Source: Streptomyces sp. CG 926 (GTDB lineage Bacteria > Actinomycetota > Actinomycetes > Streptomycetales > Streptomycetaceae). From it: a stretch of 64,000 bases of DNA. Shown one piece after another: positions 1-64,000 of this stretch. The position numbers and the translations under genes were made by a program. The DNA lies in contig NZ_QGGZ01000007.1 of assembly GCF_003148825.1 (NCBI RefSeq), positions 1 to 64,000 on the forward strand, read 5' to 3'. The notes beneath the pieces are model-generated. The model saw only the letters and a list, made by a program, of their open reading frames with translations, did not search any database and was not told the origin of the DNA. Position 1 is the stretch's first letter, and each line of letters begins with the position of its first letter.

Positions 1-95
1 TCATCCACCGAAGTGGACGGGGTATCAACTTCTGGCGTTGATTTTTGGCACGCTGTTGAGTTCTCAAGGAACGGACGCTTCCTTTGTACTCACCC
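1..95 (-). other. Probable 16S rRNA operon leader (pre-rRNA processing region)
   Basis: Read on the minus strand, this stretch has the form I remember for the leader just upstream of Streptomyces 16S genes: TTGAGAACTCAACAGCGTGC, then a run ending GTTGATACCCCGTCCAC and a short hairpin at the window edge. The 16S gene itself would lie to the left, outside the window, transcribed leftward. No rRNA sequence is present here. The identification rests on recall of the leader, not on an alignment. Confidence 0.7.
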
Positions 96-139
96 CGCGC
101 ATCCGCTGGGCTTTCCTCCGGGCTTTCGTTCTGTTCTTG

Positions 140-245
140 CGTTTCCGACTCTATCAGACTCTTTCGTGTCCGACTTCCTCGGCGCTTTCCAGGTATTCGC
201 TTTCGCGTTTTCCCTTTCCGGCGGTTCCGACTCTATCAGTGGTTT
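140..245 (-). promoter_or_regulatory. Tandem rRNA-type promoter cores
   Basis: The 15-mer TTCCGACTCTATCAG occurs twice, at 143-157 and 225-239. On the minus strand each reads CTGATAGAGTCGGAA, containing TAGAGT, which fits the TAnnnT -10 pattern of the principal sigma factor. The copies are 82 bp apart. Streptomyces rRNA operons characteristically carry several tandem promoters of similar sequence. The -35 boxes are weak by eye. Bases 250-430 show nothing further that I can call. Confidence 0.6.
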
Positions 246-430
246 TCCTTCTCCCTGACCACTCGCCGTATTACCGAAAAGGCATACGAAAAGAAGGGTG
301 GGATCAAGATCGATGCTGAAGAGGAGGAGTCCCGTCCATCGGCCGTTCGCGAGAAGTTCACACGAGGCGTCCTGGCGGGAGTCACGACAGTACAGCTCCG
401 GGGGTGCCCAAGCAAATCGATTCAGGCGTA

Positions 431-455
431 TGGTCTAGTCCACCGGTCTAGTCCA
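431..455. promoter_or_regulatory. Double DasR-like operator (dre) upstream of crr-ptsI
   Basis: Two near-identical 12-mers lie back to back: TGGTCTAGTCCA (431-442) and CGGTCTAGTCCA (444-455). Both are close to the dre consensus built around TGGTCTAGACCA. DasR is the GntR-type N-acetylglucosamine regulator of Streptomyces and is known to control pts genes and chitinases. The pair lies about 145 bp upstream of the crr start, a sensible operator distance. Binding is inferred from sequence only. Confidence 0.75.
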
Positions 456-599
456 CTAGTCTCCCTGCCAACGGAGACGCTCGGACCAGGACCAACATCG
501 GGCGAACCCGAACATCTTGTGCCATATCCTTCAGAAGAGTACGCCGTTCGCGACAGTCAGTGACGGCGACACGAAGAGCCCCACCCCTGGGAGGCCCCC

Positions 600-1049
600 A
601 TGACCAGCGTGACGTCCCCACTTGCCGGACGCGCCATCGGACTCGCGGCAGTGCCCGATCCGGTGTTCTCCGGCGCGATGGTGGGACCGGGCACCGCTAT
701 TGACCCCGTGCGTGAGGCTTCCGAGGCGGTGTCCCCCGTCGACGGTGTGGTCGTCTCCCTGCACCCGCACGCGTACGTGGTCGTCGACGGCGAGGGTCAC
801 GGTGTCCTCACGCACCTCGGGATCGACACGGTCCAGCTCAACGGCGAGGGCTTCGAGCTCCTCGTGAACAAGGGCGACACCGTGACCCGTGGCCAGGCCG
901 TGATCCGCTGGAACCCCGCCGCTGTCGAGGCAGCCGGCAAGTCGCCGATCTGCCCGGTCGTGGCGCTCGAGGCAACCGTCGAATCCCTCTCCGACGTCGT
1001 CGAATCCGGCGACGTGAAGGCTGACGACGCTCTCTTCAGCTGGCAGTGA
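600..1049 (+). CDS. crr: PTS glucose-family IIA component (Crr)
   Basis: A 149-residue protein, the usual size for a free-standing IIA-Glc domain. It accepts phosphate from HPr and passes it to a sugar-specific IIB domain; in Streptomyces this serves N-acetylglucosamine uptake. The phosphorylated histidine is His72 in THLGIDT, and the supporting histidine is His57 in HPHAY. A good ribosome site (GGGAGG at 589-594) precedes the ATG. ptsI follows after 74 bases, so the two are probably co-transcribed under the dre sites at 431-455. Confidence 0.95.
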   Translation: MTSVTSPLAGRAIGLAAVPDPVFSGAMVGPGTAIDPVREASEAVSPVDGVVVSLHPHAYVVVDGEGHGVLTHLGIDTVQLNGEGFELLVNKGDTVTRGQAVIRWNPAAVEAAGKSPICPVVALEATVESLSDVVESGDVKADDALFSWQ

Positions 1050-1123
1050 GTCGTCCGCCGGTACGGGCGAGTCGGATATCCACCGCGGCGGCACGGCCCG
1101 CCGCTCAATCGGAGACGGGTGAA

Positions 1124-2794
1124 ATGGAGACAACGCTGCGAGGCGTCGGCGTGAGCCACGGGGTGGCGATCGGCGAGGTGCGGCACATGGGCACGGCGGT
1201 TCTGGAGCCGCCGGCCCGGCAGATCACCGCGGATGAGGCGGCGCGCGAACAGGGGCGCGCCCGTCAGGCCGTGAGCGCAGTGGCGGCCGATCTGATGGCG
1301 CGTGGCCAGCTGGCCGGTGGCGAGGCCCAGCACGTGCTCGAGGCACAGGCGATGATCGCCGAGGACCCCGAGCTGATGGCGGACGTCGACCGGCGGATCG
1401 CCGTCGGCAGCACCGCGGAGCGCGGTGTGTACGACGCGTTCGCCGCGTACCGCGACCTGCTCGCGGGGGCCGGCGAGTACATGGCCGGCCGGGTGGCCGA
1501 CCTGGACGACGTACGCAACCGCATCGTGGCGCGGCTGCTGGGTGTGCCGATGCCGGGTGTACCCGACAGCGACGAGCCGTACGTGCTGATCGCGCGGGAC
1601 CTGGCGCCGGCCGACACGGCGCTGCTCGACCCGGCGCTCGTCCTCGGGTTCGTGACCGAGGAGGGCGGGCCGACCAGCCACAGCGCCATCCTCGCGCGGG
1701 CGCTCGGCGTGCCGGCGATCGTGGCGCTGCCGGGTGCCGGTGAGATCGCCGAGGGCACCATGATCGCGGTGGACGGCAGCACCGGTGACCTGTTCGTGGA
1801 CCCGTCGCCGCAGAAGCGGGCCGAGCTGGAGGCCTCGGCCGCCGAGCGCAGGGCGGCTCTGGCCGCCTCGTCCGGTCCGGGCGCGACCTCCGACGGTCAC
1901 AAGGTGCCGCTGCTGGCCAATGTCGGCGGTCCCGCGGACGTGCCGGCGGCCGTGGAGGCCGGGGCGGAGGGTGTGGGGCTGTTCCGCACCGAGTTCCTGT
2001 TCCTGGACGACAGCAAGAAGGCGCCGTCCGAGGAGAAGCAGGTCGAGTCCTACCGCAAGGTGCTCGAAGCCTTCCCCGAGGGCCGTGTCGTGGTGCGGGT
2101 GCTCGATGCCGGCGCCGACAAGCCGCTGGACTTCCTGACGCCGGGCGACGAACCCAACCCGGCGCTGGGTGTGCGCGGGCTGCGTTCTCTGCTGGACCAC
2201 CCGGACGTGCTGCGCACGCAGCTCACCGCGCTGGCCAAGGCGGCCGAGGGGCTGCCGGTCTACCTCGAGGTCATGGCGCCGATGGTCGCCGACCGGATCG
2301 ACGCCAAGGCCTTCGCGGACGCCTGCCGGGAGGCCGGTCTGAAGGCGAAGTTCGGCGCGATGGTGGAGATCCCCTCCGCCGCGCTGCGGGCGCGCTCGAT
2401 CCTCCAGGAGGTCGAGTTCCTGTCGCTGGGCACGAACGATCTGGCCCAGTACGCCTTCGCGGCCGACCGGCAGGTCGGCGCCGTCTCGCGGCTCCAGGAC
2501 CCGTGGCAGCCGGCGCTGCTCGACCTGATCGCCATGTCGGCGGACGCCGCCAAGGCGGAGGGCAAGAGCTGCGGTGTCTGTGGCGAGGCGGCTTCCGATC
2601 CGCTGCTGGCCTGTGTGCTGACCGGTCTGGGTGTCACCTCTCTCTCGATGGGTGCCGCTTCGATTCCTTACGTGCGGGCGACGCTCGCCAAGTACACGCT
2701 GGCCCAGTGCGAGCGTGCCGCGGCGGCGGCTCGTGCGTCGGACAGTGCCGAGGAGGCCCGGGTGGCCGCTCAGGCGGTGCTGTCCGGCGAGTAG
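1124..2794 (+). CDS. ptsI: PTS enzyme I, PEP-protein phosphotransferase
   Basis: A 556-residue cytosolic enzyme that takes phosphate from phosphoenolpyruvate and hands it to HPr. The swivelling phosphohistidine is His186 in GGPTSHSAILAR. The PEP-binding barrel follows, with LGTNDLAQYAFAADR and the catalytic Cys486 in GVCGEAASDP. The reading frame is open back to 1046, but I chose the ATG at 1124 because GGAGACGGG lies just before it and METTLRGVGVSHGVAIG matches the family N-terminus. No ptsH lies nearby, so HPr must be encoded elsewhere. Confidence 0.95.
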   Translation: METTLRGVGVSHGVAIGEVRHMGTAVLEPPARQITADEAAREQGRARQAVSAVAADLMARGQLAGGEAQHVLEAQAMIAEDPELMADVDRRIAVGSTAERGVYDAFAAYRDLLAGAGEYMAGRVADLDDVRNRIVARLLGVPMPGVPDSDEPYVLIARDLAPADTALLDPALVLGFVTEEGGPTSHSAILARALGVPAIVALPGAGEIAEGTMIAVDGSTGDLFVDPSPQKRAELEASAAERRAALAASSGPGATSDGHKVPLLANVGGPADVPAAVEAGAEGVGLFRTEFLFLDDSKKAPSEEKQVESYRKVLEAFPEGRVVVRVLDAGADKPLDFLTPGDEPNPALGVRGLRSLLDHPDVLRTQLTALAKAAEGLPVYLEVMAPMVADRIDAKAFADACREAGLKAKFGAMVEIPSAALRARSILQEVEFLSLGTNDLAQYAFAADRQVGAVSRLQDPWQPALLDLIAMSADAAKAEGKSCGVCGEAASDPLLACVLTGLGVTSLSMGAASIPYVRATLAKYTLAQCERAAAAARASDSAEEARVAAQAVLSGE

Positions 2795-2822
2795 CCGGTA
2801 GCCGGATGGTGCGGTGTTCGTT

Positions 2823-2857
2823 CCGAGGGGTCCTCGCCGGTGGCGAGGGCCCCTCGG
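2823..2857 (+). terminator. Hairpin terminator after ptsI
   Basis: CCGAGGGGTCCTCGCC, a 3-base loop and GGCGAGGGCCCCTCGG form a 16-bp stem with one non-Watson-Crick pair. It lies 28 bases past the ptsI stop and before a convergent gene, so it may serve both strands. There is no T-run, as is common in Streptomyces. Confidence 0.75.
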
Positions 2858-2884
2858 TCCGTCCCGGACCGGTCGGTGGTGGGG

Positions 2885-3856
2885 TCAGTGGTGCGGTCCG
2901 GGTGCGTCGACCTCGTAGCCCGGGCAGTATTCGACGCCCGATTCGGGGGCGACCGGGTCTCCGGTGTCGGCGTCGGTGCAGTAGGCGTTGAAGACGGCGG
3001 CGGCGGACAGGACGGTCAGCCGGCCGCGGTCCAGGCGCCAGCCGTGGACCCGGTCCCGGCCCTGCCCCGTCGTGCGTACCACCAGTCCCCCGGGGCCGCC
3101 GAGAGCGAGCCCGGCGGCGAGGACCGTCACGAAGTCGAGGCCTTCCCGGGCCTCGATGCGGGGCGGTGCGTCGGGATCGTCGGTGGTGTCGGCGTGCAGG
3201 ACGGCGACGAGCTGATGCGCCTCGGTCGGGATGCTGCAGACGAAGTGGTGGTGGCCCGGTCCGGCGCCTGCCACGAGGCGTTTGAGCGCGTCGGTGGCCC
3301 GGTCGAAGGAGGCGTGGCCGATGTCCTCGCCGCAGTCCGCGCAGTGACCGACCTCGGCGAGGACCCCGGTGGCGTACTCCCAGGTGGCCTGGCGGACGGC
3401 CTCGTCGACGAGGAGTGGGACGAGCTCGTCGATCGGCTGGCCGCCGTAGGGCAGGAGAGCGCCGCTGCCGGCGAGTTCGGCGGTGAAGCGGGCTCGGGCA
3501 TCGACGGTGTCCGGGTCGAGGCCGGTCTCTCCGCAGAACTCGGCGTACTCCTCGGGATCGAAGAGGGCGACGGTGGTGTGGATTCCTTGGGCCGCGAGGG
3601 ACCTGAGCAGGGCGTCCACGTGGTGGAGGTAGTCCTGGTGGTCGTCGAAGGCGAAGCTGCGGTAGCCGCGCATGGCCGCGAAGTCCCCGGCGTCGGCCAG
3701 GAGGCCGACGGTGCCGGGGACCTCACGGCGCAGCAGGCGGCGCCGGTCGGTGGTGCGGGTCCGGTGCGTGCCCGTGCGCCTGCCGGCGCCCGTGACCGTG
3801 CTCGCGTCCGGGTTCGGGTTCGGGTTGTTCGTACCCGTGTCGTGCTTGCGTGGCAT
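2885..3856 (-). CDS. Conserved hypothetical protein
   Basis: A 323-residue protein that I do not recognise. The first 40 residues are Arg/Thr/Asn/Pro-rich and probably disordered. The rest is acidic and soluble with no membrane segment. A CADC pair sits in the middle (GHCADCGEDIGHASFD), and a GHHHFVCSIP stretch near residue 215 could bind metal. The start MPRKHDTG (ATG at 3856) is preferred over the upstream ATG at 3877 because it begins at the basic tail. It stands alone, convergent with ptsI and about 65 bases upstream of the downstream gene's stop. Confidence 0.7.
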   Translation of the reverse strand: MPRKHDTGTNNPNPNPDASTVTGAGRRTGTHRTRTTDRRRLLRREVPGTVGLLADAGDFAAMRGYRSFAFDDHQDYLHHVDALLRSLAAQGIHTTVALFDPEEYAEFCGETGLDPDTVDARARFTAELAGSGALLPYGGQPIDELVPLLVDEAVRQATWEYATGVLAEVGHCADCGEDIGHASFDRATDALKRLVAGAGPGHHHFVCSIPTEAHQLVAVLHADTTDDPDAPPRIEAREGLDFVTVLAAGLALGGPGGLVVRTTGQGRDRVHGWRLDRGRLTVLSAAAVFNAYCTDADTGDPVAPESGVEYCPGYEVDAPGPHH

Positions 3857-3919
3857 GGCTCCCCCTGAGTATCGCAATCACTTGCTCACTCAGAGTAATC
3901 ATCGCCACTGACAGTGGCC

Positions 3920-5908
3920 TCAGCCGCGGGTGCCGGTGCGGGTGCGGGCCAGCTCCTCGTAGAAGTGGAGGAGGTCGAGGTTGTCGACGGAGCCCGGGTT
4001 GACCGCCTTGGCCAGGGGGGCGCCCTGCAGGAGGCGCTTGACCGGGACCTCGATGCGCTTGCCGGTGAGGGTGTGCGGGATGCCGGGAACTTCCATGATC
4101 TCGTCCGGGACGTGGCGCGGGGAGAGTTCCTCGCGGATGGTCGCCTTGATCCGGGCGCGCAGGTCGTCGTCGAGCGTCGCGCCGGGGACGAGGTGGACGA
4201 AGAGCGGCATCCAGTAGCCGCCGTTCGGCTCCTCCAGGCCGATGACCAGGGATTCCTTGATCTCGGGGAGGCGTTCGACGGCCTCGTAGATGTCGGCGGA
4301 TCCCATCCGGACGCCCTGCCGGTTGAGGGTGGAGTCGGAGCGGCCGTGGATGATCACCGAGCCGTGGTCGGTGAGGGTGATCCAGTCACCGTGGCGCCAG
4401 ACGCCCGGGAACATCTCGAAGTAGCTGTCGCGGTAGCGGCTGCCGTCGGGGTCGTTCCAGAAGTGGATCGGCATGGACGGCATGGGGTTGGTCACGACGA
4501 GCTCGCCGACCTCGCCGATGACGGGCTTGCCGGACGGGTCCCAGGCCTGGAGGTCCGTGCCGAGGCAGGCGGCCTGGAGTTCGCCGATGTGGACCGGGAG
4601 GGTGGGCACGGCGCCCGCGAAGCAGCTGCACACGTCGGTGCCGCCACTGACGGAGGCGATCCAGAGGTCTTCGGCGACCTCGTCGTGGAGCCAGCGGAAG
4701 CCGTCGGGCGGGAGCGGGGAGCCGGTGGTGGCCACACACTTCACGGCGGAGAGGTCGAAGTCGCGGGACGGGTGGACCTCGGCCTTGCGGCAAGCCATGA
4801 CGTAGGCGGCGGAGGTGCCGTAGAGGGTGGCCTTCGTCCGCTCGGCGATGCGCCACTGGGCACCCGTGTCGGGGTAGCCGGGGCTGCCGTCGTAGAGGAC
4901 GACGGTCGTCCCGGTGAGCAGGCCGGAGATGAGGAAGTTCCACATCATCCAGCCGGTGGAGGTGTACCAGAAGAACCGGTCCTCGGGGCCGAGGTCGCAG
5001 TGCAGGCCGAGCTGCTTGAGGTGTTCGAGGAGGATGCCGCCCTGGGACTGGACGATGGCCTTCGGGAGGCCGGTCGTACCGGAGGAGTACAGCACCCAGA
5101 GCGGGTGGTCGAAGGGGACCGGCTCGAACACGGGCTCGGAGTCGCCCGAGGTCAGGGCGGACCATGCGAGAGCGCCTTCGGGGGCGGGCGTGCCGAGGAG
5201 CGGGATGTGGACGACGGCGCGCAGGGACGGGAGCTCCGCGCGGAGTTCGGCGACGGTCTCGCGGCGGTCGTGCTCCTTGCCGCCGTAGCGGTAGCCGTCC
5301 ACGGTGAACAGGACGACCGGCTCGACCTGCTGGAAGCGGTCGAGGACGCTGCGGGCGCCGAAGTCGGGGGCGCAGGAGGTCCAGACCCCGCCGACGGCGG
5401 CGGTGGCGAGGAGGGCGACCGCGGCCTCGGGGATGTTGGGGAGGTAGCCGCTGATCCGGTCGCCGGGGCGGACGCCGAGGGCGCGCAGTTCGGCGGCGAG
5501 CGAGCCGACCTGGCGGCGGAGCTCGGCCCAGCTGACGGGGACCACCTCGTGGGTCTCGTCGACGTACAGCAGGGCGGCGTCGCCGGAGCGCGCCGGGTCC
5601 TCGCCGGCGCGCAGGGCGTGCTCCGCGTAGTTGAGGGTGGCGCCGTCGAACCAGCGTGCGCCGGGCATGGAGCGGTCGGCGAGGACGGCTGCGTACGGGG
5701 TGGTGAAGCGGACGTCGAACCACTCGGCGACGGCCTGCCAAAAGGTGTCGAGCTCGTCGACGGACCAGCGGTGCAGGGCGGGGTAGCCACCGTCGGCCGG
5801 GGCTCCGTGGCGCTCGGCGGCCCAGGCCTGGAAGGCGGTGATCCGGGCCGCGGCGATCCGGTCGGGGCCCGGCGCCCAGAGGGGTTCCGGCTGCGTGGCT
5901 GAGGTCAT
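3920..5908 (-). CDS. aacS: Acetoacetyl-CoA synthetase
   Basis: A 662-residue ANL-superfamily enzyme that activates acetoacetate with ATP and CoA. It has the long N-terminal ACS domain, the AMP-binding signature YSSGTTGLPK, and the C-terminal GKRIEVPVKRLL containing the adenylating lysine. The size fits acetoacetyl-CoA synthetase (about 650) better than acetyl-CoA synthetase because of the WMPLFVHLVPGATLDDDL-type C-terminal region. The start MTSATQPEP (ATG at 5908) has GGGAG nearby; the longer frame to 6055 lacks codon structure. Confidence 0.9.
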   Translation of the reverse strand: MTSATQPEPLWAPGPDRIAAARITAFQAWAAERHGAPADGGYPALHRWSVDELDTFWQAVAEWFDVRFTTPYAAVLADRSMPGARWFDGATLNYAEHALRAGEDPARSGDAALLYVDETHEVVPVSWAELRRQVGSLAAELRALGVRPGDRISGYLPNIPEAAVALLATAAVGGVWTSCAPDFGARSVLDRFQQVEPVVLFTVDGYRYGGKEHDRRETVAELRAELPSLRAVVHIPLLGTPAPEGALAWSALTSGDSEPVFEPVPFDHPLWVLYSSGTTGLPKAIVQSQGGILLEHLKQLGLHCDLGPEDRFFWYTSTGWMMWNFLISGLLTGTTVVLYDGSPGYPDTGAQWRIAERTKATLYGTSAAYVMACRKAEVHPSRDFDLSAVKCVATTGSPLPPDGFRWLHDEVAEDLWIASVSGGTDVCSCFAGAVPTLPVHIGELQAACLGTDLQAWDPSGKPVIGEVGELVVTNPMPSMPIHFWNDPDGSRYRDSYFEMFPGVWRHGDWITLTDHGSVIIHGRSDSTLNRQGVRMGSADIYEAVERLPEIKESLVIGLEEPNGGYWMPLFVHLVPGATLDDDLRARIKATIREELSPRHVPDEIMEVPGIPHTLTGKRIEVPVKRLLQGAPLAKAVNPGSVDNLDLLHFYEELARTRTGTRG

Positions 5909-6129
5909 GGGTCGGCTCCCGGTCAAGTCTGCGGCTCGCGCTTCGTGTGCGTTCGGTGCCGTCGCGCGGGGGTGTGGGCGCGGCGGCTCACAGGGACCAT
6001 GCCATGTGATCGTCCGCTGCACCAGGGTTGCCCTGGCGGGTCGGGTGATCGGCACCGGGGTGCCGCTGCCGGGTGAACGACAGTTGAACGCCGTCCCCTC
6101 GGCCGGGGGCCGGTGGCAGGGTGAGCGGC

Positions 6130-8478
6130 ATGAACGGTCGTGATCTGGTACGTGCGGTGAAAGACATCGGTACGGAGCGCGGTCGGCGCGCCTGGCGTGC
6201 GGCCTGGCGCCATCGGCGCTCGGACGCGGTGGGGCTGCCGCGCCGGGGCGCGGAGCGGGCGCGCGTGCCGGGGCTGCTGACCGGTACGGAGGCCCGGCCG
6301 GGCGGCGGTGTGCTGCGGTTCGCGCGCTCCGAGCTGCTGGTACGGGTGGCGGTGGGCGGCGCGGTGTTCTGGAGCTGGGACGGGGCCGGGCCGACGCCCT
6401 CGTACGCGGTGGTGGGCGACGGCCCGGAACCGGATCCGCGGGCCGTGCTGGAGCCGGACACCGGGGGTGGCTGGCGGGTGGTGTCGGAGCGGGTGACGGT
6501 GGCGGTGTCTCGGCACGGGGCGCTGGAGGTGCGTACGCCGGGCGGGACGGTGCTGCGGCGGGAGGCGCCGCCGCGGTGGTGGGAGCCGGTGGATCCGCGG
6601 ATGGGCGCGGCGCGGTGGCTGCAGCGGAGCGAGGTACCGGCGGACGCGCGGTTCTTCGGGCTGGGTGGGCGGGCCGCGGGGCCTCGGTTGCGGGACGGGG
6701 CGTACCGGTTGTGGAACACGGATCCGAAGGGGGGCTTCGGGCCGGGGGTCGATCCGCTGTACCTGACGATGCCGGTGCAGATGGTGGTCGCGGACGCGGG
6801 GACGCATCTGGTGTTCCACGACAACTCGTGGGACGGGCGGGTGGTGCTGCGCGAGGGTGAGGAGGGCGCGGGTTCGGGGCCGGACCGGCCGGGGGCGAGT
6901 GAGTTGCGGATGGAGGGCGGGCCGCTGCGGTGCTGGGTGTTGGTGGGGACGCCGGCGCGGGTGTTGCAGGGGTGGTCGGGGCTGACGGGTGCGGCGGCGG
7001 TGCCGCCGGAGTGGGCGCTGGGGTACCAGCACGCGCGGTGGGGGTTCGGGAGCGCGGAGGAGGTGCGGCGGGTGGTGGCGGGGTATGCGTCGCGCGGGCT
7101 CGCGCTGTCGGCCGTACACCTGGACATCGATCACTACGACGGGCACCGGGTGTTCACGGTGGACGAGGGGCGGTTCCCGGATCTTCCGGAGCTGTCGCGG
7201 GAGTTGGAGGAGCTGGGGGTGCGGCTCGTGTCGATCGTGGACCCGGCGGTGAAGGCGGGCGACGGGGTGCACGCGTCGGGGCTGACGGTGGGGGCGGGCG
7301 GGGCCTTCGTGCGGGACGCCCGGGGCGGGGAGGTGCGCGGTGAGGTGTGGCCGGGTGAGTGCGCTTACCCGGATTTCACGGATCCGGCGGTGCGGGAGTG
7401 GTGGGGCGGGCTGTACGAGGAGCGGCTCGCGCGGGGCTTCGCCGGTTTCTGGCACGACATGAACGAGCCGGTGTCGTTCGCGCCGTTCGGGGACACGACG
7501 CTGCCGAGGTCGGCGCGGCACGCGTTGGACGGGGCGGGCGGTGACCATCGCGAGGGGCACAACGTGTACGCGCTCGGGATGGCGCGGGCGGGGTGGGAGG
7601 GGCTGGTGCGGCTGCGGCCGGCCGAGCGGCCGTTCCTGTTCTCGCGGTCGGGGTGGGCGGGGATGCAGCGGTACGGGGGCACGTGGTCGGGGGATGTGGA
7701 GTCCAGTTGGGAGGGGTTGCGGTCCTCGCTGGCGCTGGTGCTGGGGCTCGGGCTGTGCGGGGTGCCGTACTCGGGTCCGGACGTCGGCGGGTTCGGGGGC
7801 TCGCCGTCCCCGGAGTTGTACGTGCGGTGGCTGCAACTGGGGGCGTATCTGCCGCTGTTCCGGACCCATTCGGCGATCTGGGCGGGGCGTCGGGAGCCGT
7901 GGGAGTTCGGGCCGGAGGTGGCGGAGCAGGCCGCGGCGGTGATGGCGGAGCGGGAGCGGTTGCGGCCGTACTTCGTGACGCTGGCGCATCTGGCGCGGCG
8001 GACGGGCGCGCCGTATGTCCGGCCGGTGTGGTGGGGGACGCCGGAGGAGCGGCAGTTGCGGGACTGCGAGGACACCTTCCTGCTGGGCGACGCGCTGTTG
8101 GTGGCGCCGGTGTTGGAGTGCGGGGCGGACCGGCGGGCGGTACGGCTGCCGCGGGGGCGCTGGTACGACACGGCGACGGGGACGGCGTACGAGGGCCCGG
8201 GGCAGATCCTGCTGGACGCCCCGCAGGGCCGCATCCCGGTGCTGGCGCGGGCGGGGTCGGTGCTGCCGGTGCGGGGTGCCTCCGGCGGCGGGGTGGAACT
8301 GGAGGTGTGGGCGCCGGCGCGGGGGCGTACGGGGGGCGGGGTGGTGATCCGGGATCCGGGACCGGGCTTCGAGCCGGGTGAGGTGGAGCGGTACACGGTG
8401 CGGTGGGTGGGGGACGCGGTGGTGGTGGAGGACGAGGCGGGGCTCCGGGTGGAGGGGGTCACCGTACGGGGGCTGTAG
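6130..8478 (+). CDS. Glycoside hydrolase family 31 alpha-glucosidase
   Basis: A 782-residue retaining glycosidase, probably cleaving alpha-linked glucose or xylose from oligosaccharides. The nucleophile is Asp443 in GFWHDMNEP and the likely acid/base is Asp522 in TWSGDVESSW, in the order expected for GH31. A beta-sandwich precedes the catalytic barrel (about residues 280-630), and C-terminal beta domains follow. There is no signal peptide, so it acts in the cytoplasm. GTG at 6121 is an alternative start 3 codons upstream. It is divergent from aacS across about 220 bp. Its third-position G usage is extreme even for this genome. Confidence 0.9.
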   Translation: MNGRDLVRAVKDIGTERGRRAWRAAWRHRRSDAVGLPRRGAERARVPGLLTGTEARPGGGVLRFARSELLVRVAVGGAVFWSWDGAGPTPSYAVVGDGPEPDPRAVLEPDTGGGWRVVSERVTVAVSRHGALEVRTPGGTVLRREAPPRWWEPVDPRMGAARWLQRSEVPADARFFGLGGRAAGPRLRDGAYRLWNTDPKGGFGPGVDPLYLTMPVQMVVADAGTHLVFHDNSWDGRVVLREGEEGAGSGPDRPGASELRMEGGPLRCWVLVGTPARVLQGWSGLTGAAAVPPEWALGYQHARWGFGSAEEVRRVVAGYASRGLALSAVHLDIDHYDGHRVFTVDEGRFPDLPELSRELEELGVRLVSIVDPAVKAGDGVHASGLTVGAGGAFVRDARGGEVRGEVWPGECAYPDFTDPAVREWWGGLYEERLARGFAGFWHDMNEPVSFAPFGDTTLPRSARHALDGAGGDHREGHNVYALGMARAGWEGLVRLRPAERPFLFSRSGWAGMQRYGGTWSGDVESSWEGLRSSLALVLGLGLCGVPYSGPDVGGFGGSPSPELYVRWLQLGAYLPLFRTHSAIWAGRREPWEFGPEVAEQAAAVMAERERLRPYFVTLAHLARRTGAPYVRPVWWGTPEERQLRDCEDTFLLGDALLVAPVLECGADRRAVRLPRGRWYDTATGTAYEGPGQILLDAPQGRIPVLARAGSVLPVRGASGGGVELEVWAPARGRTGGGVVIRDPGPGFEPGEVERYTVRWVGDAVVVEDEAGLRVEGVTVRGL

Positions 8479-8563
8479 GCGCGGGCACTGGCGGGAGCCC
8501 GGGCAGGCGGGCGCGGGGTGGTCTTGCCGGCTATCGGTGCCAGGGCCTGTCTGCGGCCGACGT

Positions 8564-8623
8564 GCAACCATCGGTTGCGTGTCTGTCGGAGGTGGGTTAG
8601 CTTTATATGCAACCGAAGGTTGC
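8564..8623. promoter_or_regulatory. Paired palindromic operators and promoter of the ArsR operon
   Basis: Two perfect 6-3-6 palindromes, GCAACC-ATC-GGTTGC (8564-8578) and GCAACC-GAA-GGTTGC (8609-8623), are centred 45 bp apart. A promoter fits between them: TTGCGT (8575-8580), 17 bp, TAGCTT (8598-8603). The first palindrome covers the -35 box and the second lies over the start point. This is the arrangement expected for autoregulation by the ArsR-type repressor encoded two genes on (9120-9464). Confidence 0.8.
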
Positions 8624-8640
8624 GAAAGATGGAGGCGGCC

Positions 8641-9123
8641 ATGGAGTACGGGAGCATCGAGCGCGAGCTGCACATCGACGCCTCGCCCGAGGTGGTGTTC
8701 GAGGTGCTCAGCAGCCCCGAGCACATCCGGGAGTGGTGGAGCGCCGACACCGCGTTCGAGCCGACCGCGGGCGCGACGGCCCGCCTCACGTGGACCGACG
8801 CGGACACCGGGCGGCAGCAGTCCACGCCGTTCACGGTCGTGGAGGCCGACCCGCCGCGGATGTTCTCGTTCCGCTGGACCTACGACGAAACCGAGACCGG
8901 GACGGACACGGAGACGGCGGGGCCGGGCAATTCGCTCCTGGTGACCTTCGAGCTCGTGCCCACGGACAAAGGGACCACGGTCCACTTCCGCGAGAGCGGC
9001 TACCGCGAGCGGGGCTGGGAGGCCGCCGTGCTCGAAGCCCACTACAACGACCACCGGCAGGGCTGGGACTTCTACCTCCCGCGCCTGGTCGCGACGGCCG
9101 ACCGGTTGGCGGCCGCGCGATGA
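8641..9123 (+). CDS. SRPBCC/AHSA1-family protein
   Basis: A 160-residue START-like lipid/ligand-binding fold. SIERELHIDASPEVVFEVLSS and EHIREWWSAD are typical of the AHSA1 (activator of Hsp90 ATPase-like) branch, with the conserved Trp pair. The ATG has GGAGGCGG just upstream. Its stop overlaps the ArsR start by 4 bases (ATGA), so the two are translationally coupled. ArsR/AHSA1 pairs are common in actinobacteria, but their ligand is unknown. Another family member follows ArsR. Confidence 0.88.
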   Translation: MEYGSIERELHIDASPEVVFEVLSSPEHIREWWSADTAFEPTAGATARLTWTDADTGRQQSTPFTVVEADPPRMFSFRWTYDETETGTDTETAGPGNSLLVTFELVPTDKGTTVHFRESGYRERGWEAAVLEAHYNDHRQGWDFYLPRLVATADRLAAAR

Positions 9124-9464
9124 GCACCGCCGTGGACGACGACCTCTGGTCCGCGATAGGCGACCCGACCCGACGCCGCATGATCGACCTCCTGCTGGTC
9201 GACGGCCAAGGGACGGCGACGACCCTCAGCGCGCACCTGCCCGTGACCCGACAGGCCGTGACCAAGCACCTGGCCGTGCTCGACCGGGTCGGGCTGGTCC
9301 GGTCGGCGCCGGCCGGACGGGAGAAGCGCTACCAGGTGGACGAGGCGCAGCTGGCCCGAGCCGTGGCGCAGCTGAACTCCGTCGGCGAGATGTGGGACGC
9401 CCGCCTGCGGCGCGTCAAGAGCCTCGCCGAAGCGATCCAACGTGCCAAGAACGCGCAGCAGTGA
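9120..9464 (+). CDS. ArsR-family transcriptional repressor
   Basis: A 114-residue winged-helix regulator: DPTRRRMIDLLLVDGQGTAT, then the recognition helix VTRQAVTKHLAVLDRVGLV and the wing AGREKRYQV. There is no cysteine, so it is not a metal sensor of the ArsR/SmtB type; it belongs to the ArsR group that travels with AHSA1 proteins. It probably represses its own operon through the GCAACC-N3-GGTTGC sites at 8564-8623. Confidence 0.92.
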   Translation: MSTAVDDDLWSAIGDPTRRRMIDLLLVDGQGTATTLSAHLPVTRQAVTKHLAVLDRVGLVRSAPAGREKRYQVDEAQLARAVAQLNSVGEMWDARLRRVKSLAEAIQRAKNAQQ

Positions 9465-9486
9465 CAGTGAGAAGGAGGCGAGCGAG

Positions 9487-9924
9487 ATGGTGGACATCCT
9501 GCACCGGGTAGGGATCACCGCGAACCCGGAGAAGGTCTACGAAGCGCTCACCACGGTCGAAGGCCTGGCCGCCTGGTGGACGACGGACACGAGCGGGTCC
9601 GGCGACGGGGTCCTGGAGTTCCGGTTCGGCGACGTCGGCGGCTTCGACATGAAGGTGCTCGACCTGCGGCCGAACGCACGGGTGCTGTGGGAGGTCGTCG
9701 ACGGTCCGGCCGAGTGGGTCGGGACGACGGTGAGCTTCGAGCTGACCCAGGAAGGCGAGTGGACGATCCTCATGTTCGCGCACGCGGGCTGGCGCGAACC
9801 GGTCGAGTTCATGAACCACTGCAGCACCAAGTGGGCGATCTTCCTGATGAGCTTGAAGTCCCTGGTGGAGACGGGCTCCGGCGCACCGCACCCGCGCGAC
9901 GTGCAGATCAGCAACTGGCACTGA
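9487..9924 (+). CDS. SRPBCC-family protein
   Basis: A 145-residue START-like fold (ILHRVGITANPEKVYEALTTVEGLAAWWTTD) related to but distinct from the protein at 8641-9123. It ends MSLKSLVETGSGAPHPRD, the usual C-terminus of this polyketide-cyclase-like group. AAGGAGG precedes the ATG. It is third in the ArsR operon, 22 bases after the regulator, so the operon encodes two potential ligand-binding proteins around one repressor. Confidence 0.87.
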   Translation: MVDILHRVGITANPEKVYEALTTVEGLAAWWTTDTSGSGDGVLEFRFGDVGGFDMKVLDLRPNARVLWEVVDGPAEWVGTTVSFELTQEGEWTILMFAHAGWREPVEFMNHCSTKWAIFLMSLKSLVETGSGAPHPRDVQISNWH

Positions 9925-10001
9925 CGCCCGCTCCATGAGTCCTGGACGCGGCAGACCGGCCCGGGCCCGGCCCGCCGCGTCCGTGCCACGGTGGGCCGGG
10001 C

Positions 10002-10511
10002 TCAGGCGTACGTGCCCGCGAACCAGGACGCCGCAGCCTGGGTGTGGAGGGGGAAGGCCAGCGTCGACGGGGTGCGCAGGACGTGCCAGCCCGTGGTCTC
10101 GTCCGTCGGCTTCGAGGCGGGGAGGTCCGCGGCCGGGCGGGGCGGGAGGAGCCCGAAGAGCAGGAGATGGCCCGCCGGGGAGCTCAGGGCGTCGGCCAGG
10201 ACCACCTCCGAGGCGGGAGCGGTGATGCCGGTCTCCTCGAAGAGCTCGCGGACGACCGCGTCGCGCCAGTCCTCGCCGAAGTCGATGAACCCGCCGGGGA
10301 GGGCGACGCCGCCGAGGGCCGGTTCGATGGTGCGGGTGATGACCACGAGGCCGGTGCCGTCCGCGTCCTCGACGGGGAGGAGGGTGACGGCCACCGGGAG
10401 CGGGTTGCGGTAGGCGGTCGCCCCACAGGCCGCGCAGGTACGGGGCCACTCGGGGGTGGGGTACGGCGCTCCGCAGGTGGAGCAGTGCGAGTCCTTCAGG
10501 TGTGCCGACAT
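10002..10511 (-). CDS. NUDIX hydrolase with zinc ribbon
   Basis: A 169-residue pyrophosphohydrolase. The NUDIX box is complete: GGFIDFGEDWRDAV followed by VRELFEETGI, with the REUxEE core. An N-terminal CSTCG...CAACGA zinc ribbon resembles NudC-like or ADP-ribose pyrophosphatase-like members. Substrate cannot be read from sequence. The start MSAHLKDSHCSTCG is chosen because the frame upstream overlaps the divergent promoter region and is low-complexity. Confidence 0.87.
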   Translation of the reverse strand: MSAHLKDSHCSTCGAPYPTPEWPRTCAACGATAYRNPLPVAVTLLPVEDADGTGLVVITRTIEPALGGVALPGGFIDFGEDWRDAVVRELFEETGITAPASEVVLADALSSPAGHLLLFGLLPPRPAADLPASKPTDETTGWHVLRTPSTLAFPLHTQAAASWFAGTYA

Positions 10512-10620
10512 CCGGCGATCGTATGCCAAGGGGGGTGCGGCCGGCGGTGGTTGTGGGACCCCTGGGACGGCGAGCTTCTCGTCCCTGTCGCCGTCGTCCC
10601 GCCGTGAGTACCGTGCCCGC

Positions 10621-10989
10621 ATGACTTTCACCTCGTACGAGGAATTCTGGCCGTACTACGTCGCGATGCACTCGCGCGCAGCCACCCGCTGGATCCATCT
10701 CACCGGCACCCTCACCGGACTGGCCGTGACCGCCTACGGGCTGGCGCGCGGCCGGCGGCGTTACCTCGCCGCACTCCCCCTGATCGGGTACGGGACCGCC
10801 TGGCCCGCGCACTTCCTGGTCGAGGGGAACAACCCCGCCACCTTCGGCCATCCCGCGTGGTCGCTGCGCGGGGACGCGCAGATGATCGCGATGATGCTGA
10901 CCGGCCGCGACGCGGAGCTGGGTGAGATCGCGCAGAAGTGGCTTGCCGAGAACCCGTGTCAGGGCCGTCCCCCCGTGGCAGACTCCTGA
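10621..10989 (+). CDS. Mpo1-like (DUF962) membrane protein
   Basis: A 122-residue protein with the DUF962/Mpo1 hallmarks: FWPYYVAMHSRAATRWIHLTGTL near the N-terminus, and WPAHFLVEGNNPATFGHPAWSLRGD with the conserved His and Asn. Two hydrophobic segments suggest membrane insertion. Yeast Mpo1 is an iron-dependent dioxygenase acting on 2-hydroxy fatty acids; whether the bacterial form shares the activity is inference. It is divergent from the NUDIX gene with 109 bp between starts. Confidence 0.83.
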   Translation: MTFTSYEEFWPYYVAMHSRAATRWIHLTGTLTGLAVTAYGLARGRRRYLAALPLIGYGTAWPAHFLVEGNNPATFGHPAWSLRGDAQMIAMMLTGRDAELGEIAQKWLAENPCQGRPPVADS

Positions 10990-11024
10990 CGATCCGTCAG
11001 ATTTGCTGACCAGGGAGGGGCATC

Positions 11025-11609
11025 GTGGCACGCACACGCACACCCGTCGTGAGCGGGTGGTTCACCGAGGACGCGCCGGACGGCGGGGGCTTCCGGCTGC
11101 TCGGCACCCGGTGCTCGGCCTGCACCGCGGTGTTCTTCCCGCGCGAGGACGCGTACTGCCGCAATCCGCACTGTCCCGGGGGCGGCGACCTCGCCGAGGT
11201 GCCGCTGTCCTCGCGGGGCCGGATCTGGTCCTACACCGACGGGCGCTACCGGCCCCCCGCGCCGTACGTGTCCGACCCGGCCGTGCCCTGGGAGCCGTAC
11301 ACGCTGGTCGCGGTGGAGCTGGAGGCCGAGGGGATGGTGGTCCTGGGGCAGGCCGCGCCCGGGGTGGGGGTCGCCGATCTGGCCGTCGGGATGGAGGTCG
11401 AGGTGGTCGGGGGCGTGCTGAACGAGGAGGGTGGGCTCACTGGGGTCTCCGGGGCTGCTGGGGCCACGGGGACCAACGCGGCCACCGGCGCCACCGACGC
11501 CACCGACGCCACCGACGCCACCGACGCCACCGACGCCACCGACGCCACCGACGCCACCGGGACCGTCTGGACCACCTGGCGGTTCCGGCCGGTGGGAGGC
11601 GCCGCGTGA
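11025..11609 (+). CDS. Zinc-ribbon/OB-fold protein (DUF35 type), thiolase partner
   Basis: A 194-residue protein starting at GTG after AGGGAGGGG. Residues 20-60 hold a zinc ribbon (CSAC ... CRNPHC) and residues 60-130 an OB-fold (GRIWSYTDGRY ... GYPYTLV-like). Such proteins pair with thiolase-fold enzymes and may deliver acyl-CoA substrate. The thiolase gene starts inside the stop codon of this one. The C-terminal 45 residues are an odd Ala-Thr-Asp tract encoded by a 9-bp tandem repeat, absent from family members as I know them. Confidence 0.85.
   Translation: MARTRTPVVSGWFTEDAPDGGGFRLLGTRCSACTAVFFPREDAYCRNPHCPGGGDLAEVPLSSRGRIWSYTDGRYRPPAPYVSDPAVPWEPYTLVAVELEAEGMVVLGQAAPGVGVADLAVGMEVEVVGGVLNEEGGLTGVSGAAGATGTNAATGATDATDATDATDATDATDATDATGTVWTTWRFRPVGGAA
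11481..11561 (+). repeat. 9-bp coding tandem repeat (GCCACCGAC)
   Basis: Seven perfect copies of GCCACCGAC at 11490-11552 are flanked by one variant unit on each side (GCCACCGGC and GCCACCGGG). The period of 9 keeps frame and encodes (Ala-Thr-Asp)n near the C-terminus of the zinc-ribbon protein. The perfection of the copies suggests recent slippage, so copy number is likely to vary between strains. Confidence 0.95.
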
Positions 11610-12802
11610 GCGCCGACATCGCCGTCCTCGGGGCGGGTATGCACCCCTGGGGCAAATGGGGCCGCAGTTTCGTCGAGTACGGGCGGGCCGCCGCGCGGGC
11701 GGCGCTGGACGACGCCGGTCTGGACTGGACGCAGGTGCAGTCGATCGTGGGCGCCGACACCGTGCGCTCCGGATACCCGGGCTATGTGGCGGGTGCCACC
11801 TTCGCCCAGGCCCTCGGCTGGCAGGGTGCCCGGGTCACCAGCGTGTACGCGGCCTGCGCGTCCGGCGCCCAGGCGGTCGGAGCCGCCCGGGCGCAGATCC
11901 TGGCGGGCCTGGCCGACGTGGTGCTCGTGGTCGGAGCGGACGCCGCGCCCAAGGGGTTCTTCGCACCGGCCGGCGGCGACCGGCCCGACGATCCGGACTG
12001 GCTGCGGTTCCGCGTGCTCGGCGCCACCAACCCGGCCTACTTCGCGCTCTACGCCCGGCGCCGGATGGCCCTCCACGGGGACACGCTGGAGGACTTCGCG
12101 CAGGTCAAGGTGAAGAACGCGGCCGCCGGGCTGCTCAATCCGTATGCCCGCTACCGCAAGACGGTCACCGCGGAGGAGGTCGCGGCCTCGGCGGTGGTCG
12201 CGGATCCGCTCCGACTGCTCGACATCTGCGCCACCTCGGACGGGGGCGCGGCCCTGGTTCTCACCAGCATGGACTTCGCGCGTTCGCGCGGGGTGGCCGA
12301 TCCGGTGCGGATCCGGGCCGTCTCGACGGTGACGCCCACCTATCCGCGTACGGTGCTGGACCTGCCGGACATCGCGACCGACTCGACGGTGGCGGTGGCG
12401 GTGGCTCCGGCGGGCGGGTCCTTCAGGTCCTCGATCGCGCGCGCCGCCTACGAGGAGGCGGGGCTCGGACCGGACGACCTCTCGCTCGCCGAGGTGTACG
12501 ACCTCTCCACCGCCCTGGAGTTGGAGTGGTACGAGGACATCGGGCTGTGCGGCGAGGGTGAGGGGGCGAAGCTCGTACGCGAGGGGGCGACGGCGCTGGG
12601 CGGCCGGATCCCGGTCAACACCAGTGGCGGGCTGGCCTCCTTCGGGGAGGCGGTACCGGCGCAGGCGATCGCCCAGGTGTGTGAGCTGACCTGGCAGTTG
12701 CGGGGCACGGCCGGGGAGCGGCAGGTGCCGGGTGCGCGGGCGGGGATCACCGCGAACCAGGGGCTGTTCGGGCACGGGTCGGCCATTGTCGCCGTGCGCT
12801 GA
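11606..12802 (+). CDS. Thiolase-family protein (lipid-transfer-like acyl-CoA thiolase)
   Basis: A 398-residue thiolase fold starting at a GTG that overlaps the previous stop by 4 bases. The nucleophilic-cysteine region reads TSVYAACASGAQAVGAARAQI, and the C-terminal region has NTSGGLASFGEAVPAQA and ANQGLFGHGSAI. It lacks the classical second C-terminal CxG thiolase motif, placing it with the SCP-x/lipid-transfer thiolases that work with DUF35 partners in side-chain or fatty-acid breakdown. The substrate is unknown. Confidence 0.87.
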   Translation: MSADIAVLGAGMHPWGKWGRSFVEYGRAAARAALDDAGLDWTQVQSIVGADTVRSGYPGYVAGATFAQALGWQGARVTSVYAACASGAQAVGAARAQILAGLADVVLVVGADAAPKGFFAPAGGDRPDDPDWLRFRVLGATNPAYFALYARRRMALHGDTLEDFAQVKVKNAAAGLLNPYARYRKTVTAEEVAASAVVADPLRLLDICATSDGGAALVLTSMDFARSRGVADPVRIRAVSTVTPTYPRTVLDLPDIATDSTVAVAVAPAGGSFRSSIARAAYEEAGLGPDDLSLAEVYDLSTALELEWYEDIGLCGEGEGAKLVREGATALGGRIPVNTSGGLASFGEAVPAQAIAQVCELTWQLRGTAGERQVPGARAGITANQGLFGHGSAIVAVR

Positions 12803-12904
12803 ACCGCCGGTGTCGTCCGAACGCTTGACGGCCCCCGGCAGCGGGTTCACACTCGCTCCACAGTCCCGCGCCGCGACCGGGACCCCGGTCCCCCCGTGAG
12901 AGCT

Positions 12905-12940
12905 GCGGCCCGTACCCCAGTCGGCGGGGGTACGGGCCGC
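12905..12940. terminator. Bidirectional hairpin between thiolase and conservon
   Basis: GCGGCCCGTACCCC (12905-12918) pairs perfectly with GGGGTACGGGCCGC (12927-12940) across an 8-base loop. It lies between two convergent genes, 8 bases from the cvnD stop, and probably ends both transcripts. Confidence 0.8.
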
Positions 12941-12947
12941 CTCGGTG

Positions 12948-13574
12948 TCAGGCTCCCGCGGAGAGGCTCCGGCGGCGTTCGCGTGCCAGGGACATCGCGT
13001 GTTCCACGACCCCCACCAGCACGTCCTTCACCGATTCCCGGTCCCGTGCGTCGCACAGCAGCACCGGTACCCCGGGATCGAGGTCCAGCGCCGTCCGTAC
13101 GGTCACCACGGGGTGCCGGTCGGCTCCGTCGAAGCAGTTGACCGCGACGACGAACGGGATCGCGCGCCGCTCGAAGTAGTCGATGGCGGCGAAGCAGTCG
13201 GCGAGGCGACGGGTGTCCGCGAGGACGACGGCGCCGAGCGAACCCTGCGCCAACTCGTCCCACAGGAACCAGAAGCGGTCCTGCCCGGGCGTGCCGAACA
13301 GGTACAGCACCAGGTCCTCGCGGAGCGTGATGCGCCCGAAGTCCATGGCCACGGTGGTGGTGCTCTTGCCCTCCACTCCCCCGGTGTCGTCGACACCGAC
13401 GCCCGGCTCGGAGAGCCGTTCCTCGGTGCGCAGGGGTCTGATTTCGCTCACCGCGCTGACCAGGGTGGTCTTGCCCACCCCGAAGCCGCCCGCGACCAGG
13501 ATCTTCAAGGTCAGCGGCTCGACCGGCGACACCGCGTGCATGGCACCGGTGCGGCTAAAGCGCCCGAAGGCCAT
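12948..13574 (-). CDS. cvnD: Conservon small GTPase-like protein CvnD
   Basis: A 208-residue Ras-like/Arf-like nucleotide-binding protein. The P-loop is GGFGVGKTTL (Lys35) and the switch region contains FGTPGQDRFWFLWDELAQG. The base-specificity loop is NCFD rather than the canonical NKxD, as in other CvnD proteins. Conservons cvnA-D encode a membrane-bound histidine kinase, a roadblock protein, a DUF742 protein and this GTPase, thought to act like a G-protein-coupled sensor. It overlaps cvnC by 20 bases. Confidence 0.93.
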   Translation of the reverse strand: MAFGRFSRTGAMHAVSPVEPLTLKILVAGGFGVGKTTLVSAVSEIRPLRTEERLSEPGVGVDDTGGVEGKSTTTVAMDFGRITLREDLVLYLFGTPGQDRFWFLWDELAQGSLGAVVLADTRRLADCFAAIDYFERRAIPFVVAVNCFDGADRHPVVTVRTALDLDPGVPVLLCDARDRESVKDVLVGVVEHAMSLARERRRSLSAGA

Positions 13575-14049
13575 CGATCACCTCACGCAGAATGGATTCA
13601 TCAGGCAGTTCTGCCGGTGGTACCGGCCTGGTCACGTGGACCAGTTCCTCATCGACCAGGTCGCCGATCAGGACGCGGACGACCCCGACGGCGAGGTCGA
13701 GATCGGCCGCGAGTTCGGCGACCGACTGCGGTCGGCCCCGGCACAGCCCGAGGATGTGGGCGTGTTCCGGGGAGAGGGTCATGTCCCAGACCGGATCGTC
13801 GGCCGCCGGTTCGGCGACGACGAGCGCGATCAGGTCGAGTCTGTGCTGACCCGCGTGGCTGGTCCGGCCACGGGTCATGGCGTACGGGCGGACGACCGGT
13901 CCCGCGTCGTCGTCGAACCAGTGCGCGTGGTCGGGGTCCAGCTGGTCGGGGTCGGGGTCCAGCTGGTCGGGGTCGTGGTGGGGGTAGGACGGGTCGACGG
14001 GGAGACCGGCGGAGATGTCCGTGGGGTGGCCCTGGCCTGAATCACTCAT
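13555..14049 (-). CDS. cvnC: Conservon DUF742 protein CvnC
   Basis: A 164-residue protein with the DUF742 winged-helix-like domain in the C-terminal two thirds (VVRPYAMTRGRT, LGLCRGRPQSVAELAADL, IGDLVDEELVHV). The N-terminal 50 residues are acidic and contain a perfect 7-residue duplication, DPDQLDP twice, from a 21-bp tandem repeat at 13931-13972. The C-terminus LREVIDGLRAL is shared by the family. Confidence 0.93.
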   Translation of the reverse strand: MSDSGQGHPTDISAGLPVDPSYPHHDPDQLDPDPDQLDPDHAHWFDDDAGPVVRPYAMTRGRTSHAGQHRLDLIALVVAEPAADDPVWDMTLSPEHAHILGLCRGRPQSVAELAADLDLAVGVVRVLIGDLVDEELVHVTRPVPPAELPDESILREVIDGLRAL

Positions 14050-14059
14050 GCCCTACGAC

Positions 14060-14497
14060 TCACCCTCCGGCTGGCAGCCCGGTGCGCGGGGCGGTCGCCA
14101 GGTGGTCGCCGACGCGCTTGACCATCAGCGTCATCTCGTACGCCACCTGACCGACGTCGGAGTCGGCGTCGGCCAGGACGGCCAGGCAGCTGCCGTCGCC
14201 CGCGGCCATGACGAAGAGGAAGGCCTCGTCGAGCTCGACGACGGTCTGGCGGACCCGGCCGGAGTCGAAGTGCCGGCCGACGCCCTTGGCCAGGCTGTGG
14301 AAGCCGGAGGCGACCGCGGCCAGGTGCTCGCTGTCCTCGCGGGTCAGGTCCTTGGAGCTGCCGGTGGGCAGGCCGTCGCCGGAGAGGACCACCGCCTTGC
14401 GGATGGAGCCGACCCGGTCGACGAGCTCGTCGAGGAGCCAGTTGAGCGGGCCGGAGCCGCGGCCCCTGGTGTCGTTGCCGGTCTGCGGTGCGGTCAT
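14060..14497 (-). CDS. cvnB: Conservon roadblock/LC7 protein CvnB
   Basis: A 145-residue roadblock/LC7 fold (LNWLLDELVDRVGSIRKAVVLSGDGLP ... VLADADSDVGQVAYEMTLMVKRVG). These proteins act as adaptors or GTPase-activating factors for the neighbouring CvnD in the model for conservons. Its ATG overlaps the cvnA stop by 4 bases, giving translational coupling with the kinase. Confidence 0.94.
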   Translation of the reverse strand: MTAPQTGNDTRGRGSGPLNWLLDELVDRVGSIRKAVVLSGDGLPTGSSKDLTREDSEHLAAVASGFHSLAKGVGRHFDSGRVRQTVVELDEAFLFVMAAGDGSCLAVLADADSDVGQVAYEMTLMVKRVGDHLATAPRTGLPAGG

Positions 14498-17316
14498 CGA
14501 CCGTCCCCTTCGTTCTCGTTCGCGGGACCGCCGGCGGCGGATGTGCCTGCCTCGGTCTCGGACTTCTGCTGTGCGTGCTGGTTGCGGCCCGCCGTCCAGC
14601 CACGCTGGAGTGCGGACATGCGCGTACGTACGTCTTCCGCGTCACGGTCGGCCGCCTGGTCGGGGGCGGCTTCGGCGGGTGCGGCGGACGGGGACTTCTT
14701 GAGCTGGGGCGCCAGGCTCGCCTGGCGGACCCGGCGGGGCAGCCCGCCGATGCCGGGGCCGGGTGCGGCGGTCCCCGCGTCGGATCCGGCTTCGGATCCG
14801 GCCGGGGAGGGCTGCGGGACCATGGACACCGGGCGGGGTTCCACCCGGCGGCCGTGGTCGGCGACCAGAGTCGGGGTCGGGCGGCGGCGCGGCAGCGGTA
14901 CGGCGCCCTGGGAGCGGGAGCCGTCCGGACGCGGGGCCTCCACGCGCTGGGTGTCCAGCCGGACGGGGCCGGTGGGCGCGTGCGACTCGCGGTCGCGGTC
15001 GCCCTTGCGGGGGCCGCCGCGGTCCGCGTGCCGGTCGGTGTGCGGCCGGTCCGCCGGGCGCAGGCCCAGGAGGGCGCTGCGCGGGATGCCGTTCGGCGGG
15101 GTCTCGTCGTCGAGCGTCGCCATGACCGGGCGGGCGGCGGCGCCGGTACGGCTCGTGATCGCCGTGGGGGCGTCGTCGTGCACGGCGGGGTCGTCGAGGC
15201 CGTCCAGCCGGTCCCGGCCGTTCAGGCCGCCGGCCGGAAGCGGGGCCTCCAGCTCGACCGGGCCGCGCAGGTCGCCGACGGGCAGCTGGCGGCCGGACGT
15301 CGCGCGCTGCATGGCGGCGGCCGTGGGCCGCTCGGAGCCGGCGCGGCCGGCCTTGTCGGACCTCAGGGGCTTGGCCGCGGCCCGGGCGCCGTCGAACCGG
15401 GCGCCCGCGCCGTTGGTCTCGGGGGCTTCGGTCAGCAGGGCCGCGGGCAGGAACAGCACCGCGGTGGTGCCCCCGTACGGGCTGGGCTGGAGGACGACCT
15501 TGACGCTGTGGCGCTGTGCGAGGCGGCTGACGACGAACAGGCCGAGGCGGTCGGTGTCGGAGAGCTCGAACTCGGGGGTCTCGGCGAGCCGGAGGTTCGC
15601 GTCGAGCAGCGCTTCGGGGGTCATGCCGAGGCCGCGGTCGTGGATCTCCAGGGTGAAGCCGTTGGCGACGCGCTCGCCGTGCACCTGGACCGCGGTGTGC
15701 GGCGGAGAGAACACGGTTGCGTTCTCCAGGAGTTCGGCGATGAGGTGGGTGACGTCGGCGACGGCCGGGCCGACGATGCCGAGGCGGGTGAGCCGGCGTA
15801 CCTCGATGCGCTCGTAGTCCTCGACCTCGGCGACGGCGGCGCGTACGACGTCCATCAGCTGGACGGGCTTGCGCCACTGGCGGGAGGGCGCGGCGCCGGA
15901 GAGGATCACGAGGCCCTCGGCATGCCGGCGCATGCGGGTGGTCATGTGATCGAGGCGGAAGAGGTCGGCCAGTTCCTCGGTGTCCTCGGTACGGCGTTCC
16001 ATCGTGTCGAGGAGGGTCAACTGGCGGTGCAGCAGCACCTGGTTGCGGCGGGCCAGGTTGACGAACACCTCGGAGACGCCGCGGCGCAGGTCGGCCTGCT
16101 TGACGGCGGCCTCGACGGCGGCGCGCTGGAGGGTGTTGAGGGCCTGGCCTACCTGGCCGACCTCGTCCTTCTCGTATTCGAGGTGGGGTGCCTCGGTCTC
16201 CACGTCCACGTGTTCGCCCGCGGCGAGGCGGCGCATCACGCTGGGCAGCCGGACGCCGGAGGCCTCGTGGGCCTCCTTGCGCAGCCGGGACAGGTCACGG
16301 ACGAGGTCGCGGCCGATGCGCACGGACAGGACCAGGGAGAAGACCAGTGCGAGGAAGCCGAGGATGCCGGCGGCGGCGGCCTGGACCATGACGTCCGTGG
16401 CCACGGGCTCGATGCGCTCCTGGTAGCGGTTGCCGGCGGCGGTGTTCATGGCCGCCAGTTCGTCGAGGACCTTGATGGAGGCCTCGTCCCACTGGGCGGC
16501 GGTGAGGTTGCGCGGCTTGTTGACCGCGCCGCCGGATATGAAGCGCTCCTCGGCGTCGCGCAGCGGCTGGGTCTCGGGGTTCTTCCAGTACTGCTCGAAG
16601 CTCTGCCGGTCCTCGGCGGGGAGGGTCACGAGGTTGAACTCGTAGAGCAGGGAGCGGTTGGCCGCGAAGTCGGAGACGTGGCGGACGTCGGGAGCGGTGA
16701 TGTTGCGCGCGGCGAGGGCGGAGGCGATGACGGCGTCCTCGCGGGAGAGCAGTTCGCGGGCGCGGCTGATGCCGACGAGGGCGCGGCCTTCCTTGTCCAC
16801 CTCCACGTTGTCCAGGCCGTGGAGGTTCATGAGGAAGTCGTAGCAGGGGTCGACCAGTCGGTTGTAGAGATCCAGGGCCTGGGTGGGATCCAGGGCGTTC
16901 TGGTCGACGGATCGGCGCATGGTGCCGATGCCTTGGAAGGCCGCGACGATCGACCGCAGGCGCTGGGCGCTCTGCGGGCTCAGCTCGTCGATGACCTTGG
17001 AGTCGCGGGCGCTGACGCTGATCTGCTCGACGGCCTGGTCGGTTTCGGCGCGGCGCTTGGTGAGTTCGGCCGTGGCGGCGGCGGCCCGGGGGTCGCCGAG
17101 GACGACCAGGGTCTGGCGCCGTTCCTTCTGGATGACGCGGACGACGTCCTCCACGGGGTAGCCCACCTTGTCGATGATGTAGGCCACGTCGAAGAGTTGG
17201 ACGGCCTCTCGGCCGGTGATGACTGTCGCGAAGCCCCAGAGGGCGGTCAGGGAGACGAGCGGCACAAGGAGCAACGCCACGATCTTCCGGCGGATGGACT
17301 TCCCGCGAAAGCGCAT
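14494..17316 (-). CDS. cvnA: Conservon sensor histidine kinase CvnA
   Basis: A 940-residue membrane sensor. A basic start (MRFRGKSIRRK) leads into a first membrane helix (about 11-33), an extracytoplasmic nitrate/nitrite-sensor-like helical domain (about 40-315), a second helix (about 318-340), a HAMP segment and a kinase core. The ATP-binding domain is clear: ELLENATVFSPP (N box), DRGLGM (G1) and DRLGLFVVSRLA. The last 300 residues are Pro/Arg-rich and disordered. It is the first gene of the cvnABCD operon and sits at the membrane. The stimulus is unknown. Confidence 0.93.
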   Translation of the reverse strand: MRFRGKSIRRKIVALLLVPLVSLTALWGFATVITGREAVQLFDVAYIIDKVGYPVEDVVRVIQKERRQTLVVLGDPRAAAATAELTKRRAETDQAVEQISVSARDSKVIDELSPQSAQRLRSIVAAFQGIGTMRRSVDQNALDPTQALDLYNRLVDPCYDFLMNLHGLDNVEVDKEGRALVGISRARELLSREDAVIASALAARNITAPDVRHVSDFAANRSLLYEFNLVTLPAEDRQSFEQYWKNPETQPLRDAEERFISGGAVNKPRNLTAAQWDEASIKVLDELAAMNTAAGNRYQERIEPVATDVMVQAAAAGILGFLALVFSLVLSVRIGRDLVRDLSRLRKEAHEASGVRLPSVMRRLAAGEHVDVETEAPHLEYEKDEVGQVGQALNTLQRAAVEAAVKQADLRRGVSEVFVNLARRNQVLLHRQLTLLDTMERRTEDTEELADLFRLDHMTTRMRRHAEGLVILSGAAPSRQWRKPVQLMDVVRAAVAEVEDYERIEVRRLTRLGIVGPAVADVTHLIAELLENATVFSPPHTAVQVHGERVANGFTLEIHDRGLGMTPEALLDANLRLAETPEFELSDTDRLGLFVVSRLAQRHSVKVVLQPSPYGGTTAVLFLPAALLTEAPETNGAGARFDGARAAAKPLRSDKAGRAGSERPTAAAMQRATSGRQLPVGDLRGPVELEAPLPAGGLNGRDRLDGLDDPAVHDDAPTAITSRTGAAARPVMATLDDETPPNGIPRSALLGLRPADRPHTDRHADRGGPRKGDRDRESHAPTGPVRLDTQRVEAPRPDGSRSQGAVPLPRRRPTPTLVADHGRRVEPRPVSMVPQPSPAGSEAGSDAGTAAPGPGIGGLPRRVRQASLAPQLKKSPSAAPAEAAPDQAADRDAEDVRTRMSALQRGWTAGRNQHAQQKSETEAGTSAAGGPANENEGDGR

Positions 17317-17748
17317 GGCCTCCCCAGCCTCCCCCAGGTCAACCCCGTTACCGGGGGTCGGTGTTCCGTCATTTAAACGGCGTGAGCCTACTACTGCTGC
17401 GGGGCAGCTTCGAAGGCGTGTCCGGACGTTTTCGGCCTGACCCCGGGAGGAAGATCACCAGTTGTCCGACACTTCCGGTCAAGACCGGCCCGATATGTGG
17501 CAGATGACACTTGGTGGGGCGTCAGTTCCCGCAACCCGATGGATGGCTGGAATTATTCGTTCCGCGATCATTCCGGTGCGAGAACGTATCCGCGATCCGG
17601 GAATCTCCCGGCGCCGCCGAACGTCTGTCAGTTCGAGGGGCGTGCCGGAACGGACGTGAGGGACGGCTGTGGCGGGGCAGACGCGTCACGTGGCAAGTGG
17701 GCAGGGCCGGCAGGCATGACGGACCGCGCGGTGGGGAGTGAGCGGACC
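17317..17748. other. Divergent intergenic region, conservon and membrane gene
   Basis: This 432-bp stretch holds the promoters of two divergent genes. On the minus strand TAGGCT near 17390 fits a -10 box for cvnA, but no convincing -35 is seen. Base composition is less GC-rich than in the flanking genes. I find no coding pattern, repeat or strong palindrome here. Confidence 0.4.
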
Positions 17749-18198
17749 ATGAGCAGTGACGAGGGCGGCGGTGTGGGTGCGGGCCTGGGTGCCGACTCGG
17801 CCGGGCGGGGACTGTGGGTCGAGGAGCCGGCGCGGCGGCGCCGGATGCCGGATTCGGTGCGGACGTCCGCGGTGCGGGCGGTGCTGATCGTGTCCGTGAC
17901 CCTGACGCAGGCGACGATCACGTTCTTCCTGACCCTGACCGGGTCCTGGCTGGCCCTCCCCATGGGGCTCGGGGCGATAGCCGGGACGATCGTGGCCACC
18001 TGGGGCGTGCTGGACGTGTTGATCACCCGACAGACCTGGAACCAGCGGTACGGGGTCCTGTCGGAGCCGAGCAGCACGGCGCGCGGCCGCCGCCGGGCGG
18101 CCCGGCGGGCCTCCCGAGCGGCCCGGGAGGCCGCGGCGGGCCGAATACCCCGCGAGGACGGCCCTCTGGCGGCCTCCGGGCGCTATTCGACGCGCTGA
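17749..18198 (+). CDS. Small two-helix membrane protein
   Basis: A 149-residue protein with an N-terminal acidic/glycine region, two membrane helices (about 45-66 and 68-90) and a very basic Arg/Ala-rich cytoplasmic tail. I do not recognise the family. GGGGAG lies upstream of the ATG at 17749; an in-frame ATG at 17716 is the alternative. The last 15 codons are the first copy of a degenerate repeat that continues for 500 bp downstream (18154-18715), so the present C-terminus may be secondary. Confidence 0.65.
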   Translation: MSSDEGGGVGAGLGADSAGRGLWVEEPARRRRMPDSVRTSAVRAVLIVSVTLTQATITFFLTLTGSWLALPMGLGAIAGTIVATWGVLDVLITRQTWNQRYGVLSEPSSTARGRRRAARRASRAAREAAAGRIPREDGPLAASGRYSTR

Positions 18199-18715
18199 CC
18201 GCCCGCGCCCCCGGCCGTGCGCGCGTACGCCCCACAAGGCCGCCTCACGCCGACGTGCGCGCCCGGGTGCCCCCGAGGAGGACCCTCCGACGGTCTCCGG
18301 GCACTGTTCCGCGCGCCAGCCACCCTCTCGCCCGGCGTGCACGCCTCGGTGCCCCGAGGCGGCCTCGCGTCGACGTGCGCGCCCGGGTGCCCGAGGCGGC
18401 CTGGCGTCGGCGGCCCACTTGGTCCCCATGAGGACGGCCCTCCGGGCGCTATTCGGCGCGCCGGTCGCCCTCGCGCCCCGCGTGCGTGCGTCCCCGCGAC
18501 GATGTCTCACGTCGACGCGCACGCCCGGGTGCCCCCGAGGCCGCCTGGCTTCGGCACGTCTGCCTGGTCCCCGCGAGGACGCCCCTCCGGCGGCCTCCGG
18601 GCACTGTTCCGCGCGCCGACGCCCTCACGCCCGGCGAGCGCGCGTGCGCCCCGCGAGGACGCCTCGCGTCGGCGCGCGCATGCGGCCCCGCGACGATGTC
18701 TCGGGTCCGCGTGCG
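18154..18715 (+). repeat. Four degenerate tandem repeats of 124-152 bp
   Basis: The block GAGGAC ... CTCCGGGC(A/G)CT(G/A)TTC(C/G)GCGCGCC recurs with GAGGAC at 18154, 18278, 18430 and 18575 (spacings 124, 152 and 145). Each copy also carries a GACGTGCGCGCCCGGGTGCCC-like segment further on. The first copy overlaps the 3' end of the membrane-protein gene; the others fill the 538-bp gap before the SMC-like gene. No reading frame is conserved across copies. Confidence 0.8.
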
Positions 18716-18736
18716 CGTGTCTGCCGTGCTCTCGCG

Positions 18737-21700
18737 TCAGGAGACGCCGCTGCGGCGGAACATGCGGGTGGCCGTGATCTCGCCGTGGATGGTCTCCGCC
18801 TCCGCGGACTGCTGCGGCAGACCCGGGCGCAGGTGTTCCTCGACGCTGATGTACTTCAGGCCCGCCCGCAGGTCCGCGTCGTTGCGCAGGCGGATCACCA
18901 GCGGGAACTCGGCGAGAGCCGTGGTGTCGAACAGGCCTGTCGTGTAAAGGAGTTGGACGCCGAGGGCGTCGGAGACGGCCCGCTGGAGCTCCAGCAGGTA
19001 CGTCGCGTTGGCGCGGCCGATCGGGTTGTCGAGGAACAACGTGCCCGCGTGCCGGTGCTTGTCGCGGCCTCGGTCGTTGCTGCGCAGCGCCGCCATCGTG
19101 CAGTACAGCGCGATCGCGGCGGTCAGCAGCTGCCCGCCGGAGAACACGTCGCCCATCTGCCCCACCGGCACCCGCTCGGCGCGCAGCACCGCGTCCGGCT
19201 TGAGGATCTCCACGGAGATGCCCTTGGGCTCCAGGGCCGCCTGGACACCCCTCAGCAGCAGGGACATGCCGTCACGGCGGCCCTCTCCGAAGGAGGCACT
19301 GCTGTTCTTCTTCACGGCCGCGCGGGTCGCCTCGTCGATGACCTCGCCGAGCCGCTCGGTGAGCGTGGCCTGGTCCGGCTCCTCGAAGCGGATCCGCAGG
19401 AACTCCTGCCCCGACCACTCGCCGAGGCCCTCGGGGAGCTGCGAGAGTCGCTGCGCGGAGCGGAGCGTGGCCAGGGCCGATTCGACGAGGCCGCGCAGGC
19501 GGTCGACGATGCTGTCGCGGTTGCGCTCCAGCTGCGCGAGTTCGTCGGTGAGGACGCGCAGCCGGGGCGCGAAGGCCGCGGCCCAGGCCGCCGCGTGCTC
19601 GGGCAGCGCGGAGGCGGGCAGTTCGCGGATCTGCTGGCGCGCGGGGGTGCGTACCTGCTCGTAGCGGGTGGCGTTGGCGTGCCGGACCAGGATGTCGCTC
19701 GCCTCGCGCACCGCGGCCTCCGCGGCCGACAGGTCGGCGGAGCAGCCGCGCAGGGAGCGGCGGGCCTCGGCGGCGGACTGGCGGGCTTCCTCCAGGGTGC
19801 CCGCGTGGGGTACCGGCTCCTGCTCGTCGTCCTGGTGGGTGTGGTCGCGCAGCAGGTCCCGGAGCATCGCCGCGGTCTCGTCGAAGCCACCGGCGCCGTC
19901 CTCGGCCGTGCGGTGGGCGCGCAGCAGGTCCGTGTGGGCGGCCCGGGCGCCCTCCACGGCCGCGGTGTGGGCCGCGAGTTGGGCCGTGGCCGTACGCAGC
20001 AGGGCCTGGGCCTGGTCGACGTCCTCGGGGACGAGCTCCTCGGGGAGTTCGGTGTGCGCCTCCCCCTCGGTGGGAGCGTGCCGTTCGGCCTCGCCGCGCA
20101 GTCGGCCGAGCTGCTCGCTCGCGGTGGACGCGCGGGTCTCCAGCATCTGCACGAGGGACTCGGCCCGGGCGGCCGCGGCCTGCCGGGAGGGGCCGTCGGC
20201 GCCGTCGGTGCCTTCGAGGAGCTGCGCGGCCCGGGTACGGACCTTGTTGGTGAGGCGGTCGAGTTCGGCCAGGGCGGCGCTCTCGTCGCTCTCGGCGCGG
20301 GCCTGTTCGGCGCGCAGGTCGGCGCCGACGCCGACCTTCTCGTAGAGCTGGGAGGCCGCGCGGTAGGCCTCGCGCAGGTCGGGCAGCGGCGCCCGGGGGG
20401 CGTCACCCTCGCCGTCGGGCAGTTGGTCGGGGGCGCCGGCGATCTCGGCGCGCTCCGCGCGCAGCGCGCGGGCGGTGCGGCGGGCGTCGTCGGCGGCGCG
20501 CTGGGCGGCTCGGCGGTCCTCGTCGGCGGCGCGGGCGCGGTCCAGGCACACCTCGGCGCGGGCCTCGGACTCGGCGGCTTCGTCGGCGAGTTCGCGGAGC
20601 TTGGCCTGCCAGCCGGCACGTTCGCGCAGCCGGAAGGCGAGCCCGGCGAGGGCGTCGGCGACGCGGCGGGCTCGCTGGGCGGTGTCCTGGCGCTCCTCGC
20701 GGACCCGGGAGGCGTCGGCCGCGGCCTCGTCGGCCTCGGCGCGTACGGTACGGGCCTCCGCGAGCTCGGCGTCGGCCTCCTCGGCGAACATCCGGGCGGC
20801 GGCGGCCGCTTCCGCGAGTTCGGTCAGGCGGCCGGGCGGGCAGCCGGTGCGCCAGGAGCCGAGGCGGGCGGCGAGTTCGCGGTCACCGCCGAGGCGGGCC
20901 GCGAGGTCACGGATCTCGGTGTCACGGGCGGCGGCGCGCTCGCGCAGCGCCTGGCGTTCCTCGTCGGCGGCGCCCTCGTCGTGCATGGCCGGGTTCGGCG
21001 GTACGAGGAACACCCCGGAGTCGGCCGCGTCGCCGGCCGGCGGCAGCGGGGCCAGCAGGGCGGCGGCCGTGCCGACGGCGACGGTGGAGCGGGGCAGCAA
21101 GGCGGCGCCGGACAGCACCTCGCGGGCCCGGCCGTGGGTGTCGGGGTCGGTGATGACGACGCCGTCGACGAGTTCGGGTCGGGCGGCGAGGACGGCGGCG
21201 TGGTCGGCGGGGTCCACGGACTGGGCGAGGTAGCGCCAGCCCGGCAGGGCGGGGATGCCGTGCTCGCCGAGGTATTCCACGGTGGCCAGGACGTCCGGGC
21301 CGGGCGGCAGCAGCCCGCCGTCGCCGAGCGCGCCGAGGATGCGGGCGTCGTCGGCGGCGGCGGTGCGCAGCTCGAAGAGCTGGCGCTCGGCCGCGGCGAC
21401 CCCGTCCGTCAGCAGGGTGCGCAGGTCGTCGGCGTTCCGGTCGAGGTCGGCCACGGTCAGGCTCTCGCCCCCGGCGGACCCGGCGGACCCGATGAGGGCG
21501 GTGGGGCCGGTGGCTCCCGGGCGGCCGACGGCGCCGGCGGCGGTGGCCGCGACGGCGGCGTGGGCCTGCGCACCCGCACGCGGGTGCGGGAGGAAGGCGT
21601 CGGGGACCGACGGCAGCCCCAGCAGCTCCGCCAGCCGCGGGGCGGTGGCGAGGGAGGCCGCGGCCCGGTACTCCGCGTCGTGGGCGCCCTCGGCCGCGTC

Positions 21701-23452
21701 GGCGGCGTCCGCCGCACGGGCGGCGGTGAGCTCGGCGCGGGATTCCGTCGCGGCGGCCTCGCGGGCGGCCTCGGCGGCGGCACGCGCGGCCTCCCGGGAC
21801 TCGTCCCAGGCGGCCACGGCCGTCTTCTCGGCGTCGCTGGCGGCGAGGGCCGCACGGGCCGGGTCGGCGTCGGGGGCGGTGTCGTCGAGCCAGCCTGCGC
21901 GCACGGCCTCGGCGGTCTCCTGCTGGACCTCGGCCAGCCGGGAGCGCAGGTGCTCGGCCTCGCTGCGGGCCCGCTGGGCCGCCGTGGCGGCGGCGGTGGC
22001 GTCGCGGTGCGAGGCCTCGCCGGCGGCCTGGAGGGCGGCGGAGCGCTCCTCCTCCTCGTTGGCGAGCCGCTCGCCGTGCTCGGCGGCGGTGTGCAGGGCC
22101 CGGACCAGCTCACCGGCGGCCGTGGCGCGGGCGGCCAGTGCCGGGGCGGCGTCCCGCTCGGCCTCCAGGATCGCGGCGGCGACGCGCGCGGAGCGGTCGG
22201 CGGCGGCCCGGTGGCGCAGCACGTTCTCGGCGGCCTGCCAGGCGGAGTGCAGCGTGCGGGCTTCGAGGAGTTCGCGGCGCTGGGCGGCGGCGGCCTTGTC
22301 GGCGACGGTCAGCGCCAGCGAGGCGTGCCGGTAGGCGAGTTCGGCGGAGACGGCGGCGCTACGGGTGCGGGCGGATTCCGCCGCGGTGACCTGGTGGGCG
22401 GCGCCGGTGACCCGCTGGGCGAGGTCGGCGGCGCGGCCACGTTCCTCGGTGGCGCGGGCGGACAGCCGCCGGGCGAGGGTGCGCGTACGCCGTTCCGCGC
22501 CCGCGTGCACGTCGCGCAGCCGGGAGCGGGCGCCGGCGGCCTCGACGATGCGGGTGAGCAGGTCGACCGAGCCGGCGGTGAAGTCCCGTTCGGCCATGAG
22601 CTCGGCGCGACGGCCGAGCTTGTTGCCGAAGCCGTGGACGAGGTCGGCGAGGCCGTCCGTGTCGCGGGTGTCGGTGACGGCGCGCAGCAGGAGGTCGGTG
22701 AAGTCGGAGTCCTTCTTGACCGCGAAGAGGCCGGCGGCCTCACCCTCGTCGGCGTTCATCTCGCGCTGGTAGCGGAAGAGTTCGGGGTCGAGGCCGAGGT
22801 CGGTGAGGTGCTCGTTCCAGCGGTCGTGGATCTCCTCGAAGTACACCTCCAGGTGCGGGTACGTCTTGCCCGCCTCGGTGAGGGAGTCGCGGAAGCCCTT
22901 CATCGTGCGGCGGCGGCCCTGGGCCCCGGAGGCGCCCTCGACGGGCGGGCGCACGGAGGTGGCCTCGGCGACGGGCAGGCTGTCCAGGCTCAGGCCGGGG
23001 CCGGGGCGGAAGGAGTACCAGGCCTCGGCGAACTTCCGCGGGTCGTTGGAGACCTGGCGGCCGCGCCATTCGCTGACCTTGCCGACGACCACGCACTCGC
23101 CGGTCTGGGTGTGCTGCCACTCCAGGGCGACGTGGCCGCAGTCGTCGGCGAGCAGGAACTTGCGCAGCACGCCGGAGCTGGCGCCGCCGAGGGTGTTGCG
23201 GTGGCCCGGGAGCATCACCGAGAAGATCAGCTTGAGGAGGACGGACTTGCCGCCGCCGTTCTCCAGGAAGAGCACGCCGGCGGGCGCGGGCCGGCGCGGC
23301 GGGCCGGTGGGCTCGTCCTCGAAGAACTCCGCCTGGGTCGGCGCCGGGTGGGGCACCGGCTCGCCGACTCCGCGCAGGTCGAGCACGGTGTCGGCGTAGC
23401 GCGCGCCGGCGGGCCCGATGGAGTAGAGGCGGATCCGGGACAGCTCGTACAT
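18737..23452 (-). CDS. SMC/MukB-like ABC-type coiled-coil ATPase
   Basis: A 1571-residue protein with the SMC plan. The N-terminal Walker A is in VLFLENGGGKS (Lys69). Two long Ala/Arg/Glu-rich coiled coils (about 290-640 and 850-1330) flank a globular segment (about 690-850) in the hinge position. The C-terminal head has ABC signature FSGGQ (1437-1441) and Walker B TLFLDNP. The usual catalytic Glu after the Walker B Asp1475 is Asn1476. It is last of three co-directional genes whose order matches mukF-mukE-mukB, and is probably a condensin-like DNA-loop-extruding or defence complex. I cannot assign it to a named subfamily. Confidence 0.82.
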   Translation of the reverse strand: MYELSRIRLYSIGPAGARYADTVLDLRGVGEPVPHPAPTQAEFFEDEPTGPPRRPAPAGVLFLENGGGKSVLLKLIFSVMLPGHRNTLGGASSGVLRKFLLADDCGHVALEWQHTQTGECVVVGKVSEWRGRQVSNDPRKFAEAWYSFRPGPGLSLDSLPVAEATSVRPPVEGASGAQGRRRTMKGFRDSLTEAGKTYPHLEVYFEEIHDRWNEHLTDLGLDPELFRYQREMNADEGEAAGLFAVKKDSDFTDLLLRAVTDTRDTDGLADLVHGFGNKLGRRAELMAERDFTAGSVDLLTRIVEAAGARSRLRDVHAGAERRTRTLARRLSARATEERGRAADLAQRVTGAAHQVTAAESARTRSAAVSAELAYRHASLALTVADKAAAAQRRELLEARTLHSAWQAAENVLRHRAAADRSARVAAAILEAERDAAPALAARATAAGELVRALHTAAEHGERLANEEEERSAALQAAGEASHRDATAAATAAQRARSEAEHLRSRLAEVQQETAEAVRAGWLDDTAPDADPARAALAASDAEKTAVAAWDESREAARAAAEAAREAAATESRAELTAARAADAADAAEGAHDAEYRAAASLATAPRLAELLGLPSVPDAFLPHPRAGAQAHAAVAATAAGAVGRPGATGPTALIGSAGSAGGESLTVADLDRNADDLRTLLTDGVAAAERQLFELRTAAADDARILGALGDGGLLPPGPDVLATVEYLGEHGIPALPGWRYLAQSVDPADHAAVLAARPELVDGVVITDPDTHGRAREVLSGAALLPRSTVAVGTAAALLAPLPPAGDAADSGVFLVPPNPAMHDEGAADEERQALRERAAARDTEIRDLAARLGGDRELAARLGSWRTGCPPGRLTELAEAAAAARMFAEEADAELAEARTVRAEADEAAADASRVREERQDTAQRARRVADALAGLAFRLRERAGWQAKLRELADEAAESEARAEVCLDRARAADEDRRAAQRAADDARRTARALRAERAEIAGAPDQLPDGEGDAPRAPLPDLREAYRAASQLYEKVGVGADLRAEQARAESDESAALAELDRLTNKVRTRAAQLLEGTDGADGPSRQAAAARAESLVQMLETRASTASEQLGRLRGEAERHAPTEGEAHTELPEELVPEDVDQAQALLRTATAQLAAHTAAVEGARAAHTDLLRAHRTAEDGAGGFDETAAMLRDLLRDHTHQDDEQEPVPHAGTLEEARQSAAEARRSLRGCSADLSAAEAAVREASDILVRHANATRYEQVRTPARQQIRELPASALPEHAAAWAAAFAPRLRVLTDELAQLERNRDSIVDRLRGLVESALATLRSAQRLSQLPEGLGEWSGQEFLRIRFEEPDQATLTERLGEVIDEATRAAVKKNSSASFGEGRRDGMSLLLRGVQAALEPKGISVEILKPDAVLRAERVPVGQMGDVFSGGQLLTAAIALYCTMAALRSNDRGRDKHRHAGTLFLDNPIGRANATYLLELQRAVSDALGVQLLYTTGLFDTTALAEFPLVIRLRNDADLRAGLKYISVEEHLRPGLPQQSAEAETIHGEITATRMFRRSGVS

Positions 23453-23527
23453 GGCGGCGGACTCTCGTGGTGTCTTGGTGAGGCAGGACGTACGGGGATC
23501 GGGGCGCGGGCCGCGGGGCCCGGGGGC

Positions 23528-24430
23528 TCAGGCGTGGAACGGGAGGCCGGCGTCGGCGGCCAGATCCAGGTCGTCGCCCTCGGGCGGCGGCAGCAGGGTG
23601 GCGGAGCCGTCGCTGACGGGGACCACGCCGAGCTCCAGGAGCTCGGCCATCGCCGCGCTGCCCGCCATGTCACGGACCTGGAGTTGGTAGCGGGGGGTGG
23701 TGCGGTAGGTGCCGCCGGCCTCGTCCGCGGTGCGCTGGAGGAAGCCCGAGTCGGTGAGGAAGGCGGCCGCCTTGCCGACGATGCCGGTGGTGGAGCCGGC
23801 GAGGCGGCGGGCGTCCTTGGTGGCGCCGGTCGCGCTGCGGCGGGCGTAGACGCGCCAGGCGGCCTCCAGGCCGGGGGCGTCGGAGGCCGGGTCGGTGTTC
23901 TCGCCGAGCTCCTCGGCGCGCTCCTCCAGGCGGCGGCAGGTCTGCCGGACGAAGGCGTCGACGCCGTTGACGGTGATGCGGCCGATGTAGCCGTCGTCGG
24001 CGAGGTCCTCGGGGCGGGGGAAGGCGAGGGCGGCCACGGCGAGGTGGGCGAGGCCGTGCAGGAAGCGGTCGGCGGAGTCGGCGGCGGTGCGGCGGGCGTA
24101 GTCGCCCATCCGGACGGCGAAGACGGAGTCCTCGCCGGCGGCCACGGCCATGCCGGCGCGGGGGGACACCTCCAGGACGACGAGGCCGAGGCCGGTGGCG
24201 ACGGCGTCGGCGAGCCGGCCGAAGGCGGGCTCCTCGCGGTAGCGGCGGAGCAGTTCCGCGTACTCGGCGTCGCGGGCCGGGAGCAGCTTGGGCTGGAGCC
24301 CGAACGCGACGAGCCGGGCCGCGTCGGCGGCGTCGGCGGGGGTCACGGAGCCTGTGGTGGCGGGCGCGACGGGAGCCGACGGCGCGTCGGGCTCGCTCCA
24401 CGCGGGGGTTTCGGCGTGGTGGTCGCTCAC
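23528..24430 (-). CDS. MukE/JetB-like accessory subunit of the SMC operon
   Basis: A 300-residue soluble protein starting at GTG after AGGAGA. After a 35-residue Pro/Ala/Thr tail it is helical, with a winged-helix-like C-terminal part (AAFLTDSGFLQRTADEAGGTYRTTPRYQLQVRDMA). Position between a kleisin-like gene and an SMC-like gene, size and acidic character fit a MukE-type subunit. This is inference from context and architecture; I see no decisive motif. It lies 75 bases upstream of the ATPase gene. Confidence 0.65.
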   Translation of the reverse strand: MSDHHAETPAWSEPDAPSAPVAPATTGSVTPADAADAARLVAFGLQPKLLPARDAEYAELLRRYREEPAFGRLADAVATGLGLVVLEVSPRAGMAVAAGEDSVFAVRMGDYARRTAADSADRFLHGLAHLAVAALAFPRPEDLADDGYIGRITVNGVDAFVRQTCRRLEERAEELGENTDPASDAPGLEAAWRVYARRSATGATKDARRLAGSTTGIVGKAAAFLTDSGFLQRTADEAGGTYRTTPRYQLQVRDMAGSAAMAELLELGVVPVSDGSATLLPPPEGDDLDLAADAGLPFHA

Positions 24431-24520
24431 GGGTGCGTCTCCTCGGCGGTGCGGGCTGTACGGGTCGTACGGGTGAGAGGGGCGGGATGTGTGGTGCCGC
24501 GTGACGATGCGGAGGCGGTC

Positions 24521-24673
24521 GGCCGTTTCAGCCTCGCCGGCGTTTGAGGCGCGGGGTCCGGGGCGGAGCCCCAGGAAACCCGGCTCCGCCGGGCACCGGG
24601 CTCTGCCCGGACCCTCCCCCAGCTACCGCTGGGAGGTACCCCCTGCTCAAACGCCGGCGAGGCTGAAACGGCC
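24521..24673. repeat. Dispersed palindromic repeat inside the SMC operon
   Basis: Perfect 28-bp inverted arms at 24521-24548 and 24646-24673 (each beginning GGCCGTTTCAGCCTCGCCGG on its own strand) enclose 97 bp containing further inverted GGGTCCGGG/CCCGGACCC and GGAGCCCC-like segments. I recognise GCCGTTTCAGCCTCGCCGGCG as a common intergenic element of Streptomyces chromosomes. It fills the 295-bp gap between the kleisin-like and MukE-like genes and could fold into a large RNA hairpin that modulates downstream expression. Confidence 0.85.
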
Positions 24674-24725
24674 GGGCGCCGCCCGAGCGAGGCCTGAGTG
24701 GGCGCCATCGGGGCCGGAGCGGTGG

Positions 24726-26237
24726 TCATGAGGCCTCCGCGCGGTCGGCCGCCATGCCGGCGGCGTCCAGAAGGGCGGTGCCGACGATGAGGTCGGCGCC
24801 GCCGAACTCGGGGTCGTCGAGCTGCGTGCCGTCGTCCACGGCGAAGAGCAGCCGCTCCTCGCCCTGCCGATAGGCCGTGCCGACGGCCGGGCTCGCCGCG
24901 TGGACGGCGAGCAGGGCCACCAGGTACGGCAGTTCCGGATCGCTGCGGCGGGCCTCGGCGAGGATTCCGGACAGCCGGCGCGGGGCGTCGTGCGGGAGGT
25001 CCAGGAGTGCCGTCGCCGCGGCCAGCTGCTCCTCGCTGAAGCGGCTGTCGTCCGGGGTGGCGATGAGGTCCGGCTCCGGCATCTCCGCGCCGAGGTGCTC
25101 CCGCTCCACCGGCGGGGTGAGGAGGATCTCGACCAGGTCGGACACCCGCACCGAGACGGGGGTGCGCAGCCCGGCGCCGGAGGCGAAGAAGGCGGCGGTG
25201 ACCCGGCTCGCCTGCTCCAGGGGCAGCGGCAGCAGCGGCGCGACGAGTTGGCCGTAGAGGTCGATGCCGGAGCGGGGCGCCGGGGCCGCGAAGGCCTGGC
25301 GGTCCTGTTCGGCGCGGAACAGCGGGCCGGCGTCCAGCAGCCGGGACTGCAGCTGGGTGTGCCGGCGGATGCAGTCCTTGACGATGTCGACGAGCTCGGC
25401 CGCGCGCCGCTTGTTCTCCGGCTCCTCCGCCTCGTCGCGCGCCTTGCGGATGTTGGTGAGGATCGCGTTCTCGTGCCGGTAGCGGTCGGCGACGTGGTCC
25501 AGGGCCTCGGCGATCATGTCGGGCACGGCCTGCAGCCAGTCCACCGCCCGCACGTTGCGCCGCGTCGCGTCCAGGGTGCGGCGCAGCGTCTCGGCGTACT
25601 GGACGGTCCGGTAGCGGGCCTGCTCGGCGGCGAGCTGGGCGTCGGCCAGCCGCCCGCGGCTGATCAGCACCTCCAGCTTGACCTCGGCGGCGATCTGGGC
25701 GCTGGTGACGTCGGTGTCGAGGGCGCCGACGAGGACGTTGACGGCCTCGTCGGTGGTGCGCAGGTAGACCACGCCGCCGTGGCCGGGGACCTCTTCGATC
25801 AGCTTGAAGTCGTAGTCCCGGCGCACATAGACGCCGTCGGGGCCGAAGGTGCCGTAGATGGCACGGAATCCGCGGTCCACGCTGCCGACGTTGATCAGGT
25901 TCTCCAGCACCCAGCGGGCCACCCGCTCGTGCTCGGCCGCCGGGCGGGACGGTGCCTGGGCCGCGACGCGCGGCAGCAGCCTGGCCACTATCTGCTCGTG
26001 GTCGGCGCCCGTGTCGAAGTCCATGTTGAGCGTGACCAGGTCGATCGCGGCCAGCGCGACCTCCGCCATCGCGTAGACCCCGTACTCGCCGGCCAGATTG
26101 GCCTTGCGGACGTCGAGGTCGTGCAGCGGGGCGGTGCAGGCGAGGGCGCGCAGCCGCCGGGCCAGGCCCTCGTCGGCGGCCGGGCCCGGCGCCGGGGACG
26201 GAAGGGTCTTCGCCGGGGCAGGGAGAGTCACGGACAA
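24726..26237 (-). CDS. Kleisin/MukF-like subunit of the SMC operon
   Basis: A 503-residue soluble protein, first gene of the operon. An N-terminal winged-helix-like region (ERVARWVLENLINVGSVDRGFRAIYG) is followed by a helical middle (about 170-310), where RTVQYAETLRRTLDATRRNVRAVDWLQAV and ENAILTNIRKARDE look like the helical bundle of a MukF/JetA-type kleisin. A C-terminal domain follows. The TTG at 26237 has AGGAC 8 bases before it; GTG two codons in is the alternative. Assignment as kleisin is by architecture and gene order. Confidence 0.68.
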   Translation of the reverse strand: MSVTLPAPAKTLPSPAPGPAADEGLARRLRALACTAPLHDLDVRKANLAGEYGVYAMAEVALAAIDLVTLNMDFDTGADHEQIVARLLPRVAAQAPSRPAAEHERVARWVLENLINVGSVDRGFRAIYGTFGPDGVYVRRDYDFKLIEEVPGHGGVVYLRTTDEAVNVLVGALDTDVTSAQIAAEVKLEVLISRGRLADAQLAAEQARYRTVQYAETLRRTLDATRRNVRAVDWLQAVPDMIAEALDHVADRYRHENAILTNIRKARDEAEEPENKRRAAELVDIVKDCIRRHTQLQSRLLDAGPLFRAEQDRQAFAAPAPRSGIDLYGQLVAPLLPLPLEQASRVTAAFFASGAGLRTPVSVRVSDLVEILLTPPVEREHLGAEMPEPDLIATPDDSRFSEEQLAAATALLDLPHDAPRRLSGILAEARRSDPELPYLVALLAVHAASPAVGTAYRQGEERLLFAVDDGTQLDDPEFGGADLIVGTALLDAAGMAADRAEAS

Positions 26238-26330
26238 AGACTAGGTCCTGTTGCTGACAACATCCCAAACGGCATGGTTCGGCCGGATCGTCCCCGCATG
26301 CGCTCCGGTCGCCTGCTCTACGCTCGGCGC

Positions 26331-27125
26331 ATGGATTCCATGATCGCATCCACCGCTGTGATCGACCTCAACGCCGACCTCGGCGAGGGCTTCGGGCGCT
26401 GGACCCTCACCGATGACGAGGCTCTGCTCTCCGTCGTCACGAGCGCCAACGTGGCCTGCGGCTTCCATGCCGGTGACCCCTCCATCATGCGCCGGGTCTG
26501 CGAGCTGGCCGCGGAGCGGGGCGTACGGATCGGCGCGCAGGTGTCCTACCGCGATCTGGCCGGCTTCGGGCGGCGCTCGATGGACGTGCCGCCCGGCGAG
26601 CTCGCCGACGAGGTGGCCTACCAGATCGGGGCCCTGGAGGTGTTCGCGCGGGCGGCCGGCTCCCGGGTGTCCTACGTGAAACCGCACGGCGCGCTCTACA
26701 ACCGCACGGTGCACGACGCGGGCCAGGCCGCCGCCGTGGTCGCCGGTGTGCGGCTGGCGGCCGGGTCCGGGGCCACCGGGGGTCTGCCGGTGCTGGGCCT
26801 GCCCGGGTCGCTGCTGCTCGCCGCCGCCGTGGAGGCCGGGCTGGCTCCCGTACCGGAGGCCTTCGCCGACCGCGCGTACACGCCGGCCGGGACGCTGGTC
26901 CCGCGCGGCGAGCCCGATGCCGTGCTGCACGACCCGGACGCGGTCGTCGCGCGGGCCGTCCGGATGGCGGCCGTGGGGGCGGTGACGGCGGCCGACGGCT
27001 CGCCGGTCCGGGTGGCCGCGCGCTCGTTGTGCCTGCACGGGGACACCCCGGGCGCGGCCGGGCTCGCCGGCCGGGTCCGGGAGGCGTTGGGTGCGGCCGG
27101 GGTCCGGGTGGAGGCCTTCGCGTGA
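26331..27125 (+). CDS. pxpA: 5-oxoprolinase subunit A (LamB/YcsF family)
   Basis: A 264-residue protein. IDLNADLGEGFGRWTLTDDEALL at the N-terminus is the family signature, followed by SANVACGFHAGDPSIM and KPHGALYN. PxpA with PxpB and PxpC forms an ATP-dependent enzyme that opens 5-oxoproline to glutamate in the cytosol. ATG at 26340 is an alternative start. The pxpB start overlaps its stop by 4 bases. It is divergent from the SMC operon across about 93 bp. Confidence 0.95.
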   Translation: MDSMIASTAVIDLNADLGEGFGRWTLTDDEALLSVVTSANVACGFHAGDPSIMRRVCELAAERGVRIGAQVSYRDLAGFGRRSMDVPPGELADEVAYQIGALEVFARAAGSRVSYVKPHGALYNRTVHDAGQAAAVVAGVRLAAGSGATGGLPVLGLPGSLLLAAAVEAGLAPVPEAFADRAYTPAGTLVPRGEPDAVLHDPDAVVARAVRMAAVGAVTAADGSPVRVAARSLCLHGDTPGAAGLAGRVREALGAAGVRVEAFA

Positions 27126-27802
27126 GGCCTCTCGTGGTGGGCGCCGCGGCGCTGCTGATCGAGCTGGACTCGGCGCAGGAGGTCGCCGCGCTCCACGCCG
27201 AGCTGCTGCGCCGCCGGGACGCGGGTGAGCTGGGGCCGGTACGGGAGCTGGTGCCGGCCGCGCGGACCGTGCTGCTGGACGGCGTACGGGACCCGGCCGC
27301 GCTGGGCGCCCGGATCGCGCGGTGGGAGGTGCCGGCGCTCGCACCGACGCAGGGGCCGCAGGTCAGCGTCCCGGTGCGGTTCGACGGCCCGGACCTGGTG
27401 GAGGTGGCCCGGTTGTGGGGGGTCGCCCCGCGCGAGGTCCCGGGGATCGTCGGCGCCGTCGACTTCCGGGTGGCGTTCTGCGGGTTCGCGCCGGGCTTCG
27501 GCTATCTGACGGGGCTGCCGGAGCGGTTCCACGTCCCTCGCCGCGCGTCTCCCCGTACGGCCGTCCCGGCGGGCTCGCTGGCGCTGGCCGGGGAGTACGC
27601 GGGGGTGTACCCGCGCTCCTCCCCCGGCGGCTGGCAGCTGATCGGCTCCACGGACGCGGTGCTGTGGGACCCGCGGCGGGAACCTGCGGCGCTGTTCGCA
27701 CCCGGCGTCCGGGTCCGGTTCACCCACGAGAGCGACCTCACGCAAGAGACCGACCTCACGCACGGGCGCGACCTCACGCAGGAGGACGACGGACGTGGCT
27801 GA
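27122..27802 (+). CDS. pxpB: 5-oxoprolinase subunit B (KipI-like)
   Basis: A 226-residue carboxyltransferase-domain protein with the cyclophilin-like fold: VSVPVRFDGPDL, CGFAPGFGYLTGLP and PGGWQLIGST are all family motifs. It starts at GTG inside the pxpA stop. The C-terminal 20 residues repeat a (D/S)DLTQ/H pattern three times, from an 18-bp tandem repeat at 27732-27785, which extends the tail beyond the normal family end and runs into the pxpC start. Confidence 0.93.
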   Translation: MRPLVVGAAALLIELDSAQEVAALHAELLRRRDAGELGPVRELVPAARTVLLDGVRDPAALGARIARWEVPALAPTQGPQVSVPVRFDGPDLVEVARLWGVAPREVPGIVGAVDFRVAFCGFAPGFGYLTGLPERFHVPRRASPRTAVPAGSLALAGEYAGVYPRSSPGGWQLIGSTDAVLWDPRREPAALFAPGVRVRFTHESDLTQETDLTHGRDLTQEDDGRG

Positions 27803-28682
27803 GGAACTGCCGGAGCCGTCGGGGTTGCTCGTGGTGCGGCCGGGCGCGCTGACCACGGTCCAGGACCGGGGCCGCCCCGGGTACGCGCACCTGGGGGTCC
27901 CGCGCTCGGGGGCGCTCGACACGGCGGCGTACGCGCTGGCCAACCGGCTGGTCGGCAACGCGGCGGGCGCGGCGGCGCTGGAGACGACCCTGGACGGGGT
28001 CGGGCTGCGGGCCCTGGCTTCGACCGTCGTGGCGGTCACCGGCGCGCCCTGTCCGGTACGGGTCTCCGGTCGCCCGGTGGCCTGGGGAGCGCCGGTCCGG
28101 CTCCCGGCGGGGGCGGAGCTGGAGGTGGGCCGGGCGGAGTCGGGGGTGCGCGGCTACGTCGCGGTGCGGGGAGGCCTGGCCGGCCCGCCGGTCCTGGGCA
28201 GTCGCTCCACGGACCTGCTGTCGGGGCTGGGGCCGCCGGTCCTGGCGGCCGGGATGTTGCTGCCGGTGGGCCCGCCGGGCCCGGACCCGGCTCTCGCGGC
28301 GGATGTCTGCGGCCTGCCCGGGCCGCCTTCGGAGCTGCTGCTCCCGCTGGCGCTCGGGCCGCGGGCGGACTGGTTCACGGAAGCTTCGCTGGCCGGGCTG
28401 TGGGGGGCGGTGTTCCGGGTCTCGCCCCGTTCGAACCGGATCGGGCTGCGCACCGAGGGCGGTCGCGCGCTGGTCCGTGCCCGGGCCGGGGAGCTGCCGA
28501 GCGAGGGCATGGTGCTGGGCGCGGTCCAGGTGCCGCCGGACGGGCTGCCGGTGGTGTTCCTGGCCGATCACCCGGTGACGGGCGGCTACCCGGTGGTGGG
28601 GGTGGTCCCGCCGGGCCCGGCCCTGGACGCGGCGGCGCAGGCCCGGCCGGGGACTCCGGTCAGGTTCGTACGCGGCCGCTGA
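27795..28682 (+). CDS. pxpC: 5-oxoprolinase subunit C (KipA-like)
   Basis: A 295-residue biotin-dependent-carboxyltransferase-type protein with TTVQDRGRPGYAHLGVPRSGALD at the N-terminus and SEGMVLGAVQVPPDGLPVVFLADHPVTGGYPVVGVV near the C-terminus, both diagnostic. It starts at GTG and overlaps pxpB by 8 bases. With pxpA and pxpB it completes the 5-oxoproline salvage enzyme. Confidence 0.95.
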   Translation: MAEELPEPSGLLVVRPGALTTVQDRGRPGYAHLGVPRSGALDTAAYALANRLVGNAAGAAALETTLDGVGLRALASTVVAVTGAPCPVRVSGRPVAWGAPVRLPAGAELEVGRAESGVRGYVAVRGGLAGPPVLGSRSTDLLSGLGPPVLAAGMLLPVGPPGPDPALAADVCGLPGPPSELLLPLALGPRADWFTEASLAGLWGAVFRVSPRSNRIGLRTEGGRALVRARAGELPSEGMVLGAVQVPPDGLPVVFLADHPVTGGYPVVGVVPPGPALDAAAQARPGTPVRFVRGR

Positions 28683-28806
28683 CACGGGAGTACGAGGCCG
28701 AGCAGCGGGCGGGTCGGGAGGAGGAGGCCAGGTCGGGCGGCGGCGCCACGCCTTCCCCGCAGCCGAGCACCGCGGCACGGCCGAAGCCGTGGCCCGGCGG
28801 GCACAC

Positions 28807-28849
28807 GCACGGCGCCCCCGGTCCGTTCCCCGGACCGGGGGCGCCGTGC
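28807..28849. terminator. Strong bidirectional hairpin after pxpC
   Basis: A perfect 19-bp stem (arms 28807-28825 and 28831-28849, GCACGGCGCCCCCGGTCCG on the left) with a 5-base loop. It lies between the convergent pxpC and HEAT-repeat genes. Confidence 0.85.
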
Positions 28850-28877
28850 GTGCTGCGCGAAGGCGGCGCGGTGCCGG

Positions 28878-30275
28878 CTACACGGCCGACTCGGGGGTGA
28901 TGCGGCTGCGGACGGCGGACTGGACGTCCTCCTCCTCCGCCGGATCGGCGGCCAGGCGGCGCAGACGCGGGGCGACGCGGGCGTCGGCCGTTTCGGCGTG
29001 GTGGGCGGCCACCTCGCGGGTGGTCTCCTCGCAGTCCCACAGGCATTCGACGGCGAAGCCCGCCGCGAAGGAGGGGTCGGTGCTGGCCAGGGCCCGTGCG
29101 GCCCGGCCGCGCAGGTGGGACGAGGCGGTCTCGCGGTAGATGTGGCGCAGCACGGGGGCCGCGCAGCCGATGGCGAGTCGACCGGCCCCGTCCACCAGGG
29201 CGAACAGGCGCCGGGTGTCCGGGCCCGCACCGCGCACGGTGGAGCGCAGGGCGCCCAGTACCAGGGTGGCGTCCTCGGCCGCGCCGCGGGCGGCCAGGAT
29301 GGCCGCGGCGGCCTCGCCGAGGGCGTCGGGGCGGTGGACCCAGCGTCGGGCCCGTTCGACGGCCTCGGGGCCGCACATGCGCTCGTAGGCGGCGACGGCG
29401 GGCTCGTCGGCGGCGGCTTCGATGAGGTCCAGCACGGCCGGGTTGTCCGGTTCGGCGAGGACCAGGTGGTGCAGGGCGGTGGCCCGGGCGGCCTCGCCGT
29501 CGGCGCCGGCGGCGGCCGCGAGGATGGCGGAGCGGTCCTCGGGCTGGGCCACGGCGGCGAGGCAGCGGGCTGCGGGGACGTGCAGCGGGGTACCGCGGCG
29601 CAGCCCGTCGGCGGCCCAGTCGAAGACGGCCTGGACGCCCCAGCCGGGCCGGGGCCCGCTCGGGGTCATCTGGCGCTGCCAGCGGTCGAAGGAGCCCTGC
29701 TGACGGGCGGCGCGCAGGCGCTCGCCGTACTGGGGGATCTCCTCCCACAGGCTCCACGGGCGGGGCTCGTAGGCGTCGCGGACGGCGGCGGCCAGCCGCG
29801 CCTCGCCCTCCGCCGTGGCGGGGAAGCGGGCGAGGACGGCGGCGGCCAGTGACCGCAGGCCTTCGTCGTCGTCGCGCAGGGCCAGCTCGTCGAGTGCCCA
29901 GGCCCAGTTCGCCCCGGTGGCGGCGTAGCGGCGCAGCAGCATGAGCGCGTCGTCGCGGCCGTAGGAGGCCAGGTGTCCGAGGACGGACAGGGCGAGGCCC
30001 GTGCGGTGGTCCTCCTCGTCGACGAGGTCGTCGGCGCTGAAGAGGTGGGCCTCGATCTCGCCCAGCGGACCGGCGAGGTCCAGGTAGAGCCGGGCGTAGT
30101 ACAAGGAGCGGTTCTCGACCTGCCAGTCCTGGCGCGGGTCGCGGAGCACGCACTGGTTGACGGCCTCGAGGGCCTCCGCCCTGGGTGCCGCGAGTGCGTG
30201 CAGCGTGCCGTCGCCACGGCCCCGCTGGAGGAGCCCGAGCAGGGTACCGCTCGGCGCTATGACTGGTTCGAACAT
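28878..30275 (-). CDS. HEAT-repeat protein
   Basis: A 465-residue soluble protein built of repeated helical pairs, for example LSVLGHLASYGRDDALMLLRRYA, LRSLAAAVLARFPATAEG and LRGRAARALASTDPSFAAGFAVECLWD, typical of HEAT/PBS-lyase-like scaffolds. No catalytic motif is visible. GAGG precedes the ATG. Such proteins mediate protein-protein contacts; the partner is unknown. A short ORF at 30322-30384 lies just upstream on the same strand. Confidence 0.8.
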   Translation of the reverse strand: MFEPVIAPSGTLLGLLQRGRGDGTLHALAAPRAEALEAVNQCVLRDPRQDWQVENRSLYYARLYLDLAGPLGEIEAHLFSADDLVDEEDHRTGLALSVLGHLASYGRDDALMLLRRYAATGANWAWALDELALRDDDEGLRSLAAAVLARFPATAEGEARLAAAVRDAYEPRPWSLWEEIPQYGERLRAARQQGSFDRWQRQMTPSGPRPGWGVQAVFDWAADGLRRGTPLHVPAARCLAAVAQPEDRSAILAAAAGADGEAARATALHHLVLAEPDNPAVLDLIEAAADEPAVAAYERMCGPEAVERARRWVHRPDALGEAAAAILAARGAAEDATLVLGALRSTVRGAGPDTRRLFALVDGAGRLAIGCAAPVLRHIYRETASSHLRGRAARALASTDPSFAAGFAVECLWDCEETTREVAAHHAETADARVAPRLRRLAADPAEEEDVQSAVRSRITPESAV

Positions 30276-30321
30276 GGGAATGGCCTCAAATCAAGCTGGG
30301 GACGCAACCGGGAATCGGGAT

Positions 30322-30384
30322 TCACAGGGCCGCGTAACAGCATGTGAGGACGTCCGCCGTCATGTTCCGCTCGATGTAGACCAT
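30322..30384 (-). CDS. Possible 20-residue peptide ending in a Cys-Cys motif
   Basis: A complete short ORF (ATG at 30384) encodes MVYIERNMTADVLTCCYAAL, 46 bases upstream of the HEAT-repeat start and on the same strand. GAGAAGG precedes it but very close to the ATG. It could be a translated leader peptide, a small peptide whose partner is the HEAT protein, or chance. The rest of the 332-bp gap (30276-30607) shows no other coding signal. Confidence 0.3.
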   Translation of the reverse strand: MVYIERNMTADVLTCCYAAL

Positions 30385-30607
30385 TGCCTTCTCACTCTCG
30401 TCGGTGCTTCGTGACCATGGAGGCCGGGCCGGGCCGGCACACCCTTCGTGTCCTGCCCGCTTCTGCCCGTCCCCCGTGCTCGCGAATCGAATCCGACGCC
30501 ATGATGACCCAGGCGGTTTGTGCGCCGCGACCACATTTATGGCCGCCGTGACCAACCTGTGAGGTCCGGATGTGTCCAGGCCGCGCCAGATGCCCGGCAA
30601 AACCGGA

Positions 30608-31030
30608 CTACTCAGCTCCGAAAAGTTCCAGCAGGTCGGCCTTGGCGAACATGCGCGCCGTGTCCACGGCGGAGGGGGTTCCGGCCTTCGGGTCGGCGCC
30701 GCCGGCGAGCAGCGCGCGGATGACGGCCTCCTCGCCCTTGAAGACCGCTCCGGCGAGCGGGGTCTGGCCGCGGTCGTTGGCGCGGTCGGCCTCGGCGCCG
30801 CGGGCCAGCAGGGCCGACACGGCGTCGGCGTGGCCGTGGTAGGCGGCGAGCATGACCAGGGTGTCGCCGCGGTCGTTGGTGAGGTTCGCCGGGACGCCGG
30901 CGTCCAGGTAGGCGGTGAGCGTCTCGGTCTCACCCTGGCGGGCGAGGTCGAAGATCTTGGTGGCCAGCTCGATGACGTCCTCGTCGGGGACGTCCTGGGA
31001 ACCGGAGCCCTCCGCTGCGTGCTCGCTCAT
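30608..31030 (-). CDS. Ankyrin-repeat protein
   Basis: A 140-residue soluble protein with three ankyrin repeats: GETETLTAYLDAGVPANLTNDRG, DTLVMLAAYHGHADAVSALLARGAEADRANDRG and QTPLAGAVFKGEEAVIRALLAGGADP. It is a protein-binding scaffold with no catalytic site. AAAGGCGG precedes the ATG. It is monocistronic and leftward, divergent from smeA. Confidence 0.92.
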   Translation of the reverse strand: MSEHAAEGSGSQDVPDEDVIELATKIFDLARQGETETLTAYLDAGVPANLTNDRGDTLVMLAAYHGHADAVSALLARGAEADRANDRGQTPLAGAVFKGEEAVIRALLAGGADPKAGTPSAVDTARMFAKADLLELFGAE

Positions 31031-31359
31031 GGTTCGTACCGCCTTTCACTCGTTGCTGACATGGTCCGCCCGCCCGTCACGGCGTCGCAGACCCGGCCGG
31101 GGCCGGGCGGGCAGGGGGGTGCACGGCGCTGCGTCCGTACGGGTGAATCGCCAGAGTAGCGCCCTGGCCTGCACATGTCCGGGTCGGGCCGAGGCAATGA
31201 TCACCCTCGAAGCACCGCGCGCCGAGCACGCCACCCAGGCTGAGCCGGTCAAGTGAAAAACCCGCGAATTCACCCGTATGCACCTTTTGTCGCATTGATA
31301 CTTCCTGTGAGCCTGGAACAACTGATGGTGACTGTCCCCACCAACCAGGAGAAAACCTC
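31031..31359. other. Divergent intergenic region upstream of smeA
   Basis: 329 bp containing the smeA promoter region. The segment 31245-31330 is markedly AT-richer than its surroundings (around AAGTGAAAAACCCGCGAATT and TTTTGTCGCATTGATACTTC), consistent with regulatory DNA. I cannot place a specific sigma or Whi-regulator box with confidence. The smeA ribosome site is AGGAGAAAA. Confidence 0.4.
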
Positions 31360-31554
31360 ATGGTCCTGTCCATCTCAGGCGTGGTCCTGCTCGGCATCAT
31401 CTGCTTCCTGTTCTTCAAGAAGGACGGGATGAAGCTGACGCACGCGTTCGTCTGCTCGCTCTTCGGTTTCTTCCTCGCCGGTTCCGCCATCGCGCCGAGC
31501 ATCACGGCGAGCACGGCGAGCCTCGCGAGCCTGCTCGGCGGGATCAAGCTCTAG
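31360..31554 (+). CDS. smeA: Small sporulation membrane protein SmeA
   Basis: A 64-residue protein with two membrane helices (about 2-19 and 29-46) separated by a short KKDGMKLTH loop. Size, topology and position directly before an FtsK-like gene match SmeA of S. coelicolor, which localises to sporulation septa and recruits SffA. The downstream gene starts 69 bases after the stop, in the same direction. Confidence 0.85.
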   Translation: MVLSISGVVLLGIICFLFFKKDGMKLTHAFVCSLFGFFLAGSAIAPSITASTASLASLLGGIKL

Positions 31555-31623
31555 CCCGGCCGTCACCCGACGACACCAGCAGCACCCGGAACACCGTCAC
31601 ACCCACAACTCCAGGAGACGCCC

Positions 31624-33213
31624 GTGGCCCGGCGCCCACTTCCCCGCATCCTCAGCAGCGGCACCATGTCGCTGAACCGGGGCCGCGACCTCGCTCGCAC
31701 GGCCGCCGACAGTGCCACGGACGTCCTCCATCCGCTCCTCGTCATCGGACGCGGCCTGCGCATCCTGGCCGCGGCCGGACGGCGCCGGTGGTCGCAGACC
31801 CCCAAGGACAAGCGTGGTCCCGCGCTCTTCCTCGGAGCGGCCTGCGTCCTCGTGGTCGCACTCGTCCCCTACGGCCCCCTCCTCGCCATGATCACCCTCA
31901 TGGCGGCGGCGGCCTGGCACGGACGCGACCGCACCCCGGCGAAGACCGGACCCAGCGATGCCGAGACCGAACGACTCGGCTCCCTCTACGAAGCCCTCGT
32001 GCCGTACTTCTCCATCCCTGAGGACCCGAGCCCGCTCTTCGCCCACGGCGGGGACTGGGACAAGGCCCTCAGCGGCTACGAGTTCGACGAGGCGGGCCGC
32101 ATCACCCGGCTCCACATCCGCTACCCGGCCTACTTCACCGACGGCGAGGCCACCTCACGGGCCCGGATCGAGGCACTGCTGCACGCCAAGTCCGGGCGCG
32201 GACGGGAGTATCTCTTCGACTGGGACGAGGAGGGCAACCAGCTCGACCTGAGGGTGCTGGCGGCGCTGCCGACGGGCATCGCCGCCCAGCCGTTCGTCAC
32301 CTCCCCCGGCGAGACCGTGCTCGGCTTCACCGACGCCGGCGGCGTGCAGCGCACCCTGCCCGTCCTGGAGGGCGACGAGCCCCGCGACGTACCGCCGGTG
32401 ATCTGGCGCACCGGGCCCCGCTCCACCGAGCCCCATCTGCTGGCCGTCGGCCAACCCGGCAGCGGCACCTCCACCCTGCTGCGCTCCGTCGCCCTGCAGG
32501 CCCTGCGGCAGGGCGGTGACGTACTGATCGTGGACGGCGGCGGCAGCGGCGAGTACTCCTGCCTGTCGGGCCGGCGCGGCGTCCTCGCCGTGGAATGCGG
32601 GCCCACCGGGGCGCAGGCCACCCTGGAATGGGCCGCGCAGGAGACCGAACGCCGGCTCATCGCCACCCATCGGGCCCGGGAGGTCGGGCGGCCCGCGCCC
32701 GAGGACACCCGGCGGCCCCTGTGGATCCTGCTCGACCAGCCGAGCGTGCTGGCCCACCTCGCCGTCGCCGAAGGCGGCCCCGACCCGCTGGCACAGCTGC
32801 AGGTGCCGCTGCGGCACGGCCGGCCCGCGCACGTCACGGTGGTGGTGGCCGAACAGTTCGGGCACCTGGAGCTGCTGAACGACGCCGTCTGGCAGCACAC
32901 CCGCGCCCGCGTCGTGCTCGGGCCCGCCGCCGTCCAGCAGGTCGCGGACGTGCTGGGACTGCCGCCGCACACCACCCCGACGGCCCAGGTGCCGCCGGGA
33001 CGCGGGTACGCCCGGCTCGGCACCGGGCCCGTGCACCGGCTCCAGGTGCCCGCCACCCCGGACCCGTACGACGAGGCCACGCACCCGGCGTACCGCCAGG
33101 CCGTGCTGGAACTGCTGCCGGAGCGGCAGCCGGGCCCGGACCGCCTCCTGTCGGCCAAGTCGCTCCAGGCACCGGCCGTCGACGCGCCGGAGGTGGCGGC
33201 GGAGGCGCCGTAG
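31624..33213 (+). CDS. sffA: SpoIIIE/FtsK-like septal protein SffA
   Basis: A 529-residue protein starting at GTG. Two adjacent hydrophobic helices (about 73-98) anchor it in the membrane. A P-loop domain follows with LLAVGQPGSGTSTLLRSVALQAL, VLIVDGGGSGEYSCL and a Walker-B-like RRPLWILLDQPSV. The invariant Walker A lysine is replaced by Thr282 (GSGTST), so ATP hydrolysis is doubtful unless another residue substitutes. In S. coelicolor SffA is brought to sporulation septa by SmeA and assists chromosome segregation into spores. Confidence 0.85.
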   Translation: MARRPLPRILSSGTMSLNRGRDLARTAADSATDVLHPLLVIGRGLRILAAAGRRRWSQTPKDKRGPALFLGAACVLVVALVPYGPLLAMITLMAAAAWHGRDRTPAKTGPSDAETERLGSLYEALVPYFSIPEDPSPLFAHGGDWDKALSGYEFDEAGRITRLHIRYPAYFTDGEATSRARIEALLHAKSGRGREYLFDWDEEGNQLDLRVLAALPTGIAAQPFVTSPGETVLGFTDAGGVQRTLPVLEGDEPRDVPPVIWRTGPRSTEPHLLAVGQPGSGTSTLLRSVALQALRQGGDVLIVDGGGSGEYSCLSGRRGVLAVECGPTGAQATLEWAAQETERRLIATHRAREVGRPAPEDTRRPLWILLDQPSVLAHLAVAEGGPDPLAQLQVPLRHGRPAHVTVVVAEQFGHLELLNDAVWQHTRARVVLGPAAVQQVADVLGLPPHTTPTAQVPPGRGYARLGTGPVHRLQVPATPDPYDEATHPAYRQAVLELLPERQPGPDRLLSAKSLQAPAVDAPEVAAEAP

Positions 33214-33247
33214 GCCGTTCCTGCGGATCGCGCCGGGGCGGGGCCGG

Positions 33248-34750
33248 CTACGCCACGAACGTGCGCGGCGGCTCCGCGCCGCTGCCGCCCGCGCCCGTAC
33301 CGACCAGCCGGGCCGCCGCCGCCAGACGGGAGGCGGCCTCGTCGGCCACCGGGCCGCCCACGGTGAACGGCAGCCGGACGTAGCCCTCGAACGCCCCGTC
33401 CACACCGAACCTCGGGCCCGAGGGAACCCGTACGCCGACCCGCTCCCCCACCTCGGCCAGCCGCGAGCCGGAGAGCCCGCCCGCACGGGCCCACAGGGTC
33501 AGCCCGCCCCGGGGCACCTCGAACTCCCAGTCCGGCAGCTCCCGGTGGACCGCCGCGACCAGCGCGTCACGGTTCTCCCGGGCCTGCTCGCGGCGGATCC
33601 CGACGGCCTCCTGCCAGCCGCCGGTCCGCATCAGCCAGTTGACCGCGAGCTGTTCCAGCACCGGCGTGCCCAGGTCGGCGTAGGCGCGGGCGGCGACCAG
33701 GCTGCGGATCACGTCGGGGGCGGCGCGGACCCAGCCGATCCGCATGCCCGCCCAGAACGCCTTGCTGGCGGAGCCGACGGTGACGACCGTGCTGCCCGCC
33801 GGGTCGAAGGAGCACACCGGGCGGGGCATCTCCAGGTCCGGGTCCAGCTGGAGCTCCTGCATGGTCTCGTCGGCCACCAGGACGGTGCCGGCCGAGCGGG
33901 CGGCCTCCACCATGGCGCGGCGCTGGTCCTCGGAGGCCAGGGCTCCGGTCGGGTTGTGGAAGTCGGCGACCACGTAGGCGAGGCGGGGCGCCGAATCGCG
34001 GAGCACCTGCCGCCAGACGTCCATGTCCCAGCCGCTGAGGCCGTCGGCCATGGCGACGGGTACGAGGCGGACCCCGGCGGCGCGCATCAGTTGGAGGATG
34101 TTGGCGTAGGAGGGGGACTCGACGGCGATCCGCTCCCCACGGCCGGCGAAGAGGCTGCAGATGGCGTCGATGGCGCCCATCGCCCCGGTGGTCACCATGA
34201 TCTGCTCGGGCATGGTCGGGATGCCCTGCTCGGTGTAGCGGTCCGCGAGCATCCGGCGCAGCGCGGGCAGCCCGGCCGGGTAGTCCCCGTGGGTGTGCGC
34301 GTACGGCGGCAGTTCCTCCAGGGCGCCTTGGACGGCCTTGGTGAGCCAGGGCTCGGGGGCCGGCAGCGCTGCGCAGCCGAGGTCGATCATCGAGCCGAGG
34401 GACTCGGGCGGCAGCGGTTCGAGGCCCCGGGCGGGCAGCGGGTTCCCGGCCGGTACGGAGGTCCAGCTGCCGGCGCCGCGCCGGGACTCCAGGAAGCCCT
34501 CGCCGCGCAGGGCCTCGTAGGCGGCCGCGACGGTGGTGCGGCTGAGGGACAGGGCGACGGCCAGTTCCCGCTCGGCGGGCAGCCGGGCGGCGACGGGGAC
34601 GCGGCCTTCGAGGACGAGCAGGCGGACGCCGTCGGCGAGGGTCCGGTAGGCCGGCAACTTGCGGGCCCCGGGAACGCTCGGCCGCTCCTGCTGGGAGGTG
34701 ATGAGACGGGCGAGCTGTGCGGCACCGACCGCTGAGGTCCATTCGGCCAT
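33248..34750 (-). CDS. MocR-type GntR/aminotransferase transcriptional regulator
   Basis: A 500-residue fusion. The N-terminal GntR winged helix (LPAERELAVALSLSRTTVAAAYEALRGEGFLESRRGAG) is joined to a PLP-dependent aminotransferase class I/II domain with ADFHNPTGA and VGSASKAFWAGMRIGW, whose lysine binds PLP. Such regulators often sense PLP or amino-acid adducts. The frame is open further upstream, but MAEWTSAVGAAQLARL at 34750 is the natural start. It is divergent from the glycerophosphodiesterase gene. Confidence 0.9.
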   Translation of the reverse strand: MAEWTSAVGAAQLARLITSQQERPSVPGARKLPAYRTLADGVRLLVLEGRVPVAARLPAERELAVALSLSRTTVAAAYEALRGEGFLESRRGAGSWTSVPAGNPLPARGLEPLPPESLGSMIDLGCAALPAPEPWLTKAVQGALEELPPYAHTHGDYPAGLPALRRMLADRYTEQGIPTMPEQIMVTTGAMGAIDAICSLFAGRGERIAVESPSYANILQLMRAAGVRLVPVAMADGLSGWDMDVWRQVLRDSAPRLAYVVADFHNPTGALASEDQRRAMVEAARSAGTVLVADETMQELQLDPDLEMPRPVCSFDPAGSTVVTVGSASKAFWAGMRIGWVRAAPDVIRSLVAARAYADLGTPVLEQLAVNWLMRTGGWQEAVGIRREQARENRDALVAAVHRELPDWEFEVPRGGLTLWARAGGLSGSRLAEVGERVGVRVPSGPRFGVDGAFEGYVRLPFTVGGPVADEAASRLAAAARLVGTGAGGSGAEPPRTFVA

Positions 34751-34976
34751 GCTGTCCGGTCCACCTTCGTCGAATTGGCCTCGCCCGACCTCGGGCGCGG
34801 CCCGTATTGGCTTGCTTCCGCCCCTACACCCTGTCACGCCGAGGTCCACTCGGACCAGGGGCGCGGGGTACCCGCGTGCTCGATGGTGCGAGCCGGACGG
34901 TCGCGGCGGCGCGCCGTTCATCACGCAGCCACCGGGCCGCACCCTCCCCACGGGTAACAAGGGGCATACTGCCGCC

Positions 34977-35747
34977 GTGACGCACGTACGCCTTCGCCAT
35001 CCATATCTGGACCACCCGGCTCCGATTCCCTTCGCGCACCGGGGCGGTGCCGCGGACGGGCTGGAGAACACCGCCGCCGCCTTCCGCCGGGCCGCCGACG
35101 CGGGATACCGGTACTTCGAGACCGATGTGCACGCCACGGTGGACGGGAAACTCGTCGCCTTCCACGACTCCACGCTGGACCGGGTCACCGACGGCCGGGG
35201 TCGGATCGCCGAGCTGCCCTGGAAGCGGGTTCGCGAGGCCCGCGTGGGGGGCACCGAGCCGCTGTCGCTCTTCGAGGAGTTGCTGGAGGAGTTCCCGGAC
35301 GCCCGCTGGAACATCGACATCAAGGCCGAGTCGGCGCTGCACCCGCTGGTCAACCTGATCGCCCGGGCCGGCGTCTGGGACCGGGTCTGCGTGAGCTCCT
35401 TCTCGGAGAGCCGGGTGGCCCGCGCCCAGAAGATCGCCGGGCCCCGGCTGGCGACCTCCTACGGCGTCCGCGGGGTGCTCGGCCTGCGGCTGCGCTCGTA
35501 CGCGATTCCCGCGGCGCTGCGCGTGGGCGCGGTGGCGGCGCAGGTTCCGGAGACCCAGGCCGGCATCCGCGTGGTCGACCGCCGATTCGTACGGACCGCG
35601 CACGAGCGGGGACTCCAGGTACACGTCTGGACCGTGAACGAACCGGAACGTATGGAGGCTCTCCTGGACCTGGGTGTCGATGGCATCATGACCGACCGGA
35701 TCGACATCTTGCGCACGGTGCTGGACCGGCGTGGGGCCTGGGCCTGA
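34977..35747 (+). CDS. Glycerophosphodiester phosphodiesterase
   Basis: A 256-residue TIM-barrel enzyme without a signal peptide. The catalytic motifs are FAHRGGAADGLENTAAAF (His/Arg, Glu), FETDVHATVDGKLVAFHDSTLDRVT (Glu-Asp, His) and VHVWTVNEP. It hydrolyses glycerophosphodiesters to glycerol-3-phosphate and an alcohol. It starts at GTG (34977). An MFS transporter follows in the same direction after 67 bases. Confidence 0.92.
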   Translation: MTHVRLRHPYLDHPAPIPFAHRGGAADGLENTAAAFRRAADAGYRYFETDVHATVDGKLVAFHDSTLDRVTDGRGRIAELPWKRVREARVGGTEPLSLFEELLEEFPDARWNIDIKAESALHPLVNLIARAGVWDRVCVSSFSESRVARAQKIAGPRLATSYGVRGVLGLRLRSYAIPAALRVGAVAAQVPETQAGIRVVDRRFVRTAHERGLQVHVWTVNEPERMEALLDLGVDGIMTDRIDILRTVLDRRGAWA

Positions 35748-35814
35748 CTCGCCCTTCGCCCCCTGCCCGGGCCGGGACGCCGCTGCGGCACGGGACCAGC
35801 GAGGGGGACACCGC

Positions 35815-37215
35815 ATGAGTGCGGAAGAGAGCAGCAGGACCGAGGAAGCGGAACCCGGGGCGGAGGACGGCAGAGCCGCGACCGCCGCTTCCGCCGCGAC
35901 CGCCGAGCGCAAGCGCGAGCAGCGGGGCTGGTACTTCTACGACTTCGCCGTCTCGGTCTACTCGGCGAGCGTGCTGACCGTGTTCCTCGGGCCGTACCTG
36001 ACCGCCGTGGCCAAGTCCGCCGCGGACGCCGAGGGCTTCGTGCACCCGCTGGGCATCCCGGTGCGCGCCGGATCCTTCTTCGCCTACGCCGTGTCGGCCT
36101 CGGTGATCCTGGCCGTCCTGCTGATGCCGCTGGTGGGAGCTGTCGCCGACCGGACCGGGCGCAAGAAGCCGATGCTGGCGGCGGCCGCTTACACGGGCGC
36201 CGCGGCGACCGCCGGGATGTTCTTCCTGGGCGGCGAGCGCTATCTGCTCGGCGGCCTCCTGCTCATCGTGGCGAACGCCTCCCTGTCGGTCTCGATGGTG
36301 CTCTACAACGCCTATCTGCCGCAGATCTCCACCCCCGACGAGCGGGACACCGTCTCCTCGCGGGGCTGGGCCTTCGGCTACACCGCCGGCTCGGTGATGC
36401 TGGTGGTGAACCTGGTGCTCTACATGGGGCACGACTCGTTCGGCCTCTCCGAGGGCATGGCGATCCGGATCTGCCTCGCCTCCGCGGGTCTGTGGTGGGG
36501 GGCGTTCGCGCTGATCCCGCTGCGCCGGCTGCGGGACCGGGCGGTGGTGCGGGAGCCGGGGGCGGCTCCGGCCGTCAGCGGTTGGAAGCAGTTGGTCGCC
36601 ACCCTGAAGGACATGCGGCGCTACCCGCTGACCCTCTCGTTCCTGCTGGCGTACCTGATCTACAACGACGGCGTGCAGACCGTGATCTCCCAGGCCTCCA
36701 TCTACGGCTCGGAGGAGCTGCAGCTGGAGCAGTCCACCCTGATCGGGGCGGTGCTGCTGGTGCAGATCCTGGCGGTGGCGGGGGCCCTGGGCATGGGGCG
36801 TCTCGCCCGGATCTACGGAGCCAAGCGGACGATCCTGGGTTCGCTGGCCGCGTGGGCGGTGACACTGGCGGCCGGCTACTTCCTGCCGGCCCGGACGCCG
36901 GTGTGGTTCTTCGCGCTCGCCGCGATGATCGGACTGGTCCTGGGAGGCAGCCAGGCGCTGTCGCGCTCGCTGTTCTCGCACCTGGTGCCGGCGGGCAAGG
37001 AGGCCGAGTACTTCTCGGCGTACGAGATGAGCGACCGCGGCCTGAGCTGGGTGGGACCCCTGGTGTTCGGCCTGACCTACCAGCTCACGGGCAGCTACCG
37101 GGACGCGATCATCTCGCTGGTGGTCTTCTTCGCACTGGGATTCGTGCTCCTGGCCCGAGTGCCGGTGCGGCGCGCGGTCGAGGCGGCAGGCAATCCTGTA
37201 CCGGAGCGGATCTGA
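35815..37215 (+). CDS. MFS transporter, UMF1/Atg22-like
   Basis: A 466-residue inner-membrane transporter with about 12 helices. WYFYDFAVSVYSASVLTVFLGPYL at the N-terminus and VGAVADRTGRKKP between helices 2 and 3 are typical of the UMF1 (Atg22-like) group. An acidic 35-residue cytoplasmic tail precedes the first helix. The substrate is unknown. GAGGGGGA precedes the ATG. Confidence 0.87.
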   Translation: MSAEESSRTEEAEPGAEDGRAATAASAATAERKREQRGWYFYDFAVSVYSASVLTVFLGPYLTAVAKSAADAEGFVHPLGIPVRAGSFFAYAVSASVILAVLLMPLVGAVADRTGRKKPMLAAAAYTGAAATAGMFFLGGERYLLGGLLLIVANASLSVSMVLYNAYLPQISTPDERDTVSSRGWAFGYTAGSVMLVVNLVLYMGHDSFGLSEGMAIRICLASAGLWWGAFALIPLRRLRDRAVVREPGAAPAVSGWKQLVATLKDMRRYPLTLSFLLAYLIYNDGVQTVISQASIYGSEELQLEQSTLIGAVLLVQILAVAGALGMGRLARIYGAKRTILGSLAAWAVTLAAGYFLPARTPVWFFALAAMIGLVLGGSQALSRSLFSHLVPAGKEAEYFSAYEMSDRGLSWVGPLVFGLTYQLTGSYRDAIISLVVFFALGFVLLARVPVRRAVEAAGNPVPERI

Positions 37216-37359
37216 GAGTGGGTCCGCGAGTGCGCCCCGCCCGGATCTACGAACGAATTCCGAACGAATTTAGACGTTGAAGCAAAGGGCCGGTAGTGTA
37301 CGCCTTTGGCCTGCCAGGCGGACCGTTACTGCGCGCTCGATAAGCGTGGACGTTGGGTG

Positions 37360-37377
37360 ACATCTGCTGCCAGATGT
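37360..37377. promoter_or_regulatory. Perfect palindrome upstream of rbpA
   Basis: ACATCTG-CTGC-CAGATGT, a perfect 7-4-7 inverted repeat, lies about 65 bp upstream of the SigR-type promoter of rbpA. It looks like a dimeric regulator site, but I cannot name the protein. A 10-bp direct repeat (GAACGAATT twice at 37251-37270) lies further upstream. Confidence 0.4.
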
Positions 37378-37441
37378 GACAAAACGGGCACTGGTGGGTA
37401 CAACAAGGGGCGGCACGACGGGCGACGCACGACCCGGAGCG

Positions 37442-37467
37442 GGAATCTATACCGCCGACCGGACGTT
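37442..37467 (+). promoter_or_regulatory. SigR-type (thiol stress) promoter of rbpA
   Basis: GGAAT (37442-37446), then exactly 18 bp, then GTT (37465-37467) matches the SigR consensus GGAAT-N18-GTT. The S. coelicolor rbpA gene is an established SigR target induced by disulfide stress. The start codon is about 55 bp past the predicted start point. Confidence 0.85.
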
Positions 37468-37528
37468 GACCGGATGACGACGACAGCGACACCTGTCCTG
37501 TGGGCGACAAGCCCGGGAGGCACGATTC

Positions 37529-37903
37529 ATGAGTGAGCGAGCTCTCCGCGGTACGCGCCTCGTGGTTACCAGCTACGAGACGGACCGCGGCATCGATCTG
37601 GCCCCGCGCCAGGCGGTGGAGTACGCATGCCAGAACGGACATCGATTTGAGATGCCGTTCTCGGTTGAGGCAGAAATTCCGCCGGAGTGGGAGTGCAAGG
37701 CGTGCGGCGCCATGGCACTCCTGGTGGACGGGGATGGGCCCGAAGAGAAGAAGGGCAAGCCTGCGCGAACGCACTGGGACATGCTCATGGAGCGACGCAC
37801 CCGCGAGGAGCTGGAGGAAGTGCTGGCCGAAAGGCTTGCAGTCCTGCGTTCCGGCGCCATGAACATTGCCGTGCATCCGCGGGACAGCCGCAAGTCCGCC
37901 TGA
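37529..37903 (+). CDS. rbpA: RNA polymerase-binding protein RbpA
   Basis: A 124-residue actinobacterial transcription factor that binds the principal sigma factor and RNA polymerase and supports growth and rifampicin tolerance. The core domain carries YACQNGHRFEMPFSVEAEIPPEWECKACG, whose His and Cys residues bind zinc. The basic linker KKGKPARTHWDMLMERRTREELEEVLAERL includes the sigma-interaction helix. The length equals that of the S. coelicolor protein. Controlled by the SigR promoter at 37442-37467; a strong terminator follows. Confidence 0.97.
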   Translation: MSERALRGTRLVVTSYETDRGIDLAPRQAVEYACQNGHRFEMPFSVEAEIPPEWECKACGAMALLVDGDGPEEKKGKPARTHWDMLMERRTREELEEVLAERLAVLRSGAMNIAVHPRDSRKSA

Positions 37904-37920
37904 CACCCGGACGGATACAC

Positions 37921-37971
37921 AAGCCGAGGGGCCCCGCCACACACCGTGTGGCGGGGCCCCTCGGCTTTTCC
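37921..37971 (+). terminator. Strong terminator after rbpA
   Basis: A perfect 22-bp stem (arms 37921-37942 and 37946-37967) with a 3-base loop, followed by TTTTC. It is the best intrinsic terminator in the window and can also end the convergent fxsA transcript. Confidence 0.92.
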
Positions 37972-38005
37972 GTGTCCTATCCGTGTCCTAGGGGGCCGGC
38001 GGGCC

Positions 38006-38578
38006 CTACGGGGTCAGCGGCGGGCGGTAGGCGGCATCCGGGCCGTCCTGCCGCCCCGGGCGGTCCTCGCGGATGACCTCGCCCTGGACGATCTTGCCGT
38101 CGGGCTGGTGGATCCGGGCCTGCTGGAAGGCGTCACCGAAGCTGCCGGCCGGGGACGAGGCCATCTTCCGCTCCAGCGAGCGGGTCGCCCTGCGGCCGAT
38201 CCAGGCCCGGACGGGCGGGAGCAGCAGGACCAGGCCCGCCGCGTCGGAGAGCAGGCCGGGAAGCATCAGCAGCAGGCCCGCCAGCATCATGAGGCCGTTG
38301 CCCTGACCGGGCTGCTGCGAAGTGGGCTGCTGCCCCTGCTGCGCCTGCTGGAAGGTGCTCGCCAGGTTCTGGAACGCACGCCGCCCGGCCCGCTTGATCA
38401 CCACCGCGCCCAGCACGATGCCGCCCGCGAGCAGCGCGGCCACGGCGAGCCCGCCGGCCACGTCCGCCACCACGGTGAGCAGCCAGATCTCCAGGATCAG
38501 CCAGGCGGCGATCGCCAGAGGAAGGAACGTACGGGCGGGCGAGCGCCGCCGAGGGGCCGTGGACATGCCGGTCGTCAT
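38006..38578 (-). CDS. fxsA: FxsA-family membrane protein
   Basis: A 190-residue membrane protein with the FxsA fold: TFLPLAIAAWLILEIWLLTVVAD, then a second helix, a Gln-rich insert (FQQAQQGQQPTSQQPGQG) and two more hydrophobic segments ending LLPPVRAWIGRRATR. E. coli FxsA suppresses phage T7 exclusion when overproduced; its normal role is unknown. The cytoplasmic tail is acidic. ATG at 38566 is an alternative start. Confidence 0.85.
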   Translation of the reverse strand: MTTGMSTAPRRRSPARTFLPLAIAAWLILEIWLLTVVADVAGGLAVAALLAGGIVLGAVVIKRAGRRAFQNLASTFQQAQQGQQPTSQQPGQGNGLMMLAGLLLMLPGLLSDAAGLVLLLPPVRAWIGRRATRSLERKMASSPAGSFGDAFQQARIHQPDGKIVQGEVIREDRPGRQDGPDAAYRPPLTP

Positions 38579-38647
38579 ACCGTCCAGTGTGCCTGGGGTC
38601 GCATAAAAGCGACCTCAGCCGGAGGTACCGGACATCCCCTAGGGGAG

Positions 38648-39454
38648 TCAGGCCCCGCCGTCCTTGGTGCCGCCCTTGGTGCCGCCCTTGCCGCCGTCCT
38701 TGCCGAGCAGCTTCGAGGCCTGGGCCTTGAGGCCCCACTGGGTGACCCGCCACAGCGCCTCGACCAGGATGTCCTTGCTCATCTTGCTGTCGCCGAGCTC
38801 ACGCTCGACGAACGTGATGGGGACCTCGACCACGCGGAAGCCCTTCTCCACGGCCCTGCGCGCCAGGTCGACCTGGAAGCAGTAGCCCGCCGAGGCCACC
38901 TCGTCCAGGCCCAGCCCCTCCAGGGTCTCCCGGCGGAAGGCCCGGTAGCCGCCGGTCACGTCCCGCAGCGGGAGGTTCAGCATCAGCCGCGAGTACGTCG
39001 AACCGCCGCGCGAGATGAACTCGCGGCTCTTGGGCCAGTTCACCACCCGGCCGCCCGGCACCCAGCGGGAGCCCAGGACCAGGTCGGCGCCGGCCAGCGC
39101 GGTCAGCAGGCGGGGCAGTTCCTCAGGCTGGTGGGAGCCGTCGGCGTCCATCTCGACGATCACCCCGTAGCCCTGCTCCAGGGCCCGGACGAAGCCCGCC
39201 AGGTAGGCGGCGCCCAGCCCCTCCTTGCCCTTGCGGTGCAGCACGTGGACGTGGTCGTCGCCGGCCGCCAGCTCGTCGGCGAGCTTGCCGGTGCCGTCCG
39301 GGCTGTTGTCGTCCGCGACGAGAATGTGGGCCTCGGGCACGGCCGCGCGCACACGCCCGACGATCAGCCCGATGTTCTCCGCCTCGTTGTAGGTCGGAAT
39401 GATCACCAAGGCCGTACCGAGCGGTCCGTAGGTCCGCTTTCCGCCGTCGCTCAC
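38648..39454 (-). CDS. ppm1: Polyprenol-phosphate mannosyltransferase (DPM1-like)
   Basis: A 268-residue GT2 glycosyltransferase. ALVIIPTYNEAENIG, VADDNSPDGTGKLADEL, and EMDADGSHQPEELPRLL with the DxD motif match dolichol/polyprenol phosphate mannose synthases. It makes the lipid-linked mannose used for protein O-mannosylation and glycoconjugates at the membrane. The GTG at 39454 follows AAAGGGGA; the longer ATG frame is less likely. The lysine/glycine tail KDGGKGGTKGGTKDGGA is a short repeat. There is no fused acyltransferase domain, unlike mycobacterial Ppm1. Confidence 0.92.
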   Translation of the reverse strand: MSDGGKRTYGPLGTALVIIPTYNEAENIGLIVGRVRAAVPEAHILVADDNSPDGTGKLADELAAGDDHVHVLHRKGKEGLGAAYLAGFVRALEQGYGVIVEMDADGSHQPEELPRLLTALAGADLVLGSRWVPGGRVVNWPKSREFISRGGSTYSRLMLNLPLRDVTGGYRAFRRETLEGLGLDEVASAGYCFQVDLARRAVEKGFRVVEVPITFVERELGDSKMSKDILVEALWRVTQWGLKAQASKLLGKDGGKGGTKGGTKDGGA

Positions 39455-39757
39455 TGAGTCCCCTTTTGTGCTCTCGCACATCCTGTACGTCCGGTCGCAG
39501 AGGACGACTTTAGAACAGTGGCCGGGGCCCGCGGTCCTTCGGGCCGGTCGGACGCCCGCTGGCTGCGGGCCGCCGTGACCGTTGTCTACTGGACCGCGGA
39601 CCCCGACCCGGGGCCACCGCCGCCCGGCGAAACCTTCCCTCGCCCCCGAGGCGCGGGCGCGCTGCGCAGACGGAGTCGTCCGGCACGGACATCCTGTGGT
39701 GGACCCGGCCGAACCTATCCGGGTCCGACCGCCCGTACCGAACCGAGGCCCGCCGGA
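39455..39757. other. Intergenic region without recognisable genes
   Basis: About 300 bp between two leftward genes. It carries the promoter region of the mannosyltransferase. I see no coding pattern, repeat or strong terminator, only general GC-rich sequence. Confidence 0.4.
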
Positions 39758-41383
39758 TCACCCCTGTGGGCGTACGAATACCTCCCGCCCGCCGACGACG
39801 GTGGCGAGGCACACCGGCAGGTCGGATCCGGGGGTCAGGTCGGGCAGTCCGGGGGTTCCCGAACGGGGGTCGGTGGACCAGCGGGCGACCCGGTCGTCGG
39901 GGGCCTGGACCACCAGGTCACCCGTCTGCCAGACCGCGTAGTCGGCCGGCGCGCCCGGGACCAGGACGCCCGCGTCGTCGCGACCCAGCGCCCGCCAGCC
40001 GCCCCGGGTGTGGGCCGTGAACGCGGCCCGTACGGAGATCCGGTGCTCGGGGGTCCGGTGGAAGGCCGCCGCCCGCACGGTGCCCCACGGGTCGAGCGGG
40101 GTGACCGGCGCGTCCGAGCCGAAGGCCAGCGGGACACCGGCCTTCAGCAGGGCCGCGTACGGGTTGAGGGTGCGGGCCCGCGCGGCGCCGAGCCGGTCGA
40201 CGTACATACCGTCCTCGCCACCCCAGGCCGCGTCGAACGCCGGCTGCACCGAGGCGGTGAGCCCCAGCTCCGCGAAGGCGGCGATGGTTGCGGGCGTCAT
40301 CATCTCCGCGTGCTCCACCCGGTGCCGGGCGGCCCGGACCCGGGCCAGGCCGACCTTCTCGGCGGCCGCCCGTACGCCGTCGACGACGGCGGTGATCGCG
40401 GCGTCCCCGATGGCGTGGAACCCGGCCTGGAGGCCCTCCTCGGTGCAGGCGGCCACGTGTTCGGTGACGGCGTGCACGTCGAGGTACTCGGTGCCGGTGT
40501 GCGCGGCGTCCGCGTACGGGGCGTGCAGGCAGGCGGTGTGCGAGCCGAGGGCTCCGTCGACGAACAGGTCTCCGGCGGCCCCGACGGCCCCCAGCTCCTT
40601 GGCCAGGGCGAGGTCCCGGTCGGCCCAGTACCCGAAGACGCGCGGCCCGGGCCGCTCGGCGGCCAGGGCGAGCAGGCCGGTGAAGTCCTCGGCGGAGGAG
40701 ATCTCGGGCCCGCCGCACTCGTGGACGGATCCGATGCCGAGGGAGGCGGCCCGCTCCAGGGCGGCCCGCTGCGCCTCGGCACGCTGGGCGGGGGTGACGG
40801 CGGCCAGCGCGGCCCGCCGTACGGCGTGGTGATCGTCGGCGGTCAGCGGACGGTCGCCGTCGGGCCGTACCCCCGGCACGAGGGCGAGGAGGGCCGTGGT
40901 GACCACGGCCGAGTGCACGTCGACGCGGCTGAGGTAGAGGGGGCGGCCGCCGGTGGCCTCGTCGAGCTCGGCGCGGTAGGGGGCCCGGCGCTCGGGCCAC
41001 CGGGCGGCGTCCCAGCCGTGGCCGAGGAGCACCCGATCGGCCGGGCGGCTCGCGGCGTACGCGCGTACGAGGTCCAGCGCGGCGGGCAGGGTGCGCGCCC
41101 CGGAGAGGTCCAGCCCGGTCAGGGCCAGGCCCGCGGAGGTGGTGTGGACGTGGGCGTCGGTGAAGGCCGGCGTGACGAGCGCGCCGCCGAGGTCGACGAC
41201 CTCGTCCACGCCCTGCGCGAAGGCGTCGGCGGCGCCCTCGGAACCGACCCAGGCGACGCGCCCGCGCTCGACGACCATCGCGGTGGCGAAGGGGTCGGCG
41301 GGGCTGTGCACCTCGCCCCCGCGGAGAAGAACGGTCCTGGTCGGTGCTCCGGCGGCGGCGGAGTGGGCGGTGCGGTCAGTCAT
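39758..41383 (-). CDS. Amidohydrolase-superfamily protein (YtcJ-like)
   Basis: A 541-residue metal-dependent hydrolase. LVTPAFTDAHVHTTS gives the first metal-binding HxH; VHECGGPEI, GFHAIGDAAITAVVDG, HRVEHAEMM and FGSDAPVTPLDPWGTV give the remaining conserved His/Asp residues of this subgroup. Substrates in the family are small amides or N-acyl compounds; none can be assigned here. No signal peptide. It is monocistronic. Confidence 0.88.
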   Translation of the reverse strand: MTDRTAHSAAAGAPTRTVLLRGGEVHSPADPFATAMVVERGRVAWVGSEGAADAFAQGVDEVVDLGGALVTPAFTDAHVHTTSAGLALTGLDLSGARTLPAALDLVRAYAASRPADRVLLGHGWDAARWPERRAPYRAELDEATGGRPLYLSRVDVHSAVVTTALLALVPGVRPDGDRPLTADDHHAVRRAALAAVTPAQRAEAQRAALERAASLGIGSVHECGGPEISSAEDFTGLLALAAERPGPRVFGYWADRDLALAKELGAVGAAGDLFVDGALGSHTACLHAPYADAAHTGTEYLDVHAVTEHVAACTEEGLQAGFHAIGDAAITAVVDGVRAAAEKVGLARVRAARHRVEHAEMMTPATIAAFAELGLTASVQPAFDAAWGGEDGMYVDRLGAARARTLNPYAALLKAGVPLAFGSDAPVTPLDPWGTVRAAAFHRTPEHRISVRAAFTAHTRGGWRALGRDDAGVLVPGAPADYAVWQTGDLVVQAPDDRVARWSTDPRSGTPGLPDLTPGSDLPVCLATVVGGREVFVRPQG

Positions 41384-41444
41384 GCCGACCAGTGTCCCGC
41401 GTCGCCCACCCCGGCCCCACCACCGGGTCCCGCTCGGGCCCGGT

Positions 41445-41894
41445 TCAGACGCGGGGCGGGCGCGCCTCGTAGGGGGTGGACAGGACGACCGTCGTGCGCG
41501 TCGAGACGTGGGCGAGGGCGCGCAGGCGGCCCAGGAGGTCTTCCAGCTCCAGGGGGGTGGCGACGCGCACCTTCAGGATGTAGTTCTCGTCGCCCGCGAC
41601 GCTGTGGCAGGCCTCGATCTCGGGGACACCGGCCAGCCGGTCGGCGATGTCGTCCGGAGCGCTCGGGTCGAAGGGCTTGACCGAGATGAACGCGGTCAGC
41701 GGCAGGCCGACGGCCTCCGGATCGACCACGGCCGCATAGCCGCGGATGACCCCGCGCTGCTCCAGACGTCGTACTCGCTGATGGACTGCCGACGTGGACA
41801 GTCCCGTGGCCTTGCCCAGATCCGTGTAGCTCATCCGCCCGTCCCGCACGAGCAGATCAACGATCTGGCGGTCCAGCTCCTCCATTGCGCTCAT
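41445..41894 (-). CDS. Lrp/AsnC-family transcriptional regulator
   Basis: A 149-residue regulator with the typical N-terminal helix-turn-helix (LDRQIVDLLVRDGRMSYTDLGKATGLSTSAVHQRVRRLEQRGVIRGY) and a C-terminal RAM effector domain (IEACHSVAGDENYILKVRVATPLELEDLL). It probably responds to an amino acid. It is divergent from the gene at 42103 across 208 bp. Confidence 0.95.
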   Translation of the reverse strand: MSAMEELDRQIVDLLVRDGRMSYTDLGKATGLSTSAVHQRVRRLEQRGVIRGYAAVVDPEAVGLPLTAFISVKPFDPSAPDDIADRLAGVPEIEACHSVAGDENYILKVRVATPLELEDLLGRLRALAHVSTRTTVVLSTPYEARPPRV

Positions 41895-42102
41895 AGCCGC
41901 TCAACTTAAGGCCCAAGGGCACTCCAGGCCCAGTGCTGTCCGCCCACTGGAGGCATCTGCGGCGGGCATGTGACCAAGGCCACAGGGGTATGCAGGTGGA
42001 GGCCTGTCTGTTGTGGTTACTCGTGACGCTCGACGGGAATTGGTTGCTGTGGCCGAGGCCGAAGAACCTGCCCGCCCGGCCCACCCAAGGGGGAGTACAT
42101 CC

Positions 42103-42582
42103 ATGCTGAACACCAAGCGCGCCGGTCGCACCGAACCGGAGCCCCTGGAACCGCTCGATCCAGGGAACGGTACGTATCCGATCGACGGCGGGGACGGAGA
42201 CTTCCTCGACGAGATCGAGGGCTTCGAGATCCACCACGCGATCTGCCCCGACTGCGGCCAGTCGATCGCCCTCGTCGCGGACGAGGAGTACCTGCCGCAG
42301 CACGCCCTCTGCCTGACCCCGTGGAACCCCTTCGGCCTCACCGTGTGCGCGGGCACCGGTCGGCCCGCGAGCGACGCGCTGCCCACCGTCGGCATGATCC
42401 AGCCGGTGGAGGTGCAGGAGCTCGAATCCGTCGTCCTGTCGGCCCTGCCCCAGGGACTGGACTGGCGGACGCAGCCCTTCTCGCACGTCGGCGGCCCGGG
42501 CTCGCGACCGGTGCGTGTGGTGAGCCCGGTGCTGCCGCGGCCGCAGGCGCAGACGCGGCAGCAGCACGCGCAGGCGGCCTGA
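42103..42582 (+). CDS. Conserved hypothetical protein with CPxCG motif
   Basis: A 159-residue soluble protein that I do not recognise. The centre holds ICPDCGQSIALVADEEYLPQHALCLTPWN, where Cys/His residues could bind a zinc ion. The N-terminus is acidic/Pro-rich and the C-terminus is Gln/Arg-rich. AAGGGGGAG precedes the ATG. It is convergent with the gene at 42599, leaving only 16 bases. Confidence 0.72.
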   Translation: MLNTKRAGRTEPEPLEPLDPGNGTYPIDGGDGDFLDEIEGFEIHHAICPDCGQSIALVADEEYLPQHALCLTPWNPFGLTVCAGTGRPASDALPTVGMIQPVEVQELESVVLSALPQGLDWRTQPFSHVGGPGSRPVRVVSPVLPRPQAQTRQQHAQAA

Positions 42583-42598
42583 CGGCCGCCCCGCTCCT

Positions 42599-43690
42599 CT
42601 ACCAGTACGTTCCCTGCACCATGGCGGCCAGAGCGGCATGGTGCAGGATCAGGCTGTCCGGGTCCGCCGGGACCTCGACCTCGCCGAAGTGGGCCTGCCG
42701 GTAGGCGATGCGCAGCATCACGATGCCGTGCCGCAGGGCCGCGTAGAGGGTGTGGAACTCCATGTCCCGCGGGGTGTGGCCGGTGAGCTCGGCGTAGCGG
42801 CGCTCCAGGTCCTCGCGGCGCAGGAAGTCCGGCAGGCCGGGCTGGCCGAAACCGACCGTGAGGTCCTGGAAGAACCGGTGCAGGTAGACGGTCCAGCCGA
42901 GGTCCACCTCGCGGGGGGCGTACGCCGCCATCTCCCAGTCCAGGACGGCCACGGGCGTGAATCCGTCGTAGATGACGTTGCCGATCCGGGCGTCGCCCCA
43001 GTTGAGGACGGCGGGCCCCTCGTCCTCGGGCCACAGCTCCTCCAGCCGGGCGAACGCCCGCTCGATGAGCGGGGACGGGGCGAGCCCGCCCACCACCCAC
43101 GCGTAGTAGGCACGTTGGGCGTCCACGTGCCGGCGAAGGGGTGTGCCCTCGCCGTCGGGAAGGAGGAACTCGGCCTCCTTGGCGGGGAACTGGTCGTGCA
43201 GCCGGGCCAGCAGCGAGATGCTCTCCTCCTGGAGGGTGGCGCGCTGGGCGTCGGTGGCGGCGTGCAGCCAGTTGCCCTCGTAGGTGTAGGGCATGACATC
43301 GGGCGGGACCCGCCCCTCCGCACGGGCCATGACGAAGAACGGCGCCCCCAACGGCCCCGGATCCGCCTCCAGCCACTGCACGCGCGGCACGGGCAGGTCC
43401 GTGTGCTCGGCGACCAGGCTCATCACGCGGTGCTGGCGCGGCATGTCGTACGTGGGGAAGACGGTGTAGGCGGCCGGATCAGCGGCGAGCCGCAGCGCGC
43501 AGGCCCGCAGCGGGGTGTCGGGGTGCTCTATGTCGAAGAGCAGGGTCTCGCTGGACATCCCGTTGGATCCGGGGACGGAGACGTTCGTGACCCGCGCGCC
43601 GGGGAGCCTGACGTCCAGCCAGGCGGCGAGAAGGCGGCCGAGCTCCTCGGGCTCCCGGGTGGAGGTACGCGGGCGTGGTGCGGTGGCCAT
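42599..43690 (-). CDS. Phosphotransferase-family (APH/ChoK-like) protein
   Basis: A 363-residue aminoglycoside phosphotransferase-like kinase fold. The catalytic loop reads LNWGDARIGNVIYDG, with Asp and Asn in place but the usual preceding His replaced by Asn-Trp; VAVLDWEMAAYAPREVDLGW is the metal-binding DxE region. Members with this form often act in acyl-CoA metabolism (ACAD10-like) rather than drug resistance. It follows the AttH-like gene by 45 bases and is probably co-transcribed. Confidence 0.87.
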   Translation of the reverse strand: MATAPRPRTSTREPEELGRLLAAWLDVRLPGARVTNVSVPGSNGMSSETLLFDIEHPDTPLRACALRLAADPAAYTVFPTYDMPRQHRVMSLVAEHTDLPVPRVQWLEADPGPLGAPFFVMARAEGRVPPDVMPYTYEGNWLHAATDAQRATLQEESISLLARLHDQFPAKEAEFLLPDGEGTPLRRHVDAQRAYYAWVVGGLAPSPLIERAFARLEELWPEDEGPAVLNWGDARIGNVIYDGFTPVAVLDWEMAAYAPREVDLGWTVYLHRFFQDLTVGFGQPGLPDFLRREDLERRYAELTGHTPRDMEFHTLYAALRHGIVMLRIAYRQAHFGEVEVPADPDSLILHHAALAAMVQGTYW

Positions 43691-43735
43691 GATTGAGCCC
43701 CTTTCCTACGGGTCCTGGTCCTACGGGTCCTTGTC

Positions 43736-44869
43736 CTACTGGGCGACGGAGGAGTAGTCGGCGAATCCGCTCGGGTCGTGGCGCCCGAAGCTGCCGTGCT
43801 CGAAGATGCCGTGGCCGATCCGCCCGTCGAGGGTGAAGCGGGCGGAGTGGTCGGTCACCCCGAAGGCGGCCATCGGATGGGCCGCGGGGTCGGAGAGGTC
43901 GTAGACGCGGCGGTCGCTCCAGCCGCGGCCCTGCCAGGTGCCGTGCTGCCAGTCGGCGGCGGGCGGATAGCCGGCGCCGACGGCGAGGGGGGAGGAGTTG
44001 AGGATCTCCACGCCCAGTTCGAGGGGCTTGCGGGAGGGGTCGGTCAGGTGGACCACGGCCCGCTCGGGGTGCCGACTGCCGGGTCGGTAGCGGATCTCGG
44101 TGTGCGGCCAGCCGAGTTGGACGTCATGGCGTCCGCTGCCGTCGGGGAAGACCTGCACGGCCTCGTTCAGTGTGCGGTGGCCGTCGGCGTCCTCCTGGGC
44201 GATGACCATGAGGAAGCGGTCCTCGAAACGGACCGGGATCCACAGCCAGTGAAAGCCCTCGGGGCGGTGCTCCTCGGCCGCGCGCCCCCCTTCCTCTCCG
44301 GGGATCGGCCGCACGCCCCAGCTCCGGTCGCGGGTCCCGGTCCACTCCCCCGGTGTGAGGGTGAACCGCTCCCCCTTGGCCCGGATGGTGCCGGCGACCT
44401 GACCGGCCTGTACGAAGCGGCGGCCCTCCAACATGAGGCGGTCACCGCGCCGCTGGACATGGTGCGGCTCCCAGACGGCCGGGAACTCGGCGGTCCAGGT
44501 GATGTCGTACGAGAGGCCGTTCGGGTCTGCGGGATCGGCGGCGCAGCGCAGCGTGAGCTGCTTGAGCGGCACGTCGACGGTGATGGACAGAGGGCCCACC
44601 GAGAGGTTCATCCGGTCGTCGGTGAGGGCGTCGGAGGCCCGGACGGCGAGCAGTTCGTCGCCGACGCGGAGGGTGGCGTAGGCGTCGATGACCCCGGCGT
44701 TGGGGTAGACGCCGAGGCCGAGGATCAGGACGGCGCGGCCGGCGTGGTCGAAGACGTGGAAGATACAGCGGTCGTAGGCGTTGCGGTCACCGCTGACGAC
44801 GTGCTTCATCGACAAGGGCGCCTGATGGATGGGGTATTCGTCGAGCGCGACGGGCCGGTCGGCGGACAT
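43736..44869 (-). CDS. AttH/lipocalin-like hypothetical protein
   Basis: A 377-residue beta-rich protein. RDRSWGVRPIP and HWLWIPVRFEDRFLMVIAQED resemble the AttH/hydroxyneurosporene-hydratase-like double lipocalin group; the exact family is uncertain. AGGAGG precedes the ATG. The stop region is triplicated by a 15-bp tandem repeat (43704-43745), giving three in-frame TAG codons. It sits in an operon with a kinase-like gene, and its promoter carries a TGACG-N3-CGTCA palindrome. Confidence 0.7.
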   Translation of the reverse strand: MSADRPVALDEYPIHQAPLSMKHVVSGDRNAYDRCIFHVFDHAGRAVLILGLGVYPNAGVIDAYATLRVGDELLAVRASDALTDDRMNLSVGPLSITVDVPLKQLTLRCAADPADPNGLSYDITWTAEFPAVWEPHHVQRRGDRLMLEGRRFVQAGQVAGTIRAKGERFTLTPGEWTGTRDRSWGVRPIPGEEGGRAAEEHRPEGFHWLWIPVRFEDRFLMVIAQEDADGHRTLNEAVQVFPDGSGRHDVQLGWPHTEIRYRPGSRHPERAVVHLTDPSRKPLELGVEILNSSPLAVGAGYPPAADWQHGTWQGRGWSDRRVYDLSDPAAHPMAAFGVTDHSARFTLDGRIGHGIFEHGSFGRHDPSGFADYSSVAQ

Positions 44870-44979
44870 GGCGAACCTCCTGGACGGACGGCTTCGGGGG
44901 TTTCGGGGCGGTATCGGGGCGGTGATCGGGCGGTACCTGGGCGGCTTCGAAACGGCTCCGAGGTGCGGCTCGGCAGATA

Positions 44980-44992
44980 TGACGGTACGTCA
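44980..44992. promoter_or_regulatory. Palindromic operator TGACG-N3-CGTCA
   Basis: A perfect 5-3-5 palindrome about 110 bp upstream of the AttH-like start, next to AT-rich CATATC that could be a -10 box for leftward transcription. The form is typical of TetR-family operators. No tetR gene is in the window, so the regulator would be unlinked. Confidence 0.5.
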
Positions 44993-45110
44993 GAAACCAG
45001 CCCCGAGGCCACCCTTCTGGCACGCTCTGACAGACCGGCGCGCAATGCCGGGGGCTGCGCGGGGCGGGGGCGGGGCCGGGCGGGGCGGCGGGAGCCGGAC
45101 GGGCGGGGTC

Positions 45111-45561
45111 GGTGCCTGGGGCCTCGGCTGCGGCACGCGGAAGCCGGCGGGGCGGGGGCGAGTACGCGCGGCGTGGCTTCGGGGGCGCGGGAGCCTCTCG
45201 GGCGGCATCAGAGACGTGTATGGGGGTTTCCCGTCAGTCTCATCGTCTCTCCGTGTCGGGCCGGCCCCTCAAGGGCGCTCCTCCTTCGTCGTCGCGTCGC
45301 TACGCGATGGCCTGCGGCCACCCTTGACCGACCGTCCCGCCCCGGACATACGAAGACTGTCGGGAAGCCCCCAAAAGAACGAGCCGGTCGAAGGTCTGAG
45401 GGGCGGGGACATCACAGAAGCCCAGGCCCGGTCCCGGTGGGGCGATCCCGAGACGAGGCCATGACAGCCCCCGGCCGGGTCGGGGGAAGCGCCCGGTTCG
45501 CTGCGCGCTGCTCACGTCCCAGCGCCCGACGACCGGCCTGGGCTGGACATAAGCCGCCCAC
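45111..45561 (+). repeat. Long inverted repeat, left arm (451 bp)
   Basis: This segment matches the reverse complement of 46466-46916 with 4 mismatches and no gap over 451 bp (99.1 percent by my base-by-base comparison). It begins GGTGCCTGGGGCCTCGG and ends ATAAGCCGCCCAC. No credible gene lies in it. It includes a 153-bp core with its own terminal inverted repeats (45221-45373), and its inner end runs into an array of 63-bp units. Confidence 0.95.
45221..45373 (+). mobile_element. MITE-like 153-bp element, left copy
   Basis: The termini are TGGGGGTTTCCCGTCAGTC at the left and, read inward from the right, TGGGGGCTTCCCGACAGTC: 19-bp terminal inverted repeats with two mismatches. The interior has no ORF of note. 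A short non-coding element with matching termini is what a MITE looks like. However, homology between the two copies extends beyond the termini, so recent independent transposition is not shown. Confidence 0.5.
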
Positions 45562-45850
45562 GACCTCGATCCGACGCTCGACATGCGTCCGACGACCGGC
45601 CGTGGCTGGACATAAGCCGCCCACCTCGCACGCACTTCTCCATGACGGCGACCGACGACCGTCTGCCGCTGGGCACAGGCCGCCCAGGACCCAGCGACTT
45701 CTCGCTCACGGCGTCCGACAACCGTCCGTGGCCGGTCACGAGCCGCCCACCGCCTACCTGTTCATCGAGGACGGCGTCCGACGACCGTCTGCAGCTAGGC
45801 ATAGGCCGCCCAGGGCTGTCGGAAGCTCTCCGTGAGGGCGTCGGCGGTCG
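45528..45850 (+). repeat. Array of 63-bp units, left (diverged)
   Basis: The core GACGACCG or a variant recurs at 45528, 45591, 45654, 45717 and 45780, each exactly 63 bp apart, with a degenerate sixth copy near 45843. Units share ...GGC(T)GGACATAAGCCGCCCA..., and sequence has diverged substantially while length has not. Translated rightward, a 21-residue motif of the form RRPxxAGHxPPTSHxLLxDG repeats; translated leftward, RxMSSxGRSSDAV repeats in a 123-residue ORF (45512-45883). Confidence 0.88.
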
Positions 45851-46184
45851 GTGCACCCACCCGGTCGCACGGAGGATCGTCAACCGAGGGCGTTCGGCCC
45901 TCGTCCGGGGCGAAAAGGCGTGGGACTGCGGCTATTTCGTGGTGGATGCGGGTCAGCCCGGGTGGGCGGTCCGGAAGGCTGGCGATTAGCCCCAATTACC
46001 CCTGTTCGGGGGCGGGTTTGTGGTGTCGTGCAGGCGCTGACCCGGTTCTACGACCGAATGGACGAGCCATCGGCCGTCCGCCCCTCTCGGCGCCCCTCAT
46101 CAACCCCGAACCGGCCGTCGGTCGCCGTGCGGGTGAAGCACGTAGCGATCTGCAGCGGCTCATGGCCGGCCACGGACGGCCGTC

Positions 46185-46510
46185 GGACGCCGTCAGGGAG
46201 ACGTACGTGCGAGGTGGGCGGCCCATGCCCATCCACAGACAGCCGCCGGACGCCGTCTGAGAGACGTACGTACGAGGTGGGCGGCTTATGTCCAGCCACG
46301 GCCGGTCGTCGGACGCCGTCAGAGAGAAGTGCGTGCGAGGTGGGCGACCTATGCCCAACCACAGACAGCCGCCGGACGCCGTCAGGGAGAAGCGTGTGCG
46401 AGGTGGGCGACCTATGCCCAACCACAGACAGCCGCCGGACGCCGTCAGGGAGAAGCGTGTGCGAGGTGGGCGGCTTATGTCCAGCCCAGGCCGGTCGTCG
46501 GGCGCTGGGA
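46185..46510 (-). repeat. Array of 63-bp units, right (more uniform, inverted)
   Basis: GGACGCCGTC or a variant recurs at 46185, 46248, 46311, 46374, 46437 and 46500, again exactly 63 bp apart, in opposite orientation to the left array. The units at 46374 and 46437 are nearly identical. A rightward frame reads REKRVRGGRPMPNHRQPPDAV per unit, but a TGA at 46258-46260 (AGA in sister units) interrupts it. About 300 bp of ordinary sequence (45860-46160) separate the two arrays. Confidence 0.9.
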
Positions 46511-46916
46511 CGTGAGCAGCGCGCAGCGAACCGGGCGCTTCCCCCGACCCGGCCGGGGGCTGTCATGGCCTCGTCTCGGGATCGCCCCACCGGGACCGGG
46601 CCTGGGCTTCTGTGATGTCCCCGCCCCTGAGACCTTCGACCGGCTCGTTCTTTTGGGGGCTTCCCGACAGTCTTCGTATGTCCGGGGCGGGACGGTCGGT
46701 CAAGGGTGGCCGCAGGCCATCGCGTAGCGACGCGACGACGAAGGAGGAGCGCCCTTGAGGGGCCGGCCCGACACGGAGAGACGATGAGACTGACGGGAAG
46801 CCCCCATACGCGTCTCTGATGCCGCCCGAGAGGCTCCCGCGCCCCCGAAGCCCCGCCGCGCGTACTCGCCCCCGCCCCGCCGGCTTCCGCGTGCCGCAGC
46901 CGAGGCCCCAGGCACC
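46466..46916 (-). repeat. Long inverted repeat, right arm (451 bp)
   Basis: Inverted partner of 45111-45561; the four differences are single-base. Its inner end holds the last 63-bp unit and its outer end stops at the GC-rich run near 46917. The spacer between arms is 904 bp. The arms could pair as a cruciform or as one long RNA hairpin. Confidence 0.95.
46654..46806 (-). mobile_element. MITE-like 153-bp element, right copy
   Basis: Same length and interior as the left copy, bounded by TGGGGGCTTCCCGACAGTC and the complement of TGGGGGCTTCCCGTCAGTC (19 bp, one mismatch). No flanking target duplication can be seen. Confidence 0.5.
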
Positions 46917-47005
46917 GCCCCCGCCCCCGCCCCCGGCGACAGCTCGAACGGATAGCCGCACCCCGGGGGCGATTACCCGGCCCTTCGGTTCCGCGTTGGC
47001 CGGGT

Positions 47006-47242
47006 ATGACCATGCTTCAGTCTTCTACGGGCCGAAGGCGTCGCCCGGCGACGCCGGGTTTCGAAGAATCGGTTCAGCGTCCGCGTGAACAGGCGCAGCA
47101 GGTGCCCGACCCGCCGATCTACCGGGATCTGCTGGCGCGGTGGGCAGATGCCGGCCGGACGCTGCCGGGCCGGCGTGATCCGGAGTGGTCGCGGCTCGCG
47201 TCCTCCCCGGTCTGGCCCAGCACCAGCAGCGGGCTGTACTGA
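47006..47242 (+). CDS. Possible small hypothetical protein
   Basis: A 78-residue ORF whose C-terminal half (VPDPPIYRDLLARWADAGRTLPGRRDPEWSRLA) looks like genuine Streptomyces coding sequence. No good ribosome site is visible before the ATG at 47006; ATG at 47012 is the alternative. It is convergent with the acyl-CoA dehydrogenase, ending 6 bases from it. Confidence 0.5.
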   Translation: MTMLQSSTGRRRRPATPGFEESVQRPREQAQQVPDPPIYRDLLARWADAGRTLPGRRDPEWSRLASSPVWPSTSSGLY

Positions 47243-47248
47243 CCGCGG

Positions 47249-48421
47249 TCAGCGCGTCTCCGGGCCCGCCAGGTGGCGGGCGATGACCATGCGCTGGATC
47301 TGGTTGGTGCCCTCCACGATCTGGAGCACCTTGGCCTCGCGCATGAGCCGCTCGACGGGGAAGTCCGCCGTGTAGCCGTATCCGCCGAGGACCTGCACCG
47401 CGTCCGTGGTGACGGACATGGCCGCGTCCGTGCAGAACAGCTTGGCCATGGCCGCCTGGCGGGAGAACGGCTTGCCCGCGTCCCGCAGTCGCGCGGCCGC
47501 CAGGTAGAGCGCCCGGCCCGCCTCGATCTTGGTGGCCATGTCGGCCAGCATGAAGCGCAGCCCCTGGAAGTCCGCGATCGGGTGCCCGAACTGCTTGCGG
47601 TCCAAGGCGTACGCCAAGGCCTCGTCCAGCGCGGCCTGGGCGACGCCGATGGCGCAGGCGGCGATGCCCAGGCGGCCGGCGTCCAGCGCGGCCAGGGCGA
47701 TGGTGAAGCCCTGCCCCTCCTCGCCGATGCGGCGGGCGTCGGGGACCCGTACGCCGTCGAAGTGCAGCTGGGCGGTGGGCGAGCCCTTCATGCCCATCTT
47801 CTTCTCGGGCACGGCCGCGGTCAGGCCCTCCGCGTCCCCGGGCACCAGGAAGGCCGTGATGCCCTTGGGGCCCTGGGCGCCGGTGCGCGCGAGGACCGTG
47901 TAGAAGTCGGCGACGCCGCCGTGAGTGATCCAGGCCTTGGTGCCGGTGATGATCCAGTCGTCGCCGTCGCGCACCGCCTTGGTGGTGAGCGAGGCGGCGT
48001 CGGAACCGGAGGCCGGCTCGGAGAGGCAGTAGGCGCCCAGCAGGCCGCCGCCGAGCATCGCGGGCAGGTGGGCGCCCTGCTGCTCCTTGGTGCCGTAGCC
48101 GGCGAGGCCATGGCAGGCCAGGGAGTGCACGCTGACGCCGAGGCCGACGGTCAGGCGGGCCGCGGCCAGCTCCTCCAGGACCTGGAGGTAGACCTCGTAC
48201 GGCTGCTCGCCGCCGCCGAATTCCCCGGGGTAGGGAAGGCCGAGCAGGCCGGCCTCGGACAGCAGGGTGAAGACCTCCCGCGGGAAGCGGCCGGAGTCCT
48301 CCTCCTCGGCTGCCTTGGGGCGGATCTCGCGCTGCGCGATCTCGCGTACGAGGGCGAGGAGGTCCCGGGACTCCTCGGTGGGCAGCTGTCGGTCCACCGG
48401 CTGCGGGGCGCGGTCAGTCAT
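47249..48421 (-). CDS. Acyl-CoA dehydrogenase
   Basis: A 390-residue FAD flavoenzyme that makes trans-2-enoyl-CoA and passes electrons to ETF. The FAD-binding signatures are YCLSEPASGSDAASLTTKA and QVLGGYGYTADFPVERLMREAKVLQIVEGTNQIQR, the latter with the catalytic Glu of short/medium-chain enzymes. Chain-length or branched-chain preference cannot be read. Monocistronic. Confidence 0.94.
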   Translation of the reverse strand: MTDRAPQPVDRQLPTEESRDLLALVREIAQREIRPKAAEEEDSGRFPREVFTLLSEAGLLGLPYPGEFGGGEQPYEVYLQVLEELAAARLTVGLGVSVHSLACHGLAGYGTKEQQGAHLPAMLGGGLLGAYCLSEPASGSDAASLTTKAVRDGDDWIITGTKAWITHGGVADFYTVLARTGAQGPKGITAFLVPGDAEGLTAAVPEKKMGMKGSPTAQLHFDGVRVPDARRIGEEGQGFTIALAALDAGRLGIAACAIGVAQAALDEALAYALDRKQFGHPIADFQGLRFMLADMATKIEAGRALYLAAARLRDAGKPFSRQAAMAKLFCTDAAMSVTTDAVQVLGGYGYTADFPVERLMREAKVLQIVEGTNQIQRMVIARHLAGPETR

Positions 48422-48939
48422 GGCGGCGCTCTCCTCCCTGGTCGGGAACGGCGGCGACGCGTGAGGTGTGGGACGCGACGCCGGGTCTCGGTTCTCTCAC
48501 AGCCGATGTTGCCCTCCCGGGTCACGGAAGGGCCTGTTCAGCGGCTGCGGCGGCTTGAGTATGCCCGATCAGGGGCTTCCCGTCACCGGGGCAAGATCAC
48601 CGAGCCGATCGAGCGGCTCTTCGGGGCCGGGAGGTGCCGGACACTCCGGGACGAACCCCTCCGACCACCTTCAGTCTTCAGTGTCGCGCGCGGCCGGGCG
48701 AGCGGCGCGAGCCGCGGGAGGTACGGGAGGGGCGACGGCGAGGTGGTGGCCGCTCCTGCTGTCGGAGCAGGGGGGATCAATCGCTGGGCGACGCCGCGCG
48801 GTCGGCGATGCGGTCCACGGGGAGCACGCCGGTCGCGGTGTCGACGAACAACCGGCGCCCGGCGGCTACGGGTTCAGCTCTGCGCACCGATGCGGACGGA
48901 CCGGGACCGACGGCCTCGTGGTCCCGGACGGCGAAGGGC
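48422..48939. other. Intergenic region with a possible ORF remnant
   Basis: 518 bp without a clear gene. On the minus strand 48777-48900 reads RRAEPVAAGRRLFVDTATG followed by VLPVDRIADRAASPSD and a stop, which looks protein-like, but there is no ATG or ribosome site. It could be a small gene starting at GTG or a remnant. Nothing else is supported. Confidence 0.3.
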
Positions 48940-49092
48940 TCAGAGCCAGCCGATCTGGGTGACGAACATGGCGACGACGACCACGAGGGTCCAGCCGAGT
49001 ACGTGCTCCAGCCAGCTGGAGTCGTCCTTGGGGCCTCCGGTGCGGACGAGGTCCCGGGGGGCGGCGAGAGGGGCGGCGCTGTCGGCAGTCAT
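48940..49092 (-). CDS. Small single-helix membrane protein
   Basis: A 50-residue protein: a hydrophilic N-terminus, then HVLGWTLVVVVAMFVTQIGWL as a membrane helix to the end. The start is MTADSAAPL at 49092; the longer frame to 49173 is a weaker choice. No family is recognised, but codon use is good. Confidence 0.6.
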   Translation of the reverse strand: MTADSAAPLAAPRDLVRTGGPKDDSSWLEHVLGWTLVVVVAMFVTQIGWL

Positions 49093-49208
49093 GGCGTCCA
49101 ATGTGCCGGCGTTCGCGGCTTTCGCGGTAGGGACGTCATGGGTGGCATGCGTCACGCAAAAACTGACATACACGGACAGGAGCGCATACAGAACCAGGTG
49201 GCGGACGA

Positions 49209-49239
49209 CCGGGCCCCGACCTCCTCGGCCGGGGCCCGG
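49209..49239. terminator. Hairpin between small membrane genes
   Basis: CCGGGCCCCG pairs with CGGGGCCCGG across an 11-base loop. It lies 58 bases past the leftward SPW gene stop and can end that transcript. Confidence 0.65.
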
Positions 49240-49296
49240 CGTGCTTTTCCTTCATCCGACACTGCGTCGGCCACTGCGCTCCCTCCGGAGCCCCGA

Positions 49297-49725
49297 TCAG
49301 ACGCGGGACTCACGGTCGCGGCTCGCCATGGCCGCCATCGCGAGGCCGAGGCACAGGGCGACACCTCCGGCGATCACATTGCTGACCACCGTGCGCGTCG
49401 TGTCCATCTCGCCGGCGATGGCCCACGGGGCGACGATCGTCCACGCACCGAGGGCGACCGCCGTCCACGCCATCGCGTGGGTGCGCTCGTAGGCGGAACC
49501 CAGACCGCTCATGCACAGGCAGAAGGCGAGGCCGGCGATCAGATTGTTGATGGCCAGCGGGGTGAGGCCGCTGAATCCTACGATCCAGGGCGAGGCGGCC
49601 AGGTACAGGCCCGTGATCAGGGCCAGCGCTTCGACGGCCTGCGCCCGGGGAGTGGTGGTCACCCGCTCGAACCGGGTGCGCATCTCGGCGAGGTCGGGGT
49701 GGTGCTCGATGGGATGGGTGGTCAT
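49297..49725 (-). CDS. SPW-repeat membrane protein
   Basis: A 142-residue membrane protein with four helices and the SPW repeat: YLAASPWIVGFSGLTPLAINNLIAG and AWTIVAPWAIAGEMDTTRTVVSNVIAG. The function of the family is unknown. The ATG is followed by a hydrophilic His-rich start (MTTHPIEHHPDLAEM). Confidence 0.9.
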   Translation of the reverse strand: MTTHPIEHHPDLAEMRTRFERVTTTPRAQAVEALALITGLYLAASPWIVGFSGLTPLAINNLIAGLAFCLCMSGLGSAYERTHAMAWTAVALGAWTIVAPWAIAGEMDTTRTVVSNVIAGGVALCLGLAMAAMASRDRESRV

Positions 49726-49832
49726 GGCGGGCCGCCTCTACTGAGAAGCCTTTATGTGCCATTTACCCCACTATGTTCCGCTTATCCGTACCGCTTGGTC
49801 AACGGGGAATTTCGCGGCCTGTCGCGGTCTGC

Positions 49833-51215
49833 TCACAGCACCCCCGCCGCTCGCAGCGCCCGGAACTGCTCCCGGCTCGGACGGGCCGGCGCGTAGAGGT
49901 AGCAGACGCCTCCGGAGCCCGAGGTGACCTTGCCGGAGGCGCCCACCCGCTTGGTCCGGAGCCAGATGTTCTCCCACTCGGCGCGCTTGTAGACGCGGCG
50001 CACGGCGGCGTTGTCGTGCGAGTTGGGGTCGTTCGCGATCACGTCCCCGGCGGCGGTGAAACCGATGACGGTCATCAGGTGGCCGGCGGTGCCGTAGCCC
50101 GCGCCCGTGAGTTCCTCGGGGCGGAAGGACTGGGAGGTGATGGCCGGGATCCCGGCCCGGACCAGGGTTTCCAGGTCGGTCAGGGAGGTGAGGCGGGTGA
50201 CGACTCCGGCGAGGCCCGGGTAGGTGGCGGCGTACGCGGCGTTGAAGGGCCAGTTGCCGCAGCCCTTGTAGGCGGCGTCGTAGGTGGAGCGCGCCGCGTG
50301 GCAGACCTGGGGGTCGGAGTACGTGGGGTTCACCCAGGTCAGCGCGGAGGACGGGACCTTGCCACCCCAGTACTCGATGATCATCTGCGAGGAGGTGGGG
50401 CTGCACCAGGCCTCGCCGCCGTTGTCGTACTCGGGATACCGGCCCGCGTGGACCTCCTGCGAGTAGCGCGGGACCTTCAGCTCGTGGGCGGTACGGGAGG
50501 GGGTGGAGGCCGGGACGGTGAAGCGGTCCGGGACGTCGGAGACCATGGCGCCCGCGAGCCAGACGGTGGGACCGAGATCGGCGCCGGGCCGGCGGTGGAG
50601 GGTGAGGCGCAGCTGCCAGGCCGCGATCCGCAGGCCGGCGGTCGCGGTGGGGGCGTCGAGGGCGAGGGTGTCGGTCCAGACGGTGGACCTGCCGTCACTC
50701 TGGCCGTCCACGGAGGTGCGGCGGATGTCCGCCTCGCCGGAGGCCCAGCGGCCCATCACGTACCAGGGGGTGGCGGTGCCGTCGGTGTAGGTGCCGCGCA
50801 GTTCGATCCGGATCCAGGTGCCGGCCGGGGTGCGGGCGTTCCAGGAGGCGATGGCCTCGGTGGCGGGCACGGCCGAGCGGTGCACGGGGGAGGTCCAGGT
50901 GGCGTACTCCCAGGTGCTCTTGCGGCCGGTGTGCGGGTCGGCGTACTCGGTGCGTCCGACGGCCGTCGCGATCTCCAGGCCGGGGCGGGCGCCGCCGACG
51001 GCGGTGGTGCCCTCGTGGGCGCCGGCGAGCCAGTGGCCGTAGGAGTGCCAGAAGCGATTGTCGACGGTGCGGCCCGTGGCCCGTGGGGCGGGAGGGGCGG
51101 GAGGAGTGGGAGGCGCCGCCGAGGCGCTGCCGCCCGGGACGGTGGCGGCGGTGGCCGCGGTGGCGACCGCGAGTGCGGCGACGAGTACGGCCCTGCGCGG
51201 AGTGGGTTCGGTCAT
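49833..51215 (-). CDS. Secreted C39-family-like cysteine peptidase
   Basis: A 460-residue exported protein. MTEPTPRRAVLVAALAVATA followed by an Ala-rich stretch is a Tat- or Sec-type signal peptide. Residues 45-250 are a beta-sandwich-like region; residues 260-430 are a papain-like C39 peptidase: GGEAWCSPTSSQMIIEYWGG (catalytic Cys), GYGTAGHLMTVIGF (His) and DVIANDPNSHDNAA (Asp/Asn). The substrate is unknown. The start at 51215 is the first one that gives a signal peptide. Confidence 0.87.
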   Translation of the reverse strand: MTEPTPRRAVLVAALAVATAATAATVPGGSASAAPPTPPAPPAPRATGRTVDNRFWHSYGHWLAGAHEGTTAVGGARPGLEIATAVGRTEYADPHTGRKSTWEYATWTSPVHRSAVPATEAIASWNARTPAGTWIRIELRGTYTDGTATPWYVMGRWASGEADIRRTSVDGQSDGRSTVWTDTLALDAPTATAGLRIAAWQLRLTLHRRPGADLGPTVWLAGAMVSDVPDRFTVPASTPSRTAHELKVPRYSQEVHAGRYPEYDNGGEAWCSPTSSQMIIEYWGGKVPSSALTWVNPTYSDPQVCHAARSTYDAAYKGCGNWPFNAAYAATYPGLAGVVTRLTSLTDLETLVRAGIPAITSQSFRPEELTGAGYGTAGHLMTVIGFTAAGDVIANDPNSHDNAAVRRVYKRAEWENIWLRTKRVGASGKVTSGSGGVCYLYAPARPSREQFRALRAAGVL

Positions 51216-51341
51216 CGCGGGTTCCCCCAGGGTGGGTCGGTACGTCGGTGGCTTTCGGCCGCCGTCCGGCATCACCCTTCCAGTTCCCGGCGGTGGCGGC
51301 CCGAAGCCACGGGTCGTGTCGGGCCTGTCTAGGCTGGTCGG

Positions 51342-51974
51342 GTGGAGCCACAGCAGTCACTTGAGTCACTCGCCCGGGAGCTCGCCGCCCTGCCGCCCTC
51401 CCTCGGGCCGGTGCGCCTGATCGGGATCGACGGGCACGCCGGATCCGGGAAGAGCACCTTCGCGGGGCGGCTCGCCGAGGTGCTGGGGGCGCCCGTGCTG
51501 CACCTGGACGACGTGGCCACCCATGAGGAGCTGTTCGGCTGGGAGGAGCGGCTGCGCGCGCAGGTGCTGGAGCCGCTCGCCGCCGGGCGGTCCGCGCACT
51601 GGACCCCGTACGACTGGGTGGAGCGCCGGTTCGGGCCGGAGCGGGTGCTGGACCCGGCGCCGGTTCTCCTGGTCGAGGGGGTCGGGGCGGGGCGGGCCGC
51701 GCTGCGGCCGAGGCTGGCGCGTCTGCTGTGGATGGAGACGGCTCGTGAGCAGTCCTGGCAACGGGGGCGAAACAGGGACGGGCGTGAACTTTCCGACTTC
51801 TGGGACGGATGGGAGCGCGCGGAGCGCGCGCACTTCTCCAACGACCCTTCGCGCCCCTTCGCCGACACCTTGGTGCGCCAGAGCGGTACGGGATACGAGT
51901 GGACTTCCGGGGCCTGTGCGACGGCGGGAACCTCCGCTTCCGTCACCGGGAGTGACGACCTCCCCCGGGCCTGA
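51342..51974 (+). CDS. Uridine-kinase-like P-loop protein
   Basis: A 210-residue cytosolic P-loop NTPase starting at GTG. Walker A is IDGHAGSGKST; LHLDDVATHEELFGW and PVLLVEGVGAGRAALRP follow the uridine kinase/phosphoribulokinase pattern. It probably phosphorylates a nucleoside or other small hydroxyl substrate. It is divergent from the peptidase across 126 bp. Confidence 0.82.
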   Translation: MEPQQSLESLARELAALPPSLGPVRLIGIDGHAGSGKSTFAGRLAEVLGAPVLHLDDVATHEELFGWEERLRAQVLEPLAAGRSAHWTPYDWVERRFGPERVLDPAPVLLVEGVGAGRAALRPRLARLLWMETAREQSWQRGRNRDGRELSDFWDGWERAERAHFSNDPSRPFADTLVRQSGTGYEWTSGACATAGTSASVTGSDDLPRA

Positions 51975-52080
51975 GGGCCCTCGGAAATCCGCTCCGCCGG
52001 GGCCCGGCCGACCCGCTTGACCGGGGGCCCGCGGCGGCCTTACGTTCTGAATGCGAGGCCTTCACAGGCCGCCGCGGACA

Positions 52081-52118
52081 CGAAGCCCCCGGTTGTTCCC
52101 CCGTGATCGGGGGCTTCG
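52081..52118 (+). terminator. Hairpin after the kinase gene
   Basis: CGAAGCCCCCG (52081-52091) pairs with CGGGGGCTTCG (52108-52118), followed by TTC. It lies 107 bases past the kinase stop. The remainder of the 378-bp gap (51975-52352) carries the promoter region of the AAA+ gene; no other feature is clear. Confidence 0.7.
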
Positions 52119-52352
52119 TTCTGCCCGCGCCCCCCTCCCCGGCGGTGTCGCGCGAGGCCGTTCCTCCCCGATTCTTCACCCTGAGTCACCGTCAGCCCCA
52201 GGGGCGCACGCCGGAACCGGCTCTGTCGCGCCCTACGTAAGGTGCGTGACCGCAGGTACGATGCAGCCCTGATTTCATCGGCGCAGTGGGCAACTCATGT
52301 GCTCGTCACGGAGGTTGCCGCGCACCACGGGGGCAGGCTTGTGGGGGACGTG

Positions 52353-54272
52353 ATGGATTTCGGCACGCCGGGCAGCATGCACGCCCCGGCCGAACTCGCC
52401 TGGCTGCGCGGGGTCGACGCCTGCACCATGGGCGCCTATCCGCAGGCCGAGGAGGAGTTCCGGGCGGCCGTACGACTCGACCACACCATGGCCGACGCCT
52501 GGCTGGGCCTGCACGCGCTCCGGGTGGACACCGGCAACGCGTTACTTCGGATGTACGCCCACCGGGACCGGTTCGGCGAGCAGCGCGCCCGGCACCGGCG
52601 CACGCTGAACTCCTGGTACTGGTTGGGCTGGTGGGTGCAGCCGGTGCTGGAGAGCCGGCGGGACCTGCTCCTCGCCCATGCCTCGCACTGGCTGGACGGT
52701 CGGCACGTGCCCGAGTTGGACCAGGCGCTGGCCGCACTGCCGCCGGTGGACACCGACGCCCAGGTACGGTTCCTGCACGCCTGCCGGGCCTATCTGGTCA
52801 AGGACTGGGACCAGTTGGTCCGGCACACCGAGCCCCTGGTCGACGATCCGCTGCTGGGCATCGAGGCGGGGCTCTTCGGCGGGATGGCGCGGGTCCGGCT
52901 GGAGATGTACGGGCAGGCGGAGCCGATGCTGGCGGCGGCGCTGATGCGGTGTCGCAGCGAGCAGCCCCAGCGCAAGGAGCTGCGCTACTGGCTGGCGCGG
53001 GCGCGGGAGGGCACCGGGCGCAGTGCCGCGGCGCTGCCGCTGTACCGGGCGGTGCACCGGGTGGATCCCTCGTTCATGGACACCGCGGCCCGGTTGACGG
53101 CCATCGAGGACGGTGACGACACCGACGGCGTGGCCGACCTGGCGGGTCTGGCGGGGTACGCCGCGTACGGGAGCTACAGCGGACACGGCCCGTCCCCGGC
53201 CGGCGGGGACTTCGCGGCGGTCGCGCTGGGCGGCGGCCCCGTCCAGGACATCGCGGCGGAGGGCCAGCCGGAGCCCGATCCGCCGGCGGCGCCCACTCCC
53301 CCGTCGGGCCGGGTGGAGGGGGCGCGGCGCAAGGTTCCGGTGCCGCCGCAGGGCACGCCGGAGGGGTTGCCGGCCGGGCCCGCGGACCCGGCGGCGCTCG
53401 CCGAGGCGCTGGCGGAGCTGGAGCGGATGGTGGGTCTGGAGCCGGTCAAGCGGCAGGTGAAGGCGCTCTCGGCGCAGCTGCACATGGCGCGGCTGCGGGC
53501 GGGTCAGGGGCTGCCGGTGCAGCCGCCGAAGCGGCACTTCGTGTTCTCGGGGCCCTCCGGTACGGGCAAGACGACGGTGGCCCGGATCCTGGGCCGGGTC
53601 TTCTACGCGCTGGGGCTGCTCGGTGGCGATCACCTGGTGGAGGCGCAGCGGGCCGACCTCGTGGGCGAGTTCCTCGGGCAGACGGCGGTGAAGGCGAACG
53701 AGCTGATCGATTCGGCGATCGGCGGGGTGCTGTTCGTGGACGAGGCCTACTCGTTGTCGAACTCGGGCTACAGCAAGGGCGACGCGTACGGCGACGAGGC
53801 CTTGCAGGTGCTGCTGAAGCGGGCCGAGGACAACCGTGATCGTCTGGTGGTGATCCTGGCGGGGTACCCGGCCGGGATGGACCGGCTGCTGGCCGCCAAT
53901 CCGGGGTTGTCCTCGCGCTTCACCACCCGGGTGGACTTCCCCAGCTACCGGCCGCTGGAACTGACCGCGATCGGCGGGGTGCTGGCGGACGGGAACGGGG
54001 ACCACTGGGACGAGGAGGCGTTGGAGGAGCTGCGCAGCATCAGTGCGCACGTGGTGGAGCAGGGCTGGATCGACGAGCTCGGCAACGGCCGCTTCCTGCG
54101 GACCTTGTACGAGAAGAGTTGCGCGTACCGGGATCTGCGGCTGGCGGGCTTCGCGGGTGAGCCGTCGCGGGACGATCTGGCGACGCTCCGGCTGCCGGAT
54201 CTGATGCAGGCGTACGGGGAGGTCCTGTCGGGCCGGGGCCCTCAGGAACGGCCGGAGCCCGGGTCCCTCTGA
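52353..54272 (+). CDS. EccA/SpoVK-like AAA+ ATPase with TPR region
   Basis: A 639-residue protein. The N-terminal 300 residues are TPR-like helices (AEEEFRAAVRLDHTMADAWLGLHALR); a Pro/Gly linker follows. Residues 370-630 are a CbxX/CfqX AAA+ domain with Walker A GPSGTGKTT (Lys406) and Walker B VLFVDEAYSL (Glu464). This layout is that of EccA, the ATPase of type VII (ESX) secretion, but no other ESX gene is in the window. Codon 64 (52542-52544) is TTA, so translation should depend on the bldA tRNA. The ATG at 52353 follows GGGGGA. Confidence 0.87.
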   Translation: MDFGTPGSMHAPAELAWLRGVDACTMGAYPQAEEEFRAAVRLDHTMADAWLGLHALRVDTGNALLRMYAHRDRFGEQRARHRRTLNSWYWLGWWVQPVLESRRDLLLAHASHWLDGRHVPELDQALAALPPVDTDAQVRFLHACRAYLVKDWDQLVRHTEPLVDDPLLGIEAGLFGGMARVRLEMYGQAEPMLAAALMRCRSEQPQRKELRYWLARAREGTGRSAAALPLYRAVHRVDPSFMDTAARLTAIEDGDDTDGVADLAGLAGYAAYGSYSGHGPSPAGGDFAAVALGGGPVQDIAAEGQPEPDPPAAPTPPSGRVEGARRKVPVPPQGTPEGLPAGPADPAALAEALAELERMVGLEPVKRQVKALSAQLHMARLRAGQGLPVQPPKRHFVFSGPSGTGKTTVARILGRVFYALGLLGGDHLVEAQRADLVGEFLGQTAVKANELIDSAIGGVLFVDEAYSLSNSGYSKGDAYGDEALQVLLKRAEDNRDRLVVILAGYPAGMDRLLAANPGLSSRFTTRVDFPSYRPLELTAIGGVLADGNGDHWDEEALEELRSISAHVVEQGWIDELGNGRFLRTLYEKSCAYRDLRLAGFAGEPSRDDLATLRLPDLMQAYGEVLSGRGPQERPEPGSL

Positions 54273-54289
54273 GGATGTGCGGCGGATAC

Positions 54290-54323
54290 GCCGCCGGGGC
54301 CCGTCGTGACGGGCCCCGGCGGC
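54290..54323. terminator. Bidirectional hairpin after the AAA+ gene
   Basis: A perfect 16-bp stem, GCCGCCGGGGCCCGTC with GACGGGCCCCGGCGGC, and a 2-base loop. It sits between the AAA+ gene and a small leftward ORF. Confidence 0.82.
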
Positions 54324-54339
54324 GTGCGGTCCTGAGCGG

Positions 54340-54480
54340 TCAGTTCTTCGGCCGGCGGCCGCAGACGAGGTCGCGGGTCTCGCTGCTCGCGTCGGCGCAC
54401 CACAGGCGCCCCTTGTCCGGCGAGTACTTGGGGCACTGGCCGTTGTCCAGCTGCCATGTCGCCTTCGGCCTGGACGCCAT
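54340..54480 (-). CDS. Small three-cysteine protein (46 residues)
   Basis: A short ORF starting at ATG 54480 encodes 46 residues; the core WQLDNGQCPKYSPDK, RLWCADASSETRD and LVCGRRPKN* has three Cys, and its composition is that of a folded small protein rather than random frame. GGAG lies about 10 bases before the ATG. The family is not known to me; similar small Cys proteins bind zinc or a partner. It lies between a terminator and the CBS gene stop. Confidence 0.55.
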   Translation of the reverse strand: MASRPKATWQLDNGQCPKYSPDKGRLWCADASSETRDLVCGRRPKN

Positions 54481-54537
54481 CTCCCGCGCGCTCCGCCCCC
54501 GGACCCTCGCGGGCCCGGGGCGCGGTGATCCGATCGC

Positions 54538-55578
54538 CTAGCGGGCGAACGCCACACGGTGGGCCGGGTCGCGGACCTCACCGACCAGCATTTCGAGGAC
54601 GTCCTCCAGGGCGACCAGGCCGAGGACCCGGCCGGCCGGGTCCGCCACCTGTGCCAGGTGCGTGGCGTCCCGGCGCATGACGCCGAGGGCGTCGTCCAGC
54701 GGGACGGTGGAGCACAGCGTGGTCATCCGGCGCCAGACCCGCTGCGGGACGGCACGCTCCCGGTCCTCCAGATCCAGTACGTCCTTGACGTGCAGGTAGC
54801 CCATGAAGGCGCCGCTGTCGGCACGGACGGGGAATCGGGAGTAGCCGGTGCGCACGGTCAGCTGCTCGATCTGCCGCGGCGTCACCGCCGGGCCGACCGT
54901 GACCAGGCGGTCCGGTCCGAGGAGGACGTCGGTGACGGGGCGGCTGCCCAGTTCCAGCGCGTCCTCCAACCGCTCCTGCTCGACCGGCTCCAGGAGCCCG
55001 GCCTGCCGGGAGTCCTTGAGGAGCCGGCCCAGCTGGGCGGAGGTGTAGACGGCCTCGACCTCGTCCTTGGGCTCCACCTTGAAGAGCTTCAGGACGAGCT
55101 TGGCGCAGGCACCGAGCGCGGTGGTGACCGGCCCGCACAGGCGGGCGAAGGCGACCAGGCCCGGGCTGAACCACAGGGCGGTCCGCTCCGGGGCGGCCAT
55201 CGCCAGGTTCTTCGGCACCATCTCGCCGATCACCAGGTGCAGGAAGACCACGGCGCTCAGCGCGACGACGTAGCCGAGGGGGTGGATCAGACCCTGCGGT
55301 ACGTGGACGGCGTGGAAGACGGGCTCCAGCAGTCGGGCCACGGTGGGCTCGGCGACCGCGCCGAGGGTGAGCGAGCAGATGGTGATGCCGAACTGCGCCG
55401 CGGCCATCATGCGGGGCAGGTTCTCCAGGCCGTGGAGCACCTGGCGGGCCCGGGCGGAATCGGCCGCGAGGGGCTCGATCTGGCTGCGTCGTACGGAGAC
55501 GAGTGCGAACTCGGCGCCGACGAAAAAGCCGTTGGCAAGAACCAGCAGCAGGGCGAAGAGGAGTTGGAGCGCGTTCAT
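54538..55578 (-). CDS. CNNM/CBS-domain membrane protein, short form
   Basis: A 346-residue protein with a DUF21 (CNNM) membrane domain (NALQLLFALLLVLANGFFVGAEFALVSVRR, then further helices to about residue 140) and a CBS pair (about 200-340). The C-terminal CorC_HlyC domain found in its upstream neighbour is absent; the protein ends just after the second CBS domain. The family includes Mg/Co efflux proteins and uncharacterised hemolysin-like proteins. Its ATG overlaps the stop of the upstream CBS gene by 4 bases. Confidence 0.9.
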   Translation of the reverse strand: MNALQLLFALLLVLANGFFVGAEFALVSVRRSQIEPLAADSARARQVLHGLENLPRMMAAAQFGITICSLTLGAVAEPTVARLLEPVFHAVHVPQGLIHPLGYVVALSAVVFLHLVIGEMVPKNLAMAAPERTALWFSPGLVAFARLCGPVTTALGACAKLVLKLFKVEPKDEVEAVYTSAQLGRLLKDSRQAGLLEPVEQERLEDALELGSRPVTDVLLGPDRLVTVGPAVTPRQIEQLTVRTGYSRFPVRADSGAFMGYLHVKDVLDLEDRERAVPQRVWRRMTTLCSTVPLDDALGVMRRDATHLAQVADPAGRVLGLVALEDVLEMLVGEVRDPAHRVAFAR

Positions 55579-56969
55579 CGGGCGGCGCCTTCCAGCTCGG
55601 CGCGCTCGGGTTCGAGCACGGCCGCGGAGGCGGACCGGTACGAGCCGGCTGCGGGTACCGCCGCGAGCCGGACCAGCCGGACCCGCTCGGCGCGGTTGCG
55701 TCCGACCCGGCGGACCGACAGCTTCCAGCCGGGGAGTTCCGCCCGGTCCCCGGGGGCGGGGATCCGGCCGAGCAGGTCGGCGACGAGGCCGGCGACGGTC
55801 TCGTACGGGCCTTCGGGAACGTCCAGGCCTATCCGGCGCAGGGTCTGTACCCGGCAACTGCCGTCGGCCTCCCAGGAGGGGCGGCCGTCCTCGGCCGGTA
55901 CGGCGGCCAGTTCGGGGGTCTCGTCCTCGGCGAAGTCGTGCTCGTCGCGGACCTCGCCGACGAGTTCCTCGACGATGTCCTCCAGCGTGACGACGCCGGC
56001 GGTGCCGCCGTACTCGTCGACGACCACGGCCATCGGCTGCTCGCTGCGCAGCCGCTCCAGCAGCGGCTGCACCGGCAGGGAGCCGGGCACCAGCAGCGGG
56101 GCGACGCAGATCCGGCTCACGGACGTGCGGTCGCGTTCCGACTCGGGCACGGCGAGGGCGTCCTTGAGGTGGACGACGCCGGTGATCTCGTCGATGCGGT
56201 CGCGGTAGACCGGGAAGCGGGACAGGCCGGTGGCGCGGGTCAGGTTGAGCACGTCGGCCGCGGTGGCCGTGTGCATCAGGGCGCTGACCTTCACCCGGGG
56301 GGTCATGACGTGCTGGGCCGTGAGCTCGCCCAGCGAGAGGGTGCGGACGAAGAGGTCGGCGGTGTCCTGTTCGAGGGCGCCGGCCTGGGCCGAATGGCGG
56401 ACCAGGGAGAGCAGTTCGCCGGGGGTCCGGGCGGAGGCCATCTCCTCGGTCGGTTCCACGCCGAGCGCCCGTACGAGGCGGTTGGCCACGGCGTTGAGTG
56501 CGGCGATCACCGGCCGGAAGGCGCGGGAGAAGCCGTTCTGCGGGCCGGCGACGAAGCGTGCCACCTGGAGCGGCCGGGAGACCGCCCAGTTCTTCGGGAC
56601 GAGCTCGCCGACGACCATCTGGACGGCGGAGGCGAGCAGCATGCCGATGACGACGGCGACGCCGGAGACGGCTCCCTTCGGCAGGCCGGTCGCGGCGAGC
56701 GGCCCGGCCAGCAGTGCGGCCAGGGCGGGCTCGGCGAGCATGCCGACCACGAGGGAGGTGATGGTGATGCCGAGCTGGGTGCCGGAGAGCTGGAAGGACA
56801 GCTCCCCCAGGGCCTTGACCACCGTGCGGGCACGGCGGTCACCGTCGGCTGCGGCGCGTTCGGCCTCGGGTCGCTCCACGGTGACGAGGCCGAACTCGGC
56901 GGCCACGAAGAAACCGTTGGCGAGGATGAGGGCGAAGGCCGCCGCGAGCAGAAGTAGCGGGATGGTCAT
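55575..56969 (-). CDS. CNNM/CBS/CorC-domain membrane protein, long form
   Basis: A 464-residue protein with all three family parts: the DUF21 membrane domain (TIPLLLLAAAFALILANGFFVAAEFGLV), a CBS pair with VDEYGGTAGVVTLEDIVEELVGE, and a C-terminal CorC_HlyC domain (SCRVQTLRRIGLDVPEGPYETVAGLVADLLGRIP). It forms a two-gene unit with the short form at 54538, suggesting a heteromeric cation transporter. The two share sequence throughout the first 330 residues and look like paralogues. Confidence 0.92.
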   Translation of the reverse strand: MTIPLLLLAAAFALILANGFFVAAEFGLVTVERPEAERAAADGDRRARTVVKALGELSFQLSGTQLGITITSLVVGMLAEPALAALLAGPLAATGLPKGAVSGVAVVIGMLLASAVQMVVGELVPKNWAVSRPLQVARFVAGPQNGFSRAFRPVIAALNAVANRLVRALGVEPTEEMASARTPGELLSLVRHSAQAGALEQDTADLFVRTLSLGELTAQHVMTPRVKVSALMHTATAADVLNLTRATGLSRFPVYRDRIDEITGVVHLKDALAVPESERDRTSVSRICVAPLLVPGSLPVQPLLERLRSEQPMAVVVDEYGGTAGVVTLEDIVEELVGEVRDEHDFAEDETPELAAVPAEDGRPSWEADGSCRVQTLRRIGLDVPEGPYETVAGLVADLLGRIPAPGDRAELPGWKLSVRRVGRNRAERVRLVRLAAVPAAGSYRSASAAVLEPERAELEGAAR

Positions 56970-57168
56970 GCCGCCGCCTCCGAGGGGAGGGCGGCGCGGG
57001 TACTACCGGACGATCCGTCCATTGCTGGAGGGAGTCACTCCTCAAGTCGCAGGTGCCCACGGGCCACGAGGTCCGGGGCCGGCGGGAGGGCGCACAGCTG
57101 CGCCCCGCCACCAGGGTAGTCATTGATGTCCAGGCCGCAACGGTACGCAGCCGTGAGGATGGGCCGAC

Positions 57169-57633
57169 TCAGTGGTCGCCGGCACCCGTTCCGCGGGCTT
57201 CGGCCAGGGCGCGCAGGGCGCGGGCGTCGCCGATCGCCTGCTGCTTGGCCACGCCCGGCTGGATGCCGAGGGCGGGCAGGCTGGTGCCGTCGCTGAGGTC
57301 GAGGAACACCCACGGGTCGCCGGGGCGGAGGTTGACCCGCAGGATCTGGGCCCACTCCAGGCGGCGGGTGGTGGTCAGGTTGACGACCGTGACGCCGCTC
57401 TCGTCCGCGACCACCTTGGGGCGGCTGAGCAGGACGAGTACGGAGCTCAGCAGGACGGCGGTGAAGACGAAGCTGATCCGCTCGCCCGGGCCGAGGTTCT
57501 CCAGCAGCAGCGCGATCGCCGTGATGGTGGCGAACATGGCGAGCCCGACGCCCAGCAGGACGACCCGGGTGCGGGTCGGCCGGAAGGTGACCGGCAGGGT
57601 GGGTGGGGCGGGCTGGGCGGCGGACTCGGCCAT
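57169..57633 (-). CDS. PH-domain-containing membrane protein
   Basis: A 154-residue protein with two N-terminal membrane helices (about 24-44 and 52-69) and a bacterial PH-like domain (VVADESGVTVVNLTTTRRLEWAQILRVNLRPGDPWVFLDLSDG). It follows hisG by 69 bases and is probably the last gene of the rib-his operon. Its role is unknown. Confidence 0.87.
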   Translation of the reverse strand: MAESAAQPAPPTLPVTFRPTRTRVVLLGVGLAMFATITAIALLLENLGPGERISFVFTAVLLSSVLVLLSRPKVVADESGVTVVNLTTTRRLEWAQILRVNLRPGDPWVFLDLSDGTSLPALGIQPGVAKQQAIGDARALRALAEARGTGAGDH

Positions 57634-57702
57634 GGTGCGGTGCCTTCTGGAGGTGGCGTACGGGTCGGGTGGGGCGTGCCGGTGGGCACGCCGGTCACCC
57701 TC

Positions 57703-58551
57703 TTAGAGGCGGCAGGCGTGGATCGAGGTGGTGAGGATCGCGCGCGCGCCGAGTTCGTACAGGTCGTCCATGATCCGCTGGGCTTCCTTGGCGGGGACCA
57801 TCGCGCGGACGGCGACCCAGCCCTCGTTGTGCAGCGGGGAGACGGTCGGCGACTCCAGGCCGGGGGTGAGGGCGACGGCGCGCTCCAGGTGCTCGGCGCG
57901 GCAGTCGTAGTCCATCATCACGTAGCTGCGGGCCACCAGGACGCCCTGCAGCCGGCGCAGGAACTGCTGGGCGCGCGGGTCCTCGGGGTCGGAGGCGTTG
58001 CTGCGGATGACGACGGCCTCGGAGGTCATGATCGGCTCGCCGATGATCTCCAGGCCGGCGTTGCGCAGGCTGGTGCCGGTCTCGACGACGTCCGCGATGA
58101 TCTGCGCCACGCCGAGCTGGATCGCGGTCTCGACCGCGCCGTCGAGGTGCACGACGGAGGCGTCGATGCCCTGCTCGGCGAGGTGCTTGGCGACGATTCC
58201 CTCGTACGAGGTCGCGATCGTCATCCCGGTGAAGTCCTCGGGACCCGTCGCGGTGCCGGGCCTGGTGGCGTAGCGGAAGGTGGAGCGCCCGAAGTTCAGC
58301 GGGAGGATCTCCTCGGCGCTGGCGCCGGAGTCGAGCAGCAGGTCACGGCCGGTGATGCCGATGTCGAGCTTGCCCGAGGAGACGTAGATCGCGATGTCCT
58401 TGGGGCGGAGGTAGAAGAACTCCACCTCGTTCTCGGGGTCGACGACCACGAGCTCCTTGGACTCCTTGCGCATCCGGTAGCCGGCCTCATGGAGCATCGC
58501 CGACGCCGGTCCGGAGAGTGAACCCTTGTTGGGGACGGCGATGCGCAGCAT
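57703..58551 (-). CDS. hisG: ATP phosphoribosyltransferase
   Basis: A 282-residue long-form HisG, the first and feedback-regulated step of histidine synthesis. MLRIAVPNKGSLSGPASAMLHEAGYRMRK and DIGITGRDLLLDSGA form the catalytic lobes; the C-terminal ACT-like domain (EGWVAVRAMVPAKEAQRIMDDLYELGARAILTTSIHACRL) senses histidine. It follows hisE by 55 bases. Confidence 0.96.
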   Translation of the reverse strand: MLRIAVPNKGSLSGPASAMLHEAGYRMRKESKELVVVDPENEVEFFYLRPKDIAIYVSSGKLDIGITGRDLLLDSGASAEEILPLNFGRSTFRYATRPGTATGPEDFTGMTIATSYEGIVAKHLAEQGIDASVVHLDGAVETAIQLGVAQIIADVVETGTSLRNAGLEIIGEPIMTSEAVVIRSNASDPEDPRAQQFLRRLQGVLVARSYVMMDYDCRAEHLERAVALTPGLESPTVSPLHNEGWVAVRAMVPAKEAQRIMDDLYELGARAILTTSIHACRL

Positions 58552-58606
58552 GGGGCTTCCTTTGGTGCGTGGGTACGGGATTTACGGGCGGGTGTGCGTG
58601 CCGGAC

Positions 58607-58888
58607 TCAGAGGTGGGCGTAGACGTCGTCGAGGGAGATCCCACGCGCCACCATCATCACCTGGACGTGGTAGAGCAGCTGGGAGATCTCCTCGGCGGCG
58701 GCTTCCTTGCCCTCGTACTCGGCGGCCATCCAGACCTCGGCGGCCTCCTCGACGACCTTCTTGCCGATGGCATGGACGCCCTTGTGGACGAGCTCGGCGG
58801 TGCGGGAGGTGCTGGGGTCGCCTTCGGCGGCCTTGCGCTGGAGCTCGGTGAAGAGCTCCTCGAAGGTCTTGGGGGTCTTGTCAGCCAT
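58607..58888 (-). CDS. hisE: Phosphoribosyl-ATP pyrophosphatase
   Basis: A 93-residue MazG-like protein, the second step of histidine synthesis. [30 protein letters not shown] and [18 protein letters not shown] carry the metal-binding Glu residues. It is a stand-alone HisE, not fused to HisI. It follows ribH by 35 bases. Confidence 0.96.
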
Positions 58889-58923
58889 GATGGTCCTCAG
58901 AATACGGGGTTCCCCGTCGCCAC

Positions 58924-59409
58924 TCAGCGCCAGGGTTCGCTGACGGTGCGCAGGGTCATGGCGGTGGAGACGGCGGCGGTGACCGCTTCGTGCCCCTTGT
59001 CCTCGTTCGACCCCTCGAGGCCGGCGCGGTCCAGCGCCTGCTCGTCGTTGTCGCAGGTCAGTACTCCGAAGCCGACGGGGACTCCGGTGTCGATCGACAC
59101 CTGTACCAGGCCCTGGGTGACGCCCTGGCAGACGTAGTCGAAGTGCGGGGTGCCGCCGCGGATGACCACTCCGAGGGCGACGATGGCATCGTAACCGCGA
59201 CCGGCCAGTACCTTCGCCACGACCGGGAGCTCGAAGCTGCCGGGGACCCGGAGCAGGGTGGGCTCGTCGATGCCCAGCTCGTGCAGGGCCCGCAGGGCTC
59301 CGTCGACCAGTCCGTCCATGACCTTCTCGTGCCACTGGGCCGCGATCACGGCGACTCGCAGGTCTCCGCAGTTCTTCACGCTCAGTTCGGGTGCGCCCTT
59401 GCCGCTCAC
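58924..59409 (-). CDS. ribH: 6,7-dimethyl-8-ribityllumazine synthase
   Basis: A 161-residue lumazine synthase that joins the ribityl-uracil intermediate with dihydroxybutanone phosphate. [37 protein letters not shown] and [19 protein letters not shown] are the active-site motifs. It starts at GTG after GAGGAG. Confidence 0.97.
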
Positions 59410-59471
59410 AGCTCTGCTCCTCGGTGGTTCGTGATGGGGTGGTGGATGTATGTACGGGTGGTGGTGCGTGC

Positions 59472-60761
59472 CTACTGGTTGCCGCAGGCGGAGGTGGTCA
59501 CGGGCCCGTCCAGCCAGGGCAGGTCGTGGCCCATCCGGTCCCGCTTGGTGCGCAGGTACCGCAGATTGTGCTCGCCTGCCTCCATCGGCATGGACTCCCG
59601 GCTGGTGACCGTGATGCCGTGCCGGACGAGGGCGTCGGACTTCTCGGGGTTGTTGGTCATCAGCCGGACGCTGTGCACGCCGAGGTCGGCGAGGATCTGC
59701 GCGCCGGCGCCGTAGTCGCGGGCGTCGGCGGGCAGGCCGAGTTCCAGGTTGGCGTCGAGGGTGTCGCGGCCGCGCTCCTGGAGCTCGTAGGCGCGCAGCT
59801 TGGACAGGAGTCCGATGCCGCGGCCCTCGTGTCCGCGCAGGTAGACGACGATGCCGCGGCCCTCGGCCTTGATGCGTTCCATGGAGGCGTGCAGCTGGGG
59901 GCCGCAGTCGCAGCGCTGGGAGGCGAAGATGTCGCCGGTGAGGCACTCGGAGTGCACGCGGACCAGCATGTCGGCGCCGTCGCCGATCTCGCCGTGGACG
60001 AGGGCGACGTGCTCGACGCCGTCGACGGTGGAGCGGTAGCCGTAGGCGGTGAACTCGCCGAAGGCGGTCGGCAGGCTGACCTCGGCCTCGCGGCGCACGG
60101 TGGGCTCGGCGGAGCGGCGGTAGGCGATCAGGTCCTCGATGGAGATGATCGTCAGGCCGTGCTTGCGGGCGAAGGGGATCAGCTCGGGCAGGCGCAGCAT
60201 GACGCCGTCCTCGCCGGCGATCTCCACGATGGCGCCGGCCGGGCGCAGGCCCGCGAGGCGGGCGAGGTCGACGGCGGCCTCGGTGTGGCCGTTGCGGACC
60301 AGGACGCCGCCGGGCTTGGCGCGCAGCGGGAAGATGTGGCCGGGGCGGACGAAGTCGCCGGGCTCGCTGACCCCGTCGGCGAGCAGGCGCAGGGTGGTGG
60401 CGCGGTCGGCGGCCGAGATGCCGGTGGTGACGCCGTGGGCGGCGCTCGCGTCGACGGAGACGGTGAAGGCGGTCTTCATCGACTCGGTGTTGTTCTGGAC
60501 CATCTGCGGGAGTTCGAGCCGCTCCAGCTCGGGGCCCTCCATGGGGGCGCAGATCAGGCCGCGGCACTCGCTCATCATGAAGGCGATGATCTCGGGGGTG
60601 GCCTTCTCGGCGGCGATGACGAGGTCGCCCTCGTTCTCGCGGTCCTCGTCGTCGACGACGACGACGGGGCGGCCCGCCGCGATGTCGCGAATGGCCTGCT
60701 CGACGGGGTCGAGGCGGAAGGTCTCTTCGGGGATGTCGGGCACGGGCTTGAGGCTGGTCAT
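59472..60761 (-). CDS. ribBA: Bifunctional DHBP synthase / GTP cyclohydrolase II
   Basis: A 429-residue fusion. Residues 1-215 are 3,4-dihydroxy-2-butanone-4-phosphate synthase ([40 protein letters not shown]). Residues 220-415 are GTP cyclohydrolase II with the zinc motif [15 protein letters not shown] and [11 protein letters not shown]. Both starting reactions of riboflavin synthesis come from this protein. It overlaps ribM by 4 bases. Confidence 0.97.
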
Positions 60762-61414
60762 GCCGTTGCTCCTTCCGGGGCCGAGGCGGGGGTGGTGGTG
60801 CGCGAGCGCTGGTACCAGTCGTAGGCGCCCCACAGCACGAGGGCGAAGTACACGACGTAGACGAGGCCGGAGAAGGCCAGGCCGTTGTTGAAGGCGAGGG
60901 GGACGCCGACCAGGTCGACGAGGAGCCAGGCGAACCAGAACTCGACGAGGCCGCGGGCCTGGGCCACCATCGCGACGATGGTGCCGACGAAGATGTAGGC
61001 GTCGGCCCACGGGCTCCACGAGAGGTTCGGGAAGAGCGTGAAGAGGCCGCCGACGGCGAGGGTGCCGAGCGCCGCGCCGCCCAGCAGGAGCCCGCGCTCC
61101 TTCCAGGTGGCGGTGCGGACGGCGATCGAGCCGTCCTGGGCCTTCTGGCGCCCGAGCTGCCAGGCGCGCCAGCCCCACACGGCGACGCCGATGACGAGGA
61201 GCTGCTTGCCGACGCCGCCCGCGAGGTGGGCGGAGGCGTAGGCGGCGATGAGGATCAGGCCGGAGAGGAGCTGGGCGGGCCAGGTCCATATGGAGCGGCG
61301 CCAGCCGAGGGCGAGCGCGGCCAGGCCCATCAGGTTGCCGATCATGTCGGACCAGATGACCTTCTGGCCGAAGACGGTGAAGGCCTCCGCGTTGAGCCAG
61401 GTCAGGGCGCTCAC
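60758..61414 (-). CDS. ribM: PnuC-family transporter, probable riboflavin uptake protein RibM
   Basis: A 218-residue membrane protein with about 7 helices and PnuC-family motifs ([47 protein letters not shown]). PnuC proteins usually carry nicotinamide riboside, but the copy inside actinobacterial rib operons, under the FMN riboswitch, is the riboflavin importer RibM. The overlaps with ribE and ribBA (4 bases each) support that role. Confidence 0.88.
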
Positions 61415-62034
61415 TGCGCGTCTCCCGTCGCGTGCAGCGGGTCCACGCCGGCGGCCAGGAGGCGCTCGACGTACTTCGCGAGGACGTCGACCTCCAGGTT
61501 GACCGGGTCGCCGCTCTGCTTGATGCCGAGGGTGGTCAGCGCGAGGGTGGTGGGGATGAGGCTGATGGTGAACCAGTCTGCGGCGGCCTCGACCACGGTG
61601 AGGCTGACGCCGTCGACCGTGATGGAGCCCTTCTCGACGACGTAGCGGGAGAGGTTCTTCGGGAGGGCGACCTTGACGATCTCCCAGTGCTCCGAGGGGG
61701 TCCGGGAGATGATCTCGCCGGTGCCGTCCACGTGCCCCTGGACCAGGTGGCCGCCGAGCCGGCCGCCGAGGGCCATCGGGCGCTCCAGGTTGACCCGGGA
61801 GCCCGCGGTCAGGGCGCCGAGGCTGGAGCGGTTGAGGGTCTCCTGCATGACGTCGGCGGTGAACTCGCCGTCCGCGGTCTCCACGACGGTGAGGCAGACG
61901 CCGTTGACCGCGATGGAGTCACCGTGCTTGGCGTCCTCGGTGACGAGGGGGCCGCGGAGCCGGAAGCGGGAGGCTTCCTCGAGCTGCTCGACAGCGGTGA
62001 CCTCGCCCAGTTCTTCGACGATTCCGGTGAACAC
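61411..62034 (-). CDS. ribE: Riboflavin synthase
   Basis: A 207-residue enzyme that converts two lumazines to riboflavin. Two lumazine-binding repeats are visible: [18 protein letters not shown] ... [15 protein letters not shown], and [11 protein letters not shown] ... [14 protein letters not shown]. It starts at GTG directly after the ribD stop. Confidence 0.97.
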
Positions 62035-63165
62035 TCAGTGCTCCTTGGTGGCGGTGGTGGCGGTGACGGGGACGGGGACTGCGGTGATGCGGAGATCGGG
62101 GCCGATGCGGACGGCCTCGGTGATGTCGAGGCGCAGCGCGGCGGAGATGTTCTTGATCCCGGCGTCGGCGAGGGCCGCGGGGCCGGCGCCGAGCAGCGCG
62201 GGGGCGAGGTAGCCGATGACGCGGTCGACGGCGCCGGCCTCCAGGAAGGCGCCGGCCAGCGTGGGCCCGCCCTCCAGCAGGACGGAGCGGACGCCGCGCC
62301 GGAAGAGGGGGGTGAGCAGGTCGTGGACGCCGACGCGGCCGTCGTGCAGGGGCAGCCGGAGCAGTTCGACGCCGGGCAGGTGCCGGGTGTCGGCGTCCTC
62401 TCCTACGACGAGCAGCGTGGGCGCGGCGTCGTCGAGGACGCGGGCGGTCGGCCGGAGCGCGGCGCGGGTGTCGAGGGCGATGCGCAGCGGCTGGGTGGCG
62501 CCTTCGACGCCTCGGACGGCGAGGTGCGGGTCGTCGGCGCGCAGGGTGCCGCCGCCGACGAGGACGGCGTCGCTCTCGGCGCGCAGCCGGTGGACGTCGG
62601 CCCGGGACTCGGCGGAGCTGATCCAGCGACTGCTGCCGTCCGCGGCGGCGCTGCGACCGTCGAGGGTGGCGGCGTACTTCCAGGTGACGTGGGGCCGGCC
62701 CAGGCGTACGGAGGTCAGCCAGGCGGCGTTGCCCGCCTCGGCCTCGTCCGCGAGGAGGCCGGCCGTGGTGTCGATCCCGGCCGCGCGCAGGGTGGTGGCG
62801 CCGCCGCCGGCCTGCGGGTTCGGGTCGGAGACGGCATAGACCACGCGGGTGATCCCGGCGGCTACGAGGGCCTGGGCGCAGGGCCCGGTACGGCCGGTGT
62901 GGTTGCAGGGTTCGAGGGTGACGTAGGCGGTGCCGCCGCGGGCGGCCGCTCCTGCCGCGCGCAGGGCGTGGACCTCGGCGTGCGGGCCGCCGGCGCGCTC
63001 GTGCAGACCTTCGCCGACGATCGCGCCCGTGGCGTCGGTGATGACGCAGCCGACGACCGGGTTGGGGCTGGTGGAGCCGAGTTTGCGGGCGGCGAGCTCG
63101 ATGGCTCGGCGCATGGCACGGGTGTCCGCGTCGGGTGCTGCTGCGTGCGCGGCGTGTGTCGCCAC
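62035..63165 (-). CDS. ribD: Riboflavin biosynthesis deaminase/reductase
   Basis: A 376-residue bifunctional protein. The N-terminal zinc deaminase has GGPHAEVHALRAAG and TLEPCNHTGRTGPCAQAL; the C-terminal reductase has VTWKYAATLDGRSAA, LVGGGTLRADDPHLAVRG and LLEGGPTLAGAFL. The GTG at 63165 follows AGGAGG and is preferred over the upstream ATG at 63279, which lies in the leader. First gene of the riboswitch-controlled operon. Confidence 0.96.
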   Translation of the reverse strand: MATHAAHAAAPDADTRAMRRAIELAARKLGSTSPNPVVGCVITDATGAIVGEGLHERAGGPHAEVHALRAAGAAARGGTAYVTLEPCNHTGRTGPCAQALVAAGITRVVYAVSDPNPQAGGGATTLRAAGIDTTAGLLADEAEAGNAAWLTSVRLGRPHVTWKYAATLDGRSAAADGSSRWISSAESRADVHRLRAESDAVLVGGGTLRADDPHLAVRGVEGATQPLRIALDTRAALRPTARVLDDAAPTLLVVGEDADTRHLPGVELLRLPLHDGRVGVHDLLTPLFRRGVRSVLLEGGPTLAGAFLEAGAVDRVIGYLAPALLGAGPAALADAGIKNISAALRLDITEAVRIGPDLRITAVPVPVTATTATKEH

Positions 63166-63335
63166 CGGGTCCTCCTGCCTCATCGGGCACGGACTCCGGG
63201 GCCTGTCGGGATACGACAGATGAAGCGGTACAGCGCACAGGGGACGCCGAGGCCGGAAAAACGGTTCGACCGGGCACATCCGCAGGGGTGTGCCGACGAA
63301 CCGCCGACGGCGGCGTACCGGTGACTGGCCCGCCG

Positions 63336-63460
63336 CGCACTGCCTCCCATCCGGACTTTAACCGTCGGTCCAGGAATCTCACCTGGTCAACCGGCCGCTG
63401 GCTGCGGACGGGTCGCGGACTATAACCGCCGGTTCGGAATTACACCGACCCCGGAGTGCG
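63336..63460 (-). ncRNA. FMN riboswitch (RFN element)
   Basis: On the minus strand the conserved RFN blocks occur in order: GGGGTCGGTGTAATTCCGAA, ACCGGCGGTTATAGTCCGCGACC, GACCAGGTGAGATTCCTGGACC, and GACGGTTAAAGTCCGGATGG with GGAGGCA. FMN binding reduces expression of the rib operon. About 170 bases separate the aptamer from the ribD start; no clear terminator is seen there, so control may be at translation. The rest of 63166-63750 holds this leader and the chitinase promoter. Confidence 0.96.
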
Positions 63461-63578
63461 CTGCTACTGGTACTCCAGCCAGTTTGCCACGGGTGATCGG
63501 ATGCCATGCGGGTGATGTGGTGTGGCCTGGCTCACAGGGGATCGGTACCGGGGTGGACTTTGTCAAGTCGAGCGGGGT

Positions 63579-63621
63579 TGGTCCAGACCTATTGACCCGG
63601 GTGGTCTAGTCCTCTTAACGT
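63579..63621 (+). promoter_or_regulatory. DasR-like direct repeats and promoter of the chitinase gene
   Basis: TGGTCCAGACCT (63579-63590) and TGGTCTAGTCCT (63602-63613) are two 12-bp repeats of the kind long known in Streptomyces chitinase promoters and close to the DasR dre consensus. TTGACC (63592-63597) and TAACGT (63616-63621), 18 bp apart, form a promoter interleaved with the repeats, so a bound repressor would block RNA polymerase. Confidence 0.85.
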
Positions 63622-63750
63622 TCCCTTCATCTTCCCGGGAACAGCCCGTCAGATGTGCGCACGTCACGGGCCAACACGCATGTGCACCAACCCTGTTGCT
63701 TCACGTTGTGTCCATTTGTGTCCTGCATCCTCCCCTCCCCAGGAGGCACA

Positions 63751-64000
63751 ATGCTGTCCCCCACACGTACGAGAGCACTGCTCCTGGCATCCGGCGCCGC
63801 AATCGCCGGACTCCTGGTGGGCGGGCTCTCGGCGGGCGTCTCGCACGCGGCCGACCACGAGGGCTGTCGCCCCGACGGGCTGTACAAGACCGCCGGCGTC
63901 GACGTCCCGTACTGCTCGGTCTACGACACCGAAGGCCGCGAGAAGATGGGCGCCGACCACCAGCGCCGCGTCATCGGATATTTCACGGGCTGGCGCACCG
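63751..64000 (+). CDS. Secreted GH18 chitinase (N-terminal part, cut by window end)
   Basis: Only the first 83 codons are present. An Arg-containing start and the hydrophobic stretch ALLLASGAAIAGLLVGGLSAG followed by VSHAAD form a Sec signal peptide. After a short Cys-containing linker, HQRRVIGYFTGWRT is the first beta strand of a GH18 barrel. AGGAGG precedes the ATG. It presumably degrades chitin outside the cell, with N-acetylglucosamine products entering by the PTS. Confidence 0.9.
   Translation, partial: MLSPTRTRALLLASGAAIAGLLVGGLSAGVSHAADHEGCRPDGLYKTAGVDVPYCSVYDTEGREKMGADHQRRVIGYFTGWRT

Follow-up and report, generated by a model that had tools for sequence, protein, structure and literature searches.

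Inverted-repeat elements with hairpin cores and variable gene content at shared intergenic sites of Streptomyces

The locus and the anatomy of the element

The window, that is, the whole stretch of 64,000 nucleotides analyzed here, comes from the 8.5-Mb draft genome of Streptomyces sp. CG 926 (46 contigs; G000 hereafter) and carries a long inverted repeat between two divergent genes. The gene on the left (43,736 to 44,869, minus strand) codes for 377 amino acids with a weak match to DUF7064, below the cut-off, and the small gene on the right (47,006 to 47,242, plus strand; 78 amino acids) has no Pfam match and precedes an acyl-CoA dehydrogenase gene identified with Pfam (47,249 to 48,421, minus strand); all three are given as context only. 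The left arm of the repeat (45,101 to 45,561, plus strand) pairs with the right arm (46,466 to 46,926, minus strand), and a base-by-base comparison of these 461-bp arms gives five mismatches, with 904 bp between them. The initial annotation had counted four mismatches and no gap between 45,111-45,561 and the reverse complement of 46,466-46,916, a count that is exact (positions 45,174, 45,217, 45,227, and 45,398); the match continues for 10 bp outward past these 451 bp, with one extra mismatch at 45,109. Since the other inverted pairs detected within 40,000-52,000 are diverged repeats of the same element (72 to 82%) or matches of 20 to 32 nt, the arm match is far beyond chance. Two other tandem repeats were seen in the window, at 18,295-18,590 (two copies of a 145-bp unit) and at 11,481-11,559 (8.8 copies of a 9-bp unit).

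An outer stretch is the outermost part of each arm; further inward come the core (about 160 bp), the inner arm, and finally the 63-bp units, arranged as an array. The left core (45,221 to 45,380, plus strand; covariance model match at 45,216-45,385) is an imperfect palindrome with a hairpin fold and represents the most conserved part of the family; like the right core (46,647 to 46,806, minus strand; model match at 46,642-46,811), it recurs in other copies. The segment 45,215-45,400 folds with -91.2 kcal/mol (z -4.8), and none of 200 shuffles was as good. The stem is mostly invariant, with two-sided changes in some sequence at 8 of its 44 predicted pairs, and the covariation term of the fold is small (-0.24 of -53.09 kcal/mol). 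The outer end is not sharp, end-to-end homology reaching from 4 to 209 bp beyond the core in 44 copies (left median, 58). A search of Rfam gave no match inside the element at E values up to 1 and two weak matches outside it, at 47,325-47,550.

Repeat detection and unit comparison delimited a left array (45,522 to 45,814, plus strand), in which a 63-bp unit with a conserved part of 39 bp occurs five times in tandem, and an inverted right array of six units (46,155 to 46,505, minus strand). Between them lies a central block (45,889 to 46,130, no strand assigned) that four of the other five intact G000 copies share, among the copies listed. The 904 bp between the arms had been measured correctly as a spacer, but this label undersells a stretch that holds both arrays and the central block. 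The fetched copies contain 181 units, 122 of them distinct and complete, and with these 122 we discarded a pseudoknot or hairpin in the 39-bp part, given that none of four proposed helices beat shuffles. Within the 39-bp part, several of the variable positions are spaced by three, and the units (45,522-46,505) can be read as a repeated peptide similar to RRPxVAGHKPP. Long frames do run through the element in several reading frames, but a coding role for the repeats was rejected, since the four tested have no Pfam match and the unit spacing in other copies varies and is not a multiple of three (among the copies listed), which breaks the frame. The gene caller finds nothing inside the window copy either, and within these tests the earlier statement that the block contains no gene stands for this copy.

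The initial annotation had proposed a comparison with other Streptomyces genomes, in which the block turned out to be present or absent as a unit at this position in related species. The site is also occupied in the genomes G215 and G070, with both arms present in each. Among 13 further relatives that were fetched, all eight in which both flanking genes were found have no core at the site, while the remaining five gave the right-hand genes only and are uninformative. The intergenic motif TGACGGTACGTCA (44,980 to 44,992, no strand), located outside the element, is in place in all eight element-free relatives, in G215, and in the window. In six of the element-free relatives, those with a match to the small gene that starts no later than residue 7, the starts of the matches to the two flanking genes are 138 to 206 bp apart, versus 2,137 bp in the window and 1,420 bp in G215.

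A dispersed family with shared sites and changing gene content

The block had been described as a possible two-ended element not yet reported. It is two-ended, and we found no description of it in the literature searched, but it is not a single block: it belongs to a family with several to more than 10 copies per genome. G000 alone contains five other intact copies (two on contig C2, two on C5, and one on C11) and another with decayed arms on C2. Matches to the arm with an E value of 1e-8 or better were found in at least 41 of 295 Streptomyces genomes, G000 included, a lower bound since only two candidates were scored per genome. Nine matching genomes that were searched deeper gave from 11 to at least 49 matches each, among the matches listed. 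The covariance model of the core, at an E value of 1e-15, matched 12 of 14 genomes, three of which had already been searched by arm; the two without a match, G005 and G009, were negative in that search too. The exact core pattern appeared in Streptomyces avidinii JCM 4726 and in Streptomyces sp. strains NBC_00249 and NBC_01214, and one linear plasmid carries a full core. No match to the element was detected in phage records by distant blastn or in viral contigs with the exact pattern.

The cores are organized in pairs. Among the matches listed for 19 genomes, 156 of 224 cores can be assigned to 78 pairs of neighbors, separated by less than 5 kb and spanning 883 to 3,883 bp from outer edge to outer edge, and every one of the 78 has the same inverted, inward-paired orientation. 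The list behind these counts drops short partial matches and the second-strand self-matches of the palindromic core, and the cores of G055, G285, and G243 were counted from the deeper arm search only. The other 68 cores have no partner within 5 kb among the matches listed, and not all of them are in drafts; some are at contig ends, and others have a partial partner left off the core list. In G058, G055, and G266, several cores lie no more than about 1 kb from the start of a contig, a position suggestive of assembly breaks at the elements. Two diverged inverted core pairs without 63-bp units (L046 3073-5447 in G006 and L047 3080-3913 in G004) perhaps represent a sister family.

A comparison of flanks identified 12 sites, each common to between two and four genomes and each supported by at least one pair of genomes that match on both sides. 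The grouping gave 12 sets, one of which was split into sites A and B, while the pair L047/L098, with one flank at 77%, was dropped. Some assignments have a single strong flank only, namely, those at site D (G215 and G285 versus G189 and G054) and at site F (G054), and site M is weak, with 542 to 767 bp at 76 to 81%; for copy L043 at site A, the second flank also matched, in a separate comparison. No clear target-site duplication was found in 44 copies, and the 5-bp matches near the ends of three of them (L099, L104, and L117) were taken as chance. At site D, G000 has no element, and a trans-2-enoyl-CoA reductase gene (435 amino acids; L170 2655-4044, G000:C2, about 368.7-370.0 kb) occupies the same junction without arms. 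Since an unrelated gene can be held there without the element, the sites may be permissive in themselves. The neighboring genes are convergent at 13 of 45 copies, versus 36 of 197 background pairs, and divergent at 5 of 45, versus 51 of 197, a slight bias, also compatible with insulation or with the avoidance of promoters. The copies appear to be mostly old residents at fixed intergenic sites.

The absence of genes, noted for the window copy, is not a trait of the element, and other copies hold genes between their arms. At least one gene was predicted inside 18 of 45 paired copies with the strict version of a simple codon-composition caller, although this is not a random sample, since the fetched copies were picked from pairs visible in the deeper nine-genome search. 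Gene content differs between species at 8 of the 12 shared sites (A, B, D, G, H, I, J, and M), in a comparison that includes weak frames dropped from the previous count. For instance, G000 and G189 encode a GntR regulator with a small protein at site A, where G054 has a PadR regulator and a hydrolase; site G contains no gene in G000 or G215, but in G189 it has a GntR regulator with the small protein; and site I codes for an aldo/keto reductase and a TetR regulator in G070 and for a different protein in G189. At site M, the sole difference is a transposase-like frame. Two transposase-like genes were found inside copies, each once and of different families, and in the cargo examined no transposase is shared by the copies, as the initial annotation had indicated for the window block in stating that none explains it. 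No integrase was noticed among the Pfam results of the scanned cargo.

The small protein, of about 70 amino acids, is present in eight copies, pointing outward in all of them and directly beside an arm in seven (examples are L040 4950-5192, minus strand; L101 3281-3532, minus strand; and L106 5083-5334, plus strand). It has no Pfam match and no meaningful NCBIfam match. Matches to it were found in 8 of 13 genomes searched and in none of three element-free controls, but G215 and G054 gave no match either. Structure prediction suggests a beta-rich protein (mean pLDDT of 79 in the best model and 41 to 60 in the other four), with no PDB match at an E value of 0.001.

The same protein is encoded on two linear plasmids, NZ_CP108163 (L149) and NZ_CP034352 (L147), in a common 3-kb cassette (83% identity) with different surroundings, together with a GNAT protein, a pterin dehydratase, and a Tat-signal protein. 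One plasmid cassette has a full left core and the other (L147) lacks most of it, and neither has a recognizable right arm. We rejected L147 as a clean empty site; its gap begins outside the core and ends inside it, and it is therefore a deletion. G000 and G189 both have a NUDIX gene within the element, and G055 has it next to a core close to the end of a contig. In six other fetched genomes, no core lies within the 10 kb taken around it; its presence away from cores indicates that the cargo is ordinary accessory DNA. In no genome was a cassette directly caught moving between two of its sites.

Similarity of the ends within genomes and its interpretation

We compared 91 cores, all longer than 140 bp and none from G004, G006, or the plasmids. 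Mean identity reaches 0.926 when both cores belong to one copy and 0.920 when they come from different sites of the same genome, versus 0.840 for the same site in another genome and 0.835 when neither is shared. The nearest core outside its own copy belongs to the same genome for 82 of the 91 and to the same site in another genome for none. The core tree groups largely by genome, with G000 and G215 partly mixed. This grouping is not strict between the closest species, as the left core of the window and the right core of the same site in G215 do not differ in any of 154 columns. Another copy of G000, L038, has a left arm that is 92 to 100% identical to that of the window from the start of the core to 302 bp inward; its own right arm reaches 62 to 91% over that stretch, and identity outside the core falls to 58 to 85%. 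Over the same bins, the two arms of the window agree at 95 to 100%. The pattern of L038 is the trace expected from exchange of arm sequence between sites. The initial annotation had listed recent origin or homogenization among the causes of arms this similar, and with other copies of the same genome having less similar arms, the near-identity of the window arms fits recent homogenization; on sequence comparison, they were probably homogenized recently.

The reading that we favor, with moderate confidence, is that the window block is a copy of a non-autonomous foldback-type element with recombining repeated ends, the middle of which serves as a bay for gene cassettes. In keeping with that class, the family is multicopy, and its long inverted ends contain tandem repeats. 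In favor of the reading are the uniform orientation of the 78 core pairs, the shared sites, the greater similarity of cores within than between genomes, the arms of L038, the changing gene content, and the eight relatives that lack the element at the site of the window. Against it stand the lack of a clear target-site duplication, the cores without a partner, the core shared with G215, the gene without arms at site D, and the plasmid cassettes without a right arm. Each end, made of an outer hairpin core and inner tandem units, would flank a replaceable middle, and the window copy is a gene-free form. The anatomy, the family, the shared sites, the presence or absence at the site of the window, the homogenization, and the turnover of cargo are observed, and breakage, the enzyme, and the route by which cassettes enter are inferred. 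The long palindromic ends might extrude or stall and break, or be cut by a putative enzyme. Repair would then use sister ends in the same genome as templates, copying arm sequence between loci, and could carry a gene cassette from bay to bay. New cassettes may enter through end joining or through homologous exchange with incoming DNA, linear plasmids included.

Several other explanations deserve consideration. An ordinary transposon family, MITE-like or of the mobile-cassette type and moved in trans by an unseen transposase, is possible but somewhat doubtful. The tandem units would be extra transposase sites, as proposed in a section of the Galileo literature for the repeats within its long ends (secondary transposase sites; PMC3573991), the shared positions would be recurrent preferred intergenic targets, and the similarity within genomes would reflect recent spread. 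A two-ended, multicopy, intergenic element with empty sites is what such a family would look like, but the copies have no transposase in common in the cargo examined, the two found inside being single and of different families, the 44 copies lack a clear target-site duplication, and as many as four species carry the element at one and the same junction. We regard as improbable a fixed regulatory, insulating, or chromosome-organizing site, in which the cores would be bidirectional terminators, the arrays would bind proteins at intervals of whole helical turns, and the genes would be incidental. The strong core hairpin, the 63-bp spacing in the window copy, and the excess of convergent over divergent neighbors would suit such a site; however, every neighbor orientation occurs, the window copy itself lies between divergent genes, relatives do without the element at that position, and the units of other copies are variably spaced.

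It appears very unlikely that the element is transcribed and functions as a long double-stranded or structured RNA. The core folds far better than its shuffles and has two-sided changes at some pairs, but most pairs never vary, covariation contributes little, the helices proposed for the units do no better than shuffles, and Rfam finds nothing inside. Least likely of all is an assembly artifact in the window copy: G000 is a draft (46 contigs), and cores close to the ends of contigs are seen in several other drafts, but the same paired structure occurs in genomes of one to five contigs (G150, G070, G215, and G054), and both arms are present at the site of the window in G215 and G070.

A stronger form of the foldback-type reading would be a dedicated system of cassette exchange, with docking bays bounded by self-copying hairpin ends, through which small sets of accessory genes would circulate from one chromosomal site to another, between species, and to and from linear plasmids. 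The beta-rich small protein at the cassette edge and a host enzyme acting on the tandem units might assist in this. We consider this form rather unlikely. The chromosomal gene content of Streptomyces turns over fast, and passages of two papers on the genus name integrative elements and break repair as routes (PMC6722414, PMC5869714). The family described here provides a type of site defined by its sequence, at which small gene sets come and go within conserved neighborhoods, and bays defined in this way make the question of gene turnover testable. In addition, the concerted evolution of the ends documents, in natural genomes, exchange between distant loci of a bacterial chromosome.

Comparison with known systems

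The family is apparently undescribed. We found no description of such elements in Streptomyces in the portion of the open-licence literature examined, although absence there is not proof, and the very long plasmid repeats reported in part of a study on S. rimosus (PMC9045324) are distinct from them. The nearest described systems are Foldback/Galileo, BrickBuilt, and the REP systems. REP, BIME, and REPIN sequences with their RAYT proteins are, in the excerpts consulted, likewise palindromic, dispersed, and arranged in inverted pairs. They measure 20-40 versus about 160 bp for the cores here, which number from a few to tens per genome. We rejected REP/RAYT as an identification, with PF01797 (Y1) present in 3 of 10 element-bearing genomes and in none of six others. 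All three genomes with a Y1 match bear the element. MITEs are short, commonly a few hundred bp, and gene-free, with inverted ends. Outer spans that reach from 883 to 3,883 bp and predicted genes in 18 of 45 copies separate the Streptomyces elements from MITEs in size and cargo. A word search of the available text of a MITE review did not return the word Streptomyces (PMC10969869).

BrickBuilt, a minisatellite-bearing MITE of Porphyromonas gingivalis, is also bacterial, intergenic, and multicopy, with tandem repeats between inverted ends, but, according to the part of its description that we used, these are 23-nt repeats in one array and the inverted ends are small (PMC4596501). The Streptomyces element has instead two inverted arrays within long arms with hairpin cores, and it carries genes. 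A resemblance in structure also links the element to Foldback/Galileo of Drosophila, which, from the relevant section of the source, combines long terminal inverted repeats, internal tandem repeats, and a variable or missing middle (PMC3573991). Those elements are eukaryotic, and complete Galileo encodes a P-type transposase, whereas the Streptomyces family has so far no transposase of its own, and its middle consists of varied bacterial genes.

With regard to gene content, Streptomyces hot spots are likewise sites at which related strains differ (PMC6722414), and the genus is known to integrate or capture DNA at repaired breaks (PMC5869714). The examples in the portions of these works that we drew on are integrative elements at tRNA genes and biosynthetic clusters, with no inverted-arm element among them. 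The presence of small, varied accessory genes in a fixed bay also recalls integron cassettes, the cargo types that prompt this likeness being GNAT, NUDIX, aldo/keto reductase, and GyrI-like/Cass2 domains. Integron cassettes stand in a one-ended row, whereas the cassettes seen here are single and lie between two inverted arms.
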